Below the pieces are notes generated by a model, which was not told where the DNA came from, made no database searches, and saw only the letters and a list, made by a program, of their open reading frames with translations. Shown here in pieces: positions 1 through 64,000 of a stretch of 64,000 nt of DNA. Origin of the DNA: Phytoactinopolyspora mesophila (GTDB lineage Bacteria; Actinomycetota; Actinomycetes; Jiangellales; Jiangellaceae). Numbering within the stretch: the first letter of the stretch is position 1; each line of letters starts with the position of its first letter. A program made the position numbers and the translations under genes. Location of the stretch: contig NZ_WLZY01000004.1 of the NCBI RefSeq assembly GCF_010122465.1, forward strand, positions 186,001 to 250,000. Reading direction: 5' to 3'.

Positions 1-5
1 GGGAC

Positions 6-602
6 GTGGTCGTGTCACTCAAGCTCATCGAATGGCGGCCCGATTGGGCGCGAGAGTTCGATGTCCTGGCTGCTCTGATCAGGGAGGCATGTGGACCATC
101 GGTGGTGCGGGTCGACCACATCGGCTCGACGTCTGTGCCGGGGATGGTGGCGAAGGACTGCATTGATGTCCAAGCCATCGTGCGCAGCCTGTCCGATGTG
201 AAGCTTACGGAGGGCTTGTTGAGCTCAGGGTTTACAGTATCGCCGGGCCCTTCGGAGTATCGGGATCACGTCCCGGAGAGTTGGAATGGAGATCCGGCTG
301 CTTGGGACAAGTTGGTGTTTCGCCCTCCCCTTGGTACCCGGATAGGCAATGTGCACGTTCGGGTCGCAGGCCGCCCCAATGAGCGGTACGCGTTGCTCTT
401 CCGTGATTTCCTGACCCATGACCAACCGGCACGCGATGCCTGGGCAGAGTTCAAGCGACGGCTAGCACGTGCCGTGGCTCCCCAGCTGACTACGTATGGT
501 CAGATCAAAGACCCGGCCACCGATGTACTGATGGCTGCCGCCGAGCGGTGGGCTGCCGAGACCGGCTGGAAGCCCCCGCAGCCTGTTAATGGATCAGTTT
601 GA
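6..602 (+). CDS. GrpB family protein (UPF0157)
   Basis: The product matches the GrpB/UPF0157 family, nucleotidyltransferase-fold proteins of unknown substrate that are often fused to or found near dephospho-CoA kinase. The family signature HIGSTSVPGM lies at about residues 38-47 and is followed by KDCIDVQ, which carries the expected Asp. The length of 198 residues fits a full-length member. The GTG at position 6 is the first possible start inside the window, so a start further upstream cannot be excluded. A strong hairpin follows the stop. Biochemical role is not known; family assignment is confident. Confidence 0.85.
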   Translation: MVVSLKLIEWRPDWAREFDVLAALIREACGPSVVRVDHIGSTSVPGMVAKDCIDVQAIVRSLSDVKLTEGLLSSGFTVSPGPSEYRDHVPESWNGDPAAWDKLVFRPPLGTRIGNVHVRVAGRPNERYALLFRDFLTHDQPARDAWAEFKRRLARAVAPQLTTYGQIKDPATDVLMAAAERWAAETGWKPPQPVNGSV

Positions 603-670
603 CAACGGTGGCCGCCGCGTTCATCGGGAGACCGTGTGGAATCTGACATCGTCACCCGCTCCACAAGCTG

Positions 671-739
671 ACTTCGATACCGTCAGGTGGCGCAGAATGC
701 CAGAAAAGGGGCGCTTAGCTCACCTGGCGGTATCGAAGT
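671..739. terminator. 19-bp inverted repeat, probable terminator
   Basis: Positions 671-689 and 721-739 are reverse complements at 18 of 19 bases. The single mismatch would be a G-U pair in RNA, so the transcript can form a continuous 19-bp stem with a 31-nt loop. It lies between the GrpB gene and the MerR-VOC gene, so a terminator or insulating structure is likely. No U-tract is obvious after the stem. Confidence 0.55.
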
Positions 740-792
740 GCCGATGCTGAGACTGGTACCGATGGCAGCTATGAGGGGGCGGCGGGACGGGG

Positions 793-823
793 TTGACTCT
801 CACTCGCGTGAGGCTTGCAGAAT
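793..823 (+). promoter_or_regulatory. MerR-type promoter with 19-bp spacer and dyad
   Basis: A -35 box TTGACT (793-798) and a -10 box CAGAAT (818-823) are separated by 19 bp, the overlong spacer typical of promoters untwisted by MerR regulators. The spacer carries the dyad CTCAC-TCGC-GTGAG (799-812). The ATG at 831 begins 7 nt after the -10 box, so the message is probably leaderless. The promoter at 4041-4071, before the second MerR-VOC gene, has the same layout. Autoregulation is inferred. Confidence 0.6.
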
Positions 824-830
824 CAGTGCC

Positions 831-1642
831 ATGGATAGCGCAGAGGAGCGGTTGCAGATCGGCGCGTTCGCTGAACTGGTGGGTCTGTCCATCCCCCAGC
901 TCAGGCGGTATGACCGCCTTCGTCTCCTGGAGCCGGCCGGCCGCTCTGCCGGGGGTATCGCTACTACAGCAGCGGCCAGACCGGCGCTGCGAGGGTGATC
1001 GCCCTGCTGCGTTCGATGGACATGCCTCTTCGGGAGATTCGCCGGATGATCTCCGGCGCGGGCGAGGCTGAGCGCCGCCGTATCTTTCAGGACCACCGGG
1101 CCCGGCTCGAGGGCCGTGTGGAGGAGGTTCGCGGTCTGCTCGATGCGGTGGACGCTATGACCGAGGAGAATCCCATGAGTGCGGAAACTTGTGTGTCGAG
1201 CTGGCTTCACGTGATGCCGCGCCTGCCGGTGGCGGACATGGAACGCTCGCTTGCCTATTACCAGGAGGCGCTCGGCTTCCGACTGGATTGGCGCATGCCC
1301 TCTGGACAGGTCGCCATGATGGCCAACGGACAGATCGAGATGCTGATGCTGATGCAATGGGCAGGGGGCGGGGCGCCACCTACTCAGTCGGCCTACGTCT
1401 ATGTCGAGGACCCGGACGCGCTATGCGCCGAGTATCAACAGGCCGGTGCCGACATCGTCGAGTCCGTGGCCACTCGCTCTTACGGGATGCGCGATTTCAT
1501 CGTTCGTGATCCCGACGGGCATACGTTCACCCTTGGCCGCGGCACCGACAAACTGCGTGATGTGGCCGATCAGTATGGCGTGCCAGCGGACGCGATCTCG
1601 GTAGACCCCAACTGGCTCGAGCAGCGTAAACCGCGTCCCTAA
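831..1642 (+). pseudogene. MerR regulator fused to VOC domain, frameshifted
   Basis: The N-terminal MerR helix-turn-helix (IGAFAELVGLSIPQLRRYDR) starts at ATG 831 and is read to a G-run at 951-955. Beyond this the MerR homology (GYRYYSSGQ, then LRSMDMPLREIRRMI) continues in another frame to a stop at 1642. Adding one G to the run restores an uninterrupted MerR-linker-VOC protein of about 270 residues. The C-terminal half (about 1195-1560) is a glyoxalase/VOC fold, possibly a ligand-binding domain or an antibiotic-binding protein. The same domain order is intact at 4079-4882. The lesion could be a real null allele, a phase-variable tract or a sequencing error; the two halves are otherwise well conserved, which argues for recent loss or error. 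Confidence 0.75.
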
Positions 1643-1650
1643 AGGTGTCT

Positions 1651-2286
1651 TCATCCGGCCCGGTGGTCATCGACGACGTCATCGCCGAAGGCAGCAGCAA
1701 GCGCCTTCGCGATGAGGTCGGGCAGGTCGGTTTGTCCGTCATCCTCGGCCCAGCGCACCAATGCCGTGTGCATGGCGGCCAGGCAAGCGCTCGCCGCGGC
1801 ATGGGCGTGGAACGCTGTGTCGGGGTCGGCGGCATCGTCGCCGAGTGCCTCGACGATCGCCTGCTGAAGGGCGTAGTTGCTGTCCAGGTGTCTGGCCCGT
1901 AAGGCCGGAGTCGTGATCATGAGCCGGAGACGGGCGAGCAGGAATTGCCCGGCTGTCGTGGGTCTGTCGCCGCGGCTGCCGCCCGTGAGCGTCGCGGCCC
2001 CGTCAATGAGCGCGCGACTGATGCGGCGTACCAAGGGTTGGGCGGCGGACGTGGCGGCCATTCGCTCGGCGACGAGCCGGACGTGGTCGTCGATGAGCAC
2101 GAGGTCTTCCTTTGTGGGGAAGTGCCGGTACACGGTCATGGGCGACACCCCCGCGGCTTCGGCGACGTCGGTCACGGTGGTGGCGTCGTAGCCGTTTTCG
2201 GTGAACAGCCGTACCGCATGCGACTGAATCATGCGCTGTGTCTCGGCTCGCCGGTTCGCTCGCAGGGTTGAGTACTGGTCGGGCAT
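1651..2286 (-). CDS. TetR/AcrR family transcriptional regulator
   Basis: A one-component repressor of 211 residues. The N-terminal TetR helix-turn-helix is clear at about residues 15-60 (TVTDVAEAAGVSPMTVYRHFPTKEDL split across the recognition helix), followed by an all-helical ligand-binding domain without a recognisable ligand class. ATG 2286 begins directly at the intergenic region shared with the SDR gene at 2352, and this divergent pairing suggests that it represses itself and that gene. The stop sits only 8 bp past the MerR-VOC gene, convergent to it. Confidence 0.9.
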   Translation of the reverse strand: MPDQYSTLRANRRAETQRMIQSHAVRLFTENGYDATTVTDVAEAAGVSPMTVYRHFPTKEDLVLIDDHVRLVAERMAATSAAQPLVRRISRALIDGAATLTGGSRGDRPTTAGQFLLARLRLMITTPALRARHLDSNYALQQAIVEALGDDAADPDTAFHAHAAASACLAAMHTALVRWAEDDGQTDLPDLIAKALAAAFGDDVVDDHRAG

Positions 2287-2295
2287 GTGATAGAC

Positions 2296-2335
2296 ACTAC
2301 CTCACTGATAGTAACTACCAGATTGGGAGTAACTA
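2296..2335. promoter_or_regulatory. Candidate TetR operator region
   Basis: The 65-bp gap between the divergent TetR and SDR genes holds an imperfect 17-bp palindrome ACTAYC-N5-GRTAGT at 2296-2312 and a direct repeat AGTAACTA at 2310-2317 and 2328-2335 (18 bp apart). Either could be the TetR operator. The binding assignment is inferred from position and symmetry only. Confidence 0.45.
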
Positions 2336-2351
2336 ACATGAGGTGGCTGGC

Positions 2352-3116
2352 ATGACTGATCTGATCGGCAGGACGGCGCTGGTGACTGGAGCATCACGCG
2401 GCATTGGGCAGGCGATCGCCGCCGGGTTAGCGGCGAAGGGGGCGATGGTGATCGTGCATTTCGGCACGGACCAGGAGGGTGCGGCGGCGACGGTTGGCGA
2501 GATCGAACGTGCTGGCGGGACAGCGGTGGCCGTCGGTGCAGAGCTTGGTGTGGAGGACGACGTCGAGACTCTCTTCGCCGGAGTCGAGGCCGGTCTTGCC
2601 GGACGGCCGCTCGATATCCTTGTCAACAACGCGGCAGCCGCGCCCGCCGGTCCACTCGGTACTACAACCCGCACGGAGTTCGACCACCTCTTCGCGGTGA
2701 ACGTCCGGGCGCCGTACTTCATCATCCAGCGAGCTTTGCCCCTCCTGCCCGATGGCGGCCGCATCGTCACGATCTCGTCCGTGGCGACCCGGATGGCCAA
2801 CCCCACCCAGACCTCCTTCGCCATGACGAAGGGAGCGGTCGAGACGATGAGTATGACCTTGGCCAACAAGCTCGGGGCCCGGGGAATCACGGTGAACGCG
2901 GTCGCTCCCGGCGCCACCCGGACGGCGACCAACGGTGCGTTCTTCGAAGCGCCGGGCCTGGCCGACTTCATCGCTGGAACGACGGCGCTCAACCGGCTGG
3001 GCAATGCCGACGACGTCGCCGACGTCGTGGCGTTCCTGGCCTCGAATGCCGCCCGCTGGATCACCGGCCAGGTCATCGATGCCAGTGGGGGGCTGTTCCT
3101 CGGTCCACGCACCTGA
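2352..3116 (+). CDS. SDR family oxidoreductase with Tyr-to-Phe change
   Basis: A short-chain dehydrogenase of about 254 residues with a Rossmann fold: the cofactor motif TGASRGIG lies near residue 14, NNAA near 93, and the C-terminal GQVIDASGG signature is present. The catalytic Ser is present (TISS), and 13 residues later, where the Tyr of YxxxK is expected, the sequence reads FAMTK. The Lys is kept but the Tyr is Phe. ATG 2352 is preferred over GTG 2343 because GAGGTGG lies 6 nt upstream. It is divergent from the TetR gene, which probably controls it. Loss of the catalytic Tyr suggests a weak or altered activity, or a non-redox role. Confidence 0.88.
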   Translation: MTDLIGRTALVTGASRGIGQAIAAGLAAKGAMVIVHFGTDQEGAAATVGEIERAGGTAVAVGAELGVEDDVETLFAGVEAGLAGRPLDILVNNAAAAPAGPLGTTTRTEFDHLFAVNVRAPYFIIQRALPLLPDGGRIVTISSVATRMANPTQTSFAMTKGAVETMSMTLANKLGARGITVNAVAPGATRTATNGAFFEAPGLADFIAGTTALNRLGNADDVADVVAFLASNAARWITGQVIDASGGLFLGPRT

Positions 3117-3180
3117 TCGGAGGTTTCCGGCATAGTGTCATTCGGATGGCACTCCGTGACGTTGTTCGGTGCGCCCGGCC

Positions 3181-4005
3181 ATGAAGGTTCTTGTCTTGGG
3201 TGGTAGTGGTTTCCTCGGTTGCGAACTGGCGCGGCGGGCGGTGGAAGCGGGCCACGACGTGACCGCGACTTATCTGAACCGGCTGGGCGAGGTTGATGGC
3301 GTCGAGTGGTCTCTGCTCGATATCCGCCACCGTGAAGAGGTCGTCAACCTGGTTGGCACGCTCGGACCGGACGTCGTGATCAATACGGCATACCGTCAAA
3401 CAGACTGGATCATCACTGCTGATGGCGCTGCACATGTCGCACTCGCCGCCTCCGCGGTCGGTGCGCGTCTTGTGCATGTCTCCAGCGACGCCGTCTTCTC
3501 GGGTGCCGATGTTCACTACGACGAGACCAGCGTTCCCGACCCCATCACGCCCTACGGTGCAGCCAAGGCCGCAGCGGAAACGGCGATCAGGGCGATTACG
3601 CCGGGAGCGGTGATAGCCCGCACGTCGCTGATCATCGGGGATGGCGGATCGTCGCACGAAGCCGTCGTCCATGCGTTGGCCACCGGTGAGCGCCAGGGGA
3701 TGTTGTTCACCGACATGGTGCGGTGCCCGGTACACGTCGCCGACCTTGCAGCGGCGCTGCTTGAGCTCGCATCGTCAGATCTGGCCGGAGTGCACCACAT
3801 CGCTGGTGTGGATGCCGTGAGCCGCTACGAATTAGGGCTACTGGTCGCGCGGCGGGATGGGCTGGATGCCGATGCCCTCCCGTCGGGCCGGTGTGCCGCC
3901 GCCGGCTTCTCTGGTCCGCTCGACGTGCGCTTGGACTGCACCGCCACCCAGCGACATCTCCGGACCAAGCTCCGCGGCGCGCGAGAGTTCCTAGCACCTG
4001 TTTGA
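3181..4005 (+). CDS. RmlD-like NAD(P)-dependent sugar reductase
   Basis: A 274-residue extended-SDR protein with the N-terminal glycine motif GGSGFLG, a conserved VSSDAVFSG segment and the YGAAK active-site pair. It resembles dTDP-4-dehydrorhamnose reductase (RmlD_sub_bind), but there are no rhamnose genes nearby, so the substrate is unknown. ATG 3181 begins the Rossmann strand KVLVLGGSG; a GTG at 3169 in the same frame is less likely because it adds only four residues before the strand. It follows the SDR gene by 64 bp on the same strand. Confidence 0.8.
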   Translation: MKVLVLGGSGFLGCELARRAVEAGHDVTATYLNRLGEVDGVEWSLLDIRHREEVVNLVGTLGPDVVINTAYRQTDWIITADGAAHVALAASAVGARLVHVSSDAVFSGADVHYDETSVPDPITPYGAAKAAAETAIRAITPGAVIARTSLIIGDGGSSHEAVVHALATGERQGMLFTDMVRCPVHVADLAAALLELASSDLAGVHHIAGVDAVSRYELGLLVARRDGLDADALPSGRCAAAGFSGPLDVRLDCTATQRHLRTKLRGAREFLAPV

Positions 4006-4040
4006 CGGGTCAAGACCGCCAAGTGTTCTTGGCTGCAACC

Positions 4041-4071
4041 TTGCACCTCACGCGACGTGAGGTCGTACGGT
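4041..4071 (+). promoter_or_regulatory. MerR-type promoter with perfect dyad, leaderless start
   Basis: TTGCAC (4041-4046) and TACGGT (4066-4071) are separated by 19 bp. The spacer is nearly filled by the perfect dyad CCTCACG-CGA-CGTGAGG (4046-4062). The ATG at 4079 starts 7 nt after the -10 box, so the transcript is expected to begin at or next to the start codon. This is the classical MerR operator arrangement and suggests autoregulation by the MerR-VOC protein encoded downstream. Confidence 0.75.
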
Positions 4072-4078
4072 CGAGTTC

Positions 4079-4882
4079 ATGGCAACGGGCCAGGGAGACC
4101 GGACCGGTCGCAGAGTAGGCGAATTGGCAGCGGCGACCGGACTGACCGTCCGCACGCTGCACTACTACGAGGAGATCGGCTTGCTGGTGCCCTCGGCGCG
4201 TACCTACGCCGGACACCGGCTCTACGACGACGCCGACGTGGCCCGGTTGTACCGGATTTGCGTGCTGCGACGGTTGGGCCTGCCACTTGTTGAGATCGGC
4301 CGGGCGCTCGAGGAACCGGCCTGGAATCTGCGCGCCGCGATGACAGCTCACCTCGGTGAACTCGACCGCCGGCTCGAGGCGATGGGCCGGCTTCGCTCCC
4401 GCCTCGCTGGTCTATTGGGCTCGATCGGTACTGGGGACTCTCGGCTCACCCACGACCTGCTCACCACCGTTGAGGAGATGACCATGCTTGACACCGCTGT
4501 TCAGGGACGGATCATGTTGCTGGTGTACGAGGACATCGGGGCTGCTCACGACTGGCTGGTCCGGGTCTTCGGCCTGGGGCCGGGCCGGGTCGACCGCAAT
4601 GATGAGGGCCGGGCTGTGCACGCCGAGTTGCAGGCGGGTGACGGTGTCATCTGGCTTCACCAGGAGCAGGATGACTGGGGGCTTGGCTCGCCCCAGTCGG
4701 TGGGAGCCGCGACCGCATGCGTGGCCGTGATGGTCGACGACGTCGATGCCCACTACCGCCACGCCGTGAGCGAGGGCGCGAGTGTCGTGCACGAGCCAGT
4801 CGATCAGCCGTACGGATACCGCGAGTACAGCGCTCGTGACCTCGAAGGCCACCTCTGGTCGTTCATGAAACCACTCGACTAG
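4079..4882 (+). CDS. MerR regulator fused to VOC (glyoxalase-like) domain
   Basis: A 267-residue fusion. Residues about 10-80 form a MerR helix-turn-helix and wing (VGELAAATGLTVRTLHYYEE, then GHRLYDDADVARL), followed by a helical linker that probably makes the dimer. From about residue 140 the sequence is a VOC/glyoxalase fold (IMLLVYEDIGAAHDWLVRVFG, ending DLEGHLWSF). VOC domains bind or modify small molecules, so this half is probably the effector sensor. Its architecture and promoter match the broken gene at 831-1642, so the two are paralogues. No metal-ligand set was verified. Confidence 0.85.
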   Translation: MATGQGDRTGRRVGELAAATGLTVRTLHYYEEIGLLVPSARTYAGHRLYDDADVARLYRICVLRRLGLPLVEIGRALEEPAWNLRAAMTAHLGELDRRLEAMGRLRSRLAGLLGSIGTGDSRLTHDLLTTVEEMTMLDTAVQGRIMLLVYEDIGAAHDWLVRVFGLGPGRVDRNDEGRAVHAELQAGDGVIWLHQEQDDWGLGSPQSVGAATACVAVMVDDVDAHYRHAVSEGASVVHEPVDQPYGYREYSARDLEGHLWSFMKPLD

Positions 4883-4945
4883 GCACGGTGCCGGGAGTGG
4901 TGGGTCACCGCCTGGGGCACCCGTCTTCACGGCGTCGGACGCTCT

Positions 4946-5019
4946 GCAGGACGCTACAGTTCGTCCTGCGGGCCGTGGCTCATGGCGCTCACTCTGCAGG
5001 ACGCTGTGTTACGTCCTGC
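4946..5019. repeat. Double-hairpin intergenic repeat, copy A
   Basis: Two 24-bp hairpins of identical design, GCAGGACG-N8-CGTCCTGC, lie at 4946-4969 and 4996-5019, separated by 26 bp. Loops are CTACAGTT and CTGTGTTA. A second copy at 21186-21259, inverted relative to this one, has the same stems, the same 8-nt loop length and the same 26-bp spacing, and its spacer shares the 11-mer GCGCTCACTCT. Arms and spacing are conserved while loops vary, as in REP/REPIN-type elements. The second hairpin lies inside the 3' end of the K+ channel gene. Confidence 0.8.
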
Positions 5020-5432
5020 TCATCGGCGTGCGAGCCGCGTTTGTGCCGCGACGTAGAGCGTTTCTTGTGCGCCCGCCTGCCCATCAGCGAGTTGGCCAAC
5101 GACGTGGCGAGGGCAACGAACAGGCCCACTGCCAGCAGCGCGTACAGCATCGTGAACACCTTGGCGATCGGCTGCTCCGGCGTCAGATCGCCGTAGCCGA
5201 TCGTCAGGCCCGTGACGACGGAGAAGTAGGCGCTGTCCAGCACCGACCAGCCCTCCACCAGTGTGTAGAAGATCGTGGCGCTGACCAGCAACGTGACCAA
5301 TGTGACGGTTACGCCCCGGAAAGCACGATCGCGCCACGAGATGCGCACCGCCGCGATGAAGCGGCGAATCATCAACAGAAGGCCCAACATTCCTGCAAGA
5401 TACGGCAACCAACGACCGGTGGCGGCGGTCAA
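4989..5432 (-). CDS. Two-TM potassium channel (ion_trans_2)
   Basis: A small membrane channel of about 147 residues. A hydrophobic segment (about 42-62) precedes the pore loop with the K+ selectivity filter TIGYGDLTP, followed by a second TM helix (about 92-112) and a basic cytoplasmic tail. This is the KcsA-like 2TM plan, which assembles as a tetramer in the membrane. The start is uncertain: TTG 5432 is used here, and an ATG at 5390 is possible. The last ~10 residues are encoded by the second hairpin of repeat A, so the repeat has replaced or extended the native C-terminus. Divergent from the small gene at 5465. Confidence 0.85.
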   Translation of the reverse strand: MTAATGRWLPYLAGMLGLLLMIRRFIAAVRISWRDRAFRGVTVTLVTLLVSATIFYTLVEGWSVLDSAYFSVVTGLTIGYGDLTPEQPIAKVFTMLYALLAVGLFVALATSLANSLMGRRAHKKRSTSRHKRGSHADEQDVTQRPAE

Positions 5433-5464
5433 CGCCGAAGCGGTTGACCGGCATGATGTGCTTC

Positions 5465-5659
5465 ATGCTGACCGTTGGTGCCATCCGCGAGTACATCCGG
5501 GGCCTTCCAGACGACACTCCGGTGGTGCTGGATGTCCACCTGGAACATCAATACCTGCGTATCGAGAACCTGAACCTGACGACCGCACAGGATGCGACGC
5601 TCGGCGGCGATCCGCATGAGGGCATCGAGTTGCAGTTCTTCTGGGAGGCGACTGGTTGA
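5465..5659 (+). CDS. Small DUF6225-like protein
   Basis: A 64-residue protein beginning MLTVGAIREYIRGLPDDTPV. The pattern TVGxLR...GLPDDTPV is characteristic of small actinobacterial proteins of the DUF6225 type, whose function is unknown. Upstream in-frame starts at 5444 (TTG), 5453 and 5456 exist; 5465 is chosen because it places TVG at the family-typical position. It is the first gene of a likely operon with the MerR-clamp fusion (34 bp downstream) and the MFS exporter. Confidence 0.6.
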   Translation: MLTVGAIREYIRGLPDDTPVVLDVHLEHQYLRIENLNLTTAQDATLGGDPHEGIELQFFWEATG

Positions 5660-5693
5660 CCCTCAACCTGGTCGAGGTGCCAGGGTGCATGGC

Positions 5694-6779
5694 GTGGACG
5701 ACGACGAACTGCGCGGCATCGGCGACATGGCGCAGGCCAGCGGACTGAGCGTCAGCGCCCTGCGCTTCTACGATCGTGCCGGGCTGTTGATTCCTGCCGT
5801 TGTGGATCCAGCAACCGGCTACCGCCGATACTCCGCCGACCAGCTTGCGTCGGCGCGGCTGTTGGCCGGGATGCGTCAAGTGGGCCTGCCGCTCGCCGAG
5901 ATTGCCGCCGTACTGGAGCAGCGTTGCGACGTGGCGGCAGCCACCAGTGTGCTTGACGCCCACGTCCGCCGGCTGGAAGACCGTTTGGACGACGCCCGCC
6001 GTGAACTGCGAAGGCTACGTTCCCTCCTGGATTCGGAGCAGGGGGAGCCGTCGCGCTGGCCCGACGAGTCGGTCAGCGTCGACGTCGACGCCCGAGCTCT
6101 GGCCCGGGCCCTCGACGCGATCCGTTTCGCGGTGGCTGACGCTTCGCGGGAGCCACGTCTCAACGGTGCACTGATCGAATGCGAGAGCTCCGCGGTCCGG
6201 ATCGTCGCTACCGACCGTTATCGCCTGACGGCATGCGAGGTAGTGGCGTTTCAGCGGGCCGGCACGCGGATGAGCGTGGTCGCGCCGGCGGGGTTTCTCG
6301 ACGACGCGCGAGCGCTGCTGGACCACGACGGCGACGCGACCATTGACCTGGACCGCGGGCGCATCGCGATCACGGCTGCCGCCGCCCACGTCAGCGCCGA
6401 CTGCATGGTCGATGCGTTCCCCGATTATCGGCAGATCCTGCGCCGGCACGCAGGCGGCAGCCGTTTCGTCGTCGATGCCCAAGACCTTCGCGCGCATGTG
6501 AGCTCGGTGACGGCCCGGCCCTTCTACCGGGAATCCGACGGCGTGCGGACGACGGTGATCACTTTGAGGGCCCACTCAGACGGGACGTTCGAAGTGACGG
6601 CAAATCAGCCGGAGACCGAGACAGACGTCATTCTCGATCGAAGCTTCCTACTCGAGGCGATAGACGCTTGCGCAGCGGAGCGGATCACGCTGGAGATCGC
6701 CGGGCCGCTGGCACCCGTGGCGCTACGTCGTCCCGACGACGAGCAGTTCGTGTCGTTGCTGATGCCCGTGCGGCCATGA
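5694..6779 (+). CDS. MerR HTH fused to DNA polymerase III beta-clamp domains
   Basis: A 361-residue fusion. Residues about 5-75 are a MerR helix-turn-helix and wing (GIGDMAQASGLSVSALRFYD, TGYRRYSADQL) followed by a coiled-coil (about 80-115, RRLEDRLDDARRELRRL). Residues about 125-361 align with domains II and III of the DnaN sliding clamp: LNGALIEC...VRIVATDRYRL, VDAFPDYRQIL, FLLEAIDAC and the terminal LMPVRP, which parallels the VMPMRL end of E. coli DnaN. Domain I is absent. Residues lining the clamp's peptide-binding pocket are partly kept (ATDxxRL, MP at the end). GTG 5694 is used because it opens the HTH just after a stop-free leader. Its stop overlaps the MFS start (ATGA at 6776-6779), so the exporter is probably a target or partner. 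Function unknown. Confidence 0.85.
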   Translation: MDDDELRGIGDMAQASGLSVSALRFYDRAGLLIPAVVDPATGYRRYSADQLASARLLAGMRQVGLPLAEIAAVLEQRCDVAAATSVLDAHVRRLEDRLDDARRELRRLRSLLDSEQGEPSRWPDESVSVDVDARALARALDAIRFAVADASREPRLNGALIECESSAVRIVATDRYRLTACEVVAFQRAGTRMSVVAPAGFLDDARALLDHDGDATIDLDRGRIAITAAAAHVSADCMVDAFPDYRQILRRHAGGSRFVVDAQDLRAHVSSVTARPFYRESDGVRTTVITLRAHSDGTFEVTANQPETETDVILDRSFLLEAIDACAAERITLEIAGPLAPVALRRPDDEQFVSLLMPVRP

Positions 6780-8017
6780 TGGCTGGGCAGCGCTCGGCGC
6801 CGCCGGCGTCGTCACCGCACGACTCCCACGTCCCCGCTGCGTATTGGCTCTGGTTGTCCGGTGCCGCGTGCTCGATGCTCGGCACGCAGGTCATGGCCTT
6901 CGCGATGGCGTGGAGCGCCACCGGCCAGGGCGGGCTGTTCGCCGGGCTGGTGCTCACCATGGTGGTGCTGCCCAGGATCCTGTTCTCGCTGGTGGGTGGT
7001 GCCATCGCGGACCGTGTCGGTGCGTGGCCGGTGCTGACCGGCGCGGCCGCGGTCATGCTCGCCCTGATGCTGTGCGTGGCGGGTGTTGCGTCACAGGCCG
7101 GTGACGCGCCCGCATTGCTGCTCGTAGCCGCGCTGGCGATCGGCCTGGTTGATGCTTTCCATTTCCCCGCGTCAGCATCGGTGCCAAGGCTCCTGGTCGC
7201 CGACGGCGGGCTGGCCAGGGCGGCGTCAGCCCGGCAGATCGTGTTTCAGCTCAGCGGCTTTGTCGGTGCTCCGCTCGGTGGGCTGCTCGTCGCGACGGCC
7301 GGGTTGGCCGCTGCGGCCCTGGCCAATGCGGCGGCCTACAGCGTGATGCTGGCGATGCTGATCGCGCTCAGCCGTCGTGGCCTGGCCCAGCACCACCAGC
7401 CAGACATCCAAGCCGATCCCTGGTGGCGCCGGTCCGCCGACGGACTCAAACTCGCCGCGCAAGACGCCCTGCTGCGCCCGGCTTTGCTGCTCATCATCGG
7501 GGCGGCGGCGTTCCTGCTGCCGCTCTCGTCACTTCTCGTGCCGTTACTCGCCCGGGAGCGGCAATGGCCGCCCGCTTCGGCCGGCGTCGTGGTCGGCGCG
7601 ATCGCCTTCGGTACGGTAGCCGTGGCGGGCATTGTCACCGTCTCCGGCGCGCGCACCCGCCCTGGGTACACCGCGGCGACGGGGCTACTGGTGGCGGCGG
7701 CCGGTGTCACGGCATTGGCCTTGGCCCCCACCTTCGCGGTGGCCCTCCCTGCCGGGGCGGTGGCAGGTGTCGGCACTGGCCTGTTCACCACACACGTGGT
7801 TCCGCTGATCCTCGGCAACACACCCCGGACACATACGGCGCGGATCCAGGCCGTGGTACTTCTCGCCCAGTCCTTGCCGCTGCTGGTGACCAACAACGGC
7901 CTCGGCGCACTCGTCGACCTGGCACAAGCCAGCACGGTGATCGCTATGTGCGCGACTGGCCTGGTGATATGCACGTTAGCGGTGCTGGCGGCATCGCCGA
8001 CGCTTCGGCGCACCTAG
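6776..8017 (+). CDS. MFS transporter
   Basis: A major facilitator protein of about 413 residues with roughly 12 hydrophobic segments, of the EntS/MFS_3-like exporter type. The loop 2-3 signature appears as GGAIADRVGAWP. ATG 6776 overlaps the stop of the MerR-clamp gene by four bases (ATGA), which implies translational coupling. Longer frames reaching back to 6668 would overlap the clamp gene and lack support. The context suggests efflux of the compound sensed by the MerR module. Substrate unknown. Confidence 0.85.
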   Translation: MMAGQRSAPPASSPHDSHVPAAYWLWLSGAACSMLGTQVMAFAMAWSATGQGGLFAGLVLTMVVLPRILFSLVGGAIADRVGAWPVLTGAAAVMLALMLCVAGVASQAGDAPALLLVAALAIGLVDAFHFPASASVPRLLVADGGLARAASARQIVFQLSGFVGAPLGGLLVATAGLAAAALANAAAYSVMLAMLIALSRRGLAQHHQPDIQADPWWRRSADGLKLAAQDALLRPALLLIIGAAAFLLPLSSLLVPLLARERQWPPASAGVVVGAIAFGTVAVAGIVTVSGARTRPGYTAATGLLVAAAGVTALALAPTFAVALPAGAVAGVGTGLFTTHVVPLILGNTPRTHTARIQAVVLLAQSLPLLVTNNGLGALVDLAQASTVIAMCATGLVICTLAVLAASPTLRRT

Positions 8018-8019
8018 TC

Positions 8020-9513
8020 TCAGGACGGCAGAGTCTGTTCCTGCAGCTGCGCGAGTTGGTGGACGTGCGGGCGGGTCGCCGGGTAAAGCTCCAGGTAGGT
8101 CTCGTACAGGCTGTCGTAGACGTCCCGAGTGGAATCGTCCGGCGTCACCGTATGGCTGATCCTCGACCAGTTGGTCCCCGGTTCCAGCAACCCGACGCCG
8201 ATACCGGCCAGCAGCGCATCGCCGTAGCTGGCGCCGATGGTCTCCTTCGGGATGGCTTGCTCGCGCCCGCTGACATCGCTGACGATCTGCGTCCACAGCG
8301 GGCTCTGCGTGCCGCCGCCGACCGCGATCAACCGGGCCGGCGGGCCGTCGTCGTCCAGCAGTTCCAGAATCTGGCGGGTACCGAAGGCGATGCCCTCGTA
8401 GGCAGCCCGGAACAGGTGCCCGCGGCCGTGCCGCAAACTGAGACCGGCGACGACGCCTCGCGCCCGTGAGTCGAAATGCGGTGTCCGCTCCCCCGCGAAG
8501 TACGGCAGCATCATCAGCCCCTCAGACCCGGGCGGCACCTGCGACGCCTCCTCAACCAGCTGCTCGTAGGCGACACCGCCGACGAGCTCCTGCAGCCACC
8601 CGGTGAGGCTTCCCGACGTGGCCATCCCGGCGGCCAGTGTGTACGTGCCGGGTTCCACCCCGGCCGTGGTCCAGAGCACCGGATCGGCTCGGGGCTCGGT
8701 GAGCAATCCGACGAAGAACGCGGTGGAGCCGTACATGACCATCAGATCGCCCGGCTCGCGGACCCCGGCGCTGAACGCCTCGGCCCAGGCGTCGACCGTG
8801 CCCGCCGAGACCGGTGTGCCTTCGGCCAGCCCGGTTTCGGCCGCGGCCCGGCCGGTGACCTTGCCGACTACCTCACCGGACCAGGCCAGTTGCGGCAGCG
8901 GTAGACCACCGGCGACCTCGTCGGCCCACTCCCGGTTCCAGTCCCGGGCATGGATGTCGTACATCGGATCACATTGGCTGGCGGTGAGGTGGTCGAGCAC
9001 GTACTCGCCGGAAAGCCGCGCGGTGATGAACGAACTGGAGCTGTACCACCGCGCGGTGCGCTGCCACGACGCTGGCTCGTTGCGTCGGGCCCACAGCAAT
9101 TTGGGCCCGACGGCCTGGGAAGACAATGCCTTGCCGCAGCGCCGCAAGACTTCATCCGCGCCGAAGCGATCGGTCAGTCCCTCGATCTCCGCCGTGGCGC
9201 GGGTATCGATTCCGTAGAGAATCGCCGGGCGTACGGGCTGGACATCCGCGGTGCACAGCACCAGGCACGGTCCCACCCCGCTGACGCAGACCCCGGCGAT
9301 GCGCGCCCCGCTGCTGCGTCCGACTAGTTCGCGGGCGAGGCTGGTGACGTCGTTCCACCACACGGCCTCGGCGTCCACCTCGGCCCAGCCTGGCCGCGGC
9401 AGCGACATCGCGTGTGAGCGAGCGGCGGTGGCCACGATCCGGCCGTCGGGCGTGGACAGGACCCCTTTGCTGCTGCCGGTTCCCATGTCGATACCGAGGA
9501 GAAGCTCGTCCAT
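8020..9513 (-). CDS. FGGY-family carbohydrate kinase
   Basis: An ATP-dependent sugar or polyol kinase of 497 residues. The N-terminal phosphate-1 motif is GIDMGTGSSKG, and the C-terminal lobe has AVGGGTQSPLWTQIVSDVSG, which is the adenosine-binding region of FGGY kinases. It resembles xylulokinase-type members but the substrate cannot be read from sequence. ATG 9513 (MDELLLGIDMG) is preferred; a GTG at 9549 would add 12 residues. It is the last gene of the polyol cluster, 110 bp after the isomerase gene, and stops 2 bp from the convergent MFS gene. It may phosphorylate another pentose or tetritol brought in by the same importer. Confidence 0.87.
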   Translation of the reverse strand: MDELLLGIDMGTGSSKGVLSTPDGRIVATAARSHAMSLPRPGWAEVDAEAVWWNDVTSLARELVGRSSGARIAGVCVSGVGPCLVLCTADVQPVRPAILYGIDTRATAEIEGLTDRFGADEVLRRCGKALSSQAVGPKLLWARRNEPASWQRTARWYSSSSFITARLSGEYVLDHLTASQCDPMYDIHARDWNREWADEVAGGLPLPQLAWSGEVVGKVTGRAAAETGLAEGTPVSAGTVDAWAEAFSAGVREPGDLMVMYGSTAFFVGLLTEPRADPVLWTTAGVEPGTYTLAAGMATSGSLTGWLQELVGGVAYEQLVEEASQVPPGSEGLMMLPYFAGERTPHFDSRARGVVAGLSLRHGRGHLFRAAYEGIAFGTRQILELLDDDGPPARLIAVGGGTQSPLWTQIVSDVSGREQAIPKETIGASYGDALLAGIGVGLLEPGTNWSRISHTVTPDDSTRDVYDSLYETYLELYPATRPHVHQLAQLQEQTLPS

Positions 9514-9623
9514 GTCCACCACCACGATCGTCGGGGCAGGCTGCCCCACATCCTAGGCAGCGGTGGCGGCGGATGGGAGAGGCGTATCACGAGCGGATAC
9601 ACGCGAGGTTGCGGCGACAGTGC

Positions 9624-10112
9624 TCAGGAGTGCACGTGCTCACCGCCCTCTCCGGCCTCGAAGCGGGAGATGATCGCCACCTTGCTCGCGGACGCCGACG
9701 CGGTGTCGAACTGGAGGTCCAGCCATTCCGACACCAGCAGGCGGGCCAGCTCGGGCCCGACGACCCGGGCACCGAGCGCAAGGACCTGACAGTCGTTGGA
9801 CAGCACGGAGCGTTGCACCGAGTAGCTGTCGTGGGCGACGGTGGCGCGGACCCCGGGGACCTTGTTGGCGGCGATGGCCATGCCGATGCCGGTTCCGCAG
9901 ACGAGCACGGCGCGGTCGGCGTCGCCTCGGGCCACCGCCTCGGCTGCGGCGAGGCCGACGTCGGGATAGGTGCGGTGGTCCTCGGAGTCGTGGACGCCGA
10001 GGTCGCTGACGTCGACGACCCGTCCGTCAGTGCGCAACGTGTCGGCGATCAGGTCCTTGAGCTGCAGTCCGGCGTCGTCAGCGCCGACGACGATCCGCCA
10101 CGCATGGGTCAT
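9624..10112 (-). CDS. derI: RpiB/LacAB-family sugar-phosphate isomerase, DerI-like
   Basis: A 162-residue RpiB-type isomerase: GADDAG near the N-terminus, the active-site Cys in VLVCGTGIGMAIAANK and the following VPGVRAT. In Mycobacterium smegmatis the RpiB-family DerI converts D-erythrulose 4-phosphate to D-erythrose 4-phosphate, next to a DhaK-type kinase and EltD. The same partners are here, so that reaction is preferred to ribose 5-phosphate isomerisation. The start overlaps the kinase stop by four bases (ATGA, 10109-10112), so the two are coupled. The name rests on context plus family. Confidence 0.82.
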   Translation of the reverse strand: MTHAWRIVVGADDAGLQLKDLIADTLRTDGRVVDVSDLGVHDSEDHRTYPDVGLAAAEAVARGDADRAVLVCGTGIGMAIAANKVPGVRATVAHDSYSVQRSVLSNDCQVLALGARVVGPELARLLVSEWLDLQFDTASASASKVAIISRFEAGEGGEHVHS

Positions 10113-11878
10113 AGCTGTGCTCCTGTGGTTTCGGGGGCGGCGGGTGTGCCGGAGCGCTCCCCGGCGAAGTGGGCGGCAAGGGCCGCCGCCGAGGCGGCGA
10201 GGGAGACCGCGCCCGGGTCGGGTGTGCCGTCGCTCCGGTCGCCAAGACGGGCTGCTCTGCCGCGCCTGGCCGTCATCTGGGCGGTGGCGGCGGCGGCCGA
10301 CTGCGCGGCGTCTGCTGCATGAGCCCAGGCAGCGCGGAGGTCAGCCCCGTCGGCCATCGCCGAGCGGAACGTTTCCACCAGTGGGTGCAGCGCGTCTACG
10401 AGTGTTTTGTCGCCGGGCTGGCTCTGCCCGAGCCGGACGACGGCTTCCTCTGCCGCGGCGAGCGCGTCAGCGAGCAGCGTTGCCTCGAGGCCCTCCGGGC
10501 CGGCCGGCTCGATCAGCCGCCCTACGGTCGTCAGTCCGGCACCCCAGAGGGCTCCCGACGCTCCGCCGGCCGCATCGGCGAACGCCATGCCTGCGGCGAT
10601 CAGGACGGCGCTGGCATCCGGGCCGGCGCGGCCGGCCGCCTCAACCGCCGCGTCCATGCCACGGGTCATCGTCGTTCCGTGATCGCCATCGGCGGCGACC
10701 GAATCGAGCGCTCCCAGGTGGTCCTCCAGTTCCTTCAAGCGGCCCGCGACGACGGCAAGACCGGCGCGCGCAGCTCGCCCGGACGGCGTCAGCTCCATTT
10801 CCGGGAATCCGCTGCTCTGCTGGTCCTCCGCGCCCGTGGCGCCCAGCGGCGCGGCCTGGCGCCCGTCGAGCGGGAGCCGCTCGGTGCGGATGTAGCCGGG
10901 CGCGGTGGCCGGAGCCGACAGCAGGCCCTCGAGCTCGTCGTCAGTCCACACCAGGGTGACCGAGCAGCCGGCCATGTCCATCGACGTCACGAACTCCCCG
11001 ACCTCAGGTTCGGTCAGGGAGACGCCGGCTGCGTCGAATCGGCCGGCCAGCGATCGGTAGAGGACGAACAGTTCTTCGTACTTGACCCGGCCAAGGCCGT
11101 TGACCAGGATCCGGGCGCGAGTGGCGCCGGACGGGCGTTCGGCCAGCAGCCGGTCGACCAGCAGGCCTGCCAGCTCGTCCGCACTGGAGCGGGGCATGGT
11201 CGAGATCCCTGGTTCGCCGTGGATGCCGAGCCCCAGCACCATCGAACCTTCCTCGACGGTGAACAGCGGCTCCGAGCGGCCGGGCACCATGCAGCCGTCG
11301 AACCCGACGCCCACGGTGCGGCAGCGATCGTTGCAGTGCCGGGCGATACGTTCCACCTCGTCGAGTGAGTCACCGCGGTGCGCGGCCGCCGCGGCGGCGC
11401 GGAAGACGAAGAAGTCGCCGGCGATGCCGCGGCGTTCGCCGATGCGCTCGGGCGGCGCCGACGCGATGTCGTCGGTCACCAGGACGATCCGGGCGTCGAT
11501 GCCGTCGCGTGCTGCGGCTTGGTCGGCTGCGAGCCCGAAGTGCATGACGTCGCCGGCGTAGTTGCCGAACAGCATCACGACACCAGCCCCACCGTCCACC
11601 GCCCGGATGGTGCGATAGACCTGCTCGGCCGAGGGGCTGGTGAAGATGTCGCCGCACACCGAGGCGTCGGCGAGGCCGGGGCCGACGAGGCCCGCGAAGG
11701 TCGGGTAGTGTCCCGACCCGCCGCCGACGATCGTCGAAACCCGTCCCGGCGCCGGTGCGGTCACCGACGCGACGGCCGAGGTGTCGGGGACGCGGCGAAG
11801 GATCCGGGAGTAGGCGGTGACGAGCCCGTCGATCGCCTCGTCTTTGAATGCCCGCTCGGTGTTGTACACGTAGGTCAT
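10109..11878 (-). CDS. derK: DhaK-DhaL fused kinase, D-erythrulose 4-kinase-like
   Basis: A single-chain dihydroxyacetone-kinase family enzyme of 589 residues. The DhaK domain (about 1-330) has GGGSGHYP, GNYAGDVMHFGLA and GLGIHGEPG, whose His is the one that binds the substrate carbonyl covalently. A linker leads to the ATP-binding DhaL domain (about 365-580) with ADGDHGTTM, GGASGALWG and GDKTLVDAL. ATG 11878 is chosen for its GGAGG site just upstream. With EltD and a DerI-like isomerase in the same operon, D-erythrulose is the likely substrate; L-erythrulose (LerK) is the main alternative. Confidence 0.85.
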   Translation of the reverse strand: MTYVYNTERAFKDEAIDGLVTAYSRILRRVPDTSAVASVTAPAPGRVSTIVGGGSGHYPTFAGLVGPGLADASVCGDIFTSPSAEQVYRTIRAVDGGAGVVMLFGNYAGDVMHFGLAADQAAARDGIDARIVLVTDDIASAPPERIGERRGIAGDFFVFRAAAAAAHRGDSLDEVERIARHCNDRCRTVGVGFDGCMVPGRSEPLFTVEEGSMVLGLGIHGEPGISTMPRSSADELAGLLVDRLLAERPSGATRARILVNGLGRVKYEELFVLYRSLAGRFDAAGVSLTEPEVGEFVTSMDMAGCSVTLVWTDDELEGLLSAPATAPGYIRTERLPLDGRQAAPLGATGAEDQQSSGFPEMELTPSGRAARAGLAVVAGRLKELEDHLGALDSVAADGDHGTTMTRGMDAAVEAAGRAGPDASAVLIAAGMAFADAAGGASGALWGAGLTTVGRLIEPAGPEGLEATLLADALAAAEEAVVRLGQSQPGDKTLVDALHPLVETFRSAMADGADLRAAWAHAADAAQSAAAATAQMTARRGRAARLGDRSDGTPDPGAVSLAASAAALAAHFAGERSGTPAAPETTGAQL

Positions 11879-11912
11879 GGTCGGCCTCCTTCGGGCCAGG
11901 TGTCGTGGGTCG

Positions 11913-13043
11913 TCATCGCAGCCGTTCACCCGATTCGGGGTCGAAGAGGTAGACGCGTTCCGGGTGGGCGTCGAAACGGATCGTGTCGCCATGGCTCCAG
12001 TGGTCGCCCGGCGCCGTCTGCACCGTGATCGGCGTGTCCGTACCGGGCAGAATCACGGTGGCCTGGCCGAACTCGAGCAGGTTCTCGTAGACCCTGATCT
12101 CGCCCCGCAGAACCGTTGCTTCGGCGCCGATGCCGGTCCGGCAGTCCTGCGGGCGTACACCCACGGTGACGCGCTGGCCGTCTGCCGCGGATCGTGCGGC
12201 GGTCAGCAGCTCACCGGACTGCCCGACCTGCACGGTGACCCGGTCACCATGGGCCCGTACGGTGCCTTCGATCAGATTGATCTTCGGCTCGCCGACGAAG
12301 TCGGCGACGAACAGGTTGGCCGGATCGTCGAAGATCTCGTCGGGCGTCCCGAACTGCCGGATCACGCCGCCGTCCATCACGGCCATCCGGTCGGCCAAGC
12401 TCAGGGCTTCGAGCTGGTCGTGCGTGACGACGATCGTCGTGTACCCGAACTCACGCTGCAGAACCTTGAGTTCCCGACGCACCCGCTGCCGCTGCGAGGC
12501 GTCGAGGTGTGACAAGGGCTCGTCGAGCAGCAGCACAGGTGGGTTGCGGATCAGCGCCCTGGCCAGTGCGATGCGTTGTTTCTGCCCGCTGGAAAGCCCG
12601 GCCGGGCGCAGGTCGAGCAACTCCGTCATGCCGAGCCGTTCGGCCAGCACGTCGACCCGTTGACGCACGTCCTTGGCCTTGCGCGCCTTCAAACCGTAGG
12701 CAAGGTTCTCCCGCACGGACAACGGCGGATACAGTGCGTAGCTTTCGAACCCGACACCGATGTTGCGCCGCCGGGCGGGCAGGTCGGCCACGGAGGCGCC
12801 GCCGATCCGGATGTCCCCGGAGGTCACCGTCTCCAGACCGGCGATCATCCGTAACGTTGTGGTCTTGCCGCACCCGGACGGACCAAGCAGCGCCACCATC
12901 TCACCTGGCTCGATCTCCAAGTCGAGCCCGCGAACCGCCCGGAAGGACTCACGTCCGCGGCTCTCGTAGGTCTTGTACAAGCGGTCCAGCACCAGGCTTT
13001 GTGCCGTGCTGGCTCCGGAGAGAACGTCGTTCACCGCTGTCAT
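11913..13043 (-). CDS. Carbohydrate ABC importer ATPase, UgpC/MsmK-like
   Basis: A 376-residue MalK-type ATPase: Walker A GPSGCGKTT, signature LSSGQKQR, Walker B VLLLDEP, and a C-terminal TOBE-like regulatory domain (about 245-370). Two departures from the norm are visible: the Q-loop Gln is Glu (GFESYALYP) and the signature reads LSSGQ. The partner ATPase (13040-14206) has the same Q-loop change. Its start overlaps that gene's stop by four bases (ATGA). The pair probably forms a heterodimer that powers the two permeases downstream in the same operon. Confidence 0.9.
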   Translation of the reverse strand: MTAVNDVLSGASTAQSLVLDRLYKTYESRGRESFRAVRGLDLEIEPGEMVALLGPSGCGKTTTLRMIAGLETVTSGDIRIGGASVADLPARRRNIGVGFESYALYPPLSVRENLAYGLKARKAKDVRQRVDVLAERLGMTELLDLRPAGLSSGQKQRIALARALIRNPPVLLLDEPLSHLDASQRQRVRRELKVLQREFGYTTIVVTHDQLEALSLADRMAVMDGGVIRQFGTPDEIFDDPANLFVADFVGEPKINLIEGTVRAHGDRVTVQVGQSGELLTAARSAADGQRVTVGVRPQDCRTGIGAEATVLRGEIRVYENLLEFGQATVILPGTDTPITVQTAPGDHWSHGDTIRFDAHPERVYLFDPESGERLR

Positions 13044-14206
13044 ATCCGCTGTGTCCCTTCCATCGCAGCCGAACCCAGCCGCGTGGTGTCCGCTCCCGCG
13101 TCACCCCCGGCGAAGATGTGCACGTGTTCGAGGGGAACGTCCAGGTCGACATGGTCCCCTTCGCCGCGCGCACCATCGCTGGAGGTGACCACGATCACCT
13201 GAGTTCCGCCGACGTCGACGCTCATCTCGACCGACCGCCCCAGCCGCTCGGCCAGTTCGACGGTGCCGCGCATGCTCAGGCGTCCGGCGGAGTCGCGCAT
13301 GCTCAGGCGTCCGGCGGAGTCGCGGCCGGGCTCGGCGGAGGCGGTGGAGACGTCCCGCGGCCGGATACCCACGCGGACCCGTTGACCGTCCGCAAGGTGG
13401 AGCGACGGCGGTGCCGGCACGTCGATCGAACCGGCACTCACCACGATCCGGCCGCTCTCGACGCGACCATCCAGCAGGTTCATCTCGGGCTGGCCCAGTG
13501 CACGGGCGACGAAGGTGTCCACCGGCGCCTTCCACACCTCTTCAGGCGTGCCTACCTGGACGATGCGACCCGCACGCATCACGCCCACGCGGTCGCCCAG
13601 CGCCAGCGCTTCCTGATAGTCGTGCGTCACGTACAGGGTGGTGATGTCCGACAACTGTCCGAGCTGTTTGAGCTCAGCCCGCATCGCCGAACGCAGCTTG
13701 GCGTCGAGGTGCGACAACGGCTCGTCGAGCAAATAGATGTCAGCCGGGCGCACCAGAACCCGGCCGAGAGCCACGCGTTGCCGCTGGCCGTTCGAGAGCT
13801 CCCGTGGCAACCGGTTCAGCAGGTGAGATATGCCAAGGGTGGTGGTGACCGTCTCGATGCGTTCGCGCTGCTGTTGCGAGCTGAACCGGCCTGAACGGCC
13901 GGAGCGCAGCGGTGAGGCCAGATTCTCGAACACCGACTTCTGCGGATAGAGGGCGTAACTCTCGAAGGCCATCGCCACGTTGCGGTGGTAGGGCTCCACC
14001 CCGGTCATGTCCTGGCCGCTGATCTCGATGCGTCCGTCGTCGACGTCGACCAAACCGGCGACGCACTTCAGCGTGGTTGTCTTGCCGGCACCGGACGGGC
14101 CGAGGATGGCGAAGAACTCGCCGTTCTCGATTGCCAGATCAATTCCATCGACGGCCGTGGTCTGGCCGTAGGTCTTGTGCAGTCCTTGCACTTTCAAGGT
14201 GCCCAT
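13040..14206 (-). CDS. Carbohydrate ABC importer ATPase, second subunit
   Basis: A 388-residue MalK-type ATPase with Walker A GPSGAGKTT, signature LSNGQRQR, Walker B IYLLDEP and H-loop VTHDYQEA. The Q-loop position is Glu (AFESYALYP), as in its neighbour. In the C-terminal regulatory domain, nine residues RDSAGRLSM occur twice in tandem (about residues 295-312), encoded by a 27-bp direct duplication. ATGA overlaps join it to both the permease gene (14206) and the next ATPase gene (13043). Confidence 0.9.
   Translation of the reverse strand: MGTLKVQGLHKTYGQTTAVDGIDLAIENGEFFAILGPSGAGKTTTLKCVAGLVDVDDGRIEISGQDMTGVEPYHRNVAMAFESYALYPQKSVFENLASPLRSGRSGRFSSQQQRERIETVTTTLGISHLLNRLPRELSNGQRQRVALGRVLVRPADIYLLDEPLSHLDAKLRSAMRAELKQLGQLSDITTLYVTHDYQEALALGDRVGVMRAGRIVQVGTPEEVWKAPVDTFVARALGQPEMNLLDGRVESGRIVVSAGSIDVPAPPSLHLADGQRVRVGIRPRDVSTASAEPGRDSAGRLSMRDSAGRLSMRGTVELAERLGRSVEMSVDVGGTQVIVVTSSDGARGEGDHVDLDVPLEHVHIFAGGDAGADTTRLGSAAMEGTQRI
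13271..13324. repeat. 27-bp in-frame tandem duplication
   Basis: Two identical 27-bp units occupy 13271-13297 and 13298-13324. They lie in frame within the C-terminal domain of the second ATPase, so the protein carries RDSAGRLSM twice in a surface-type linker. Identity is complete, which points to a recent slippage or unequal exchange event. Confidence 0.9.
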
Positions 14207-15072
14207 CAGGCCTTCACCGCCCCGAATGACAGCCCGCGCACCAGATACCGCTGGATGCTGAGCGCGAGTATGAGTGGTGGCAACGCGGCGATGACCGCGG
14301 CTGCCGCCGTGAGGTTGTAGTACGCCTGCCCGCCACCGCCAAGGAACTTGGTGATCGCCACCGTCACGGTGCTGGCCTCGTTACCGGTGAGGATCAGCGC
14401 GAACACGTAGTTGTTCCACGCGAAGATGAATGCGAGCAGAGCCGCGGCGGCGATCCCTGGGCGGACCAGGGGCAGTGCCACCATCACAAAGGCACGCCGC
14501 CGGGTGTAGCCGTCGAGCAGGGCCGCCTGTTCCAGGTCCTCCGGCAGGTCCTGGAAGTAGGACCGGAGAATCCACACCACCAGCGGCATGGTCACCAGTT
14601 GCAACACCCAGATCATGCCGACCCTGGTGTCGAACAGCCCGATCTGGTGGTAGATGACGAACAACGGGACGATCACCATCAGCTCGGGCGCGAACCGGAA
14701 CGACAGGATCGTGAACATCACGTCGTTGGACCCGCGGTACTTCCACCGCCCCGCCGCGTAGGCGGCCGGTACCCCGATCACCAGCGAGACGAGCACCGCC
14801 CCAGCGCAGCTGATCACACTCGTGATCAATGTGCTGGTGAAGTCGACACTGGTCAGAGCCGTCCCGCGGTCACTGAGGACGATCGCGAAGTTCTCCAGCG
14901 TCGGCGAGAACACGAAGTACGTCGACGTCTGTTCGGCCGGCGTCTTCAGTGCCAGCAGCACCATCCACAAGATCGGGAACAGCGCGAACGCGAACCAGGC
15001 CACGAGGGCGATATCGGCGAGTACCGACCCGGCGGTGAACCGGCGGCGGCCGGGTAGCAATTCCTTGACCAT
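14206..15072 (-). CDS. Carbohydrate ABC importer permease (MalG-like)
   Basis: A binding-protein-dependent permease of 288 residues with about six TM segments and a C-terminal EAA loop (EQAALLDG...LPLVRPG at about 205-225) that contacts the ATPase. A C-terminal SIQRYLVRGLSFGAVKA tail is typical of MalG/UgpE-type subunits. ATG 15072 begins MVKELLPGRRR; a longer reading to 15123 would overlap the upstream permease. Its stop overlaps the ATPase start at 14206. Confidence 0.92.
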   Translation of the reverse strand: MVKELLPGRRRFTAGSVLADIALVAWFAFALFPILWMVLLALKTPAEQTSTYFVFSPTLENFAIVLSDRGTALTSVDFTSTLITSVISCAGAVLVSLVIGVPAAYAAGRWKYRGSNDVMFTILSFRFAPELMVIVPLFVIYHQIGLFDTRVGMIWVLQLVTMPLVVWILRSYFQDLPEDLEQAALLDGYTRRRAFVMVALPLVRPGIAAAALLAFIFAWNNYVFALILTGNEASTVTVAITKFLGGGGQAYYNLTAAAAVIAALPPLILALSIQRYLVRGLSFGAVKA

Positions 15073-15076
15073 GCCT

Positions 15077-16027
15077 TCAGCCCTCCGCCCCGGCGGCCCG
15101 TCGCTGTGCCTTGCCGAGCACACTGACGAGATACCTCGCGGTGATGAACACGAGAACCCACAGCAGGAACATGTAGGTACTGCCCTGGGAATAGTTCAGG
15201 TTGATGATCGAGTCCTCGTAGGCACCGATCTGCAGCGTCCGGGTGACCGCGCCCGGCCCACCCGCCGTCAGCACATAGACATGATCGAAGATCTTCAGGC
15301 AGTCCATGAACCGGAAGATGACGGCGACGAGGATGTACGGCCAGATCATCGGCAGCATCAGCCGCCGGAACATGTAGAACCAGCCGGCTCCGTCCACCTC
15401 AGACGCCTCGAACGGCTCCTTTGGCAGTGAGCGGATGCCGGCGAGTACCAGGATCGCCACGAACGGGGTGAAGATCCAGACGTCGACGAGAATCACCGAC
15501 CAGAGCGCCATATCCGTGCTCAGCCAGTTGAACGTCGACCCGAGCCCGAAGATGTGGTTGATCACCCCGAACTGCGGGTTGTACATCAGGCCCCAGATCA
15601 CCCCGGCGATGACCGGCGCCACCATCAAGGGAAGGATCAGCACCCGCTCGAAGAGCTTCCCTATCCGGCTGGCGCGGTTGAGCAGCAGGGCGATGCCGAT
15701 GCCGAGCACCATCTCCACCGTGGTGGCGACTACCGCGTACACCAGCGTCACCCGCACGCTGCCCCAGAACCGGCTGTCCGAGAGCACCCTGGAGAAGTTG
15801 TCGAAGCCGACGAACGACGGCAGCGGGTTGATGGCTGAGTAGTTGAGCACGCTGTAGTAGGAGCCGAGAATGAACGGGTAGAGAATGCCCGCGATGATCA
15901 GGACGGCGGGAATCGACAGCAGGTAGGGACGTGCCTTGCGCCGCCAGGTGGGCACGGACGGTGGCCGGTCCGGTTCTCGTTTGACCGGTGTGGGCTCCTG
16001 GGTGCGCCCCGTGACCGTAGTGGACAC
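15077..16027 (-). CDS. Carbohydrate ABC importer permease (MalF-like)
   Basis: A 316-residue permease with a cytoplasmic N-terminus, about six TM helices starting near residue 33 (PYLLSIPAVLIIAGILYPF), and an EAA-type loop (EPFEASEVDGAGWFYMFRRL at about 200-220). It pairs with the MalG-like subunit, which begins 4 bp after its stop. Substrate translocation across the cytoplasmic membrane for the tetritol/polyol importer is the inferred role. Confidence 0.92.
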   Translation of the reverse strand: MSTTVTGRTQEPTPVKREPDRPPSVPTWRRKARPYLLSIPAVLIIAGILYPFILGSYYSVLNYSAINPLPSFVGFDNFSRVLSDSRFWGSVRVTLVYAVVATTVEMVLGIGIALLLNRASRIGKLFERVLILPLMVAPVIAGVIWGLMYNPQFGVINHIFGLGSTFNWLSTDMALWSVILVDVWIFTPFVAILVLAGIRSLPKEPFEASEVDGAGWFYMFRRLMLPMIWPYILVAVIFRFMDCLKIFDHVYVLTAGGPGAVTRTLQIGAYEDSIINLNYSQGSTYMFLLWVLVFITARYLVSVLGKAQRRAAGAEG

Positions 16028-16064
16028 CGGCGACCTCCTTTCGCGATCGGTCCAGCTGCGCTGG

Positions 16065-17507
16065 TCAGGAGTTCACGATGTCGGTGCTGGCGGCAGCCAG
16101 ATCGTCGAGCCGGCTCTTGGCGTCGGCTCCGGAGTAGATGTCCTGGAGTGCCACGGCCCAGTCTTCGGTGGTCTCGAAGAAGCGACTTTGGGGCGTGAAC
16201 TGGATGCTCGTGCTGTCGATGACGGTCTCGAAGGTCTCGAGATAGCCCGGGAAGTCGCCGAGCGTTTCCTTGAATGCCCCGTCGAACACGGACTGCCGGG
16301 TCGGGTCAGCGAAGGCGCCCTCGCGCACGGCGTCGGACATGGCTTCCTTGCCGGTCGCCCACTGGATGAACAGCCAGGCAGCGAGCTTCTTCTGCGAGGC
16401 CGCGTTCATGGCCAGCGACCACGTCCACAGGTTGGTCGCGTAGTTGCCGTCCGGCCCGGCCGGCCCGGGATGCCACGCGAGGTTGCCTGCCTCCTGGCTC
16501 GCGCCGGGTTTGTTCTGCGGGTAGGTCGCGGAGTCGGCGTCGTAACACATCATGGCGGTGCCATTGCCGAGGTCACGGGTGCAGTCGGGGTACTCGTACG
16601 TGGTCCACGACGTCGGGCCTGCCTCCTTGGCGAGCTCCACCCACTTCTTGGTGAAGTCGACGGCTGTCTCCGAGTTCATCGCCGCCACCAGCTCAGTGCC
16701 GTTGACTTCGTAGTCGACCGCGCCCTCGCGGCTGAACTGGCTCATGAATCCGGGATGGATGGTGGCCCATGACCGGGAACCGCGGAACGTGACGCCGTAA
16801 CGGTTCTCCGACCGGTCGGTCAGGTCGATCGCGAGCTGCATGAAGTCGTCGAATGTCTCGGCTGGTTTGATGCCGCGCCGGTCGAACTCGGCTTTGTTGT
16901 AGGCGACGACGTTGGTCTCGAAGCCCCAGGGGATCGCCCACTGCCCACCGCTGCCCAGCGGGCTGCCCTTCTCGAAATCCCACCGGGTGGCCATTCGCAG
17001 ACCCTCGTAGATGTCCTCGAAGTCGTACTCGTCGCTGGTCGCCGAGGAGTTCTCCAGCCACGGGCTCAGGTCTTCCAGCCAGCCTGGCGGGCCATAGGTC
17101 CAGACGAAGTAGGCACCGAGCATGAAGACGTCGTGCTCGCCGCTTCCGCCGGCCAATTCGGTGTTGAGTTTGGTGAAATAGTCCGCCTCCGGCACCAGCT
17201 CGGCGACGACATCGATGCCGGTGAGTTCGGTGAACTCCTCCAGTAGCGGCTGGAAGCTCTGCTGGTAGGGGTGTGGCGTCTGGAGGATCTTGATGGATTC
17301 GCCTTCGGCTTTGCGCCAGTCGAACCCGCCGCTCACCTCTTCTGCGCCGTTCTCTTGGTCGGTTGTCGTTCCACCGCCGACGCCGCAGGCTGACAGTATC
17401 GGTGCGAGCGCCGCGCTTCCCCCGGCGATGCCCATCAGTTTGAGAAGGTCCCGGCGGCGCAACGGGTCGCGGTTGGCCGAGAACATGGGTGTACTGCGTC
17501 CGGTCAT
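16065..17507 (-). CDS. Sugar/polyol-binding lipoprotein (Tat-type signal)
   Basis: An extracytoplasmic solute-binding protein of 480 residues, family 1 of sugar-binding proteins. The N-terminus has a twin-Arg segment (RRRDLLKLMG) followed by a hydrophobic stretch and the lipobox LSAC at about residue 40, so it is probably exported folded by Tat and lipid-anchored. ATG 17507 is preferred because AGGAG lies 7 nt upstream. It sits between the dehydrogenase gene and the permeases, and it should set the importer's specificity. A tetritol such as erythritol is the expected ligand from context. Confidence 0.9.
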   Translation of the reverse strand: MTGRSTPMFSANRDPLRRRDLLKLMGIAGGSAALAPILSACGVGGGTTTDQENGAEEVSGGFDWRKAEGESIKILQTPHPYQQSFQPLLEEFTELTGIDVVAELVPEADYFTKLNTELAGGSGEHDVFMLGAYFVWTYGPPGWLEDLSPWLENSSATSDEYDFEDIYEGLRMATRWDFEKGSPLGSGGQWAIPWGFETNVVAYNKAEFDRRGIKPAETFDDFMQLAIDLTDRSENRYGVTFRGSRSWATIHPGFMSQFSREGAVDYEVNGTELVAAMNSETAVDFTKKWVELAKEAGPTSWTTYEYPDCTRDLGNGTAMMCYDADSATYPQNKPGASQEAGNLAWHPGPAGPDGNYATNLWTWSLAMNAASQKKLAAWLFIQWATGKEAMSDAVREGAFADPTRQSVFDGAFKETLGDFPGYLETFETVIDSTSIQFTPQSRFFETTEDWAVALQDIYSGADAKSRLDDLAAASTDIVNS

Positions 17508-17554
17508 GCCACTGCTCCTGAGGTCTAGTTCGGGTCTGCAGGGATCTTCAGAGG

Positions 17555-18700
17555 TCACTCGGGGATGAGTGAGACTTTGATCGACTCGGTTCCGTCAGCG
17601 ACCAGATCGAGGCCGGCCTGGAAGTCGGCCAAGGGCAGCTGGTGGGTGCAGATCTCATCCATCGGCAGCCGCCCGGACTCGACCATGCGGATCGCCGCCG
17701 GCCAGCAGTGCGGCCCTAGGTGGGCGCCCAGCACGTCCAGCTCTTTGTCGTCGCTGATGATGCTCCAGTCGACGGTCACGTCCTCTTTGAAGACGCTGTA
17801 CTCCACGAATGTCCCCAGCTTGCGCAGCAGGTTCAGTCCTTGCGGGACGGCTGACGGATGGCCGGTTCCCTCCAGGTAGACGTCGGCGCCGTAACCATCG
17901 GTGAGCTGGCCGACGACGTGCTGGGGGTCGTCCCGCGAGATGTTGAGTGTGATGTCGGCACCGCATTTGGCCGCGAGTTCGAGCTTGCGGTCGGATACGT
18001 CGAGGGCGATCACATGTGCCGGGAACTTGGCTGCCGCCCCGGCGACCATCCCTAAACCGATCGGGCCGCAGCCGGCCACAACCACCACGTCGTCGAACCG
18101 GATGTTCGCCCGTTCGACGGCGTGCAGCGCACAGGACAGCGGCTCGACGAATGCGGCATGTGCGGGTGGCAGTGTGTCGCTGACCCGGTGGACAAGTGCT
18201 TCCGGCGGGAACACCATGTACGACGCCATCGCCCCGGGTGTGCGTCGTTTGAAGCCGTAGAGCTCGTGCGGGGCACACATCCAGTACTGTCCGCGGGCGC
18301 AGTAGCGACATTGCCAGCACGGCACGATTTGCTCGGAAACGACACGGTCACCCGTGTCGACGCCCCACCTCTCGCGCGCAGCGTCGTCCAGGGCGATGAT
18401 CCGGCCGGCGAATTCATGGCCTGGAATCACCGGTGACTCGGTGTAGGCCGCTCTGCTGTCGTCTCCCCAGAACTTGGCGGCACCGTGGTAGCACTTCAGA
18501 TCGCTCGCGCAGATGCCGACAGCCTCGACCCGCACCAGAGCACCGCCGGGCGGCGGCGCGGGCACCGGCACCTCTTCCAAGCGGTAGTCCTGGGGGCCGT
18601 GGCACACCACGGCTTGCATCGTCTGTGGGAGGCCACCGGTGGGCGTCGACGGCTCGTTGACCAGCGGATTCGCTGGCGCCTTGCTGATAGGGGATTGCAT
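17555..18700 (-). CDS. eltD: Zinc-dependent erythritol/L-threitol dehydrogenase, EltD-like
   Basis: A 381-residue medium-chain alcohol dehydrogenase. Catalytic zinc ligands are expected in GICASDLKCYHG and GHEF; the structural zinc cluster is CWQCRYCARGQYWMC; the NAD-binding motif is GCGPIGLGM. Segments such as MQAVVCHGPQDYRLEEVPVP and IISDDKELDVLGAHLGP match my recollection of EltD from M. smegmatis, which oxidises erythritol to D-erythrulose and L-threitol to L-erythrulose. ATG 18700 has GGGAGG upstream. It heads the minus-strand operon opposite the SorC-type regulator, as expected for the first catabolic step. Confidence 0.88.
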   Translation of the reverse strand: MQSPISKAPANPLVNEPSTPTGGLPQTMQAVVCHGPQDYRLEEVPVPAPPPGGALVRVEAVGICASDLKCYHGAAKFWGDDSRAAYTESPVIPGHEFAGRIIALDDAARERWGVDTGDRVVSEQIVPCWQCRYCARGQYWMCAPHELYGFKRRTPGAMASYMVFPPEALVHRVSDTLPPAHAAFVEPLSCALHAVERANIRFDDVVVVAGCGPIGLGMVAGAAAKFPAHVIALDVSDRKLELAAKCGADITLNISRDDPQHVVGQLTDGYGADVYLEGTGHPSAVPQGLNLLRKLGTFVEYSVFKEDVTVDWSIISDDKELDVLGAHLGPHCWPAAIRMVESGRLPMDEICTHQLPLADFQAGLDLVADGTESIKVSLIPE

Positions 18701-18768
18701 GGAGACCTCCCGCGTGTCGGTGTAGCGCAGGTTAAGTACGTGTAACGCGGACCACACTAAGGTCGTAC

Positions 18769-18826
18769 TGCAACTTTGTCCAGAACTTTTGTGCAAGGAA
18801 TGGTGGAGCCTGAAACAATGTGCAAC
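18769..18826. promoter_or_regulatory. Candidate SorC-type operator half-sites
   Basis: The divergent gap between eltD and its regulator contains three TGCAA half-sites: TGCAACTTTGT at 18769-18779, TTTTGTGCAAG at 18787-18797 and ACAATGTGCAAC at 18815-18826. The first is inverted relative to the other two. Their density between a catabolic operon and its likely regulator suggests operators, but no footprint or consensus is known to me for this protein. Confidence 0.4.
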
Positions 18827-18851
18827 ACTGCGGATGTGGAGGAGGATGACC

Positions 18852-19865
18852 ATGCAGACAGGGTCTGAGGGCATGTACAGCACCGACGGGGAGGACGCGT
18901 CAGACAACCGCGCGGGCGCCGACTCTCGATTCCCTCCTGACCTCATGTATGCCGCGGCGCGGTTGTACTACCTCGAAGAGGCCAATCAGGCCGAGGTGGC
19001 GAGGCGGATCGGTACCAGCCGGGCCACCGTCAGCAGGCTGTTGTCGGAAGCCCGCCGCCAGGGCATCGTGCGGATCGAGGTGGTGCTCCCCGAGATGGAA
19101 CAGACTGATGATCTCGCCGCTCAGGTGGCGGCCGAACTCGGTCTGCAGCGAGTCCATCTGTCGCAGACGTCAGCGTCGGGACATACCGGACGGGTACTCG
19201 CGCCGGCCTTGTCCGAGGCCCTTGAGTCGGTGGGATTGACGGCGGGTGACGTGCTGCTCGTCTCCAGCGGCCGCACCGTCTACGAGGCAGCGCAGTTTGA
19301 TCTGCCCCGCCTGCCCGGCGTCCTGGTGGCTCCCACCGTCGGTGGTCAGGACGAGCCCGAGGCGTGGTATCAGACCAACGAGATCACCAGGGCGGTCGCG
19401 GTCAAGATCGGCGGGCGTCCGACGTTCTTATACGCCCCGGCCCTACCTGGACCAGATCTCTACGCGAGTCTGCTGGACGACCCCTCGATCCGGCGAGTGC
19501 TCGAACTATGGGTGTCCGCCAAGTGTGTCATGGTGGGCATCGGCGCTCCGCCGTTGACCAGGCAGTCGCTTCCCGCTTTTGTCCCGACGGACGCCGCCAG
19601 CCTGCGAATGGCGGTGGCCGATATCTGTTCCCGCTTCTATGACCGGCACGGCAAGCCGGTCAGCTTTCCGGGCAGCGACCGGTTGATGGCCACCGGCCTC
19701 GACATGCTGGAGAGGATTCCCTACGGCATCGCCGTCGCCGTCGGTGCCGAGAAGGTCGCCGGAATCATCGCGGGTGCCCAGGCCGGCTATTTCAACCGGC
19801 TGGTCACCGATCCGGAGACAGCTGCGTTGTTGCTCTCGGCAGCAGAGCAGCAGGCGACCGGGTAA
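18852..19865 (+). CDS. SorC-family sugar-binding transcriptional regulator
   Basis: A 337-residue regulator. The N-terminal helix-turn-helix is at about 32-62 (EANQAEVARRIGTSRATVSRL split over two helices), followed by the SorC/DeoR sugar-phosphate-sensing domain (GDVLLVSSGRTVYEAAQ, PTVGGQDEPEAW, VGIGAPPLTRQS, and VAVGAEKVAGIIAG). The effector is probably a phosphorylated intermediate of the pathway such as D-erythrulose 4-phosphate. ATG 18852 has GGAGG 6 nt upstream; ATG 18846 lies too close to that site. Divergent from eltD. Confidence 0.9.
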   Translation: MQTGSEGMYSTDGEDASDNRAGADSRFPPDLMYAAARLYYLEEANQAEVARRIGTSRATVSRLLSEARRQGIVRIEVVLPEMEQTDDLAAQVAAELGLQRVHLSQTSASGHTGRVLAPALSEALESVGLTAGDVLLVSSGRTVYEAAQFDLPRLPGVLVAPTVGGQDEPEAWYQTNEITRAVAVKIGGRPTFLYAPALPGPDLYASLLDDPSIRRVLELWVSAKCVMVGIGAPPLTRQSLPAFVPTDAASLRMAVADICSRFYDRHGKPVSFPGSDRLMATGLDMLERIPYGIAVAVGAEKVAGIIAGAQAGYFNRLVTDPETAALLLSAAEQQATG

Positions 19866-19938
19866 GCTGCGTGGCCCGGAAGCGGCTCGTTGGAGTGCCG
19901 CATACCGGCTATGTAGCGCACCACGATACTGATAGTCC

Positions 19939-21147
19939 GTGAGCATCGAACGTGCCGACGAGATCGCCGAACCCAGCGCCGATGCGCCAGTCCGCCCAGT
20001 GGTCGTCACATTGGGCGTTCCATATCTCGCGCTTCTCTGGGCCGCGGTCGTGGGCTGGTGGGCCCCGATGTGGACCGACGACAGCCTGCGAGACATTGCC
20101 GTACAGATGCTGCTGGGGACGGCGATCTTATACACGGTGCTCTATCGGCTCTGGCGTGGTGGGCCGATGGCGTTGCGGGTGGTCGCCCTGCTGACCACCG
20201 TCATTCCGGGGTTCAGCCTCGTGGCAGTGGCGTTGATCGGCGTGATGATGCGCGACAGCTTTGGCGATGGGTTCTTCGGCGACCTGCCCCAAGCGTGGTG
20301 GATGATGATCCTGGCGTACGGGGGCGCGTTCACAGTCGGCCTTGGGTTGCACAGGCCGAACGTGCGCGAGTGGAGCGCCGCCCTTCATCCGCCTCGAAGC
20401 CGCGCCGAGATCGCATTGCGGCAGGCCGGCGGGTTGCCCTTCCGGCCACCGTCGCGAACCGCGCGTGTGGGGCCGGACTCTGCGCAGGATGAGGCGGAGG
20501 CAGCAAGCGCGGGCTCGGTGGATTCTGATGACGCGTCGGTCACCATCGACCTGGCAGCGAAGCTTCGCGGGCATGCCAAGGTGCGGATCGGCTGCTTCTC
20601 CGTTTTCGTTGTCATCTTTGCGGTGATCGCGCTGGTCATCCTGGTCCAATCGATACGCGGGGACGAAGATTGGCTTCCTGCCGCGTCGATTGGGGCCTTG
20701 GTGCTCCTACTCATCCTGACGCTGGTCATCAGCGTGCGCCGCTTCAGCGTGCGGCTAGGGGCGCGGTCGGTGCTGACCATCGACCGAACCGGCTTGGCGT
20801 GGCAGGGTGGTCACGACCTCGCGCGGTTCTCCTGGAACGGTCTGGCAGGCGTCGGGATCTCGTACAACATGGTGTCGACCAAGAACGGCCGCAAGATGCA
20901 CATGCCGCAGCTCGACCTTTTCGAACAGGTCACCAGCCCGGCGGGCCGCTGGCCGGAACTCGACCGGCGTCGCCGCCAGGAGCGGCCCCCCGAGCCGCAA
21001 CTGCCGGAAGCGCGCTACCGGCTCATGTTGCCCATGACGGATCAGGTCTATCGCGCGATCGAAGACGCGGTCCAGATCCACCGGCCAGATCTGTGGTTGG
21101 GCTGGTTTGAGCGTTCGCGTAGCGATACGCCGTGGTTCATGCGCTAG
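19939..21147 (+). CDS. Polytopic membrane protein of unknown function
   Basis: I do not recognise this 402-residue protein. It has about four N-terminal TM helices (about 27-48, 57-75, 80-105, 120-140), a polar loop of ~75 residues rich in Asp/Ser, two more TM helices (about 215-235 and 245-265), and a soluble C-terminal domain of ~130 residues. That last part (LTIDRTGLAWQGGHDLARFSWNG) resembles the PH-like/bPH fold seen in small membrane proteins, which is a tentative reading. GTG 19939 is the start. The gene stands alone and is followed by repeat copy B. Confidence 0.75.
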   Translation: MSIERADEIAEPSADAPVRPVVVTLGVPYLALLWAAVVGWWAPMWTDDSLRDIAVQMLLGTAILYTVLYRLWRGGPMALRVVALLTTVIPGFSLVAVALIGVMMRDSFGDGFFGDLPQAWWMMILAYGGAFTVGLGLHRPNVREWSAALHPPRSRAEIALRQAGGLPFRPPSRTARVGPDSAQDEAEAASAGSVDSDDASVTIDLAAKLRGHAKVRIGCFSVFVVIFAVIALVILVQSIRGDEDWLPAASIGALVLLLILTLVISVRRFSVRLGARSVLTIDRTGLAWQGGHDLARFSWNGLAGVGISYNMVSTKNGRKMHMPQLDLFEQVTSPAGRWPELDRRRRQERPPEPQLPEARYRLMLPMTDQVYRAIEDAVQIHRPDLWLGWFERSRSDTPWFMR

Positions 21148-21185
21148 TGCCGGACACGGTGCGCCTCAACAGCGGCACTGGAAGT

Positions 21186-21259
21186 GCAGGACGTTAAGCA
21201 GCGTCCTGCAGAGTGAGCGCTCCAGCGCACACCCTGCAGGACGCAACACGACGTCCTGC
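21186..21259. repeat. Double-hairpin intergenic repeat, copy B
   Basis: Hairpins at 21186-21209 and 21236-21259 have the same stem GCAGGACG/CGTCCTGC, 8-nt loops (TTAAGCAG, CAACACGA) and a 26-bp spacer as copy A at 4946-5019. Read in reverse complement the spacer ends GCGCTCACTCT, identical to copy A. The element lies in the 179-bp gap between a membrane protein and a methyltransferase. Different loops on identical stems mean the stem is under selection or the copies derive from an amplified family. Confidence 0.8.
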
Positions 21260-21326
21260 AAGGTCGCACGTGCCGAAGTTGTGAAACCCTGTTGCGACGG
21301 GCGGGCCACACGGTTAGACCAGCTAT

Positions 21327-22124
21327 GTGTCCGACATAGACCCGGCCATCCGGGATCACTACGTAAGCCGCAACGAGCGCGACCGGCTCACCGCCGGTGC
21401 CGGGCTGGTCGAGTTCCTACGCACGCAGGAGCTGCTCGGTCGGGTTCTACCCTCGGTGCCGGCCGTCGTTCTCGACGTGGGCGGCGGCGCCGGCATCCAC
21501 GCTGCACCGCTGGCGCAGCAGGGCTACGAGGTGCACCTGATCGATGCCGTGCCGTTGCACGTCGAGCAGGCTCGCGAGATACCCGATTTGGCGAGCGCGT
21601 CAACGGGCGACGCCCGCGAGCTCGCCTGGCCTGACGACAGCGTTGACGCCGTGCTCCTGCTGGGGCCGCTGTATCACTTGACCGAGCGTGCCGACCGGGT
21701 ACGGGCGCTGGCGGAGGCGCGCCGTGTACTTCGCACCGGGGGTGTGGTGGCCGCGGCCGCGATCAGCCGGTACGCCTCGACACTCGGCGGGTTGTTCCGA
21801 GGCCAGCTTCGTCACCCGGGTTTCGAAGCGATCGTCGAGCGAGACCTCATCGACGGCCAGCATCGTAACCCTGACGACGTCCCCGAATGGTTCACCACGG
21901 CCTACTTCCACGAGCCACGGGAGCTGATGGACGAGGCGAGCGACGCGGGGCTGGTCGACACCTCGGTTCTGGCCGTCGAAGGCCCGGCTGCGATGCTGCC
22001 GGATGTGGACCGGTGGCTGGCTGATGATCGGGACCTGCTGATGCGGGCGATCCGCCGGGTCGAGGCCGCGCCCGCGCTGCTGGGCGTGAGCCCGCATGTC
22101 TTGCTGTGTGCTTATGCGGCGTAG
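21327..22124 (+). CDS. Class I SAM-dependent methyltransferase
   Basis: A 265-residue Rossmann-fold methyltransferase with motif I VLDVGGGAGIHA (about 47-58), the acidic strand-2 end LIDAVP, the post-III segment DAVLLLGPLYHL and LRTGGVVAAA. It resembles the UbiE/BioC-like Methyltransf_11/25 group. No substrate can be assigned. GTG 21327 begins MSDIDPAIRDHYVSRNERDRL. It is followed 36 bp later by the MmcQ/YjbR gene, but no functional link is known. Confidence 0.88.
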   Translation: MSDIDPAIRDHYVSRNERDRLTAGAGLVEFLRTQELLGRVLPSVPAVVLDVGGGAGIHAAPLAQQGYEVHLIDAVPLHVEQAREIPDLASASTGDARELAWPDDSVDAVLLLGPLYHLTERADRVRALAEARRVLRTGGVVAAAAISRYASTLGGLFRGQLRHPGFEAIVERDLIDGQHRNPDDVPEWFTTAYFHEPRELMDEASDAGLVDTSVLAVEGPAAMLPDVDRWLADDRDLLMRAIRRVEAAPALLGVSPHVLLCAYAA

Positions 22125-22160
22125 CTGCCGGTTGTCACCGCTGGCAGGCACAATGACGCT

Positions 22161-22526
22161 ATGAGCGATGATCCGCTGGACCGGTTACGACGCCTGTGCC
22201 TTGACCTGCCGGAAGCGACGGAGCGCCTCAGTCATGGTGAGCCGACGTGGTTCGTCCGGGGCAAGAACGTGTTCGTCAGCTACGCCGATCACCATCACGA
22301 TGATCGGCTGGCCTTCTGGTGCGCGGCGCCGCCCGGCACCCAAGAGGCGTTGATCTCGTCGGACCCGGATCGATTCTTCCGGCCGCCCTACGTCGGTCAC
22401 CGGGGGTGGCTCGGCGTCTGGCTCGACGTTCCGGTCGACTGGGAGGAGATCGCCGAGATCGTCGTCGACGCCTACCGTGTCGTCGCCCCGAAGAAGCTGG
22501 TGGCCGAACTGGATGTCCGTCATTGA
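22161..22526 (+). CDS. MmcQ/YjbR family protein
   Basis: A 121-residue protein of the MmcQ/YjbR (DUF419) family, with a CyaY-like double-wing fold thought to bind DNA. The family features seen are an N-terminal LPEATERLSHGEPTWFVRGK segment (split by a turn), the central LAFWCAAPPG strand and the C-terminal helix VVDAYRVVAPKKL. Biochemical function is unresolved in the family. The next gene begins 22 bp downstream on the same strand. Confidence 0.87.
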   Translation: MSDDPLDRLRRLCLDLPEATERLSHGEPTWFVRGKNVFVSYADHHHDDRLAFWCAAPPGTQEALISSDPDRFFRPPYVGHRGWLGVWLDVPVDWEEIAEIVVDAYRVVAPKKLVAELDVRH

Positions 22527-22548
22527 ACCGGCGCGTACGCTGGCTGCT

Positions 22549-23613
22549 GTGGACCAAGAAGAGCGCCTGGCCGTCTTCCTCGACTATGAGAACCTCGCGC
22601 TCGGGGCGCGTGATCACCTTGCGGGTATGACGTTCGACTTCCGGCCCATTGCCGACGCGTTGGCCGAGCGGGGCCGGGTCGTCGTACGTCGTGCATACGC
22701 GGACTGGTCCTACTTCGACGAGGACCGCCGGGCGCTGACCCGTTCTCATGTGGAGCTGATCGAGATTCCGCAGCGGATGGGCGCGTCGCGCAAGAACGCG
22801 GCGGACATCAAGATGGTCGTCGACGCCGTCGAGATGGCCTTCGAGCGCGACTACATCTCCACATTCGTGATCTGTACTGGAGACAGCGACTTCACCCCGC
22901 TTGTCCATAAGCTGCGTGAACTCAACAAGCGGGTCATCGGCGTGGGCGTGGAGCAGTCCACGTCCAAGCTGCTGCCGCCCGCGTGCGACGAGTTCCTCTA
23001 TTACGACCGCCTCGAAGGTGTCGAGGTTCCGGCACCACGTTCACGTGAGCGTTCCAAGCGCCGGACGCTCGAGCCGGTCCCGGAGCCGGCGCCCGTGCAG
23101 CAAGAGTCCGAACCGGCTGCCGACAAGGACACCGACGACGTCGACCAACTCGCGGTGCGAGTGGCGCAGACAGTGGCCGGCCTGCAACGGACTTCGAGTG
23201 GCCAGGTCAATGCGTCCACCCTCAAACGAACCCTGCTGCGCAAAGATCCCACGTTCAACGAGGCCGATTACGGATTCCGTGCGTTCGGTGAACTTCTGCG
23301 GCATCTCGCCGAACGCAAGGTACTCGAGCTGGCCGAAGGTCAAGCCAAGGGGGATCCAGAGGTCTCGCTGCCCGAACACGGCGATCGGGAGGAAGCCTTC
23401 GCGCTGCTGCGATCGACCGTAGCGGAGTTCGCTGACGGTCCGGTCGCGCTGTCCGGCCTGAAGAACCGGCTCCGCAAGAACCAGCCTGGTTTCAGTGAGA
23501 AGAAGCTCGGCTACGGCAGCTTTCTGCAGTTCTGCCGGGCCGCCGCGACCGCGGGCGTTGTTGAGCTTGTCTGGGACTCTGATGCCGACGACTATTTCCT
23601 GACGACCCCGTGA
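22549..23613 (+). CDS. NYN ribonuclease-like domain with OST-HTH/LOTUS domains
   Basis: A 354-residue protein. Residues about 5-155 form a PIN-like NYN domain: AVFLDYENL, then KNAADIKMVVDAVE and FVICTGDSDFTPLV, which keep the acidic residues that would bind a metal. A charged linker (about 165-195) leads to two OST-HTH/LOTUS-like winged helices (about 205-270 and 285-350; the GYGSFLQF and YGFRAFGEL turns). LOTUS domains bind RNA (G-quadruplex) or helicases, so this is a candidate RNA-processing nuclease or sequestration protein. GTG 22549 is chosen because TACGCT lies 7 nt upstream, the leaderless pattern seen elsewhere in the window; ATG 22513 is the alternative. Confidence 0.85.
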   Translation: MDQEERLAVFLDYENLALGARDHLAGMTFDFRPIADALAERGRVVVRRAYADWSYFDEDRRALTRSHVELIEIPQRMGASRKNAADIKMVVDAVEMAFERDYISTFVICTGDSDFTPLVHKLRELNKRVIGVGVEQSTSKLLPPACDEFLYYDRLEGVEVPAPRSRERSKRRTLEPVPEPAPVQQESEPAADKDTDDVDQLAVRVAQTVAGLQRTSSGQVNASTLKRTLLRKDPTFNEADYGFRAFGELLRHLAERKVLELAEGQAKGDPEVSLPEHGDREEAFALLRSTVAEFADGPVALSGLKNRLRKNQPGFSEKKLGYGSFLQFCRAAATAGVVELVWDSDADDYFLTTP

Positions 23614-23637
23614 TCGCGGGATGGGGTACGCGCCGCT

Positions 23638-24015
23638 TCAATCAGGTGGGGCGAGGCGAACAACGACATCGCGAAGCTGCGGAAGGCCGATGCACTCCTT
23701 GACGCAGCGGGCAAACAGCCACTGAGTCAGCCGCTCGACCTGCAGGCCGAGAAGATCGGCCATGCGCTGAGCGTAAGCATGAGGGTCCTGACGAAGACGC
23801 TGCTGGTGGAGCATATGTTGCAAGGGGTCGTAGGCAGGGTCGCCAAGGTACGGTTTGGGGTCGATGACGAGCCAGGGCTCCCTCTCGGCGGCCAGAATGT
23901 TCCTGGCATGCAGATCGGTACAGAGCAAGACCTGGTCCGTGGTGGTCCGAGGCAGCGAGCGGAACAGCTGCATGCCGGCTCGGGCCAGTCCTGGGTCCAG
24001 GTGGCCAGGGACCAA
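23638..24015 (-). pseudogene. C-terminal remnant of aminoglycoside/hydroxyurea kinase
   Basis: This 125-residue reading is the C-terminal third of an APH(6)/Hur-type kinase: the catalytic loop CTDLHARNIL, the metal-binding IDPKPYLGDPAYDPLQ and a helical C-terminus. The N-lobe and nucleotide loop are missing: an in-frame stop lies immediately upstream and the acetolactate synthase gene begins 33 bp further on. A full enzyme of this family is about 280-310 residues. The remnant probably records deletion of the 5' part. Confidence 0.75.
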
Positions 24016-24047
24016 ACATGATCATCTAGCTCGGGGTGTGAGATAGG

Positions 24048-25718
24048 TCAGAGGGCGGCGTCGAGCTCACCGAGGCGCTGGATCAGGCGGAGGTTCTCGC
24101 TGTAGTCGACCGGGCAGTTGATCACCGAGACGCCGTCCTCGTCCAAGGCCGTGCGAAGGGTGGGCAGCAGCTGGTCGGCGGAGGTGATCTGATACCCCTT
24201 CGCGCCGAAGCTCTCCGCGTACTTCACGACGTCGGGATTGGTGAACGCGGTGTTGCTGTGCTCGCCGAGCTCCATCTGCATCTTCCACTCGATCAGGCCG
24301 TAGCCGTTGTCCTCCCAGATCAGCACGGTGAGCGGGATGTTCTCTCGCACCGCCGTCTCGATCTCCTGCGAGTGCATCAGCCACGCGCCGTCGCCCATGA
24401 TGGCCAGCACTTTCTGGTCCGGCTTGGCGAGTGACACTGCCAGCGCGCCGGGCAGCGCGAAGCCCATGGTGGACAGTCCGTTGGAGATCAGGCAGGTGTT
24501 CGATGAGTAGGTCGGGTACAGACGCGCCATCCACATCTTGACCGCTCCCGTGTCGACCAGGGCGATGTCCTCGCGGCCGAGTGCCTCGCGCGTGTCGGCG
24601 ACGACGCGCTGCGGGGCCAGCGGAAAGCGGTCGTCCTGGCGACCATGGTCGAGCTCTTCGGCCAGCAAGGTGCTGGACCGGGTCGGCCCAGTGGCTGGAC
24701 AGTGGTGATCGCCCAATGCCTCGAGCAGTGCGGTGAGAGACGAGCTGATGTCGGCGATGATGCCGACGTCCACCGAGTAATGGGCATCTACCTCCGCCGG
24801 GAAGCGGTGTACGTGGATGACCTTCTTGTCGGAATCCGGATTGATCCGGACGGGGTCGAACTCTTGGAGTTCGTAGCCGACCGAGATGATCAAGTCGGCT
24901 TCCTCGAAACCGAAGTTCGCGTAGTCGCGGCCCATGAACCCGAAGGTTCCGACCGAATTCGGGTGGTCGTCGGCGAAGACGCCCTTACCGTGGAACGTGG
25001 TGGCCACGGGCACGCCGAGGGCCTCGGCGAACTTCGTGAGGGCCTCCGACGCGCCGCCACGAGCTGCCCCGTGTCCGGCCAGGACGATGGGGTGCTCGGC
25101 TTGCCGGATCAGATCGGCCGCACGTCGGACCTGGTTGGGCGACGGCGCCTCCGGTTGCACGACGTTGCGTGGCAACGGCTGCAACGACGGCTCGGCGGAC
25201 GCGTCGTCGACGTCTTCGGGCACCGCCAGATAGACCGCGCCGGGACGTTCGGTCTCCGCGGTCTTGAACGCCTTGCGGATCATCTCCGGAATCGCGTCCG
25301 GGGTGGGGACACTCGCCGACCATTTGGTGATCGGATTGAACAAGCTGACCAGGTCGACGAACTGGTGCGATTCCTTGTAGTTGCGGTCGCGGCCCACCTG
25401 TGCGGACAGCGCCACCAGTGGAGTGCTGTTGGTCATCGCATCGGCCACGCCGAGTTGCAGGTTGATCGCCCCGGGGCCGAGAGTCGCGGAGACAACTCCG
25501 GCCGAACCGGTGACCCGCCCGTACATCTCCGCCATGAACGACGCCGCCTGCTCGTGGCGGGTCAAGAGGTAACGGATGCCGGAGCGTTCCAGCGCGAGGG
25601 TGAGATGGATGTTCTCCTCCCCGGGCAGGCCGAAGACAACGGTGACGCCTTCGTTCTCCAGGCAGCGAACTAGGAGTTCGGCGGCAGAGCTGACGTTTTC
25701 GCCGGTGGGCTGGGTCAT
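24048..25718 (-). CDS. alsS: Acetolactate synthase, AlsS-like catabolic type
   Basis: A 556-residue thiamine-diphosphate enzyme. The N-terminal PYR domain has the catalytic Glu in RHEQAASFMAEMYGR, and the C-terminal PP domain has the TPP/Mg motif GDGAWLMHSQE...WEDNGYG. The layout and residues such as FGLPGEENI and YKESHQFVDL match the FAD-independent AlsS group, which condenses two pyruvates to 2-acetolactate for acetoin formation or overflow. No ilvN small subunit lies beside it, which also argues against a biosynthetic enzyme. No acetolactate decarboxylase is in the window. Confidence 0.85.
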   Translation of the reverse strand: MTQPTGENVSSAAELLVRCLENEGVTVVFGLPGEENIHLTLALERSGIRYLLTRHEQAASFMAEMYGRVTGSAGVVSATLGPGAINLQLGVADAMTNSTPLVALSAQVGRDRNYKESHQFVDLVSLFNPITKWSASVPTPDAIPEMIRKAFKTAETERPGAVYLAVPEDVDDASAEPSLQPLPRNVVQPEAPSPNQVRRAADLIRQAEHPIVLAGHGAARGGASEALTKFAEALGVPVATTFHGKGVFADDHPNSVGTFGFMGRDYANFGFEEADLIISVGYELQEFDPVRINPDSDKKVIHVHRFPAEVDAHYSVDVGIIADISSSLTALLEALGDHHCPATGPTRSSTLLAEELDHGRQDDRFPLAPQRVVADTREALGREDIALVDTGAVKMWMARLYPTYSSNTCLISNGLSTMGFALPGALAVSLAKPDQKVLAIMGDGAWLMHSQEIETAVRENIPLTVLIWEDNGYGLIEWKMQMELGEHSNTAFTNPDVVKYAESFGAKGYQITSADQLLPTLRTALDEDGVSVINCPVDYSENLRLIQRLGELDAAL

Positions 25719-25800
25719 GGCAGCGGCCTCACAAGGTGTTGTCGTGGTCCACGGCTGCCTGGCGCGAGCACCGGGTGGGTGCTCGCGCCGGGCGAACCGA

Positions 25801-27498
25801 TCAGCTTGTTCCCTTGGGACCCACGCTATCGAGCCGCTCGCCGGGGCCAGGTATCACCTCGAGTTCGAGCTCGACGGGTGGCACGGACTCCAGGTTCTCG
25901 GCTGCCGGCTCAGAGTGCTTCAGCGTGGCCGCCACGTCGGTCTCAGCGTTGCCGCCCGCCCCTTCGGTGTTCTCGCCCGGGGTGTCGTGGGGGCGGATGT
26001 GTCGCAGGAGGACGGCGACGAACGTCGCGACTATCACCATCAGGCCCGCGCCGACGATCGCCGACGTGTGGAATCCCTGGGTGAACGCCGCCCGCGCCGC
26101 GACGAGCAGCGGCTCGGCAACCTGGGCCGGAAGCTGTTCTGCCGTGACGAGTGCTCCGGCCAGCGTGTCACGCGAAGCTTCCGCCGCGACTTCAGGTGTG
26201 CCAGCCGGGACCGAGTCCAAATTGTTCCGGTACACCGCGACCCCGACGCTGCCGAGAATCGCCAGTCCGAGCGCTCCGCCGAACTCCTGGCTGGTTTCGG
26301 ATACGGCCGAGGCCGCGCCGGCTCGCTCCGGTGGAGTGGCGCTGATCACCAGGTCGGTGCCGAGCGCGGCGGCCGGTGCGAACCCTCCGGCCATCAAGGA
26401 CGCGCCGATGATGAGCGGAGCGATACTTCCGCCTGCTTCGACCTGGGTGAACAACGAGACGCCGACGGCGCCGAGCGCGAAACCGGAAGCGATCAAGAAG
26501 GCCGGCCGGATCCGCCGCACCAGCATCGGCGCCAGCATCATGCCGATCATGCCGGCCGCCGTCGACGGCAGGACCCACAACCCCGCCCGCCAGGGCGACA
26601 GGCCGTGAACCAGCTGCATGTACTGCATGACGAACAGGTTGAGTCCCATCATCACGAACACGGCGGTGGTCATGGCGGCGAGCGAAACGCTGAACGCGGG
26701 ATTGCGGAAGAGCTTGATGTCGATCAGCGGGTCGTCGAGGGTCTGCTGCCGGCGCATGAAGGCCAGGCCGAAGCCGATTCCGACGACGATCGCCGCGACC
26801 GGCAGGAGCCCCCAGCCGTCTTTGGCCAGTTCCTTGATGCCGTAGATGACCGGTAGAGCGGTGGCCAGCAGCAAGAGCGCGCTCACGAGATCCAGTCGAC
26901 CGGCGTTGGTGCTTCTGTACTCGGGCAGCAGGAACGGCCCGATCACCAGCAGGATCACCATGACGGGGACGCCGACGAGGAAGACCGAACCCCACCAGAA
27001 GTTCTCCAGCAGCGCTCCACCTACCAGCGGCCCGGCAGAGCCACCCACCATGAAGCTCATCGCCCAAATAGAGATCGCGGTGGTGCGCTGCCGGTCGTCG
27101 AGGAACATGTTCCGGATCAACGACAAGGTAGAGGGCATCAGTGTCGCGCCGGCCACACCGAGCAGGGCACGGGTCACGATCAGCATCTCGGGTGTGGTCG
27201 AGTAGGCGGCGAGCACGGAGGCGGCTCCGAACGCCGCTGCGCCGATGAAGAGCAGGCGCCGGCGGCCGATGCGGTCGCCGAGGCTGCCCATGGTGATCAG
27301 GAATCCGGCGATGACGAAACCGTAGATGTCGGTGATCCAGAGCAACTGGGTGCTGCTGGGTTGCAGGTCCGCGCTCAGGTGTGGAACCGCGAGGTGCAGG
27401 ATGGTGAGATCCATGATGACGAGCATGGCCGGCAAGGCCAGCACGGCTAGCCCGATCCATTCTCGCAATCCCGCGCGTGGGGGCGCAGTGGTTGTCAT
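25801..27498 (-). CDS. DHA2-family MFS drug exporter (14 TM)
   Basis: A 565-residue EmrB/QacA-type H+ antiporter. The first helices hold the family motifs (MDLTILHLAVPHLSADL, GSLGDRIGRRRLL), with motif C-type glycine spacing in TM5 (GGSAGPLVGGAL). About 14 TM segments are expected, followed by a ~70-residue acidic C-terminal tail. The ATG at 27498 lies within one arm of a 10-bp inverted repeat, so translation may be gated by the leader. Likely exports a toxic compound; substrate unknown. Confidence 0.9.
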   Translation of the reverse strand: MTTTAPPRAGLREWIGLAVLALPAMLVIMDLTILHLAVPHLSADLQPSSTQLLWITDIYGFVIAGFLITMGSLGDRIGRRRLLFIGAAAFGAASVLAAYSTTPEMLIVTRALLGVAGATLMPSTLSLIRNMFLDDRQRTTAISIWAMSFMVGGSAGPLVGGALLENFWWGSVFLVGVPVMVILLVIGPFLLPEYRSTNAGRLDLVSALLLLATALPVIYGIKELAKDGWGLLPVAAIVVGIGFGLAFMRRQQTLDDPLIDIKLFRNPAFSVSLAAMTTAVFVMMGLNLFVMQYMQLVHGLSPWRAGLWVLPSTAAGMIGMMLAPMLVRRIRPAFLIASGFALGAVGVSLFTQVEAGGSIAPLIIGASLMAGGFAPAAALGTDLVISATPPERAGAASAVSETSQEFGGALGLAILGSVGVAVYRNNLDSVPAGTPEVAAEASRDTLAGALVTAEQLPAQVAEPLLVAARAAFTQGFHTSAIVGAGLMVIVATFVAVLLRHIRPHDTPGENTEGAGGNAETDVAATLKHSEPAAENLESVPPVELELEVIPGPGERLDSVGPKGTS

Positions 27499-27552
27499 TT
27501 CAGGTCCTTTCGGGTCAGCTGGCCGCCGACCACGCGTCTGACGACCTGAAAT
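27497..27552 (-). promoter_or_regulatory. 5' leader hairpin occluding start codon of drug exporter
   Basis: In the transcript of the exporter gene, ATTTCAGGTC (27543-27552) pairs perfectly with GACCTGAAAT (27497-27506), with 36 nt between. The second arm covers the AAAGGAC ribosome-binding region edge and the first two bases of the start codon. If the helix forms it should hide the start. Such leaders regulate some resistance genes by translation attenuation; no leader peptide was identified, so the mechanism is inference. Confidence 0.45.
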
Positions 27553-27600
27553 GAACTTAGAAGCTTAACCATTATTGAGGTCAAGCCGGTGAGATCGGCG

Positions 27601-29634
27601 TCACAGCTCCCAGCTGAATTCGCCGGCCGGACGGTACTGGCATTGGGTGCCGGTGATGACCGAAGAACGCAGATGCTCCGCTAGCTCGGGATGCCGGTCG
27701 GCCAGCCGGCGTAAGGTATCGCGGATCCGGGCGGTCACGGTCTTGCGAGAGCGTTCGGCCTCGTCTCCGAGCCGCCGTGTTCTCCCGGCCAGTCCCGCGG
27801 CGGCGCGAAGTTCGTCGAGCAGAGCAGCACGCTCGCGATCTAGTTCGCCCGCTCGTGCGTCGTCGTGCTGACCCAGGGCTCGTTCGATCTCATCGTCCAG
27901 TTGGGTGAGCCGGTGCCGGTACTGGGCTTTCGCGGTGTCGTCCAGCATGTCGTCGCCGCCTAACTGGCGAGAAGCGCGGATCTCCGCATCGCTGCCGTCG
28001 GTGAGGAGATCCACCGCGGGCACGTCCACACCCGGGCGGCTCAGAAGAAAGTGCAGATCGTGTAGCCCTTTGGCGTCGGGTATATGAACGGTTCGTCCGG
28101 CGAAAGTGAGCGTCCACACCGAGCCGTCGAACCGGAAGACGTTGCCGATTCCGTCTTCTCCGGCCGGGATGCGTGGCCCGTCGCTGGGCGGCGCTAACTC
28201 GGCGAGTGCGTGCTGAACGCGGGCACGAAGCTCGGCGTCGTCCAGCTTTTCGGCCATGACGCCTGCCTGCTCGAACGTCTGCCGGGCGTCATCGGTCTTC
28301 CGGGCGCGTCGCTGCTGGTCCGCGAGTGCGAACGTGACCCATGCGCGCCGCCACGGATGATCGGCCGGGATCAGCTCGAGCACCCGCCGGTAATGCGTGG
28401 CGGATTCCTCCGAAGCCAGCCGGCACGATGCCTCCCGCGCTGCCGCGAGCAGATAACGGATGGCCGCGGGCTCGGAGATCTCGGGAACGGCCAGGTACGC
28501 GTGATGGGCCAGGCGTGAAGCCGATGTGTCGTCCCGGGGGCGCTCTTTCAGCGCTCTGGTGGCGGCTGCGTGCCGAGCCCGTAGTTCGGCGGTCTCCAGA
28601 GTGTCGTGCAGCGTCTGCCGGACGAGGTCGTGCGCGAACGCGAACCGGCCGGATCCCATCGGCACCACGAGGCGCGTCACCGTTGCCTCGTCCAAGAGCT
28701 GGCGTACCTCGGCCGCCGGCAGACCGGCGACCGCGGCCAAGGTCTGACGGTGGAACTCGGGCCCAAGCACGGCGGCGTCGGTCAGCACGTTCAGGATCGG
28801 CCTCGGCAGGTAGGACAGGTGCCGATGGACAGCATCGCGCAGCCCAGGCGCCACGACGTCCAACTGCCCACCGGCCTGTGACAACCGGGCCATCTGCTCG
28901 ACGAAGAGTGGATTCCCTCCGGTGCGGTGATGTATCTCGACCGCATACTCCTCGGTGGGCGCGGACCCGGTGATCTGGGTGATGACGCCGGCGACGGCCG
29001 AGACGTCCAGGCCGGTCAGCGTCACCGCCGTGGCCTTCATCTCCAGCGGTCGGAGGCAATCACGCAACGGGTGACCGGACGTCTCGACCTCCACGTCGCG
29101 ATACGTCCCGACCAGCAGCACTCGCTCGAACCAGGTATGGCGCACGACGAAGTCCAGCAGCTGAAGGGATGCGGGATCGGCCCAGTGCAGGTCGTCGAGG
29201 GCGATCACCAGAGCTTGCTCACGAGCGACAGTCGCCAGCAGGGATGTCACCGAGTCGAACAGCTGGAACGCCGCGTCGCTGAATTCGGCGGACGTCGGCG
29301 GCACCGTGAAGTCGCCCAGCAGATAGGTGAGGCCCTCACCTACCGCCTCGGTAGCCGACGCCCAGCCTTCAGGCCCGAGCTCGCGCTGCACACTGCGCAG
29401 CACCTGGACCCAGGGCCAGTAACCTGGTGCGCCCTCGTGTTCCCAGCAGGCGCCACTGGCAATCAACGCGCCTCGCGACGAGGCCTCGCTCAACGCCCGT
29501 GTGACCAGAGTCGTTTTGCCAACGCCCGCCTCGCCGGTCACCAGAACCAGGCCGCCGTGGCTGTCCAACGTGCGGTTGACCTCGGCTTGGACCAGCTCTA
29601 AAGGGCGTTCGCGGCCGATGAGCGTGGGTGCCAC
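27601..29634 (-). CDS. STAND-like AAA ATPase with TPR-like region and C-terminal HTH-like domain
   Basis: A 677-residue predicted cytoplasmic ATPase of the AAA_16/LuxR-type MalT-like plan. Walker A is GEAGVGKTT and Walker B is VIALDDLHWAD, followed by GNPLFVEQ (sensor region). The second half is helical and repeat-like, and the C-terminal ~140 residues (GRTVHIPDAKGLHDLHFLLSRPG) resemble the winged or SMAD-like end found in such ATPases instead of a LuxR helix-turn-helix. GTG 29634 has GGAGGACAGAAGAC upstream. It is divergent from the FMN reductase gene and may be its regulator. Target and signal unknown. Confidence 0.75.
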   Translation of the reverse strand: MAPTLIGRERPLELVQAEVNRTLDSHGGLVLVTGEAGVGKTTLVTRALSEASSRGALIASGACWEHEGAPGYWPWVQVLRSVQRELGPEGWASATEAVGEGLTYLLGDFTVPPTSAEFSDAAFQLFDSVTSLLATVAREQALVIALDDLHWADPASLQLLDFVVRHTWFERVLLVGTYRDVEVETSGHPLRDCLRPLEMKATAVTLTGLDVSAVAGVITQITGSAPTEEYAVEIHHRTGGNPLFVEQMARLSQAGGQLDVVAPGLRDAVHRHLSYLPRPILNVLTDAAVLGPEFHRQTLAAVAGLPAAEVRQLLDEATVTRLVVPMGSGRFAFAHDLVRQTLHDTLETAELRARHAAATRALKERPRDDTSASRLAHHAYLAVPEISEPAAIRYLLAAAREASCRLASEESATHYRRVLELIPADHPWRRAWVTFALADQQRRARKTDDARQTFEQAGVMAEKLDDAELRARVQHALAELAPPSDGPRIPAGEDGIGNVFRFDGSVWTLTFAGRTVHIPDAKGLHDLHFLLSRPGVDVPAVDLLTDGSDAEIRASRQLGGDDMLDDTAKAQYRHRLTQLDDEIERALGQHDDARAGELDRERAALLDELRAAAGLAGRTRRLGDEAERSRKTVTARIRDTLRRLADRHPELAEHLRSSVITGTQCQYRPAGEFSWEL

Positions 29635-29743
29635 GTCTTCTGTCCTCCGCCGTGCTTGGCGATCTCGCTGGATCGAATCTAGCGATTGCCAGATGCGAGC
29701 CAGCGCCTTTCTGGTGAGAACACCCACGCTACCGGAGGACGTC

Positions 29744-30343
29744 ATGGACAGGATCGTCAACAGCCGAGCCTCGGCCGATGCCCCGCTGCGAACCGCGGTG
29801 ATCGTCGGCAGTACGCGTGAGGGCCGCGGTGGTGCGGCGATTGCGCAGTGGTTCGCCGAGTGTTCCCGGCAGGAGGCCGCTCTCGAACTCGACGTGATCG
29901 ATCTCGCCGAGTTCTCTTTCCCGCAGCGGTATCCCCGCCGGGCGACGCCGGCCATGCTCGATTTCTCGAAGCGCGTGGACCGGGCCGACGCGTTCGTCGT
30001 CGTGACGCCCGAGTACAACCACGGGTATCCGGCCTCGCTCAAGCAGGCGATCGACTACTGCTGCGACGAGTGGTTCGCCAAACCCGTCGGCTTCGTCGCT
30101 TACGGAACGGCCGCACAGGGCTTGCGCGCCGTGGAGCAGCTGCGCCAGGTGTTCAACGCCCTGCACACGGTGACTATCGCCGACGTGGTCAGCTTCAACC
30201 GGTTCGACGGCAGCCTCGGCGACGACGGCCGCCCGCGAGACACCGAGGCGGCGGGCATCGCGGTGCGCCGGATGCTCGCGCAGCTGACGTGGTGGGCACG
30301 GGCGCTGCGAGCGGCCCGTGCCGAACTGCCCTTCGCGGCCTGA
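29744..30343 (+). CDS. NAD(P)H-dependent FMN reductase
   Basis: A 199-residue flavodoxin-like reductase (FMN_red family). The FMN phosphate loop is GSTREGRGG and the isoalloxazine-contacting motif is PEYNHGYPASLKQAID. It probably supplies reduced flavin or reduces quinone-like substrates. ATG 29744 has GGAGGA 8-13 nt upstream. It lies 68 bp before the DrrA-type ATPase gene on the same strand, and both may respond to the same compound. Confidence 0.88.
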   Translation: MDRIVNSRASADAPLRTAVIVGSTREGRGGAAIAQWFAECSRQEAALELDVIDLAEFSFPQRYPRRATPAMLDFSKRVDRADAFVVVTPEYNHGYPASLKQAIDYCCDEWFAKPVGFVAYGTAAQGLRAVEQLRQVFNALHTVTIADVVSFNRFDGSLGDDGRPRDTEAAGIAVRRMLAQLTWWARALRAARAELPFAA

Positions 30344-30411
30344 CCAGGGCCCACACCTTCGCTGCACATCTTCACCCCGACACCAAAAAGGCGAATTTCA
30401 AGGAGACATCA

Positions 30412-31362
30412 ATGATCCACGCGAAGAATCTGACTCGCCGCTTCACGCTGAAGAACGAGACCGTTGAGGCGGTACGCGGCGTCGAGATCGATGTCGTCCC
30501 GGGCGAGCTGGTAGCTTTCCTCGGTCCTAATGGCGCCGGCAAGAGCACCACTCTACGGATGCTGACGACGCTGCTACCGCCTAGCGCGGGCACCGCCACC
30601 GTCGCCGGGTACGACATCGACCGTGACCCGGTAGAGGTCCGGCGCCGGATCGGCCACATCGGCCAGGGCAACGGCTCGTTCGACGGCATGCGGGTGCGTG
30701 AGGAGCTGTTCACCCAGGGGCGGTTCTATGGCCTCGATCGCCGGACCGCCCAGGCTCGCGTCGACGAACTGCTGGACCAGCTGGATCTGTCCGCTCAGGC
30801 CGACCGTGACGTCGCGCGGCTCTCCGGTGGCCAGCGTCGTCGCCTGGACATTGCGATGGGGCTGATCCACCGGCCTCGGCTGTTGTTCCTCGACGAGCCG
30901 TCGTCCGGCCTCGATCCCCAAAGCCGCGCGAACCTGCTGGAGCACATCCGCCGGCTGCACCGGGAGGAGGACGTCACGGTCTTCCTGACCACCCACTATC
31001 TGGACGAGGCCGACGCTCTCGCGGAGCGGGTGATCGTGATCGACCACGGCACGATCATCGCCGACGGCACACCCAGCCAGCTCAAGTCCAAAGTCTCGGG
31101 TGACCTCGTCACCGTGCAGCTCGCGGAGCCGGAACAGGTCGCGGCCGCGGCTGAGGTGGCAGGACGCATACCCACCGCCCACGAGCTGGACCAGGCTGAT
31201 GCGGAGCTGACGTTCCGGGTCGAGAACGGTGACGCCGCCATTCCAGAGCTAGTCCGATCGCTGGACGCGGCCGGGTTGACGCTGCGCGGTACTCAGGTGA
31301 AGCGACCGACTCTCGACGACGTCTTTCTCACGCTGACCGGCCGGAGCCTGCGCGACGAATGA
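30412..31362 (+). CDS. ABC exporter ATPase (DrrA-like)
   Basis: A 316-residue daunorubicin-resistance type ATPase. Walker A is GPNGAGKST, the signature is LSGGQRRR, Walker B is LLFLDEP, and a C-terminal extension of ~90 residues ends with RPTLDDVFLTLTGRSL, the DrrA-family tail that holds the dimer together. The site AAGGAG lies 6 nt before ATG 30412. The permease gene starts 52 bp after its stop. Together they should export a drug or lipid. Confidence 0.9.
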   Translation: MIHAKNLTRRFTLKNETVEAVRGVEIDVVPGELVAFLGPNGAGKSTTLRMLTTLLPPSAGTATVAGYDIDRDPVEVRRRIGHIGQGNGSFDGMRVREELFTQGRFYGLDRRTAQARVDELLDQLDLSAQADRDVARLSGGQRRRLDIAMGLIHRPRLLFLDEPSSGLDPQSRANLLEHIRRLHREEDVTVFLTTHYLDEADALAERVIVIDHGTIIADGTPSQLKSKVSGDLVTVQLAEPEQVAAAAEVAGRIPTAHELDQADAELTFRVENGDAAIPELVRSLDAAGLTLRGTQVKRPTLDDVFLTLTGRSLRDE

Positions 31363-31414
31363 CCAACGGGTGGTCCCCAATCTCGAACCATTTCATCCCA
31401 GGAAGGACACTGAC

Positions 31415-32176
31415 ATGAATCTGCTCGTTGTGACCGGCGCGGTTTTCAACCGTGAGTTCCGTGCCAAGATCCGCACCCCGTGGCCGCTCATCGAATCGCT
31501 GGCCGACCCACTCTTGCTGCTGGTGTTGTTCGGACCCTTGGTTGCTGGCCTGGGGACCATGCCGGGGATGCCTACTGACAACACGATCCAGTGGTTTGTT
31601 CCCGGGATCCTGGTGCTGATGGTCTTCATGACCGGAGCCTTTATCGGGTCTGGCCTGCAGGAGGAGCGGCAGGCTGGCTCCTTCGAGCGGATGCTCGTGA
31701 CGCCGGCGAACCGGCTCGCGTTCCTGCTGGGCCGGGTGCTCAGGGTCGTGATCGTCGTGCTGATCCAGGCGGTCGTCGTGGTGGTCGCCACCGTTCCATT
31801 CGGCCTGGAGGTCCATCTCAACGGCATGATCGTCGGCGCGGCATTGCTGGCGGTGCTCGCTGCGGCGCTCGGTATCGGCTCGCTCGCGGTCGGGCTGATG
31901 CTGCAGAACGCGTACGCGTTCTGGGGAGTGATGACCCTGGCCTACACACCGATCATCATCACCTCGGGTGCGATGCTGCCGATGAACCTGGCGCCGGACT
32001 GGTTGTTCGCGATCTCGCGGATCAATCCGCTGGCCCACGTGGTGGAAGCGCAGCGTTCGCTGTTCGCCGGAGACCTGTCCAACCCGGCCATCTTCTGGGG
32101 GTTCGCCGTGGCGCTGGCCTTCGGCGCGCTGGCAGCGTATGCGGGCACCAGGTCGATGCGCCGGATCCGGATCTGA
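31415..32176 (+). CDS. ABC-2 type permease (DrrB-like)
   Basis: A 253-residue permease with about six TM segments. The ABC-2 signature segment (INPLAHVVEAQRSLFAGD) lies before the last helix. ATG 31415 has GGAAGGA upstream. It forms the membrane half of the exporter with the ATPase gene just before it, and a very large hairpin marks the end of the unit. Confidence 0.88.
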   Translation: MNLLVVTGAVFNREFRAKIRTPWPLIESLADPLLLLVLFGPLVAGLGTMPGMPTDNTIQWFVPGILVLMVFMTGAFIGSGLQEERQAGSFERMLVTPANRLAFLLGRVLRVVIVVLIQAVVVVVATVPFGLEVHLNGMIVGAALLAVLAAALGIGSLAVGLMLQNAYAFWGVMTLAYTPIIITSGAMLPMNLAPDWLFAISRINPLAHVVEAQRSLFAGDLSNPAIFWGFAVALAFGALAAYAGTRSMRRIRI

Positions 32177-32204
32177 CCTGCCAGGCGCAGGTGATCTCGC
32201 CTCC

Positions 32205-32309
32205 CCTTCCTCCGTGATCGTGAGCGCGTTGTGGCTGTTCTCGACGGGACAAACTGGTCCAAAACGCCTCCCGTAACAGCCACAACGCGCTCACGATCAC
32301 GGAGGAAGG
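32205..32309. terminator. Very large inverted repeat, terminator-like
   Basis: Perfect arms of 35 bp at 32205-32239 and 32275-32309 flank a 35-nt loop that itself carries a second stem (ACGGGA 32244-32249 with TCCCGT 32269-32274). The end contains TGATCGTGAGC, matching the TGATCATGAAC core of a similar hairpin at 44788-44840. It separates the ABC exporter from the two-component operon, both on the plus strand. No T-tract is evident, so it may act as a barrier, a Rho-related structure or a dispersed palindrome. Confidence 0.75.
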
Positions 32310-32379
32310 AGGGCGCGCCGGAGAGGTCAACCCGCAGGATGACGCCGCCGGGGCTGCGCAGCGCATAAGGTCATTGCCT

Positions 32380-33642
32380 GTGCGAAGGCGTGACCAGGTA
32401 TATCTGTGGCTGCGAGACCATCCCCTCGTGGTCGATTCTCTTCTGGCCGGGTCGTTGTTCTTCGTGCTCGGGTTCGCGGGCTGGCCGGTGTTCTTCGATC
32501 CGTACGCGCTGTCGCTGAGTGGTGACGTGCTGGTGCCTTCGCTCACCTTCGGGGTGAACCAGGCTCTGTACACCGTCGGGACACCCCTTGTCTCCGCCGG
32601 TCTGATCTTGCCGCTGGCCCTGCGCAGAGTCCGGCCGGAGTGGACCGGCTTCCTCGTCTTCAGCACCGCTTTCCTGCAGTGGCTGTTCGCGATTCCGATC
32701 CAGGCCTCCCAGATCGGTGTTCTGATCGCGTTGCATGCCCTGGCGGCCTACGGTAGGCGCTGGGCAGCCCGGACCGGGTTGGTATTGAGTCTGATCGCGG
32801 CCCCGCTGGCCGTTGCGCGGTATGTGATCACCTTCGACACCGCCGTGCCGGTCGCTATCGGCATCGTCGCCCTCGTCCTGGCCGCATGGGCCGTCGGCGA
32901 CCTCCAGCGGGTGCGTCGTCAGCAGCTCGACGGCTTGCGAGAACACGCCCACCGGCTGGAGGTGGAACGTGAGCAAGAGGCTCGGCTGGCGGCCGCTGAC
33001 GAGCGGGCCCGGATCGCCCGGGAGATGCACGACGTCGTGGCGCACTCGTTGTCCGTCGTGATCGCCCAGGCCGACGGTGGTCGTTACGCCGCGAACGACG
33101 ATCCGAAGGCCGCCGTGCGAGCTTGCACCACGATCTCCCAGACCGGCAGGAGTGCATTGACCGAGATGCGCAGGCTGCTGGGGGTGTTGCGCACGGAGGA
33201 CGGGGACGTCCGCGCACCGGCACCCGGGCTGGCGAACCTCGACGATCTCGTCGCCGGGATCCAGGACAGCGGACTACCGGTGCGTTTCACGACAACGGGC
33301 ACCGTACGCCCGGTGTCGTCCGGTATCGAACTCGCCATCTACCGGATCGTCCAGGAAGCGCTGACGAATGTCCTCAAACACGCGGGGCCGGACGCAACAG
33401 CCGAGGTGCGGCTGGACTGGACCCCTGCCGGGCTGCTGCTTTCCATCACCGACGACGGCCGCGGCGCGGCTGCCGACAGTTCGCTGCGCAACGAGGCCGC
33501 GGGCGCGGGCAACGGCATACCCGGCATGAGCGAGCGGGCCGCTCTCTACGGCGGGAAACTCCAAGCCGGGCCGGTTCTCGGTGGCGGGTTCGTGGTTCGT
33601 GCCCGCATTCCGTACCTGACAACGGAGACAATGAACCAGTGA
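32380..33642 (+). CDS. Two-component sensor histidine kinase (NarL-type partner)
   Basis: A 420-residue kinase of the HisKA_3 class. Four or more TM helices occupy about 15-160. A coiled stretch leads to the DHp helix with the phospho-accepting His in REMHDVVAHSLSVV (about 213-226), then the HATPase_c domain with N box (IVQEALTNVLKHAG), G1 (DDGRGAA) and G2 (GNGIPGMSERAALYGG). GTG 32380 has TAAGGT 8 nt upstream and is probably leaderless. Its stop overlaps the regulator start (GTGA). The signal is unknown. Confidence 0.9.
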   Translation: MRRRDQVYLWLRDHPLVVDSLLAGSLFFVLGFAGWPVFFDPYALSLSGDVLVPSLTFGVNQALYTVGTPLVSAGLILPLALRRVRPEWTGFLVFSTAFLQWLFAIPIQASQIGVLIALHALAAYGRRWAARTGLVLSLIAAPLAVARYVITFDTAVPVAIGIVALVLAAWAVGDLQRVRRQQLDGLREHAHRLEVEREQEARLAAADERARIAREMHDVVAHSLSVVIAQADGGRYAANDDPKAAVRACTTISQTGRSALTEMRRLLGVLRTEDGDVRAPAPGLANLDDLVAGIQDSGLPVRFTTTGTVRPVSSGIELAIYRIVQEALTNVLKHAGPDATAEVRLDWTPAGLLLSITDDGRGAAADSSLRNEAAGAGNGIPGMSERAALYGGKLQAGPVLGGGFVVRARIPYLTTETMNQ

Positions 33643-34364
33643 CGCCCACCGCGATGAGCCAGTCCGAACCAGCCGATCACCCGGAGTCGCCCGCCCGCCC
33701 GATCAGGGTCGTCCTGGTCGACGATCAACGCTTGGTGCGGGCCGGGCTCGGCATGGTCATCAACTCCCAGCCCGACCTGGAGGTCGTGGCCGAAGCCGAC
33801 AACGGCGCCGACGCGTTGCAGACCTTGGGGGTGACCCGGTCCGACGTCGTCCTGATGGACGTGCGTATGCCTCGTCTGGACGGGATCGAAGCCACCCGGG
33901 CGCTGCTCAGCGACCCGCGCTACGCGCCCGTGCCCAAGGTGGTCGTGCTGACCACCTTCGACCTCGACGAATACGCGCTGGCCGCGATCAAGGCGGGGGC
34001 GAGCGGCTTTCTGCTCAAGGACGCGCCGCCGGAGGAACTGCTCGGCGCCATTCGCACGGTCTACCGCGGTGACGCGGTGATCGCGCCCAGCACCACCCGA
34101 CGGCTGCTCGACCATGTCGCGCCGTTGCTGCGTGAGGAGGAACCCGACGCCGGACCGGAGGTGCTGAGCAAGCTCACCGAGCGCGAGCGCGAGGTCCTCG
34201 TCCAGATGGCGCGCGGGTTGTCCAACGGTGAGCTCGCCGCGCACTTCGTGGTATCCGAGGCGACCATCAAGACACACGTCGGGCGGATCCTCGCCAAACT
34301 CGGTTCGCGAGACCGGGTCCAGGCCGTGGTCGTCGCCTATCAGACCGGGCTGGTCAAACCGTAG
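33639..34364 (+). CDS. NarL/FixJ-type response regulator
   Basis: A 241-residue regulator. The receiver domain (about 19-140) has the acidic pair DDQ, phospho-acceptor Asp in VVLMDVRMP, Thr in VLTTFD and Lys in LLKDAPP; the C-terminal LuxR helix-turn-helix (about 172-232) has LTEREREVL and GELAAHFVVSEATIKTHVGR. GTG 33639 overlaps the kinase stop (GTGA). The last 11 bp overlap the convergent VanY-like gene. It probably acts on the neighbouring ABC genes, but no binding site was identified. Confidence 0.92.
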   Translation: MTPTAMSQSEPADHPESPARPIRVVLVDDQRLVRAGLGMVINSQPDLEVVAEADNGADALQTLGVTRSDVVLMDVRMPRLDGIEATRALLSDPRYAPVPKVVVLTTFDLDEYALAAIKAGASGFLLKDAPPEELLGAIRTVYRGDAVIAPSTTRRLLDHVAPLLREEEPDAGPEVLSKLTEREREVLVQMARGLSNGELAAHFVVSEATIKTHVGRILAKLGSRDRVQAVVVAYQTGLVKP

Positions 34365-34944
34365 GTTGTGTCCCTGGGCAGGTGCCACCGGGCGACGTGG
34401 TGGGCTCGAAGTGCCACGGCTCGTTGTCGTAGCGGCGGCACAGCCCGAATCTCCAGCCGTTCTCCGCTAGCCAGGCGGCGGCTTCCGGTGGTCCCACGTC
34501 GACGGCGAGACCACGCACGTGCATCGACTCGTCTGGTGGCAGGACCCATCGCCCAGCCGCTTCCTCGGAGCCGTGTTTGTCGACTGCCTCCCAGAAGAGC
34601 TGCTCCTGACGCCCGTAGCTGCGCCAGCCGGACGTCACGACCAGCTCGATTCCTTGCTCAGCGGCGGCGTGAACCGCTTCGTCGACCCGGGCGGCCATGG
34701 CAGACGTCAGGCCGCCGGGATCTGGCCCCTCGTCCAGCGCCGGGTCGATCTCGTGTGGGTCTTTCGTGTCGTCACCAGATGGAGGCGGCCCGATGTCGCC
34801 TGGAAACGACTCGCCCAGCGGATCCGCCGTTTGCGCGGGGTCATCCGAGCCGCGCACCACGATCGAGGTGCCGATGCCACCGATCAGGACCGCACCGAAA
34901 GCAGCAAGAACTCCGCGCCGGGTCAGGAATGTTGATTGAGACAT
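34354..34944 (-). CDS. Secreted D-alanyl-D-alanine carboxypeptidase (VanY/M15B)
   Basis: A 196-residue M15B peptidase. An N-terminal signal (TRRGVLAAFGAVLIGG, twin Arg) is followed by an acidic linker and a catalytic domain with TSGWRSYGRQ, the zinc-binding SMHVRGLAVDVG (His and Asp) and EPWHFE (Glu and His). It trims peptidoglycan stem peptides outside the membrane. The site CTGGAG lies 8 nt before ATG 34944. The gene is convergent with the response regulator and divergent from the FtsX-type exporter genes. Confidence 0.88.
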   Translation of the reverse strand: MSQSTFLTRRGVLAAFGAVLIGGIGTSIVVRGSDDPAQTADPLGESFPGDIGPPPSGDDTKDPHEIDPALDEGPDPGGLTSAMAARVDEAVHAAAEQGIELVVTSGWRSYGRQEQLFWEAVDKHGSEEAAGRWVLPPDESMHVRGLAVDVGPPEAAAWLAENGWRFGLCRRYDNEPWHFEPTTSPGGTCPGTQPTV

Positions 34945-35138
34945 GGTTCAACTCCAGCAGAGACGAGGTGCCAGTCGCGTCCACCCGAAGAGTGATCGCA
35001 AGAGTCCCCGGTACCGCCACGGGCTGACACCCGGACCCGCCCTAGCTCCGACGTTCCGTCCGCCCGCTCGCGCCTAGCGTCGTTCCCAGATGACGACGGG
35101 TCGACGTGACCACGAGCATCCGATGAGGGGAGACACCC

Positions 35139-35927
35139 ATGTCCATGTCGGCCATGAAGGCTGAGCCCGCGGCGCACGAGATGGCCGCGGCTGAGCGGCA
35201 TGCCGTCACAGCGGCCGGGCTCACGAAGGTCTACGGCTCCGGTGGCGCCGCGGTCCGGGCCTTGCGCGACATCGACATTGCTTTCGAAGTCGGGAAATTC
35301 AGCGCGATCATGGGGCCGTCTGGCTCCGGGAAGTCCACGCTGATGCACTGCCTGGCCGGGCTGGACAGCGTCACGTCGGGCCGGGTTTGGCTCGGGTCCA
35401 CGGAGCTGACCCAGCTGGGCGACAACGCACTCACCCGGCTCCGGAGGGAGCGCATTGGCTTCGTCTTCCAGGCGTTCAACCTGATTCCGACGCTGACGGC
35501 ACGACAGAACATCGAGCTCCCTCTCGAACTGGCCGGCCGGCGAACGGATCCGGAGAAGTTCGACGCGCTCACCGGCATACTCGGCATCGCGGACCGCCTG
35601 GAGCACCGCCCGGCAGAGATGTCAGGAGGGCAGCAACAGCGGGTCGCCATCGCGCGGGCCCTGATGAGCGGACCAGACGTCGTCTTCGCGGACGAGCCCA
35701 CGGGCAACCTGGACTCGCGAGCCGGGGCGCAGCTGCTCGATTTCCTCAGGCGTAGTGTGCGTGAGCTGGGACAGACCATCGTCATGGTGACGCACGACCC
35801 GGTAGCGGCGGCATACGCCGAACGTGTGGTGCTGCTGGCCGACGGCCAGCTGGCGGCGGACATCGCCGAGCCCACTTCCGAGCGAATCCGTATCGCGCTG
35901 GATCGGCTCTGGGACGCGGAACTCTGA
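35139..35927 (+). CDS. ABC ATPase of MacB/LolD type
   Basis: A 262-residue ATPase: Walker [11 protein letters not shown]-loop VFQAFNLIP, signature MSGGQQQR, Walker [15 protein letters not shown]-loop VTHDP. The long Walker-B extension (EPTGNLD) is diagnostic for MacB/LolD-type ATPases working with FtsX-like permeases. ATG 35139 has GGGGAGA upstream. The stop and the permease start share one base (TGATG at 35925-35929). Confidence 0.92.
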
Positions 35928-38524
35928 TGATGCTGCGCACACCCTTCACGCAAATGCGCAGCCACGCCGGGCGGCTCGTGGCCGCCGCCGTGGCTATTAT
36001 CATCGCCACCGCGTTCGTGACAGCTACTGCCGTCGGCGCCAATGTCCTCGAGCGCACCGCGTACAACGCGATCTCGGTGGGCTACGCCCAGGCGGACGTC
36101 GTCGTATCGACGACCAGCGACGCCTTTCCCTCGGCGCTTGTGGAACAGGTCCGCCAGTCGGTCGGGGTCTCAGGCGCTGACGGCCGGTTCACCACGTACC
36201 TGGTGCTCGAAGCCGGCCATCGCAGTGACAGCCCGCTGGCCGCGCCGCTGCCGAGCACACCCGCCCTCCGGATCGAGCCGAGCCGAGGTGAGCACCCGGC
36301 GCGGCCGGGCGAGGTCATGATCGCCGACGTGGTGGCCGAGCGGCTGGGCCTCACGGTCGGTTCGACGGTTGAGACCCCGGTATGGGACAACATGAGCGAA
36401 GGCGACGCCGGCCCCCCGGCGGAGCGGTTGACCGTGACCGGGCTCTTCGCTCACCCCGGCGCCGCCTTCGACCCGCATATCCCGAGCGTGTTCGGTACCT
36501 CTGCCGACGTCGCACGATGGGCCGGCTTGCCTGAGAGCATGTACCACAGCATCCTGGTGACGGCCGAGGACGGCACGTCATCGGAGCAACTGCGCAACAC
36601 GCTGGCGCCGCAGCTGCGCGAATCAGGCGGTGTTGTCCGCACCGCGGACGAGCACGCGGCCTATCTGACCGCGCGGTTTACCTCCGGTGCGTACATCCTC
36701 GCCGCCGTTCTCGCGGGATTGGTCGGGGTAGCACTCGTCGTCGCAGGCATGGTCATCGCCAACACCTTCACCGTTCTGGTCGCTCAGCGCACCCGTGAGC
36801 TGGCGCTGCTGCGCTGTATTGGGGCGACGCGGCGGCAGGTGCGCAACGGTGTCCTGGTGGAAGCCACCGTGCTCGGGGTCGTGGCATCCGTAGCGGGAAT
36901 CGCGGTAGGTGTTGGTTTGGCCCAGCTCGCGGTGATCGGACTCAGGAGCCTCTTCGACGGCCCATGGGTTCCGCGCCACGCAGAGGTGTCAGTCCTCGCC
37001 GTCGTCGTTCCATTGGTGGTCGGAACGGCGATGACCGTATTGGCCGCGCGTGGACCGGCCCGGGCAGCAACTCGGGTGGCGCCACTGGCCGCGTTGCGCC
37101 CGAGCGCTGTCCAGGGGACGGGCACAAGGACGTCGGCTGCCCGGGTGCTGGTATGCACCGGGTTGCTCGGCACCGGAGGTGTTCTGCTGGCGGCCGGGGC
37201 GTGGATCACCAGTCAGGCAAGCACCGCTGCCGGGTTAGCCCTCGGTGTGCTGGGTGGGGCGGTCTCGTTCGGTGGTGTGATGGCCGGTGCGGTCGTGATC
37301 GTCCCGGCATTGCTGGCCGCCGTAGCTCGGATACTGCGGCGGACTGGAGGGGTACCCGCCAAGATCGCGGCGGTGAACGCCGTTCGGCATCCGCGTCGCA
37401 CGGCATCCACGATGGTTGCCTTGCTGATCGGCGTCACGCTGGTGACCACGATGTCGGTGGGAGCAGCATCGGCGCGGGCGACCTTCGAGAGCGAACTCGA
37501 CAGCCATTATCCGGTCGACGTCGTGGTCGGACCGGTCCAATCCAGCGACTCGATGGGCGAGCTGCCTCCGGGTACGGCGGCGGCGGTGAGTGGTGTCGAG
37601 GGAGTCGAGACCGCCGTGCCGTGGCTCGCCACACGGGCACATGTGGAAGGTGTTCTGACCGGCGGCAATAGTGAACCGGGCCCGCCGGAAGGTGATGCCG
37701 ACCGAGGCGGGGGGTTGGAAGTGGACGTCTTGGGCGTCGATCCGGCGGCGGTCGCGGAGGTGGCTCGCGTCGAGTTGTACGAGCTCCGTGCGGGCACCGC
37801 GATCGTGCCGGCGTGGCTCGCCTCCGAGTTTGATTTGCTGGATGGCGACACCCTCCGGCTTTCCGCTGCTGGCGGCGTTGTCCACATGCGGGTGGCTATC
37901 GCGCCGGACGGGCGGGGGATCGTGGTGACCGAGGAAGACCTCACGGCCCTCGCGCCCGGTGCCCCGGCGAGCGAATTGTGGGTGGGCTTGACCTCGGATG
38001 CCACCGCGGCTGAGACGGTCCGGGCGATTCAGGATGCCGTCAGCGACGTGGCCGGAGGAAACGGCGCCATCCCGGTTACCGGCGCCGCCGCTCAGCGAGC
38101 GGAGGTGCGCAGCGTCCTCGACACCATGCTCATGGTGGTGATCGGCCTGCTGCTGGTGTCGGTGCTGATCGCCCTGATCGGTGTCGGCAACACATTGTCG
38201 TTGTCGGTGATCGAACGGAGCAGAGAATCGGCGACGCTTCGAGCACTGGGTATGACTCGTCGCCAGCTCCGGCAGATGCTGGCTGTGGAGGGTGTGCTCG
38301 TCGCCGTGGTGGGAGCGGTGCTGGGGCTTGCGCTCGGCCTGCTCTACGGCTGGCTGGGCACACTCACGGCTTTCGGCGGGGTATGGGAGGTCATCCTGGA
38401 CGTGCCGTGGCTGTGGTTCGCCGTGATTCTGGGTATCGCGGTGGCGGCGGGGCTGGTCGCGAGTGTGTTGCCGGGTCGCCGGGCGGCCAAGGCCGCTCCG
38501 GTCGCCGCGCTCGGTATCCGCTAG
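35927..38524 (+). CDS. FtsX-like ABC permease (MacB/YknZ family, 865 residues)
   Basis: A large permease with a TM helix near residue 20, an extracellular MacB_PCD-type domain (about 45-235), an FtsX block of TMs (about 245-390, [19 protein letters not shown]), a middle region with a pair of TMs (about 400-470), a second extracellular domain and a last FtsX block (about 700-865, [17 protein letters not shown]). Two FtsX blocks in one chain fit the long permeases that pair with MacB-type ATPases. It probably exports peptides or lipoproteins, or acts as a mechanotransmission complex. Coupled to the ATPase by the TGATG overlap. Confidence 0.9.
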
Positions 38525-38580
38525 CTCTACGGGTCGCGTGTCGAAGGACGGGGATCGCGCGGCAATACGGTAGACAAGGT

Positions 38581-38615
38581 GAAGGCCCCTCGGAATAAGG
38601 GTCCGAGGGGCCTTC
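38581..38615 (+). terminator. Strong hairpin terminator
   Basis: A perfect 14-bp stem (38581-38594 with 38602-38615) and a 7-nt loop ATAAGGG lie 57 bp after the FtsX-type permease stop. The stem is very GC-rich. No U-run follows, so it may need assistance; position supports termination of the exporter operon. Confidence 0.65.
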
Positions 38616-39036
38616 GGGTCGACCGCTAGCCTGGGACCTGGTGCGACCCAGGTGCCCGGCGTCGCCTCCGATGCTGCGACTGCGTTCGTCGCGTGTGGTC
38701 TCCCACCCGCCACCAACACATAGCGATCAGGTCTTCCGGTCCGTACAAGCCGTCACGCACCGGCCGTGTCTCACCGGGTTGCCCCGGCAAGCCGCCTGCC
38801 GTTCTCGGTTGACCCAGTCCTGCCAGATTCGGTCTCCATCAGCCAGGTTTCCCTGGTGATGACGGGACCGCCCGGCAAGGACGATGGAGCATGTCTAGTC
38901 CTCGCCGTGCACATTGCGCAAGGGGTATGGACCGAGAAACCCGGGCCGACGATTTGTGCACAGCTTCATCCACAAGCCGGCCAGCGGGGCCGGGCCTTAC
39001 CCACACCCCTGTGCGCAAAATCTGTGGACGACTTGC
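38616..39036. other. Gene-free region with DnaA-box-like cluster
   Basis: No credible coding region was seen between the terminator and the META gene. Near its end are four 9-mers each one base from a DnaA box: TTGTGCACA (38954-38962), TCATCCACA (38966-38974), TTACCCACA (38997-39005), and TCGTCCACA as the reverse complement of 39023-39031. A short imperfect hairpin lies near 38632-38660 (GGGACCTGG pairing with CCAGGTGCCC with a bulge). There is no dnaA or dnaN gene nearby. Function not known. Confidence 0.5.
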
Positions 39037-39609
39037 TCACTCGTCGTCGTCGAGCTCGTCATCGTGAACCTCGTCCTCGAGGTCGATATCGGCCTCACCG
39101 TCCGCGTAGAGGTCTAGAGAGTCGCCCGCGGCGTTTGTCAGCGTCATCCGGTCTCCGTCGATCTGCACGGTGACCTCTTCGCGCAGGACCTGGAGCATGG
39201 CGCTGTCGATCTCACCGATCTCGCCCAGACACGCTCGCTTGGTCGCGATCACCGGGCCGAGCGTCAGCGAATCATCCTCGGCAGCCTCGACGTCCCCACC
39301 GAAGCTGTTGCACCCGGTATTCCCGCCGATCCGGGTGTCCTCGAACACCACGAAGGCATCGGCATCGTCCGGGGCGTCAACACTGGTGTCGTTCGTCGTC
39401 AGGCTGTCGAGCCGCCACTGGGTGCCCATCAAAGGCGCGTCTTCTTCGGTCTCCGAGCCAGGACCGTTCTCTGGGACCACTGTTGTGTCGTCATCGCCAT
39501 TGTTTCCGCACGCGGCCACGGCGACTACGCCGGCCACGGCAATCAACACTCGAAGTCGTCTCATATGAGTGGGACGCGCCCGCCCGCCGGCCCGTTCCAT
39601 CGAGATCAT
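39037..39609 (-). CDS. META-domain (HslJ-like) lipoprotein
   Basis: A 190-residue exported protein. The signal segment (RRLRVLIAVAGVVAVAAC) ends in a lipobox with Cys near residue 34, so it is probably a lipoprotein. An Asp/Glu-rich linker leads to a META domain (about 55-150) with GGNTGCNSFGG and the heat-shock HslJ-like arrangement, followed by a very acidic C-terminus. ATG 39609 has GGAGG upstream; ATG 39564 would give a shorter signal peptide and has no good site. META-domain proteins have stress or secretion-linked roles, mostly undefined. Confidence 0.82.
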   Translation of the reverse strand: MISMERAGGRARPTHMRRLRVLIAVAGVVAVAACGNNGDDDTTVVPENGPGSETEEDAPLMGTQWRLDSLTTNDTSVDAPDDADAFVVFEDTRIGGNTGCNSFGGDVEAAEDDSLTLGPVIATKRACLGEIGEIDSAMLQVLREEVTVQIDGDRMTLTNAAGDSLDLYADGEADIDLEDEVHDDELDDDE

Positions 39610-39719
39610 GTGTGCCTCCGGGATCTGTCAGAACTATGAGCCGGACCCGGTTGAGTGCGGCCGCGTCCGATCATGGCAGAGCGCACCCGCACCGGTGTCG
39701 GCTACCCTGGCCGTTACCC

Positions 39720-42700
39720 TCAGCGACGCCCTAACACACGGGTGACCGCGGCGCCGATCGTGGTGGCCAGCACTGTGCCCATGACAATCAGTCCGTAGGC
39801 CACCCACAAGTCGGCACCGCGAGGGTCCCACGCCAGCATCTGGCCGAGCCGGAACACGGGAATCAAGAGGTCGAGCGTGTAGCCGAACGGATTGAACGTC
39901 GGGTGGACCCCCGCCTCGACCGGCTCGAGTGTCCGAGTGGCGAAGAACGCTGTTCCCATGGCCAGCAGCCCTGCGAACCAGATGGCCGCGAGTCCGGGCC
40001 GGTAGCCATACCCGACCATCGCGTCCTGCACGTAGCCCCAGGCCTTCATCAGCAGATGCCCGAACGAGCGTTGGAGGAGATCACGCCGGTGCCGGTGGCG
40101 GGCGAGCAACACACGCCGGGCCGCGGCGTCATCGCCGACGCGGCGGTAGTGTGCCGCGAGTTGCTGGTACGCCTGGTGCTGGTAGCCCGACGGATCGCGG
40201 CGTAGCCACGCCAGCGCGGTGCTCACATCCGCACCGCCGGGATCATCGAAGGTAAGACCGGAGAGCAGCACCGTCGTGGTGTCGGAAGGATCGAGAACCA
40301 GCGTACGTACTTCGGCGTCGCGCAGGTCGACTCCGCATTCACCGTTGGGCAAATCGACCGAGCCTGCGCGTACAGCTGACAGGTCGATCTCCATGGGGTC
40401 GGACAAGGCACGCCGGCGCGGCACGGACAGCCCGTTCAGCGACAACTGCCGCGCGATCTCGCCCTGTCTTATCGTTACCAGCGGCCGGGATTCGCCGATC
40501 ACCGACAGGTCACTGCACTCCAGGTCGCCTGCGACCCGGCACCGGGAAAGGACGATGACACCTTGCACCTCCAGATCCGTCAGCCGTAATACCCCGCAGG
40601 CCATGTCAGCGGCTACCAACGCTGAGCCATCGCTGGCCTCGATCCGGGCGCCTCTGAGACTGACGCCTGAGGCGAACGTGGAACCGCTGAGCCGGATGGT
40701 CCCGTGGAACTGGCCTCCGTCGATGAGCAGGTCGTCCGAGGTTGTCTGTAGTGCGCTCAGCACAACCGGGCCATCCGGGGCGTCGATCCCGTGGCCGGCG
40801 AAGTTGGCGTCTCTGATGATGATCCGGCGCCGGACGTGTGCTTGGTCGAGCCCGGCGGTGCCCACGATTTCGGTGCGTTTGAGTGAGATCTTTCCGCCGA
40901 CGTCGATGCCGGTGCAGTCCAGTGCCTGATGACCGGGCGTGCTCAACACGCCTCCGTCGAGAATCACGTCTCCGCCGATGACGGCGTCCCGAAGGATGAC
41001 CCTGCCGTTAGCCCAGAACGAGCCCGCGTTGGACGAGTAGGGATCGTCGCCGAGGATCAAGTCGCCGTTCACGTGCACCCGCGAGCCGATGAGGGCGTTC
41101 CCCTCCGGGTTGATGATCCGAGCCCCGGTGAGCGACAGGCTGTCGGTGACCGCCGCGGTCAGGCGCACCGCGCCCTTGGCCACGAGGTTGCGGGCAGTGA
41201 TGCGGCCGTCCACCTGAAGGCCGATCGCGTCGACGACGATGCCGGGCCCCTCGATTTCGGCATGGCGCAGGAGCACATCGCTGCGTACGCGCGCGTGAAA
41301 CAGCCGGAGCTTTCCCCGGATGTTCGAGCCGTCCATCACGAGGCTCTTGCCGATATCGGCGTGGGCGAGGTCGACATCGCCGATCGCGTGGAAATCGGGC
41401 CGCAGCGTCATCCTGCCGCCCACCACCGCCCTGGAGCCGGCCAGCGCACGCTGGCCGGCGCCGTCCAGGTGGGCGCCACCTAGCAACAGGCCGGTGCCCA
41501 CCTGGGCGGCGTAGATGTTCAACGTGCCTTCGTTACGCAACCCCTCGCAATTCAGCTCGCGCCGGATGGTTGCTGCTTGGAGGCTGACTGACCAGGTGTC
41601 GTGCGGCCACGACACCGTGGTGTCGACCAGGCGCAGATTCGTGGACTCGATCTCGTCGAACGCGACCTGCCCGTGGAAGGTCGCCCGATCGGCCACGATG
41701 TTGGTGATCCGTGCGCCGCTGGCGACTACGGCGCGCCCGCCGGTCTCGCGGACGGACAGATCCCGCATGGCCAGCGTGTCGCGGATGACACTGCGGGGCA
41801 GCGACAGCGCTCCGAGGATCCGGGCTCCGTTCTCGATCTCGATCCGGTCCGCGTTCACGTCGCCGGCGGAGAGGGCGTAACCCTTCGGGCAAGCTAGTAC
41901 CGCGCTGTTGAACGCGATGGTGCCTGAGATGGTCGCATGGCGGAGATCGAGCCTTCCGGTGCACCGTACGTTGTTCGCGAGCACCCCGGCGGCGGTGAGG
42001 CGGGTGGCATCAAAAGCGGTGCCGGTGCCGTTGCGCATCACCGCACCGGTCATGTCGACCCGGCCGTCGATCGAGGTATTGCCGGCCAGTTCGATCGCGC
42101 CGCGAGCGCGGATTCCGGCCAGCCCGAGCCGGCCACCGACGCGCAGCCGCTCGGCATAGATGGCTTGGTCGCGTTCGGAGAACACCCTGGCGCGATCTAG
42201 CACCAGATCGCCCCAGACCGTGAGGTTCCGGGCGTGTAAGGGCGGCTCCGAGCCGACGAGGCGGCTGTCTTCGAGGGACATCGAGCGGTGCACGCGGGTA
42301 TCCGCGATGACGGCGGCGCCCAGGTGGCAGTCACGGACCGTGAAGGCGCCTTCGACGTCGATCGACTCGGTCCGGAGGCTGGGTAGCCGGCAGCGGACCA
42401 GTTCGATGCCGGCGGCCATCAGCTCGGCGAACCCCACCACTTCGTCGATCCAGCACAGATCCAGCCGCAGTGGCCGGCCGAGGCGACCGTAGCGGAACAG
42501 CATGTTGCCGGTGACGCGGACGCCGGTCAACCGGACGGCGGCCCCGTGGGATGCGGTGCCGTCGCGGAGAAACTCGGCCAGCGGGTCAGCGTGGACGATC
42601 CGGTTCTCCGGCCAGATCGAGGGGTCGGAGACGGCACGGGGATCGATGTCCAGGCCAAGGACGGCTTCTTCGCCCCGCTCCAGCGAATCGCGCAGCGCCC

Positions 42701-42731
42701 GTTCCGCGGGCCGCAGCTTGTCCCGTGCCAC
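39720..42731 (-). CDS. Giant beta-solenoid membrane protein
   Basis: A 1003-residue protein. About residues 70-830 read as repeated ~20-residue units of the form VxGxLxLxxAxI (for example GGRLGLAGIRARGAIELAG, GKSLVMDGSNIRGKLRLFH), which is typical of a right-handed beta-solenoid of the bactofilin/pentapeptide kind. The C-terminal ~150 residues include YQQLAAHYRRVGDDAAARRVL, a helix-rich stretch, and three TM segments ending VLATTIGAAVTRVL. The same C-terminal tail occurs in a Streptomyces family of about 500-550 residues, so this member is about twice as long. GTG 42731 is chosen because AGGAGG lies 8 nt upstream; ATG 42779 lacks a site. Function unknown. Confidence 0.8.
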   Translation of the reverse strand: MARDKLRPAERALRDSLERGEEAVLGLDIDPRAVSDPSIWPENRIVHADPLAEFLRDGTASHGAAVRLTGVRVTGNMLFRYGRLGRPLRLDLCWIDEVVGFAELMAAGIELVRCRLPSLRTESIDVEGAFTVRDCHLGAAVIADTRVHRSMSLEDSRLVGSEPPLHARNLTVWGDLVLDRARVFSERDQAIYAERLRVGGRLGLAGIRARGAIELAGNTSIDGRVDMTGAVMRNGTGTAFDATRLTAAGVLANNVRCTGRLDLRHATISGTIAFNSAVLACPKGYALSAGDVNADRIEIENGARILGALSLPRSVIRDTLAMRDLSVRETGGRAVVASGARITNIVADRATFHGQVAFDEIESTNLRLVDTTVSWPHDTWSVSLQAATIRRELNCEGLRNEGTLNIYAAQVGTGLLLGGAHLDGAGQRALAGSRAVVGGRMTLRPDFHAIGDVDLAHADIGKSLVMDGSNIRGKLRLFHARVRSDVLLRHAEIEGPGIVVDAIGLQVDGRITARNLVAKGAVRLTAAVTDSLSLTGARIINPEGNALIGSRVHVNGDLILGDDPYSSNAGSFWANGRVILRDAVIGGDVILDGGVLSTPGHQALDCTGIDVGGKISLKRTEIVGTAGLDQAHVRRRIIIRDANFAGHGIDAPDGPVVLSALQTTSDDLLIDGGQFHGTIRLSGSTFASGVSLRGARIEASDGSALVAADMACGVLRLTDLEVQGVIVLSRCRVAGDLECSDLSVIGESRPLVTIRQGEIARQLSLNGLSVPRRRALSDPMEIDLSAVRAGSVDLPNGECGVDLRDAEVRTLVLDPSDTTTVLLSGLTFDDPGGADVSTALAWLRRDPSGYQHQAYQQLAAHYRRVGDDAAARRVLLARHRHRRDLLQRSFGHLLMKAWGYVQDAMVGYGYRPGLAAIWFAGLLAMGTAFFATRTLEPVEAGVHPTFNPFGYTLDLLIPVFRLGQMLAWDPRGADLWVAYGLIVMGTVLATTIGAAVTRVLGRR

Positions 42732-42835
42732 GTGGTGTCCTCCTGCTGGGTTCGCGGTAGTGATCGGCTGTTCGTTCATTGAGGATCTACCGGACAGTCG
42801 GGACGATCAAGGCCACGCGCACGGTGGCGCCGGAC

Positions 42836-42883
42836 TTGCCAAAGTTACTGGCGAGTAGCATCATGGGGTTACTCACCAGTAAC
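42836..42883 (+). promoter_or_regulatory. fadE5-like gene promoter with two operators
   Basis: TTGCCA (42836-42841) and CATCAT (42859-42864) are 17 bp apart. Operator 1 (GTTACT-GGCG-AGTAGC, 42844-42859) fills the spacer and operator 2 (GTTACT-CACC-AGTAAC, 42868-42883) covers the expected start of transcription. The second is a perfect 6-bp-arm palindrome. The pattern fits a TetR-type repressor of fatty-acid catabolism, but no such gene is adjacent, and which protein binds is not known. Confidence 0.6.
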
Positions 42884-42915
42884 TACCCGGCTCGGGACGG
42901 CCTGACGGAGGAAGC

Positions 42916-44775
42916 ATGGGCCATTACAAGTCCAATCTGCGGGACATCGAGTTCAACCTCTTCGAGGTGCTCGGCAGAGAAGAACTGCTGGAAAAGGGGC
43001 GATACGAGGACTTCGATCTCGACACCGTTCGAAGCATCCTGGCCGAGGTGGACCGGATGAGCCGTGCGGAACTCGCCGAGTCCTACGAGGACTCCGACCG
43101 CAACCCACCGACCTACGACCCCGAACGTCGCACGGTCACGGTGCCCGAGTCGTTCAAGAAGAGCTATCAGGCCTTTGTCGACTCCGAGGTCTGGCGGTTC
43201 GCCCTGCCGGAAGGGTTGGGCGGTACGCCCCTGCCGCGTTCGGTGTACTGGGCGGCAGCCGAGATGATCACGGGGTCCAATGCCGCGGTGTGGATGTATG
43301 CCTCCGGACCGGCGTTCGCGAGCGTCGTATGGGAGAACGGCACCGAAGCGCAGAAGCGCATCGCCGAGATCATGATCGATCGTTCGTGGGGCGCCACCAT
43401 GGTTCTGACCGAGCCCGACGCCGGATCTGATGTCGGCTCGGGCCGGGCGCGGGCTTTCCAGCAGGACGACGGCACCTGGCGTATCGAAGGCGTGAAGCGG
43501 TTCATCACCTCCGGCGAGCACGATATGGCCGAGAACATCATCCACCTCGTGCTGGCCAGGCCGGTAGGTGTCGAAGGCGCCGGCGGGCCGGGCACCAAAG
43601 GGCTGTCGCTCTTCATCGTGCCCAAGTACCGGTTCGATCTGGAGACTGGTGAGCTCGGCGAGCGTAACGGCGTCTACGCCACGAACGTCGAGAAGAAGAT
43701 GGGGCTGAAGGTCTCCTCCACCTGTGAGCTGACCTTCGGCGATGGTGAGCCGGCCGTGGGCTATCTGCTCGGCGAGGTGCACAACGGCATCGCGCAGATG
43801 TTCCAGGTCATCGAATACGCCCGAATGATGGTCGGCACGAAAGCGATCGCCACGCTGTCCACCGGTTACCTCAACGCCTTGGAGTACGCCAAGGAGCGAG
43901 TCCAGGGACCGGATCTGATCCGCGCGTCGGACAAGACCGCGCCGCGGGTGACCATCACACATCACCCGGATGTGCGCCGGTCGCTGATGACGCAGAAGGC
44001 CTACGCGGAAGGCATGCGGGCTCTGGTTCTTTACACGGCCACCATGCAGGACCGGGTGATAGACGCCGAAGCCCGGGGCGAGACCGACGAGACGGCGGAA
44101 CGAGTCAACGACCTGCTGCTGCCGATCGTCAAGGGTTACGGTTCGGAGCGTTCCTGGGTGTTGCTGGGTTCGGAGTCGCTGCAGACTCTGGGCGGGTCGG
44201 GTTATCTCCAGGACTACCCGCTGGAGCAGTACGTACGGGACGCCAAGATCGACACCCTGTACGAAGGCACTACGGCGATTCAGGGGCAGGACTTCTTCTT
44301 CCGCAAAATCGTCCGTGACAACGGCCAAGCCATCGGCTGGCTCTCGAAGCAGATCCAGGAGACCCTCGCGGCCGAAGCGGGCGGCGATGCGCTGAAGGCC
44401 GAGCGCGAGCTGCTCGCGACCGGCCTCGAGGACATCCAGGGCATGCTCGGAGCCATGATCGGATTTCTGATGTCGGCAGACCCCTCTGCCGATGGCGGCG
44501 ATCCGCGCAACGTCTACAAGGTCGGGCAGAACACCACCCGTCTGCTGCTGTCGGCCGGTGACGTCGTGCTGGCCTGGCTGCTCCTCAGGCAGGCCGCCGT
44601 GGCCTTGGAGAAGCTCCGTGGAGACGTCAAACCCGCCGACAAGGCCTTCTACGAGGGCAAGGTGGCCTCGGCACAGTTCTTCGCCCGGCAGATCCTGCCC
44701 CGGCTTTCCGCCGAACGAAGCATCGTCGAAGGCACTGACAACACCCTCATGGAGCTTGCCGAAGAGGCATTCTGA
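42916..44775 (+). CDS. fadE5: Acyl-CoA dehydrogenase, FadE5-like
   Basis: A 619-residue flavoenzyme of the first step of fatty-acid beta-oxidation. The start [20 protein letters not shown] matches the FadE5 type of Mycobacterium, which accepts a broad range of acyl-CoAs. The FAD-binding [11 protein letters not shown] and the catalytic-Glu region [13 protein letters not shown] are present, and a C-terminal ~130-residue extension is typical of this subgroup. ATG 42916 follows GGAGGAAG. Two operators in front of it suggest repression when acyl-CoA is scarce. Confidence 0.9.
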
Positions 44776-44787
44776 TCCGCCCCTCCC

Positions 44788-44840
44788 CATGATCATGAAC
44801 ACTAGTTGACCGATATGGTCATCTAGTGTTCATGATCATG
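44788..44840. terminator. Bidirectional hairpin terminator with TGATCATGAAC core
   Basis: Arms of 18 bp at 44788-44805 and 44823-44840 are perfect complements, and the loop contains TGACC (44807-44811) with GGTCA (44817-44821), so the structure is almost continuous to a 5-nt loop. It lies between the convergent acyl-CoA dehydrogenase and VOC genes and overlaps the latter's stop by 5 bp. The core resembles that of the hairpin at 32205-32309. Confidence 0.75.
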
Positions 44841-45252
44841 ATGCCGTTGCGCGGCTGGAGATCTGCTGCACCGCCCAGGCGTTGCCGTCCGGGTCGCTGA
44901 AGAAGACGAATCCGACGTTGTCGAGCGGGTGCGCGACGGGGCCGGGGTTCTCACCCAGGACCTGCACCTCGCTGACTTCCACTCCGCGCTCGACGAGTTC
45001 GGCGTGGGCAGCGTGGATATCGGGAACCACGAGTTGCAGGCCTTTGAGTGAGCCAGGTGGCATGTGCGGGACCACGCCGTGGCCGATCACAACCGAGCAG
45101 CCGGAACCGCGAGGCGTGAGCTGCACGAGGCGATTCTTCTCATCGATGGTGGTGTCGTGATCGACGTTGAAGCCCAGTTGGTCGGCGTAGAACGCTTTGG
45201 CTCGGTCGACGTCGGCCACCGGAACTATCACAACTTCGAGTGTCCAGTTCAT
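44836..45252 (-). CDS. VOC family protein
   Basis: A 138-residue glyoxalase/bleomycin-resistance fold protein. It has the two paired-strand units of VOC proteins (VVIVPVADVDRAKAFYADQLGF and, later, VGFVFFSDPDGNAWAVQQ). A ligand or metal pair is plausible from the His and Glu positions but was not verified. ATG 45252 has AAAGGA upstream. It lies 83 bp after the SRPBCC gene and is probably the last gene of the ArsR-SRPBCC-VOC unit, a combination common in actinobacteria. Confidence 0.85.
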   Translation of the reverse strand: MNWTLEVVIVPVADVDRAKAFYADQLGFNVDHDTTIDEKNRLVQLTPRGSGCSVVIGHGVVPHMPPGSLKGLQLVVPDIHAAHAELVERGVEVSEVQVLGENPGPVAHPLDNVGFVFFSDPDGNAWAVQQISSRATAS

Positions 45253-45334
45253 CGGGCATCCTTTCAGTGTTCGGACCGCCGCGTCGCTTCGGTGCTCGGC
45301 GCCGGATCTCGTGTTTTCGTCGGTTGGCGAGCTC

Positions 45335-45826
45335 TCAGCTCGTCCGGGTTCTCGCACGTAGCACCTGATCGAGCCGGGTATAGGCCTCGCTGAGGCCGCG
45401 TGCCATGGGGTAGCGCAGCACTTTGTCCCGAGCCGCTTGTGACGCATAGCGCACGACAGTCCTCAGGGTGGTCACTTCTTCCGTCTCGGACAGTTGGTGC
45501 GCGATGAGTGTCTCGCCTGGATACGACTGGTTGTCGAACACCTCGGTGAAAACGAGGCGTGCGGGCGGGTCGATCTGGCGGTACTCGCCACGCTGGCCCA
45601 TCTCCTCGCCGTCCGGGCCACGTGAGACGAAGCGCCAGGTACCTCCCTCGCGGAGGTCTATCTGGCACTCGACGAGCGTCCAACCACGGGCGCCGTACCA
45701 GCGACGAAGCAGGTCAGGGCGGGTGAGGGTCTCGAAGAGAAGCTCGCGGCCCGCGGCGAACTTCCGGGTCAGAACGATCTCTGTCGCTGTGGGGGTCGCG
45801 ACGGTGAGTCCGGTATCGACGCTCAT
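45335..45826 (-). CDS. SRPBCC/AHSA1-family protein
   Basis: A 163-residue protein of the START/Bet v1-like AHSA1 group: RKFAAGRELLFETLTRPDLLRRWYG at the N-terminus and the strand GEYRQIDPPARLVFTEVFD. The fold has a hydrophobic cavity for a small ligand. In ArsR-linked units it may act as a sensor or stress protein. Its start overlaps the ArsR gene stop by four bases (ATGA). Function unknown. Confidence 0.88.
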   Translation of the reverse strand: MSVDTGLTVATPTATEIVLTRKFAAGRELLFETLTRPDLLRRWYGARGWTLVECQIDLREGGTWRFVSRGPDGEEMGQRGEYRQIDPPARLVFTEVFDNQSYPGETLIAHQLSETEEVTTLRTVVRYASQAARDKVLRYPMARGLSEAYTRLDQVLRARTRTS

Positions 45827-46164
45827 GGTGCTGCGTCTTCGTCGTTCTTGAGTTCTGTCAGCAGGGCGTCGAGGCGCTGGTAGCTCTCCTCCCAGTAGCT
45901 GCGGTAGTTCTCCAGCCACCGGTTCGCTTCTTCCAGCGGTCGCGCGTTCAGCCGGCAGGGCCGCCGCTGGGCATCGCGGCTGCGGGTGATGAGCCCGGCA
46001 CGCTCGAGGACCCTGAGGTGTTTCGACACGGCCGGCTGGCTCATGTCGAACGGATCAGCTAGTTCGGTGACCGTCGCCTCACCTGCGGTGAGCCGGGCCA
46101 GGATGGCGCGACGGGTGGGATCGGCCAGTGCGGCGAAGGTCGCGTCGAGGACGTCAGTAGACAT
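45823..46164 (-). CDS. ArsR-family transcriptional regulator
   Basis: A 113-residue winged-helix repressor: DPTRRAILARLTAGEATVTELADPFDMSQ (split across helices), recognition helix QPAVSKHLRVLERAGLI and wing. The residues do not show the Cys pair of metal-binding ArsR proteins, so it probably answers to another signal. It lies first in the unit with the SRPBCC and VOC genes, with two operator-like repeats just upstream. Confidence 0.9.
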   Translation of the reverse strand: MSTDVLDATFAALADPTRRAILARLTAGEATVTELADPFDMSQPAVSKHLRVLERAGLITRSRDAQRRPCRLNARPLEEANRWLENYRSYWEESYQRLDALLTELKNDEDAAP

Positions 46165-46168
46165 TCAT

Positions 46169-46196
46169 AACCCTTTAGTTTTGGAACCTATTGGTT
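46169..46196 (-). promoter_or_regulatory. Paired ArsR-type operators
   Basis: Two 12-bp near-palindromes AACTAAAGGGTT (46169-46180, read on minus) and AACCAATAGGTT (46185-46196, read on minus) lie directly upstream of the ArsR ATG, with centres 16 bp apart. Spacing and form suit tandem ArsR dimers that would repress the unit. Assignment is by position. Confidence 0.55.
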
Positions 46197-46598
46197 TTAT
46201 AACGGACGTCGAGCTGGATGTAAAGGGCGGCGGCGAAATAGCTGGAGTGCGGCTGGGCTGCCACTGGCAGAACGGACCCCGTACGGCGTATCAACAGGGC
46301 CGCCGGTTCGGCGGCAGACACCCGGCGGGCAACCTAGTCGCCGGCATCCTTGGCCGGTTGTAGGCGGCGGGGGAAGGGCACGCTTCGGGAACCCGGCTAT
46401 GTGCGGCTGCGTTCACGTCAGAGAGATGGCGTCGAGGTGTCGAGGAGTCTCTGTGCCGCTGCCTACAGGTCGCAGGTCGGTATCGGTCTGATGGGTAGTG
46501 CGTGACCGGTAACCAGCGTGTGGAAACATCTAACAGCGTGATGTCGGCTATTTCAGCATGTCAGCTTCTGGCGCGGAACGGGAAGTGAGTCCGGGGCC
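46197..46598. other. 402-bp intergenic region
   Basis: No credible gene, hairpin or known RNA was seen between the ArsR promoter and the alkaline-phosphatase-like gene. The region presumably holds the promoter of that gene, but no clear -35/-10 pair could be assigned. Confidence 0.4.
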
Positions 46599-48914
46599 AT
46601 GACGCGGAGAGTGCGCGGCGCCGGCGGCGGCCGCCGTTTCGGCATGGGCCGTAGGGTCCTCGCGGTGGCTGCTCTTGCGCTGACGTCGATGGCCGGCCTG
46701 GCCACCACGGCCAGCGGGAGTGGCCAGCCTGGCACGGGCGACGAGCCAGAGCCCTCCGAGCACGGCGGCCCTAACGTGGTCCTCGCCGGCGTGGCAGGCT
46801 TGGCCTGGGAAGACGTCACACGAGACGACATGCCCACGCTGTACGAGATGGCTGGCACGGACGCCGTCGCGGCGCTGACCGCGCGGACCATCCGGTCACG
46901 TACCTGCGCGGTCGACGGTTGGCTGACCGTCAGCTCAGGCCGTCGTTCGACCGATCTCATCGACTCCGACGGCGACGGAACCGCGGACCGGTACTGCCGG
47001 CCAGCTCCTACACCTGTGCGCGACGACGACGGTGGCGCCATGGTGCCTGGCTGGCAGACCTACGTCGAGGAGCAGAAGAACCACGCTTACAACCCCACTC
47101 TGGGGCTGGTCGGTGACAGGCTCGGCGAACGCGGAATGTGCGCTACCGCGGCCGGGCCCGGTGCCGCGCTCGCGCTGGCGGACACCACGGGCCGGGTGGC
47201 TTCCTATGGGCCTAACCCGGCTGAAGTCGACACCGCCGTGATGAGTGAGTGTCCCGTCACGGTCGTCGATCTTGGCGCTATGCCCGCGCCCGCACCTGCC
47301 GCCAGCGACGAGCAGGAGCGTCAGAACGCCCTGGAGCAGCGTCGTCAGGTAGCCGGTGGCATCGACGACCTGCTCGCGTCTCTCCGGGAGGAACTGCCGG
47401 AGAACACCGCATTGCTCGTCATCGGCGTCTCGGACAGCGGCCCCACTGCCATCCCGCTGCACAACGACCCGTCGCGGATTGCCGGCTCAGCGCTTCGCGT
47501 CGCCGTGGCGAGTGGGCCCACACCCGACGGCGGCGAGTACGGCCCGCGTTGGCTCACATCGGCGTCGACTCGATGGTCGGGGATCGTCCAGATCACCGAC
47601 GTCGCATCGACACTGCTCGAGTACGCCGGCTTCGAGGAGCCCACCCAGGGATCAGTGGGCCGGCCTTGGAGGACCGCCGGGGCGCACCCGGCTGAAGCAT
47701 CCGAGACCATTGCGGACCTGCTCAGCACCAACACGGCGGCGCAGATTTACCGCACCCAGTCCGGGCCGTTCTTCCAGTTCCTCGGCATCATCCAGCTGGT
47801 CGTGTTCGGGATCGCGCTGGCCATGGTGATGCTCCGCCCCGCGAGCCGTCCGGCCGTCTTGCGATCGGTGCATGTCGCAGCGCTGGCCATCGCATCCTTC
47901 CCGGTAGCCTCATATCTGGCCAATCTTGCGCCATGGGCACATTCCGACCGGCCAGCGCTCTACCTCTGGTCGATCATCGTCGCGATCAGCGTGGCCCTCA
48001 CGACAGTCGCCGTGACCGGCCCCTGGCGCCGGCGCATCTACGGACCAGCGGGTTTCTTGGGTGCCGTGACCGCAGGGGTCATGGCCATCGATGTAACGAC
48101 CGGTTCCAACCTGCAGCAACTGAGTCTCCTCGGGCTGTCGCCGGTGGTGGCTGGCCGTTTCTACGGACTCGGTAACATTCCGTTCGCCATCTTCATCGCC
48201 GCCTGCCTGGTGGCCGCTGCCGCGCTGGCACAGCTGATGCTCGACCGGGGGGTCTCGCGGCGAACAGCTGGAGCTGTCACGGCCGTCATCGGGATGGTCG
48301 CCACGATCGTCACGGGCGCTCCGCAGGCCGGTGCCGACGTGGGCGGCATCCTGGCCGCCATCCCTGGCTTCGCGGTGCTTGTCATCGGTGTCCTGGGCAC
48401 CCGGCTCACGATCATCAAGCTCTTCGGGGCCGGCGTGGCCGCTTTAGCGGTGTTCCTGCTCATCGCCTGGCTGGACTGGTTGCGTCCGGCTGGCTCCCGT
48501 ACCCATTTCGGTGGCTTCTTCGACGACCTCACCTCGGGTGAGGCGCTGACGGTGATCTGGCGCAAGATGGGTGCGTCGTTCGGGACGCTGAACCGTCTTC
48601 CCTACTACGCGTGGACCGTGCCGATCGCCTATGCAGCCATCCTGTGGCTCACCAGCCGCTCCGGTGCTGCTGGAGTGCGGGCTGCGCTGGCTCGCTGGCC
48701 GATCATGAATTTCCTCATATGGTCTGGCCTCATGGCCGGCGCCGCCGGGTTCGCCGCCAACGATTCCGGCATCATCATTCCGGCGTTGTTGCTGACCACG
48801 GGCATTCCGCTGGTTGTGTCCGCCATAGTGGCGGCCCGGCGAGAAGCGGACCAGGGCACGCCCGTCGAGGAACCGTCGACGCCCGAGCTACGCGCGGGTG
48901 CGACGAAGCCTTGA
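46599..48914 (+). CDS. Alkaline-phosphatase-like exported domain with ~10-TM membrane domain
   Basis: A 771-residue protein with an N-terminal signal peptide (AALALTSMAGLATTASG). Residues about 45-390 look like an extracytoplasmic alkaline-phosphatase/phosphodiesterase superfamily domain (PNVVLAGVAGL, then LLVIGVSD and LTSASTRWSGIVQITDVASTLL). From about 395 there are roughly ten TM segments with a RFYGLGN motif, GADVGG and NDSG. No catalytic metal set was confirmed. Its last 27 bp overlap the convergent GT2 gene. It may process or transport a polyprenyl- or lipid-linked glycan, which is inference from the neighbour. Confidence 0.7.
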   Translation: MTRRVRGAGGGRRFGMGRRVLAVAALALTSMAGLATTASGSGQPGTGDEPEPSEHGGPNVVLAGVAGLAWEDVTRDDMPTLYEMAGTDAVAALTARTIRSRTCAVDGWLTVSSGRRSTDLIDSDGDGTADRYCRPAPTPVRDDDGGAMVPGWQTYVEEQKNHAYNPTLGLVGDRLGERGMCATAAGPGAALALADTTGRVASYGPNPAEVDTAVMSECPVTVVDLGAMPAPAPAASDEQERQNALEQRRQVAGGIDDLLASLREELPENTALLVIGVSDSGPTAIPLHNDPSRIAGSALRVAVASGPTPDGGEYGPRWLTSASTRWSGIVQITDVASTLLEYAGFEEPTQGSVGRPWRTAGAHPAEASETIADLLSTNTAAQIYRTQSGPFFQFLGIIQLVVFGIALAMVMLRPASRPAVLRSVHVAALAIASFPVASYLANLAPWAHSDRPALYLWSIIVAISVALTTVAVTGPWRRRIYGPAGFLGAVTAGVMAIDVTTGSNLQQLSLLGLSPVVAGRFYGLGNIPFAIFIAACLVAAAALAQLMLDRGVSRRTAGAVTAVIGMVATIVTGAPQAGADVGGILAAIPGFAVLVIGVLGTRLTIIKLFGAGVAALAVFLLIAWLDWLRPAGSRTHFGGFFDDLTSGEALTVIWRKMGASFGTLNRLPYYAWTVPIAYAAILWLTSRSGAAGVRAALARWPIMNFLIWSGLMAGAAGFAANDSGIIIPALLLTTGIPLVVSAIVAARREADQGTPVEEPSTPELRAGATKP

Positions 48915-49640
48915 CGGCGGCGACGGGCGGACACCGCGGGTGACCAGCGCCCGTAGGACGCCGGCGTACTGCTTGCCCCGATGGACCTGAGCCTTCCAGT
49001 CCGTTCCGGTGACGCGGTGGTGCAGGCTGACGTCGACCTCGAGCGCGCGGTAGCCCTGCCGCAGAAGGTCGATGGTCAGCCCCGTCTCCACGCCCCAGCC
49101 GGGAGCTAGCGGCAGCGCGGCCTCGAACGCCGAGCGAGTGAGGCACCGCTGGCCGGACAGCGGCTGGCGTGGGGCCCATCCGGTGGCACGCGCGATGCCC
49201 TCGCGAGACAGATCCACTACGAGCCCACGGCCACCCCCCGCGTGGGACTGGGCCGGCAACACCGCGATGGTCATGTCCGCCTCGCCGTTGATCACCGGCT
49301 CGATGAGCGGAGCAGCCTTGGCGGCGCTGTCTTCGAGGTCGGCGTCGAGAAACAGCAGGGCCCGGGGTGCCGGCCGCGCAGTTTCCCGCGACTCGATGGC
49401 TGTGACCGCGGCGGCGCCGGTCTCCATGGCGGCAGCCTTGCCGCGATTGCGGGGATGCGCGATGACCGTGGCCCCTGCCGCCGTCGCTTCTGCCGCCGTA
49501 CGGTCGGTGGATCCGTCGTCGACGACGATCACCAGGTCGGCCGCGGGCAGGCCGGCCGCTGAGCGAACGGTGGCGCCAATGCGGGCTTGTTCGTCCTTGG
49601 CGGGGATGATGATTGCGACACCTGGCGACGTCTGGCTCAT
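48888..49640 (-). CDS. GT2 family glycosyltransferase
   Basis: A 250-residue GT-A fold enzyme: IIPAKDEQARIGATV, nucleotide-binding VDDGSTDRTAA and metal-binding LFLDADLED at about 100. It lacks TM segments, so it probably works at the inner face on a polyprenyl-phosphate or nucleotide-sugar-dependent step. ATG 49640 is chosen because ATG 49649 adds only three residues. It converges on and overlaps the alkaline-phosphatase-like membrane gene by 27 bp. Acceptor unknown. Confidence 0.85.
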   Translation of the reverse strand: MSQTSPGVAIIIPAKDEQARIGATVRSAAGLPAADLVIVVDDGSTDRTAAEATAAGATVIAHPRNRGKAAAMETGAAAVTAIESRETARPAPRALLFLDADLEDSAAKAAPLIEPVINGEADMTIAVLPAQSHAGGGRGLVVDLSREGIARATGWAPRQPLSGQRCLTRSAFEAALPLAPGWGVETGLTIDLLRQGYRALEVDVSLHHRVTGTDWKAQVHRGKQYAGVLRALVTRGVRPSPPSRLRRTRA

Positions 49641-49771
49641 CTCCCACACTCTAGAGCGCCCGGCGCGCGTTGAGGCACTGGGTTGGCCTCACAGCTAGCG
49701 CGGGTAGTCATCGTGGTTGGAACGTGTCTATGACGATCGCTTGCAGGGAAGGTCGCGTAGCCTCGGCAAGG

Positions 49772-50980
49772 ATGAGACCACGCAGCAACGGCGCCGACTC
49801 CGAGGTGGGACGGCTTCGAGCCGTCCTTCTGCACCGGCCCGGTCCGGAACTCAAACGTCTGACGCCGCGTAACAACGATGCCTTGTTGTTCGATGGCATC
49901 CCCTGGGTTGATCGCGCTCAGGAAGAACACGATGCCTTCGCCGAGACGCTACGGAATCACGACGTGGAGGTCCTGTATCTCCGTGAGCTGTTGGTCGAGA
50001 CCTTGCGGCTGGAGGCGGCCCGGCAGTTGTGCATCGACGCGGTGCTGACCGACGCGCGCCTCGGTGACACACTTCGTGCCGCTTTGCGGGCCCATCTTGG
50101 CGGCCTGCATCCCGAAGACCTTGCCTACGTTTTGATCGCCGGGCTTGCGCATGAGGAGTTTTCCGCGGGTCGAGGCCTCGGATATGTGTTGATGGATCGT
50201 TATGACTTCGTCATCGACCCGTTGCCTAATCTTCTGTTCACTCGTGATTCGAGCGTGTGGGTAGGGGATCGGGTGGCAGTCAGCAGCCTGGCTATGCCGG
50301 CGCGGCGGAGAGAAACCAGCCTGACCGCGGCGATCTATGCGCACCATCCCCGATTCGAGGGGGTGGACGCGATCTACACTCCGGAGCTCGAGACGCTCGA
50401 AGGTGGTGACGTGCTGCTGATGGCGCCGGGCGTCGTAGCGGTGGGCACCGGAGAGCGCACAACGCCCGCGGGTGTGGAACGCCTCGCACGCAACGTCCTG
50501 GGCAGTGGCCTGGCCCGTACGGTTCTCGCCGTTCCGGTGGCCCAAGACCGTGCCACGATGCACCTCGACACGGTGTGCACCATGGTGGATGCCGATGCCG
50601 TCGTGATGTATCCGAACGTCGTCGACGAGCTTCACGCTTTCGCTATCCGGCTGGCTGAGGGCGACCTCGTCGTCAGCTCTCCGGCACCGTTCGTAGAACT
50701 CGCGGCCGAAGCCATGGGCATCGACGAGTTGCGGATCATCGATACCGGGCTGGACCCGGTGACGGCCGAGCGTGAGCAGTGGGACGACGGCAACAACACG
50801 CTGGCCGTCGCTCCGAGACTAGCGGTGGCATACGAGCGAAACGTCGAGACGAACGTCCGGCTTGAGGCCGCGGGTATCGAAGTGCTGCGCATTCCGGGCA
50901 GCGAATTGGGGACCGGCAGGGGTGGGCCACGTTGTATGTCGTGCCCGATCGCGCGTGATTCGCTGGATCTGAACGATTAG
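49772..50980 (+). CDS. arcA: Arginine deiminase
   Basis: A 402-residue enzyme converting L-arginine to citrulline and ammonia. Substrate and catalytic motifs are seen in order: FTRDSS (Asp), LEGGDVLLM (Glu/Asp), MHLDTVC (His-Asp), and the nucleophilic Cys in [11 protein letters not shown] near the C-terminus. ATG 49772 follows a possible -10 box (TAGCCT at 49758-49763) by 8 nt; earlier in-frame starts add unconserved residues. No arcB or arcC lies beside it, so it may feed ammonia or citrulline metabolism outside a full ADI operon. Confidence 0.92.
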
Positions 50981-51062
50981 ATGCGGTCAGTTCGGCTGGT
51001 TAAGGAAAAAAGTTGCTGCGGCAAATGACGCATCACGCCCAGAGACTGTAATCTTGAGCAAG

Positions 51063-51101
51063 CCCCGGTCGCACGTGTTCCCCCGTCATGTGTGACCGGG
51101 G
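51063..51101 (+). terminator. 12-bp hairpin terminator after arcA
   Basis: Stem 51063-51074 pairs with 51090-51101 at 11 of 12 positions plus one G-U pair, and is followed by TTCTC. It ends the plus-strand unit of arginine deiminase. A promoter-like pair ATGACG (51025-51030) and TAATCT (51049-51054, 18-bp spacer) lies just before it, so a short independent hairpin RNA is possible. Confidence 0.6.
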
Positions 51102-51158
51102 TTCTCATGTCCGCCCGAGGCTTTGCCCCTCGGATCAGCCCAGTGGCTGGCAGCGCAC

Positions 51159-52079
51159 TCAGCGGATCGTTACCTGCCGGTTGGCCAGACCGGCCCGTGC
51201 ACGGCGCTGTTCACCGTCGAGGGCCGTGGTTTCCCCCAGGGCCTCCTCCAGACGCTTCCGCAGCGCCGCCACCGGCTCTTCTGCTTGGTCCGCCTGGGTG
51301 CCGTCGGCGAGGTCCCATACCGGCACCAGGAGACCGTGGGCGCGGAAGGTGCCGAGCAGCCGGGTGTCGGGCCCCAAGGTGTCGTCTCCTCGGACGTGGA
51401 GCCGGGCTAGGGCGTCGAGCAGTGGCTCTTCCTCGTAGGGAAGTACCCAGCGAACTTGGTCACGGTCGCCGAGTCGGCACCAATACGCGGCCTCGACCGA
51501 GGTGAGCCGGGCAGCCGGTACGGCTGCTTCGTTGGCGTTCTCGAGCAACGACCGTTCATGGGCAGTGGGCTCGGACTCCGGATCGAGCCAGAAGTCAAAG
51601 CCGTCGTGGACGGTGACCTCAAAACTCGAGTCGGGTGACACGAGGTCCTGGAGGCGGGGCGCTTGTGGCGGCCGGGGCCCGGGCGCGACCGGCGAGCCTG
51701 GATCGGCGGCGAGTGACTGCTGCAAGGTGTGTCCGAGGTCAGCGCTGGGGTCGCCGGTCGCGGCAACCGTCTGAAGACCGAGCAGGATCTCGCCGGATTC
51801 GCGCACCAGCGCCGGAGCGGCGCCCGGAAGGATGCTGGCGACGGTGATCTCACGGCCGCCGTGTTCACCGGCCAGCTGGACCGTTGCCGTCGCGGCCGAG
51901 ACGATCTCCCGGAGAGCGACCCAATCGCATTCACCGGGCAAACCGCGGAACGGTCTACTGACATACTGACGGTCGGCCGCCCTGGCCTTCTTGCCGTGGC
52001 AGATTTTGTAGCGCTTCCCGGAACCACAAGGGCACGGCTCGCGCGGACCGACAACTGGGATCTCGACGCTGTTACTCAC
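51159..52079 (-). CDS. SEC-C motif protein, DUF5926-like
   Basis: A 306-residue protein beginning with a zinc-binding SEC-C motif CPCGSGKRYKICHG (about 16-29). The rest has no recognised domain but contains a conserved AYWCRLGDRDQVRWVLP stretch. Actinobacterial homologues carry the DUF5926 label. GTG 52079 is chosen because TAGTCT lies 7 nt upstream, the leaderless pattern. A role in protein quality control or ribosome-associated binding is possible from SEC-C, but unproven. Confidence 0.82.
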   Translation of the reverse strand: MSNSVEIPVVGPREPCPCGSGKRYKICHGKKARAADRQYVSRPFRGLPGECDWVALREIVSAATATVQLAGEHGGREITVASILPGAAPALVRESGEILLGLQTVAATGDPSADLGHTLQQSLAADPGSPVAPGPRPPQAPRLQDLVSPDSSFEVTVHDGFDFWLDPESEPTAHERSLLENANEAAVPAARLTSVEAAYWCRLGDRDQVRWVLPYEEEPLLDALARLHVRGDDTLGPDTRLLGTFRAHGLLVPVWDLADGTQADQAEEPVAALRKRLEEALGETTALDGEQRRARAGLANRQVTIR

Positions 52080-52190
52080 GTGTCCGAGACTAACTGCTCG
52101 GGAGTCCGGCAGAAGAGTCACGCGGCCTGAATTCCGCTAGCGTGTGCGGGGGAACGCCGTTGCGGGCGGCTGCAAAGGGCTGGTGCTCCC

Positions 52191-52649
52191 TTATTTGTCG
52201 ATGCCTCGCTCCCAGGGCCCGACGACGGCCTGGACGGTCACCCGGCCGTTCTCCGAGCGTACCGACCAGTCGCGAGCGAGTGCGTTCACCATGGCCAGTC
52301 CCCGGCCCTCCAGCTCGACGGGCGGCGCATGTTTGAGTTCGGGGCGCTCGTCGCCACCACCGTCGGTCACGTCGATGAGAACGTGCCGATTCGTCACGTT
52401 CCACCTGAGGAGGACGCCTTCGCGAGAATCAGAGAACTTGATGGGTGTGGCGTGGCGAAGCGCATTGGAGACGAGTTCGGTGACAACTACCAAGACGCTG
52501 TCCAGGACAGTCTGCGGAATGCCGGCGACGCGAAGATCATCAGCGACGGCATGGCGAGCGGCAGGCACACTGCTGATGGCATTGGCGACTTCGAGTGCCC
52601 GAGCGTCCTCAGCCGTCACGGGCTGCCGGACGGCTGCGGTCCGAGCCAT
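52191..52649 (-). CDS. Anti-sigma-type histidine-kinase-like ATPase
   Basis: A 152-residue HATPase_c_2 protein of the RsbW/SpoIIAB type. The N box (VVTELVSNALRHA, about 53-65), G1-like (DVTDGGGDERP) and G2-like (GRGLAMVNALA) motifs are visible. Such small cytoplasmic kinases bind sigma factors or phosphorylate anti-anti-sigma proteins; no partner gene lies next to it. The neighbour at 51159 is on the same strand with 111 bp between. Confidence 0.88.
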   Translation of the reverse strand: MARTAAVRQPVTAEDARALEVANAISSVPAARHAVADDLRVAGIPQTVLDSVLVVVTELVSNALRHATPIKFSDSREGVLLRWNVTNRHVLIDVTDGGGDERPELKHAPPVELEGRGLAMVNALARDWSVRSENGRVTVQAVVGPWERGIDK

Positions 52650-53087
52650 CGTGCACCTCCCTCCCGAATGCTTCGGTACGTTACGCCCGAGTGGAGTCGT
52701 GCCCTGAATTCACGTCTGTCAAACATTGGTGGCCCCTATGTGCATCGGCAGTTTGCGACGTTTGGCTCGCATCTACAGCGATATCGCACGAGAGGTCTCG
52801 GAGATGGTGATGAAGGCCACTTCATGTCGGCGGGGGAGCTCTTGTATCCGCATATTGAGACGGTGCTGAAGGAATTATGAAAGGTGCCGTATCGCGACCC
52901 CCAACGGGCAAAAGGCTTTCGAAGTGGTCGCTCACCAGCGTATCCGGCTTTTTGTGGCCCCCGCCTTCGGCGCAGATCGTCTACCCGCGATGCCCTCATC
53001 GCCTACATATGTCCCGCAGACGTTGTTGCATCCTTACGTAACTAGGGGTTTGGGCGCTAGGTTTAGCACGGGGCGGAGAGGATGACG
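52650..53087. other. 438-bp region upstream of flavohemoglobin-like gene
   Basis: No confident gene was found. A 54-codon reading at 52877-53041 (MKGAVSRPPTGKRLSKW...) follows AAGGA but is not recognised and is left out of the gene list. The palindrome TTACGTAA (53034-53041) is a possible regulator site close to the downstream start; -10-like TAGGTT at 53059 fits a promoter. The stretch is somewhat richer in A+T than its neighbours. Confidence 0.35.
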
Positions 53088-54644
53088 ATGTGGACTCACT
53101 CCCGGGCAGCGGGGAAGCGGGACACCACGGGGCGCAAGAATGGCGTTCCGGTAGAAGAGGGGGCGGCTGGCGAAGCTGCGCCCGATGCTGCGCGTTCCGG
53201 CGCTTCTGCGGTGGCACCACTCGTCGACCCAAACTCACAGAATGGCGTGCCTGCCGGCGGGCACATCGATGGCACCCCACAGGCACGTCCCGTTCCGAAT
53301 GGAGTGGAGCAGGTCCGGCGGGATGACATGGCCAAGAATGGCGCTAGCCACCAAGAGGGCGGTCCGAGGCTGATGACCGTCTCAGATCTTCAGGATTCCG
53401 ACGCATCGTCGGACGACGGCGACGAGACGCCCGAGCCCGAATCAGGATGGCACGAGCACGCCGACACTCAGCAGCAGACCGTTCCGGCACCAGCCGCTGC
53501 CGTCCGCGAACCGGTCCGGACCGGCGCATTCGGATTCGATACTTATGCGCTGCGCGCCACCATCACTCTCGCCGAAGACAAACTCGAGGCGTTGGCGAGG
53601 CGGTTCTATGCGAACCTCTTTGCCAGTCGGCCGGAGTTGCGCGAACTGTTTCCGGCCGGAATGGAAGTTCAGCGATCCCGTTTGGTCTCCGCGCTGATCC
53701 GGATCGTCGGCAGCGCTGAGAACCGTGAAGAGCTCGTGTCTTACCTGGAAGGGCTCGGCCGCGACCACCGCAAGTTCGGCGTCATCACTGAGCACTACGG
53801 TCCGCTGGGATCGGCTCTGGTCATGGCGTTCCGGCAGGAACTCGGCGAGCAATGGACCGAAAGGCATGAGAAGGCCTGGGTCCATGCTTACGACACCATC
53901 GCCATGATCATGGCCGAGAGCGCCGAGCGCGACGCGGTCATGTGGCCCGCGTGGTGGGACGCCGAGGTCGTCTTCCATCGGCGGCTCCTCGACGACCTCG
54001 CGATCATTCAAGCTCGTCCGCACACCGACTACCCGTATCGCCCGGGGCAATACTGCTATGTCCAGTCGTCTCGCCGTCCCAAGATGTGGCGTGCGCTGTC
54101 CATGGCGTCGGCGCCCCGCGACGATGGCCTCGTCGAGTTCCATGTCCGAGCGGTCGGAGCCGGATGGGTCAGCAGCGCGCTGGTATGGCGTACGGAGGCC
54201 GGGGACGTGCTTCGGCTAGGTGCGCCACAAGGTTACGACCTCGCCAACCCCCGGTCGGAGCGAGACCTGCTGTGCATCGCCGGTGGTGTCGGTATCGCGC
54301 CGATCCTGGCGGGCCTGCAGGAGCTGGAGCAGCGACTCGACGGCCGGCGCGTGCACGTCTTCTATGCCGGTCGCGACCGGGACAGTCTCTACGCGTTGCC
54401 GCATCTCGAGTCGATCGGCGTGCGCTATCGCCGGCTGACCGTCGTTCCGGTCGTGTCGCCGGAAGGCCCCGAGGACCGCAGTCCCGATCTGATGGGCAAT
54501 ATCGTCTCGGCCTACGGAGACTGGCGTCAGCACGATGTCTACCTGGCCGGCCCCACCACGATGGTGCAGGCCGCGCTGAGCCGGCTTCGAGAGCAGCAGA
54601 TTCCCGAGGAGCAGATCGTCTGCGACGACTACGGCACGTGGTAG
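53088..54644 (+). CDS. Flavohemoglobin-like protein with long N-terminal extension
   Basis: A 518-residue protein. Residues about 1-150 are a low-complexity acidic extension rich in Gly, Pro, Asn, with NGV/NGA repeated four times. The globin domain (about 150-285) keeps B10 Tyr in RRFYANLF, CD1 Phe in LRELFP, E7 Gln in EVQRS, and the proximal His in DHRKFG. A flavin reductase follows with YRPGQY, RALSM at the FAD motif (usual RxYS; Tyr is Leu), and CIAGGVGIAPILAG for NAD(P)H. The end is DDYGTW. This resembles type II flavohemoglobins, which act on NO or other redox substrates. ATG 53088 has GGAGAGG 6 nt upstream. Confidence 0.85.
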   Translation: MWTHSRAAGKRDTTGRKNGVPVEEGAAGEAAPDAARSGASAVAPLVDPNSQNGVPAGGHIDGTPQARPVPNGVEQVRRDDMAKNGASHQEGGPRLMTVSDLQDSDASSDDGDETPEPESGWHEHADTQQQTVPAPAAAVREPVRTGAFGFDTYALRATITLAEDKLEALARRFYANLFASRPELRELFPAGMEVQRSRLVSALIRIVGSAENREELVSYLEGLGRDHRKFGVITEHYGPLGSALVMAFRQELGEQWTERHEKAWVHAYDTIAMIMAESAERDAVMWPAWWDAEVVFHRRLLDDLAIIQARPHTDYPYRPGQYCYVQSSRRPKMWRALSMASAPRDDGLVEFHVRAVGAGWVSSALVWRTEAGDVLRLGAPQGYDLANPRSERDLLCIAGGVGIAPILAGLQELEQRLDGRRVHVFYAGRDRDSLYALPHLESIGVRYRRLTVVPVVSPEGPEDRSPDLMGNIVSAYGDWRQHDVYLAGPTTMVQAALSRLREQQIPEEQIVCDDYGTW

Positions 54645-54754
54645 GCAGCAGCGCGCCCCGCTCGGCCGCTACGACGGGCATGTATCGGCGCCTCTAGGTC
54701 AATATTCCGAAATCGTTAGACAGCGCTAGATGTCCTGAGAGAGTGCAAGATCAG

Positions 54755-55951
54755 TCAGGTGGCGTACTTGCGGAGGTAGAGACCGAAATGCGGCACCGTG
54801 AAGGCGATGGTGCCGCGTTCGGCGGAGTAGAGCAGGCCCTTCTTGATCAGTGCGTCCCTGGCCGGCGACAGGGATGACGGCTTGCGGCCCAGGTGAACGG
54901 CGACATCCGATGTCGTGACCGTGCCATCGGTGAACTCCGACAACGCGGCGATCGCGAGGAGATACTCCCTCTCTGCCGGAGTCGCGCGCTCGTAGCGTGA
55001 GCCGAAGAATCCGACGGCCAGCTCGGTTTCGGCATGGGGTGCGGCAACCTTGACGTCGTCGGCGGTGATCGGTACGGCCGGTGCGTGATCCCAGGTGACT
55101 TTGCCGTAGGCCTGTACGAAGTACGGATAGCCCTCTGTGGTCGCGTACAAGGCGTCGAGTGCGGCTTGTTCGTAGGTGACATCTTCTTCGGCCGCGGGAG
55201 CCGCGAGTGCGAAATCAGCTGCCTCCCGGTCGAGGCGATCGATCCGGATGTAGCGGAAGAGTCGCTCAGAGTAGGACTTCGAGGCGGACAGGACGGCGGG
55301 CAGGTGTGGAAGTCCCGCACCGACCACGACCAGCGGTAGCGCCTGCTGCGACAGCTCGTGGCAGGCTGCGCAGAGAGCTGAGACGTCGGGCGCGGGAATG
55401 TCCTGCATCTCGTCGATGAAGACGGCGATGCCGACGCCGACATCCCGGGCCACCGCGGCCGCGTCGACCAGAAGCTCGACGAGATCGACCTCGATGTCGC
55501 CGGTATCAGCCCGGCCGGAGGCCGCCGGAAGGTCGATCCCAGGATGCCAGCGGTCGCGGAGCTTGGCGTTCTCGCCGCCTGATCTTAGTGCGAAGGCTTT
55601 GAGCACGGACAGAAACCGGTCGACGTGATCGGGGTCCCGGTGTCGAGGGGTGAGTTCGCGCACAGCCATGTGCAGGGCACTGGCCAACGGTCGCCGGATG
55701 GATTGATCCGGCCGAGCCTCGATCTTGCCGGTTCCCCAGAGCTTGCGGATAGCCTGCGACCGCAAGGCGTTGAGCAGAACCGTCTTCCCCACCCCGCGCA
55801 GGCCAGTCAGTACCAGCGACCGCTCTGGGCGGCCGCGGGCAATGCGCTCCAGAACTACATCGAACTGTTCCAGTTCGCGATCACGTCCGGCCAGCTCCGG
55901 TGGTCGCTGGCCTGCGCCGGGGGCATAGGGATTGCGTACCGGATCCATCAT
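54755..55951 (-). CDS. ORC1-like AAA ATPase with winged helix
   Basis: A 398-residue AAA ATPase: Walker A GLRGVGKT, Walker B AVFIDEMQD, sensor-like VVVGAGLPHLP, and a C-terminal winged-helix segment (about 320-398, TVTTSDVAVHLGRKPSSLSPARDALIKKGLL split across helices). This family is widespread in actinobacteria and resembles archaeal ATPases of the ORC/Cdc6 and DEAH-type STAND groups. The sequences beyond both ends are A+T-richer and carry repeated (C/T)TAGA motifs. Start is one of two adjacent ATGs; 55951 is used here. Confidence 0.8.
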   Translation of the reverse strand: MMDPVRNPYAPGAGQRPPELAGRDRELEQFDVVLERIARGRPERSLVLTGLRGVGKTVLLNALRSQAIRKLWGTGKIEARPDQSIRRPLASALHMAVRELTPRHRDPDHVDRFLSVLKAFALRSGGENAKLRDRWHPGIDLPAASGRADTGDIEVDLVELLVDAAAVARDVGVGIAVFIDEMQDIPAPDVSALCAACHELSQQALPLVVVGAGLPHLPAVLSASKSYSERLFRYIRIDRLDREAADFALAAPAAEEDVTYEQAALDALYATTEGYPYFVQAYGKVTWDHAPAVPITADDVKVAAPHAETELAVGFFGSRYERATPAEREYLLAIAALSEFTDGTVTTSDVAVHLGRKPSSLSPARDALIKKGLLYSAERGTIAFTVPHFGLYLRKYAT

Positions 55952-56089
55952 CGGACTCTATCGGCTCGTCTAGGTTGAGCTTTAGATTTCCTTAGATGGG
56001 GTTAGCGCGTGTTGCCCAAGATCGTCGACTCTGACGGATTCTCAGTCGCTATAGGCATCTCTAGTTCTTGAGCTAGATAATGTGATACC

Positions 56090-56133
56090 GGCTTATCCGG
56101 GCCGCGGCATCCTGTTCCCGGCCCGGATAAGCC
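56090..56133 (-). terminator. 14-bp hairpin terminator of ABC exporter unit
   Basis: Positions 56090-56103 and 56120-56133 form a perfect 14-bp stem with a 16-nt loop, beginning 8 bp after the stop of the ABC-2 permease. It should terminate the minus-strand exporter operon. A U-tract is weak. Confidence 0.7.
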
Positions 56134-56141
56134 CCGGAGCC

Positions 56142-56978
56142 TTACTTGCTGAGCGCCTTGAAACGCCGGACCGCGAGTGGCGCGAAGATCAGCAGCAGCA
56201 ATAGCGGCCAGGCCACCGCCATCAGCACTGCGTTGTCGACCACCCATGAATCTCCGCCCCAGCTGGGGTTCTCGAAGAGTTCCCGGACGCCGCCCGCCGT
56301 TGCCGACATCGGGTTCCACTCGGCGATGGCGCCCAGCCAGGTCGGCATCGTGTCGGGCGACACGAACACGCTGGACATGAATGCCACCGGCCATACGAGA
56401 ATCTGCACCGCTTGCACCATCTCCGGCTTGCCGGCGACAAGCGCCAGGTACAGTCCGACCCACAACATGGCGAAGCGCAGCAAGAGCAGCAAGCCGACGG
56501 CTCCGAACGCGGCGGCCAGCGTGCCGTGCCAGCGCCAGCCGATCGCCAGCCCCGCACCGACCATGATGAGCAGGCCGACGATCGAGTTCAGCATGTCGAC
56601 GGTGCTACGCCCGACCAGGATCGCGGAAGGGGCGATCGGCATGGAGCGGAAACGGTCGAGTACACCTTTGTTGATGTCCTGAGTGAGCGCGACCATGGTG
56701 CCTTCGAGGCCAAAGGCCATGCTCAAGGCAAACATGCCTGGGACGAGAAACTCCTTGTAGTCGCCGCCGCCGGCGACCTCCATGCCGCCGCCCAGGAAGT
56801 AGGCGAACATCACCAGCATCATGACGGGAAACAGCAGCCCGACGACCAGCTGCCCCGGGTTGCGTCCCCAATGCGCCAGTCCTCGGCGAGTCATCGTGAT
56901 GCCGTCGATGACGGCTCGCCCGGTCCGGGAGCCCGGTGTGTGCCGGCGCGTGTCCGGGTGCTGTGTGGCCGTCGTCAT
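56142..56978 (-). CDS. ABC-2 type drug exporter permease (DrrB-like)
   Basis: A 278-residue permease with about six TM helices, carrying the DrrB/ABC2 signature [22 protein letters not shown] and [20 protein letters not shown] before the last helix. The start overlaps the ATPase stop by four bases (ATGA, 56975-56978). With the partner ATPase it forms a drug exporter likely controlled by the divergent PadR protein. Confidence 0.9.
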
Positions 56979-57961
56979 GCGGTGACCTCCTGATCCTCGT
57001 CACTGCGCGTGGTGGAACCGGTCAAATTCAGGAAGACCTCATCCAGCGTGGGACGGCGGAGCGCGATGTCCTCGGCGTCGATGCCGGCGTCTTCCAGTGC
57101 GCGCACCGTCTCGGACAATGCGGTCATGCGGTCGTCTACGGGAGCGCTGACGAGCCGGCGGTACGTGTCGACGGCGACTTCCTCGGCATGGGTCGCTCGC
57201 CGGACCAGGGACGCCGCAACTTCCAGCTTGCCGGCGTCCTGCACGACGACATCGATGCGGTCCGCGCCCAGGGCGGACTTCAGTTCGTCGGCGGTGCCGT
57301 CGGCGATGATCCGTCCGTGGTCGACGACGGAGATCCGATCGGCTAGCTGATCGGCTTCCTCCAGATACTGAGTGGTGAGTAGCACCGTGGTGCCGTCGCC
57401 GATCAGTGAGCGCACCGCGTTCCACACCTCGGTGCGCCCGCGGGGGTCGAGGCCTGTTGTGGGCTCGTCGAGGAAGAGGATCTCAGGGGCCATGATCAGG
57501 CTGGCGGCGAGGTCGAGCCGGCGCCTCATGCCGCCGCTGTACTGCTTGATCGCCTTCTTGCCAGTGTCGGTCAGGTCGAACTGTTCGAGCAGTTCTTCGG
57601 CCCGGAGCGCCGCGTGTTTGCCACCCAGGTGGTAGAGCCTGCCGAATAGTTCCAGGTTCTGACGGCCGCTGAGTTCCTCGTCCACTGCGGCGTGCTGTCC
57701 GAGTAGGCCGATACGGTACCGGACCTCATCCGGCTCCTTGACGACGTCGAAGCCGGCCACCTCCGCCCGGCCCCGGGTGGGCCGCAGCAATGTCGCGAGG
57801 ATTCGGACCATGGTGGTCTTTCCCGCGCCGTTCGGGCCCAGGATCGCCTGGACGGTGCCGCGGGGAATGTTCAGGTCGACGCCGTTCAGGGCTTCCTTCT
57901 TGCCGTAGACCTTGGCGAGACCTTCGATGGTGATTGCGTCAGCGCCATTGGGGCTGAGCAC
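56975..57961 (-). CDS. ABC exporter ATPase (DrrA-like)
   Basis: A 328-residue ATPase: Walker [10 protein letters not shown], signature YSGGMRRR, Walker [14 protein letters not shown] and the DrrA-type C-terminal tail [17 protein letters not shown] 57961 has GGGAGG 6 nt upstream; the longer reading to 58009 would run into the operator region. Paired with the DrrB-like permease next to it. Confidence 0.92.
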
Positions 57962-57973
57962 AGTGGACCTCCC

Positions 57974-58034
57974 ACTAGTCAAATTTGAACAGTTGGGCGA
58001 ACCTAACATCCGATCGCCAACTAGTCAAACTTGA
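57974..58034. promoter_or_regulatory. Two PadR-type operator copies
   Basis: The 15-mer ACTAGTCAAAYTTGA occurs twice, at 57974-57988 (T) and 58020-58034 (C), 46 bp apart. TCAAATTTGA inside the first is a perfect 10-bp palindrome; TCAAACTTGA in the second is nearly so. One copy sits close to each start of the divergent exporter and PadR genes, which fits autoregulated repression of both. Confidence 0.65.
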
Positions 58035-58093
58035 TGAGTCGCCTGTCTATTCCCTCGGCGTTGTCGATACGCTGTGGCATGGAAGGGGTGTGG

Positions 58094-58756
58094 ATGGAGA
58101 CGAAGGTGTCGGTCATTCGGCTGCTGGTCCTGGGGGCGGTCCGGCAGCACGGGCGTGCGCATGGGTACCAGATCCGAAACGATCTCGAGTTCTGGGGCGC
58201 ACATGAATGGTCCACGGCCAAACCTGGATCGATCTATCACGCCTTGAAGCAGCTGGCTAAGGAAGGACTCCTGCTCGCGCACGACACCGCGCCAAGCACA
58301 GCGGGCGGTCCTCCCCGCACGGAGTACGAGATGACGCCGGCAGGAGACAAGGTTTACCTGGACCTTCTGCGTGAGGCTGTGCGGGCACATGATCAGAAGA
58401 CCGACTTGCTGACCACGGGGGTCGGCTTCATCGTCGACCTCAGGCGCGACGAGGCCATTGCACTGCTCGAAGAGCGCATCGTGAAGCTCCAAGAGTGGCG
58501 ACGCGAGGTGCTCGAGCATTGGAGCCCTACCACTCCCCCCGAGGAGTGGGGTCACATCGGCGAGATCATGCGGCTGTGGATCCACAACGCCGACAGCGGC
58601 GTGGAATGGACCCGCGGACTCATTCGCCGCCTGCAGGAAGGCGCATATGTGATGGCGGATGAAGGGGAGCGTAGCGTCGAGGTGCTCGCTGACTGGGCTG
58701 ATCTGCCGGACGTCGATGATCCTCCGGGCCCTGATCGCGGCACAATGGGCAGATGA
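58094..58756 (+). CDS. PadR-family transcriptional regulator
   Basis: A 220-residue PadR regulator. The N-terminal winged helix (about 1-85) has VSVIRLLVLGAVRQHGRAHGYQI and STAKPGSIYHALKQLAKEGLL; the C-terminal region is a long dimerising helical domain (VirR-type). ATG 58094 has GGAAGGGG upstream; ATG 58079 is possible. It is divergent from a DrrAB-type exporter and should repress it until a drug binds. The stop overlaps the next gene (ATGA). Confidence 0.9.
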   Translation: METKVSVIRLLVLGAVRQHGRAHGYQIRNDLEFWGAHEWSTAKPGSIYHALKQLAKEGLLLAHDTAPSTAGGPPRTEYEMTPAGDKVYLDLLREAVRAHDQKTDLLTTGVGFIVDLRRDEAIALLEERIVKLQEWRREVLEHWSPTTPPEEWGHIGEIMRLWIHNADSGVEWTRGLIRRLQEGAYVMADEGERSVEVLADWADLPDVDDPPGPDRGTMGR

Positions 58757-59151
58757 TCTCCGTCGGCCTGGCGCGCCAGCTTCGAGAAGCCGGCGTGCGA
58801 TGGGAGCCGCGTGCCGGTGACCATTTCGTTCTGCCGGATCGGGGCATGGACGACGAGGTGTTCGTCGTGAGCACCATGGTGGTCGACGTTCATGAGTTTC
58901 CGACTGGACGGGTGATCGGCTTCAACGGAACTGTCGAGTGGGCATTGGACAGCGTGGAGACGGACGCGGCACTGTGGTTGCCGACCGAAGCTCAGCTGCG
59001 GGAGCTGTTGGGCGGGGCATTCATGCGACTCACCCAGGAGCGCGCGGGTTTCGCAGTGCTGCTCGAGGTGAACGGCAAAGAGATCACGCGGGAAGCCGAG
59101 GAGGCCGCGGAGGCCTATGGCCGTGCCCTGCTGTACCTGGTAGCTGGTTGA
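58753..59151 (+). CDS. Conserved hypothetical protein (sometimes called CpaE-like)
   Basis: A 132-residue protein. Its start MISVGLARQLREAGVRWEPR and the segments FNGTVEWALDSVETDAALWLP and TEAQLRELLGG match a conserved actinobacterial family labelled in some genomes as a pilus assembly protein CpaE, but it has no ATPase motif and no link to pili is seen here. The start overlaps the PadR stop (ATGA), so it is co-translated with the regulator. Function unknown. Confidence 0.75.
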   Translation: MISVGLARQLREAGVRWEPRAGDHFVLPDRGMDDEVFVVSTMVVDVHEFPTGRVIGFNGTVEWALDSVETDAALWLPTEAQLRELLGGAFMRLTQERAGFAVLLEVNGKEITREAEEAAEAYGRALLYLVAG

Positions 59152-59159
59152 CTGGCCGC

Positions 59160-60023
59160 CTATTTCAGAAGTCGGGACAAGCGGCGATCTGCGAGGACCT
59201 TTCCGCCCGTCTGGCAGGTAGGGCAGTACTGGAAACTCGAATCGGAGAACGAGACTTCGCGGACCGTATCCTGGCAGACCGGGCAGGCCTCGCCCGTACG
59301 CCCGTGTACGCGCATCGAGGTTCTCTTCGAGTCTTTGAGGTCGCGCGCCGCCAGTCCGGTAGCTCGTGAGAGTGCGCTGGACAGTTCGCCGACGATGACC
59401 TCGTGCAGGCGGCTGACGTCGTCGTCGGCCAATGTCGAGGCCGGATGGAACGGCGACAGCCGGGCGGCATGCAGGACCTCGTCGGAGTAGGCGTTGCCGA
59501 TGCCGGCTATCACCGACTGATCCCTGAGCACTCCCTTGATCCGGGACCGTCCCGCGTCGGTCAGCAGCGCGCGCAGCCGATCCGGGGTGAACTCGGGCGA
59601 CAGCGGATCGACGCCGAGCCGGGCGATTCCGGGGACCTCTGATGCGTCGCGGACGACGTAGACGGCCAGCTTCTTGCGCGTGCCGGCTTCGGTGAGGTCG
59701 AAGCCCGAGCCGTCGCTCAGATGGACGCGCATGGCCAAGGGTCCTTTGCCGGGTTTTGGTGGCCGCGGGGAGATGGAGTCGCTCCAGCGCAGCCAGCCGG
59801 CCCGGGCTAGATGGACCACCAGGTGGACGCCGTCGCAGTCGATGTCGAGGAACTTGCCGTGCCGGGATACAGCCGTGACGGTCAGACCGCCGAGTGCGGT
59901 CACTGGTGGATCGAACGTCTTGAGCACGCTGATCGCGGCGACGTCGACCCGCGTGACGACTTTGCCAACCGCATTCTCGCGCAAGAAGGCGCCCAGCGCC
60001 TCGACCTCCGGCAGTTCCGGCAT
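59160..60023 (-). CDS. Fpg/Nei family DNA glycosylase
   Basis: A 287-residue formamidopyrimidine/endonuclease VIII-type glycosylase. The mature N-terminus PELPEVEAL supplies the catalytic Pro and Glu; the helix-two-turn-helix (GIGNAYSDEVLHAARLSP) and C-terminal zinc finger CPVC...CPTC follow. It removes oxidised bases and cuts the abasic strand. ATG 60023 places Pro at position 2, as the family requires. It ends 8 bp from the hypothetical gene, convergent. Confidence 0.93.
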   Translation of the reverse strand: MPELPEVEALGAFLRENAVGKVVTRVDVAAISVLKTFDPPVTALGGLTVTAVSRHGKFLDIDCDGVHLVVHLARAGWLRWSDSISPRPPKPGKGPLAMRVHLSDGSGFDLTEAGTRKKLAVYVVRDASEVPGIARLGVDPLSPEFTPDRLRALLTDAGRSRIKGVLRDQSVIAGIGNAYSDEVLHAARLSPFHPASTLADDDVSRLHEVIVGELSSALSRATGLAARDLKDSKRTSMRVHGRTGEACPVCQDTVREVSFSDSSFQYCPTCQTGGKVLADRRLSRLLK

Positions 60024-60105
60024 GCCAACATCATGACGCACAAGACCCGAAAACGCCGCCCCAACTTCTCCGATCATTCGGAGAAGGTAGAGGCGCGGGG
60101 CAGGG

Positions 60106-60816
60106 CTACTGATCGGGGCCGTGACTCGCGAACGCCGGGGGAAGCTCGAGACGCAGCGCGGTCCGGAGCCGGCTCAGGTACTCACTCCTCGAGATCTCGA
60201 CGACGCCGAGACTCGTCAAATGCGGGGTGCCCCATTGAACATCCAGCAGCCGGCCAGAGGCGCCGTCGGCCCTGAGTATCTCGACCAACGCCACCAGCGC
60301 GACTTTGGACGCGTCGCGGCCCCACCGCTGCCGGACGTGGAACATCGACTCACCTGCGAAGAGCCCTCCGATCGCGACGCCGTAGAGCCCGCCGGCAAGG
60401 TGACCGTCGCGCGTCCATGCCTCCACCGAGTGCGCCCACCCGAGCCGGCGCAGCCGGCTGTATGCGCCGCGGATCTCGTCCGTGATCCAGGCACCTGGCC
60501 GGCTCGGATCCGCGCAGGCCGCAAGCACTTCGTCGAATGCTGTGTCGACGCGGATCTCGAAGCGCCGACAGGCCTGCCGTAGGGAACGGGGAACTCGCAA
60601 GCCTCCGAGCGGCAGGACACCACGTGGGTTGGGCGACCACCAAGCCAGTTCGTCCGACCGGCCGAACAACCGGTCCACCGGCATCGGGAACAGGCCGGAT
60701 CTGTATGCCGCCAGCAGCGTGCCGGGCTCGAGGTCGGCACCGATCGCGATCAGATCGTCATTGCCCGCGTGAACGGCGGGAAGCTCCCACCGGGTTGGGG
60801 GTGGCTCGACTGGCAC
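60106..60816 (-). CDS. aat: Leucyl/phenylalanyl-tRNA-protein transferase
   Basis: A 236-residue enzyme of the N-end rule pathway that adds Leu or Phe from aminoacyl-tRNA to proteins with N-terminal Arg or Lys. Signatures GLFPMPV, AWWSPNPRGVLPL, GGLYGVAIGGLFAGESMF and DVQWGTPHLTSLG are all present. GTG 60816 has GGAGG upstream; the longer reading to 60996 includes unlike residues and overlaps the divergent gene's promoter. Confidence 0.93.
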   Translation of the reverse strand: MPVEPPPTRWELPAVHAGNDDLIAIGADLEPGTLLAAYRSGLFPMPVDRLFGRSDELAWWSPNPRGVLPLGGLRVPRSLRQACRRFEIRVDTAFDEVLAACADPSRPGAWITDEIRGAYSRLRRLGWAHSVEAWTRDGHLAGGLYGVAIGGLFAGESMFHVRQRWGRDASKVALVALVEILRADGASGRLLDVQWGTPHLTSLGVVEISRSEYLSRLRTALRLELPPAFASHGPDQ

Positions 60817-60940
60817 CCGTGTCCTCCCAGGGCTGGTATTTCGCTGGCCAGCTTCCAGGGTATTTCTTCTCGGCAACCGGCTGGTGATTTCTTGCGGGGC
60901 ACCAGGAGCGGTCCGCGTGTCTGCGTCGTAAGGTGTAAGC

Positions 60941-61642
60941 ATGGGTCTTCGGGCGAATATGGCCATGTGGGCCGGCAACCAGGCGGCGCGCCGCACGGCG
61001 CCGGCGGTGGCGGCCCGCGGCGCTCAGCAATTCGTTGACAAGGCGATCGACGGCTTCACCGGCTTTCCCGGTGCCAGGGAGGTCGCCCGTAAGCACCTGG
61101 AGCGTCGTCGCGACGTCGATCGCGCCATCCGTGATGTGATCGAGCAGCACGTCAGGCTGGCCGGCGTCCAGGGTTTCGTTGCCAACGTCGGTGGTGTGGT
61201 CACCATGCCAGTGGCGATTCCCGCCAACATCGCCGGTGTAGCGGTGTTGCATCTGCGCATGTCCGCCGCCATCGCACACCTGCGCGGATATGACATCGCT
61301 GATCCTCGAGTCCGCACCGCTGCGCTGATGACGCTGCTGGGCAGGGACGGTGCCGAGCCGATCAGCCGCGAGAAGGACCTGCCGGCTTCCCCGCACGAGG
61401 TCGCGGTCAGTCGCGGCAGGGTGGAACCGGTCACCGTGGAGCGAGTGGCGGCACGGGTCGCCCAGGAACTGGCCGCGCGCATCGGTGGCAAACACGCCAC
61501 GTTGATGCTCGCCAAGCGGGTTCCGATACTCGGCGGGGCGGTCAGTGCCGGGGTCGACGCCGTCTCAACTTGGTCGGTGGGCCGCTACGCGAACAGTCAG
61601 TTCCCGACGCACATCATGGTCGAGCCTGAGCGGCGAAGATAA
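60941..61642 (+). CDS. EcsC-family protein
   Basis: A 233-residue protein resembling EcsC, with the motif VANVGGVVTMPVAIPANIAGVAVLHLRM (a hydrophobic, helical stretch) and a C-terminal half containing RVPILGGAVSAGVDAVS. EcsC-type proteins act in bacterial secretion or protein turnover but have unclear biochemistry. ATG 60941 has TAAGGT 6 nt upstream (leaderless pattern). It is divergent from aat. Confidence 0.8.
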   Translation: MGLRANMAMWAGNQAARRTAPAVAARGAQQFVDKAIDGFTGFPGAREVARKHLERRRDVDRAIRDVIEQHVRLAGVQGFVANVGGVVTMPVAIPANIAGVAVLHLRMSAAIAHLRGYDIADPRVRTAALMTLLGRDGAEPISREKDLPASPHEVAVSRGRVEPVTVERVAARVAQELAARIGGKHATLMLAKRVPILGGAVSAGVDAVSTWSVGRYANSQFPTHIMVEPERRR

Positions 61643-61681
61643 TCGGTTGGCGTCGGTTGCGGGAATCTCTATCGTGAGCGT

Positions 61682-62728
61682 GTGACCACCGCAAATCTGT
61701 CGCCTGTGTCGGAGCGCGCGCAGGCACCTGATCGTCTGCCGGTGCTCCCGGCCACCGAAGGTCTGTCCTGGCGGGCCTTGACTCCCGGCGACGTCCCGGC
61801 GTGGTATGCCCTCGTCAGTACGGTCGAGGAACACGATGATGCCGTTGAACGCTCATCCGAACGAGACCTTGCCGACGTGTTCAAGGGCACATGGCGGGAC
61901 CCGGCGCGGGACAGCGTCGGCGGCTTCGACGCGCAAGGACGGCTTCGGGCGTTCGCTCGCTCGGAGTTCGAGCCGGTCACGGCAGGCACGTTGGCGCCCA
62001 TCCTGTTCGGCGCCGTCCATCCGGAGTATCGCCGCCGCGGGATCGGGCGCGCTTTGATCGAATGGTCGGAGGCTCGGGCGCGGCAGCAGCTTGGCGCGGT
62101 CGATTCCTCTTTGCCGGCGCGGATCCGCGTGTTCACCGACGATCACCATATGGGCGCCAAGGCGCTGGCCGAGAGCACCGGCTTCACCCCATTGCGCTGG
62201 TATGTCGAGATGCGGCGCGACCTGGCGCAGCCATTGCCCGGCGTCAATCCTGCAGAGGGAATCCGGATCGAGGGCTACTCAGCTGAGCGCGACGAAGAGG
62301 TCAGGGTTACCCACAACGAGTCTTTCGCCCGGGACCATTGGGGCTCCAGCCCGATCAGCGCGGAGTCATGGCAACTCCAAGTGATCAACACCGAGGGGTT
62401 CCGGCCTGACTGGAGCTTTGTCGCCTACGACACCGCTACCGGCGGCGTCGTAGGCTACACCCTCGCCAGCGCCTACAAACAGGACTGGGAGGCGCAAGGC
62501 TTCAGCGAGGGCTGGACCGACCTCTTGGGTGTGCGACGCGAGTACCGAGGCCGCGGCATAGCCGGCGCCCTGTTGGCGGCTTCGATGGCCGCCTTTGCCG
62601 AGTCCGGCATCGAGTACGCCGGACTCGACGTCGACACCGAGAACCCGACCGGCGCTCTCGGCGCCTACACCCGGCTCGGCTACGACCGCTGCCGCACGGG
62701 CGTCCTGTACGCCAAGGAACTCAGCTGA
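61682..62728 (+). CDS. Tandem-GNAT acetyltransferase
   Basis: A 348-residue protein with two GNAT domains: the first with VHPEYRRRGIGRALIEW (about 115-131) and the second with VRREYRGRGIAGALL (about 282-296) at the acetyl-CoA loop. Two-domain GNATs such as MshD act on small amines; MshD completes mycothiol synthesis, but no mycothiol-specific residues were verified here. GTG 61682 has TATCGT 6 nt upstream. No operon partner is evident. Confidence 0.85.
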   Translation: MTTANLSPVSERAQAPDRLPVLPATEGLSWRALTPGDVPAWYALVSTVEEHDDAVERSSERDLADVFKGTWRDPARDSVGGFDAQGRLRAFARSEFEPVTAGTLAPILFGAVHPEYRRRGIGRALIEWSEARARQQLGAVDSSLPARIRVFTDDHHMGAKALAESTGFTPLRWYVEMRRDLAQPLPGVNPAEGIRIEGYSAERDEEVRVTHNESFARDHWGSSPISAESWQLQVINTEGFRPDWSFVAYDTATGGVVGYTLASAYKQDWEAQGFSEGWTDLLGVRREYRGRGIAGALLAASMAAFAESGIEYAGLDVDTENPTGALGAYTRLGYDRCRTGVLYAKELS

Positions 62729-62821
62729 CCACCCCGGCAGCCCGCGAATCTCCTCGATATCCCTGCCGCAAACGTGACATGAGGCACAGAATGTTGACTA
62801 TCCTCATAAGTGGAGTCGCAT

Positions 62822-63139
62822 ATGAGGACGAGCTTCGTGGATCTGTTCCGGGCCCTGTTCCAGCGCTGGCCCGGTGATGGGCGTGAGCACCATCCGGATC
62901 CCTTCGACACCCTCGCCGTTCAGTACCGCCTCTCGAGTGTCGCAGCTGAGATCCACACACTCGAGCGTGACATGCGCCGATGGGCGCGAGGACACCACTT
63001 GATCGCTGCCACGGCGGCCTACGAACATCTGCTGTGTGACGCGGCGCGGATGTCCGGGGTGCCGATTCCGGATACCGAAGGCCCCGTCCGCCGGCTGATA
63101 TTGGAAGCCGAACTTCGCAACCGGGGCTGGGAATGGTGA
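62822..63139 (+). CDS. Small helical protein of unknown function
   Basis: I do not recognise this 105-residue protein. Sequence MRTSFVDLFRALFQRWPGDG then a mostly helical stretch (about 35-95, RLSSVAAEIHTLERDMRRW...) ending LEAELRNRGWEW. The site GGAG lies 6 nt before ATG 62822; TTGACT at 62794-62799 resembles a -35 box. Codon use and the spacing from its neighbours suggest it is real. It is convergent with the methyltransferase gene at 63183. Confidence 0.6.
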   Translation: MRTSFVDLFRALFQRWPGDGREHHPDPFDTLAVQYRLSSVAAEIHTLERDMRRWARGHHLIAATAAYEHLLCDAARMSGVPIPDTEGPVRRLILEAELRNRGWEW

Positions 63140-63182
63140 CGCCGCAGGATTCTCGAGTGCCGCTCGGAGTCCACGCTGACTC

Positions 63183-63677
63183 CTACAGGAGGCTTGCTTC
63201 CTGAGACTCCATGTCCAGTAGGAGGCGTTTGCGCTCCAGGCCGCCCCCGTACCCGGTGAGTGCTCCGGATGTGCCGATGACCCGGTGGCACGGGACGATG
63301 ATCGAGATCGGGTTACGACCATTCGCCATACCCACTGCCCGCGACGCCGTGGGGCGGCCGATTTCTTCCGCGATTTCCCGGTAGCTGCGAACCTCGCCGT
63401 ACGGGATGGTCCGCAGCGAGGCCCACACCCGGCGCTGGAATGTCGTGCCGGACGGGTTGAGAGGAAGATCGAATTCTTGCAGCTCGCCCGCGAAATACGC
63501 ATCGATCTGCTTGTGTGCGTCGGCGAAGGTGGATTCGTCACGGACCCACCGCGGATCTATTCCGGCGGGCCCGTGGCGCCGCTCTTCCATGTGCAGCCCG
63601 GTGAGGCCGGCGTCGTCCGCTGTCAGTAGTAACTCGCCCACCGGACTGTCGATGGTGGTCCAATAGATCTGAGACAT
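63183..63677 (-). CDS. ogt: Methylated-DNA-protein-cysteine methyltransferase
   Basis: A 164-residue suicide enzyme that moves O6-alkyl groups from guanine to its own Cys. The active-site PCHRVIG is present after the helix-turn-helix ([28 protein letters not shown] split by turns) and [11 protein letters not shown] 63677 has GGGAGA upstream at a suitable distance; ATG 63683 overlaps the preceding gene's stop. Coupled with AlkA, it forms a repair pair for alkylation damage. Confidence 0.92.
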
Positions 63678-63679
63678 TG

Positions 63680-64000
63680 TCATTCTCCCGAAGTCGAAGT
63701 GTGAGAAGCGGCCGACCAGACGTGCATCAATGCGTACGAGCGCCACGGCCGCCATCGCTCGGCGATCGAGGTCAGCGCATCACCCTCCGTGGGCAGTCCG
63801 AGCTGACGTAAGCCGTGGACGACGCCGAGATCGGTGGGGAGGAAGACGTCTGGGTCGTTGAGCGCGCGCAGCCGCACGTAGCTAGCGGTCCACGGTCCGA
63901 TTCCGGGAACGTCGAGCAGCTGGTGTTCTGCCTCGGCGCGGTCTACGCCTGGATCGAGCCGCACGCGCCCGTCGGCGATCCGGTTGGTGAGCTCATGCAG
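63680..64000 (-). CDS. alkA: AlkA-type DNA-3-methyladenine glycosylase (partial)
   Basis: Only the C-terminal 106 codons fall in the window; the reading frame is open to position 64000. The helix-hairpin-helix [20 protein letters not shown] and the catalytic Asp in FLPTDLGV identify the AlkA/Ada-fused glycosylase group. Its stop overlaps the Ogt reading (ATGA at 63680-63683). Whether it carries an N-terminal Ada domain cannot be seen here. Confidence 0.85.

Follow-up and report, generated by a model that had tools for sequence, protein, structure and literature searches.

Why a DNA-binding regulator should carry part of a replication clamp is the question raised by a two-gene operon of Phytoactinopolyspora mesophila, located in the window (the whole 64,000-nucleotide stretch of DNA that was analysed). 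The first gene (5694..6779, forward strand, GTG start) encodes a 361-aa protein in which a MerR head is joined to sliding-clamp domains. The second (6776..8017, same strand) encodes a 413-aa MFS exporter (PF07690, 1.5e-19; TIGR00900) and is translationally coupled to the first. Its ATG at 6776 overlaps the stop codon of the fusion gene (6777-6779), as an earlier note on this DNA had observed, and co-transcription is borne out. About the operon, a second MerR-head protein, fused to a glyoxalase/bleomycin-resistance-type domain, is encoded 0.8 kb upstream of the fusion (4079-4882, forward strand), and the gene divergent from the operon (4989-5432, reverse strand) encodes an ion channel of two helices (PF07885) whose potassium filter reads TIGYGD. 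Convergent with the exporter lie genes for an FGGY carbohydrate kinase, an RpiB-type isomerase and Dak1/Dak2 dihydroxyacetone kinase (8020-11992, reverse strand), a row that looks like a sugar-alcohol catabolic operon.

The fusion of a MerR head to clamp domains II and III, in the absence of domain I, is confirmed by profile searches and structure prediction. The winged-helix DNA-binding head (5715..5921, forward strand; residues 8-76; PF00376/PF13411) is matched in Pfam by MerR at residues 9-46 (2e-13) and MerR_1 at residues 9-76 (4e-13). It is followed by a long helix (5931..6038; residues 80-115), the predicted MerR-type dimerisation coiled coil according to the secondary structure of the AF2 monomer model, and, beyond a low-confidence hinge at residues 117-120, by the clamp half (6063..6776; residues 124-361). 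The latter matches DNA_pol3_beta_2 at residues 131-244 (9e-14) and, slightly below the curated Pfam cut-off, DNA_pol3_beta_3 at residues 301-360 (2e-5). Residues 124-360 align only to positions 122-366 of the DnaN model TIGR00663 (E=3.7e-23), and clamp domain I is therefore absent. In a phmmer search against the PDB, one half of the protein retrieved beta clamps (7.6e-16) and the other MerR drug regulators, BmrR among them (5e-10), and no TipAS domain was matched in Pfam or NCBIfam. The AF2 model, built from 78 family members, has a mean pLDDT of 91.5 and a pTM of 0.67, and its top Foldseek matches are all sliding clamps. The domain reading of the earlier note, made from the sequence alone, thus stands, as does its view that the protein cannot form a ring, domain I and the ring interface both having been lost. 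The genome of the window organism holds a single copy of the fusion and one ordinary DnaN.

The domain pair recurs in relatives: a MerR head is present in 79/80 sampled homologues, with a Pfam match (PF00376/PF13411) in 77/78 family members. The exception (locus L115 of genome G526) is a 252-aa half-clamp without a MerR head, adjoining a full-length DnaN paralogue. Fusions were found in 14/394 genomes of the class sample, spread over five families, and in 124/298 genomes of family f19. This family is almost certainly Streptomycetaceae, since the named matches on plasmids are from Streptomyces atratus, Streptomyces sp. and Embleya. The plasmid-borne copies, where annotated, are called merely 'MerR family transcriptional regulator', and no description of a MerR-clamp fusion was found in the open-access literature. 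In a tree of the fusions, those of the window's own genus, of f37, of f40/f48 and of f19 form separate groups, indicating that the fusion is old. A contig search with the window protein alone gave only matches to the clamp half, at 19-26% identity, in Chloroflexi and others; these were taken as ordinary DnaN.

To compare the two functional surfaces of the clamp half, pocket positions were taken from PMC11139829 and 78 fusions were aligned with the DnaN of E. coli and 30 DnaN from actinobacteria. Mean conservation among the fusions is 0.83 at the 18 pocket positions and 0.61 at the remaining positions. At the sites equivalent to T172, G174, H175, R176, P242, M362 and P363 of E. coli, 76-78 of the 78 fusions are identical to actinobacterial DnaN, in which the G174 position is Arg and the H175 position Tyr; at the N320 and Y323 positions variation is limited to N/D and F/Y. 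The window protein retains T173, R175, Y176, R177, L178, P243, M357, P358 and R360, and the pocket segments picked out previously, ATDRYRL (172-178), DAFPDYR (240-246) and LMPVRP (356-361), are all present. By contrast, the seven domain III positions of the ring interface have a conservation of 0.42 in fusions versus 0.90 in DnaN; permutation gave p=5e-5 for the comparison of conservation. The hydrophobic pair I272/L273 has become mostly V/R (A/R in the window protein), and every aligned fusion has lost, by deletion, the DNA-contacting basic residue (Lys/Arg) of position K198. Judged from this alignment, selection has retained the ligand pocket and released ring formation. Such conservation would fit a peptide or protein ligand equally well as a small molecule. 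The R365 residue of E. coli DnaN contacts mycoplanecin (PMC10817943), and its position is Ala in 17/78 fusions, which counts against the antibiotic-sensing account proposed below.

Upstream of the fusion gene lies a predicted MerR-type promoter/operator (5656..5686, forward strand) that is missing from the earlier note. Its -35 box, TTGACC (5656-5661), and -10 box, CAGGGT (5681-5686), are separated by a 19-bp spacer (5662-5680) enclosing the palindrome CTCAACC-T-GGTCGAG (5662-5676). A generic promoter scanner was blank at 5656 because it allowed spacers of 16-18 bp only. The GTG start follows the -10 box by 7 nt, and the mRNA is probably leaderless. A palindrome search upstream of fusions recovered CTCGA-N5-TCGAG, the core of the longer palindrome CTCGACC-N-GGTCGAG, at 46/79 loci, against 1.4 in background windows. 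The aligned fusion promoters (TTGACCCTCGACCTGGTCGAGGNNCCAGRGT) share a -35 box TTGACC, a 19-bp spacer with the palindrome and a -10 box CAGRGT, normally about 7 nt from the start codon. This promoter/operator is found at 79/79 MerR-bearing fusion genes, 73 of them on the first pass; at the remaining 6 it sits downstream of a wrongly called start. One fusion promoter has an 18-bp spacer variant (L129, genome G462). Within the window no site other than that at 5656-5686 has fewer than 4 mismatches, and the window organism's genome has one strong operator site, that of the fusion-MFS operon. Over-long promoter spacers with an internal palindrome are a hallmark of MerR activators (PMC1526738). Given this architecture, the fusion very probably regulates itself, and the window exporter along with itself.

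The operator was then used to define the regulon in relatives. In f19, 134/298 genomes hold an operator site, among these 121 of the 124 fusion-bearing genomes; four genomes first scored as operator-only hold a fusion after all, and others hold remnants. In most f19 genomes the site is single and is the fusion's own promoter. In one f19 lineage an ECF sigma-factor-like gene precedes the fusion on the same strand, often with a gap of 34 bp (L118, L120, L124, L125, L133, L135, L108, L112). Family f37 presents a wider set of targets, with sites in 47/121 genomes. Of 90 sites read there, 87 precede five gene types: the fusion (40), a TPR-like protein (about 155 aa; 17), MFS exporters (16), YunG (PF24585; 8) and dnaN (6). 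The residual three precede a MerR gene without a clamp half (one) or have no assigned gene type (two). A reversed-pattern control in the f37 genomes gave about 10 matches. One further dnaN behind the operator was found in genome G203 of this family, and the TPR-like target also occurs in a member of another family (G390).

Clamp genes other than the fusion thus lie under the same operator. In two f19 genomes it stands before an extra DnaN: in G526 (0 mismatches) upstream of the half-clamp plus DnaN paralogue, and in G503 (1 mismatch) 73 bp upstream of a DnaN paralogue (L206). In genus g64 of f37, the dnaN operator site is just past the dnaA stop codon and before the DnaA boxes (L266, L267, L238), so that the predicted transcript to dnaN would cross oriC. 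Such a promoter of the MerR type, placed at oriC on its dnaA side and predicted to read through the DnaA boxes to dnaN, was noted at L210, L237, L238, L266, L267, L270 and L273, all of one f37 genus. No operator was found near dnaN of the window organism, nor a YunG gene in its genome. Separately, at L214 and L215 (G039, G261) a second DnaN is divergent and has changes in its pocket (P363 to S, R365 to K), with no fusion operator nearby. The YunG model (pLDDT 94.7) has invariant Cys38, His68 and Asp80, which suggested a drug-destroying cysteine hydrolase; the idea was dropped, as no PDB match with E<=0.001 was obtained. At L255 one ORF under the same operator encodes a YunG domain and, after it, a NUDIX-like stretch.

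MFS genes are frequent neighbours of regulators in general, which counts against adjacency to an exporter as evidence of a functional link. Conservation of the exporter neighbour, proposed previously as a check, holds within the window's own genus (G000, G002 and a remnant in G004) but not as adjacency elsewhere: an MFS gene lies directly beside the fusion in only 2/80 loci read. As a sole test, adjacency would have rejected the link; the operator search restored it, with the shared operator extending to other families. In G404 of f19 the operator (0 mismatches) lies upstream of an MFS exporter that shares 46% identity with the window's across 391 aa. Across families, homologues of the window exporter under the same operator are those at L207 (46% identity), L220, L244 and L305; in f37, 3 of the 16 operator-linked MFS exporters are homologues of it. 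In G004 the operator, the start of the fusion and the end of the MFS gene are kept around an internal deletion; from this remnant it follows that the fusion-MFS operon predates the window's species.

Given the retained pocket, and given that exporters, dnaN and spare DnaN genes lie behind the operator, we propose, with a probability of roughly 0.6, that the fusion is a one-component MerR-type activator that senses clamp-pocket antibiotics through a mimic of their target DnaN. The affinity of griselimycin for the DnaN pocket, which lies between domains II and III, is sub-nanomolar, and cells become resistant to it by amplification of the dnaN/ori region (PMC5694481). A second DnaN gene in the griselimycin and mycoplanecin clusters is regarded as a self-resistance gene (PMC10817943). 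Building on the fusion, the retained pocket, the lost ring interface, the promoter, the shared operator and the regulon, all of them read from sequence, we infer that a fusion dimer would occupy the palindrome of its own promoter, inside the over-long 19-bp spacer. The pocket would then bind a small molecule that fits it, possibly a cyclic depsipeptide resembling griselimycin or mycoplanecin, or some other inhibitor of the clamp, and the coiled coil would relay the ligand-induced change to the MerR head. The DNA would thereby be underwound and RNA polymerase would begin at the start codon. The output would be more sensor, which may double as a drug sponge, and the MFS exporter, which would export the ligand; in relatives, extra DnaN and two small proteins (YunG, TPR-like) would be added.

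The closest working model for the fusion is TipA, a MerR drug sensor that regulates its own gene and sequesters its drug (PMC7762955). The layout proposed for the fusion is that of TipA-class and BmrR-type sensors: a MerR head, a predicted coiled coil and a C-terminal ligand domain, probable autoregulation via a palindrome in an over-long spacer, a sensor that may double as a drug sponge, and an exporter or a sponge as output; the MerR-less half-clamp of G526 might be the counterpart of TipA's MerR-less form. In place of the TipAS or GyrI-like fold of these sensors, however, the fusion has two sliding-clamp domains as its effector part, and the regulon includes the mimicked target DnaN. MerR metal-resistance regulons also have a palindrome in a 19-20 bp spacer and pair a regulator with a transporter, but the fusion lacks their metal-binding C-terminus and its sensing domain mimics a protein target. 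With DnaN (TIGR00663) the fusion shares domains II and III and the clamp-motif pocket, as seen in both Foldseek and HMM matches, whereas domain I is missing, the ring interface is replaced, the K198 basic residue is deleted and a DNA-binding head is added. Like GriR and MypR, the extra clamp that G526 and G503 have under the fusion's operator might serve as protection; GriR and MypR themselves are full-length clamps in biosynthetic clusters and not regulators, whereas the window fusion has no domain I. The full-length second DnaN typical of GriR/MypR resistance is seen only in the paralogues that G526 and G503 have under the operator.

The same pocket is the usual docking site of all clamp-motif partners (PMC11139829), and its conservation would equally suit the idea of the earlier note that the protein reads the replication state. 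The clamp half would then bind proteins with the clamp motif (QLxLF), for instance DnaE, ImuB or DnaE2, when they are free, and the head would report this to transcription. The dnaN gene is indeed in the regulon of one genus and would be transcribed through oriC there. Among the 90 f37 sites, though, dnaN is the only replication or repair gene, the regulon consisting mainly of exporters and small proteins, and clamp-motif proteins are always present, which would mean constant competition. Exporters, dnaN and a spare DnaN look more like antibiotic protection, leaving replication-state sensing as the weaker, improbable account, although the clamp half may still bind clamp-motif proteins. Somewhat less probable still is a sensor of a protein or peptide that attacks the clamp, be it a phage inhibitor, a SocB-like toxin or a competitor's peptide: mutations giving resistance to SocB fall in the same clamp region (PMC5694481), and the extra DnaN and decoy half-clamp of G526 would titrate an attacker, but drug-type MFS exporters are ill-suited to a protein ligand and the fusion had no match among 50,697 phage records. 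Promiscuous pockets are frequent in MerR sensors such as TipA (PMC7762955), but that the clamp half is a mere scaffold or general multidrug pocket in a regulon serving other drugs is similarly unlikely, for it is precisely in the clamp-motif pocket that residues are retained, the other surfaces having diverged, and the operator targets include DnaN genes themselves.

Against sensing of clamp-pocket antibiotics stands the fact that neither YunG nor the TPR-like target is known to be connected with clamp inhibitors. In the f19 majority and in the window genome the sole strong site is the own promoter, and protection there would come from the sensor itself or from the linked exporter; in f19 genomes with a self-regulated gene only, the sensor would need either to soak up the drug as a sponge or to work through sites so weak that they escape detection. 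The broader proposal, for which we consider the odds about even, is a widespread actinobacterial resistance regulon in which the clamp would have been recycled as the sensor of antibiotics that target it. This mimic would switch on exporters, half-clamps acting as decoys, additional clamps and, in a single genus, dnaN itself from a promoter reading through oriC.

The strict 31-bp operator defines a regulon that is open to search by anyone, and the fusion with its own promoter would be a ready reporter with which to screen for new anti-tuberculosis clamp inhibitors. The regulon also raises the question of why a putatively drug-responsive promoter should lie at oriC on the side of dnaA. If the proposal is true, the fusion would be a one-component sensor whose receptor was copied from the drug's own replication target, and a stimulus would be assigned to the uncharacterised YunG and TPR-like families. 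Natural clamp inhibitors would then be predicted wherever the fusion occurs, and clamp-binding natural products would be far commoner in soil than the few known.
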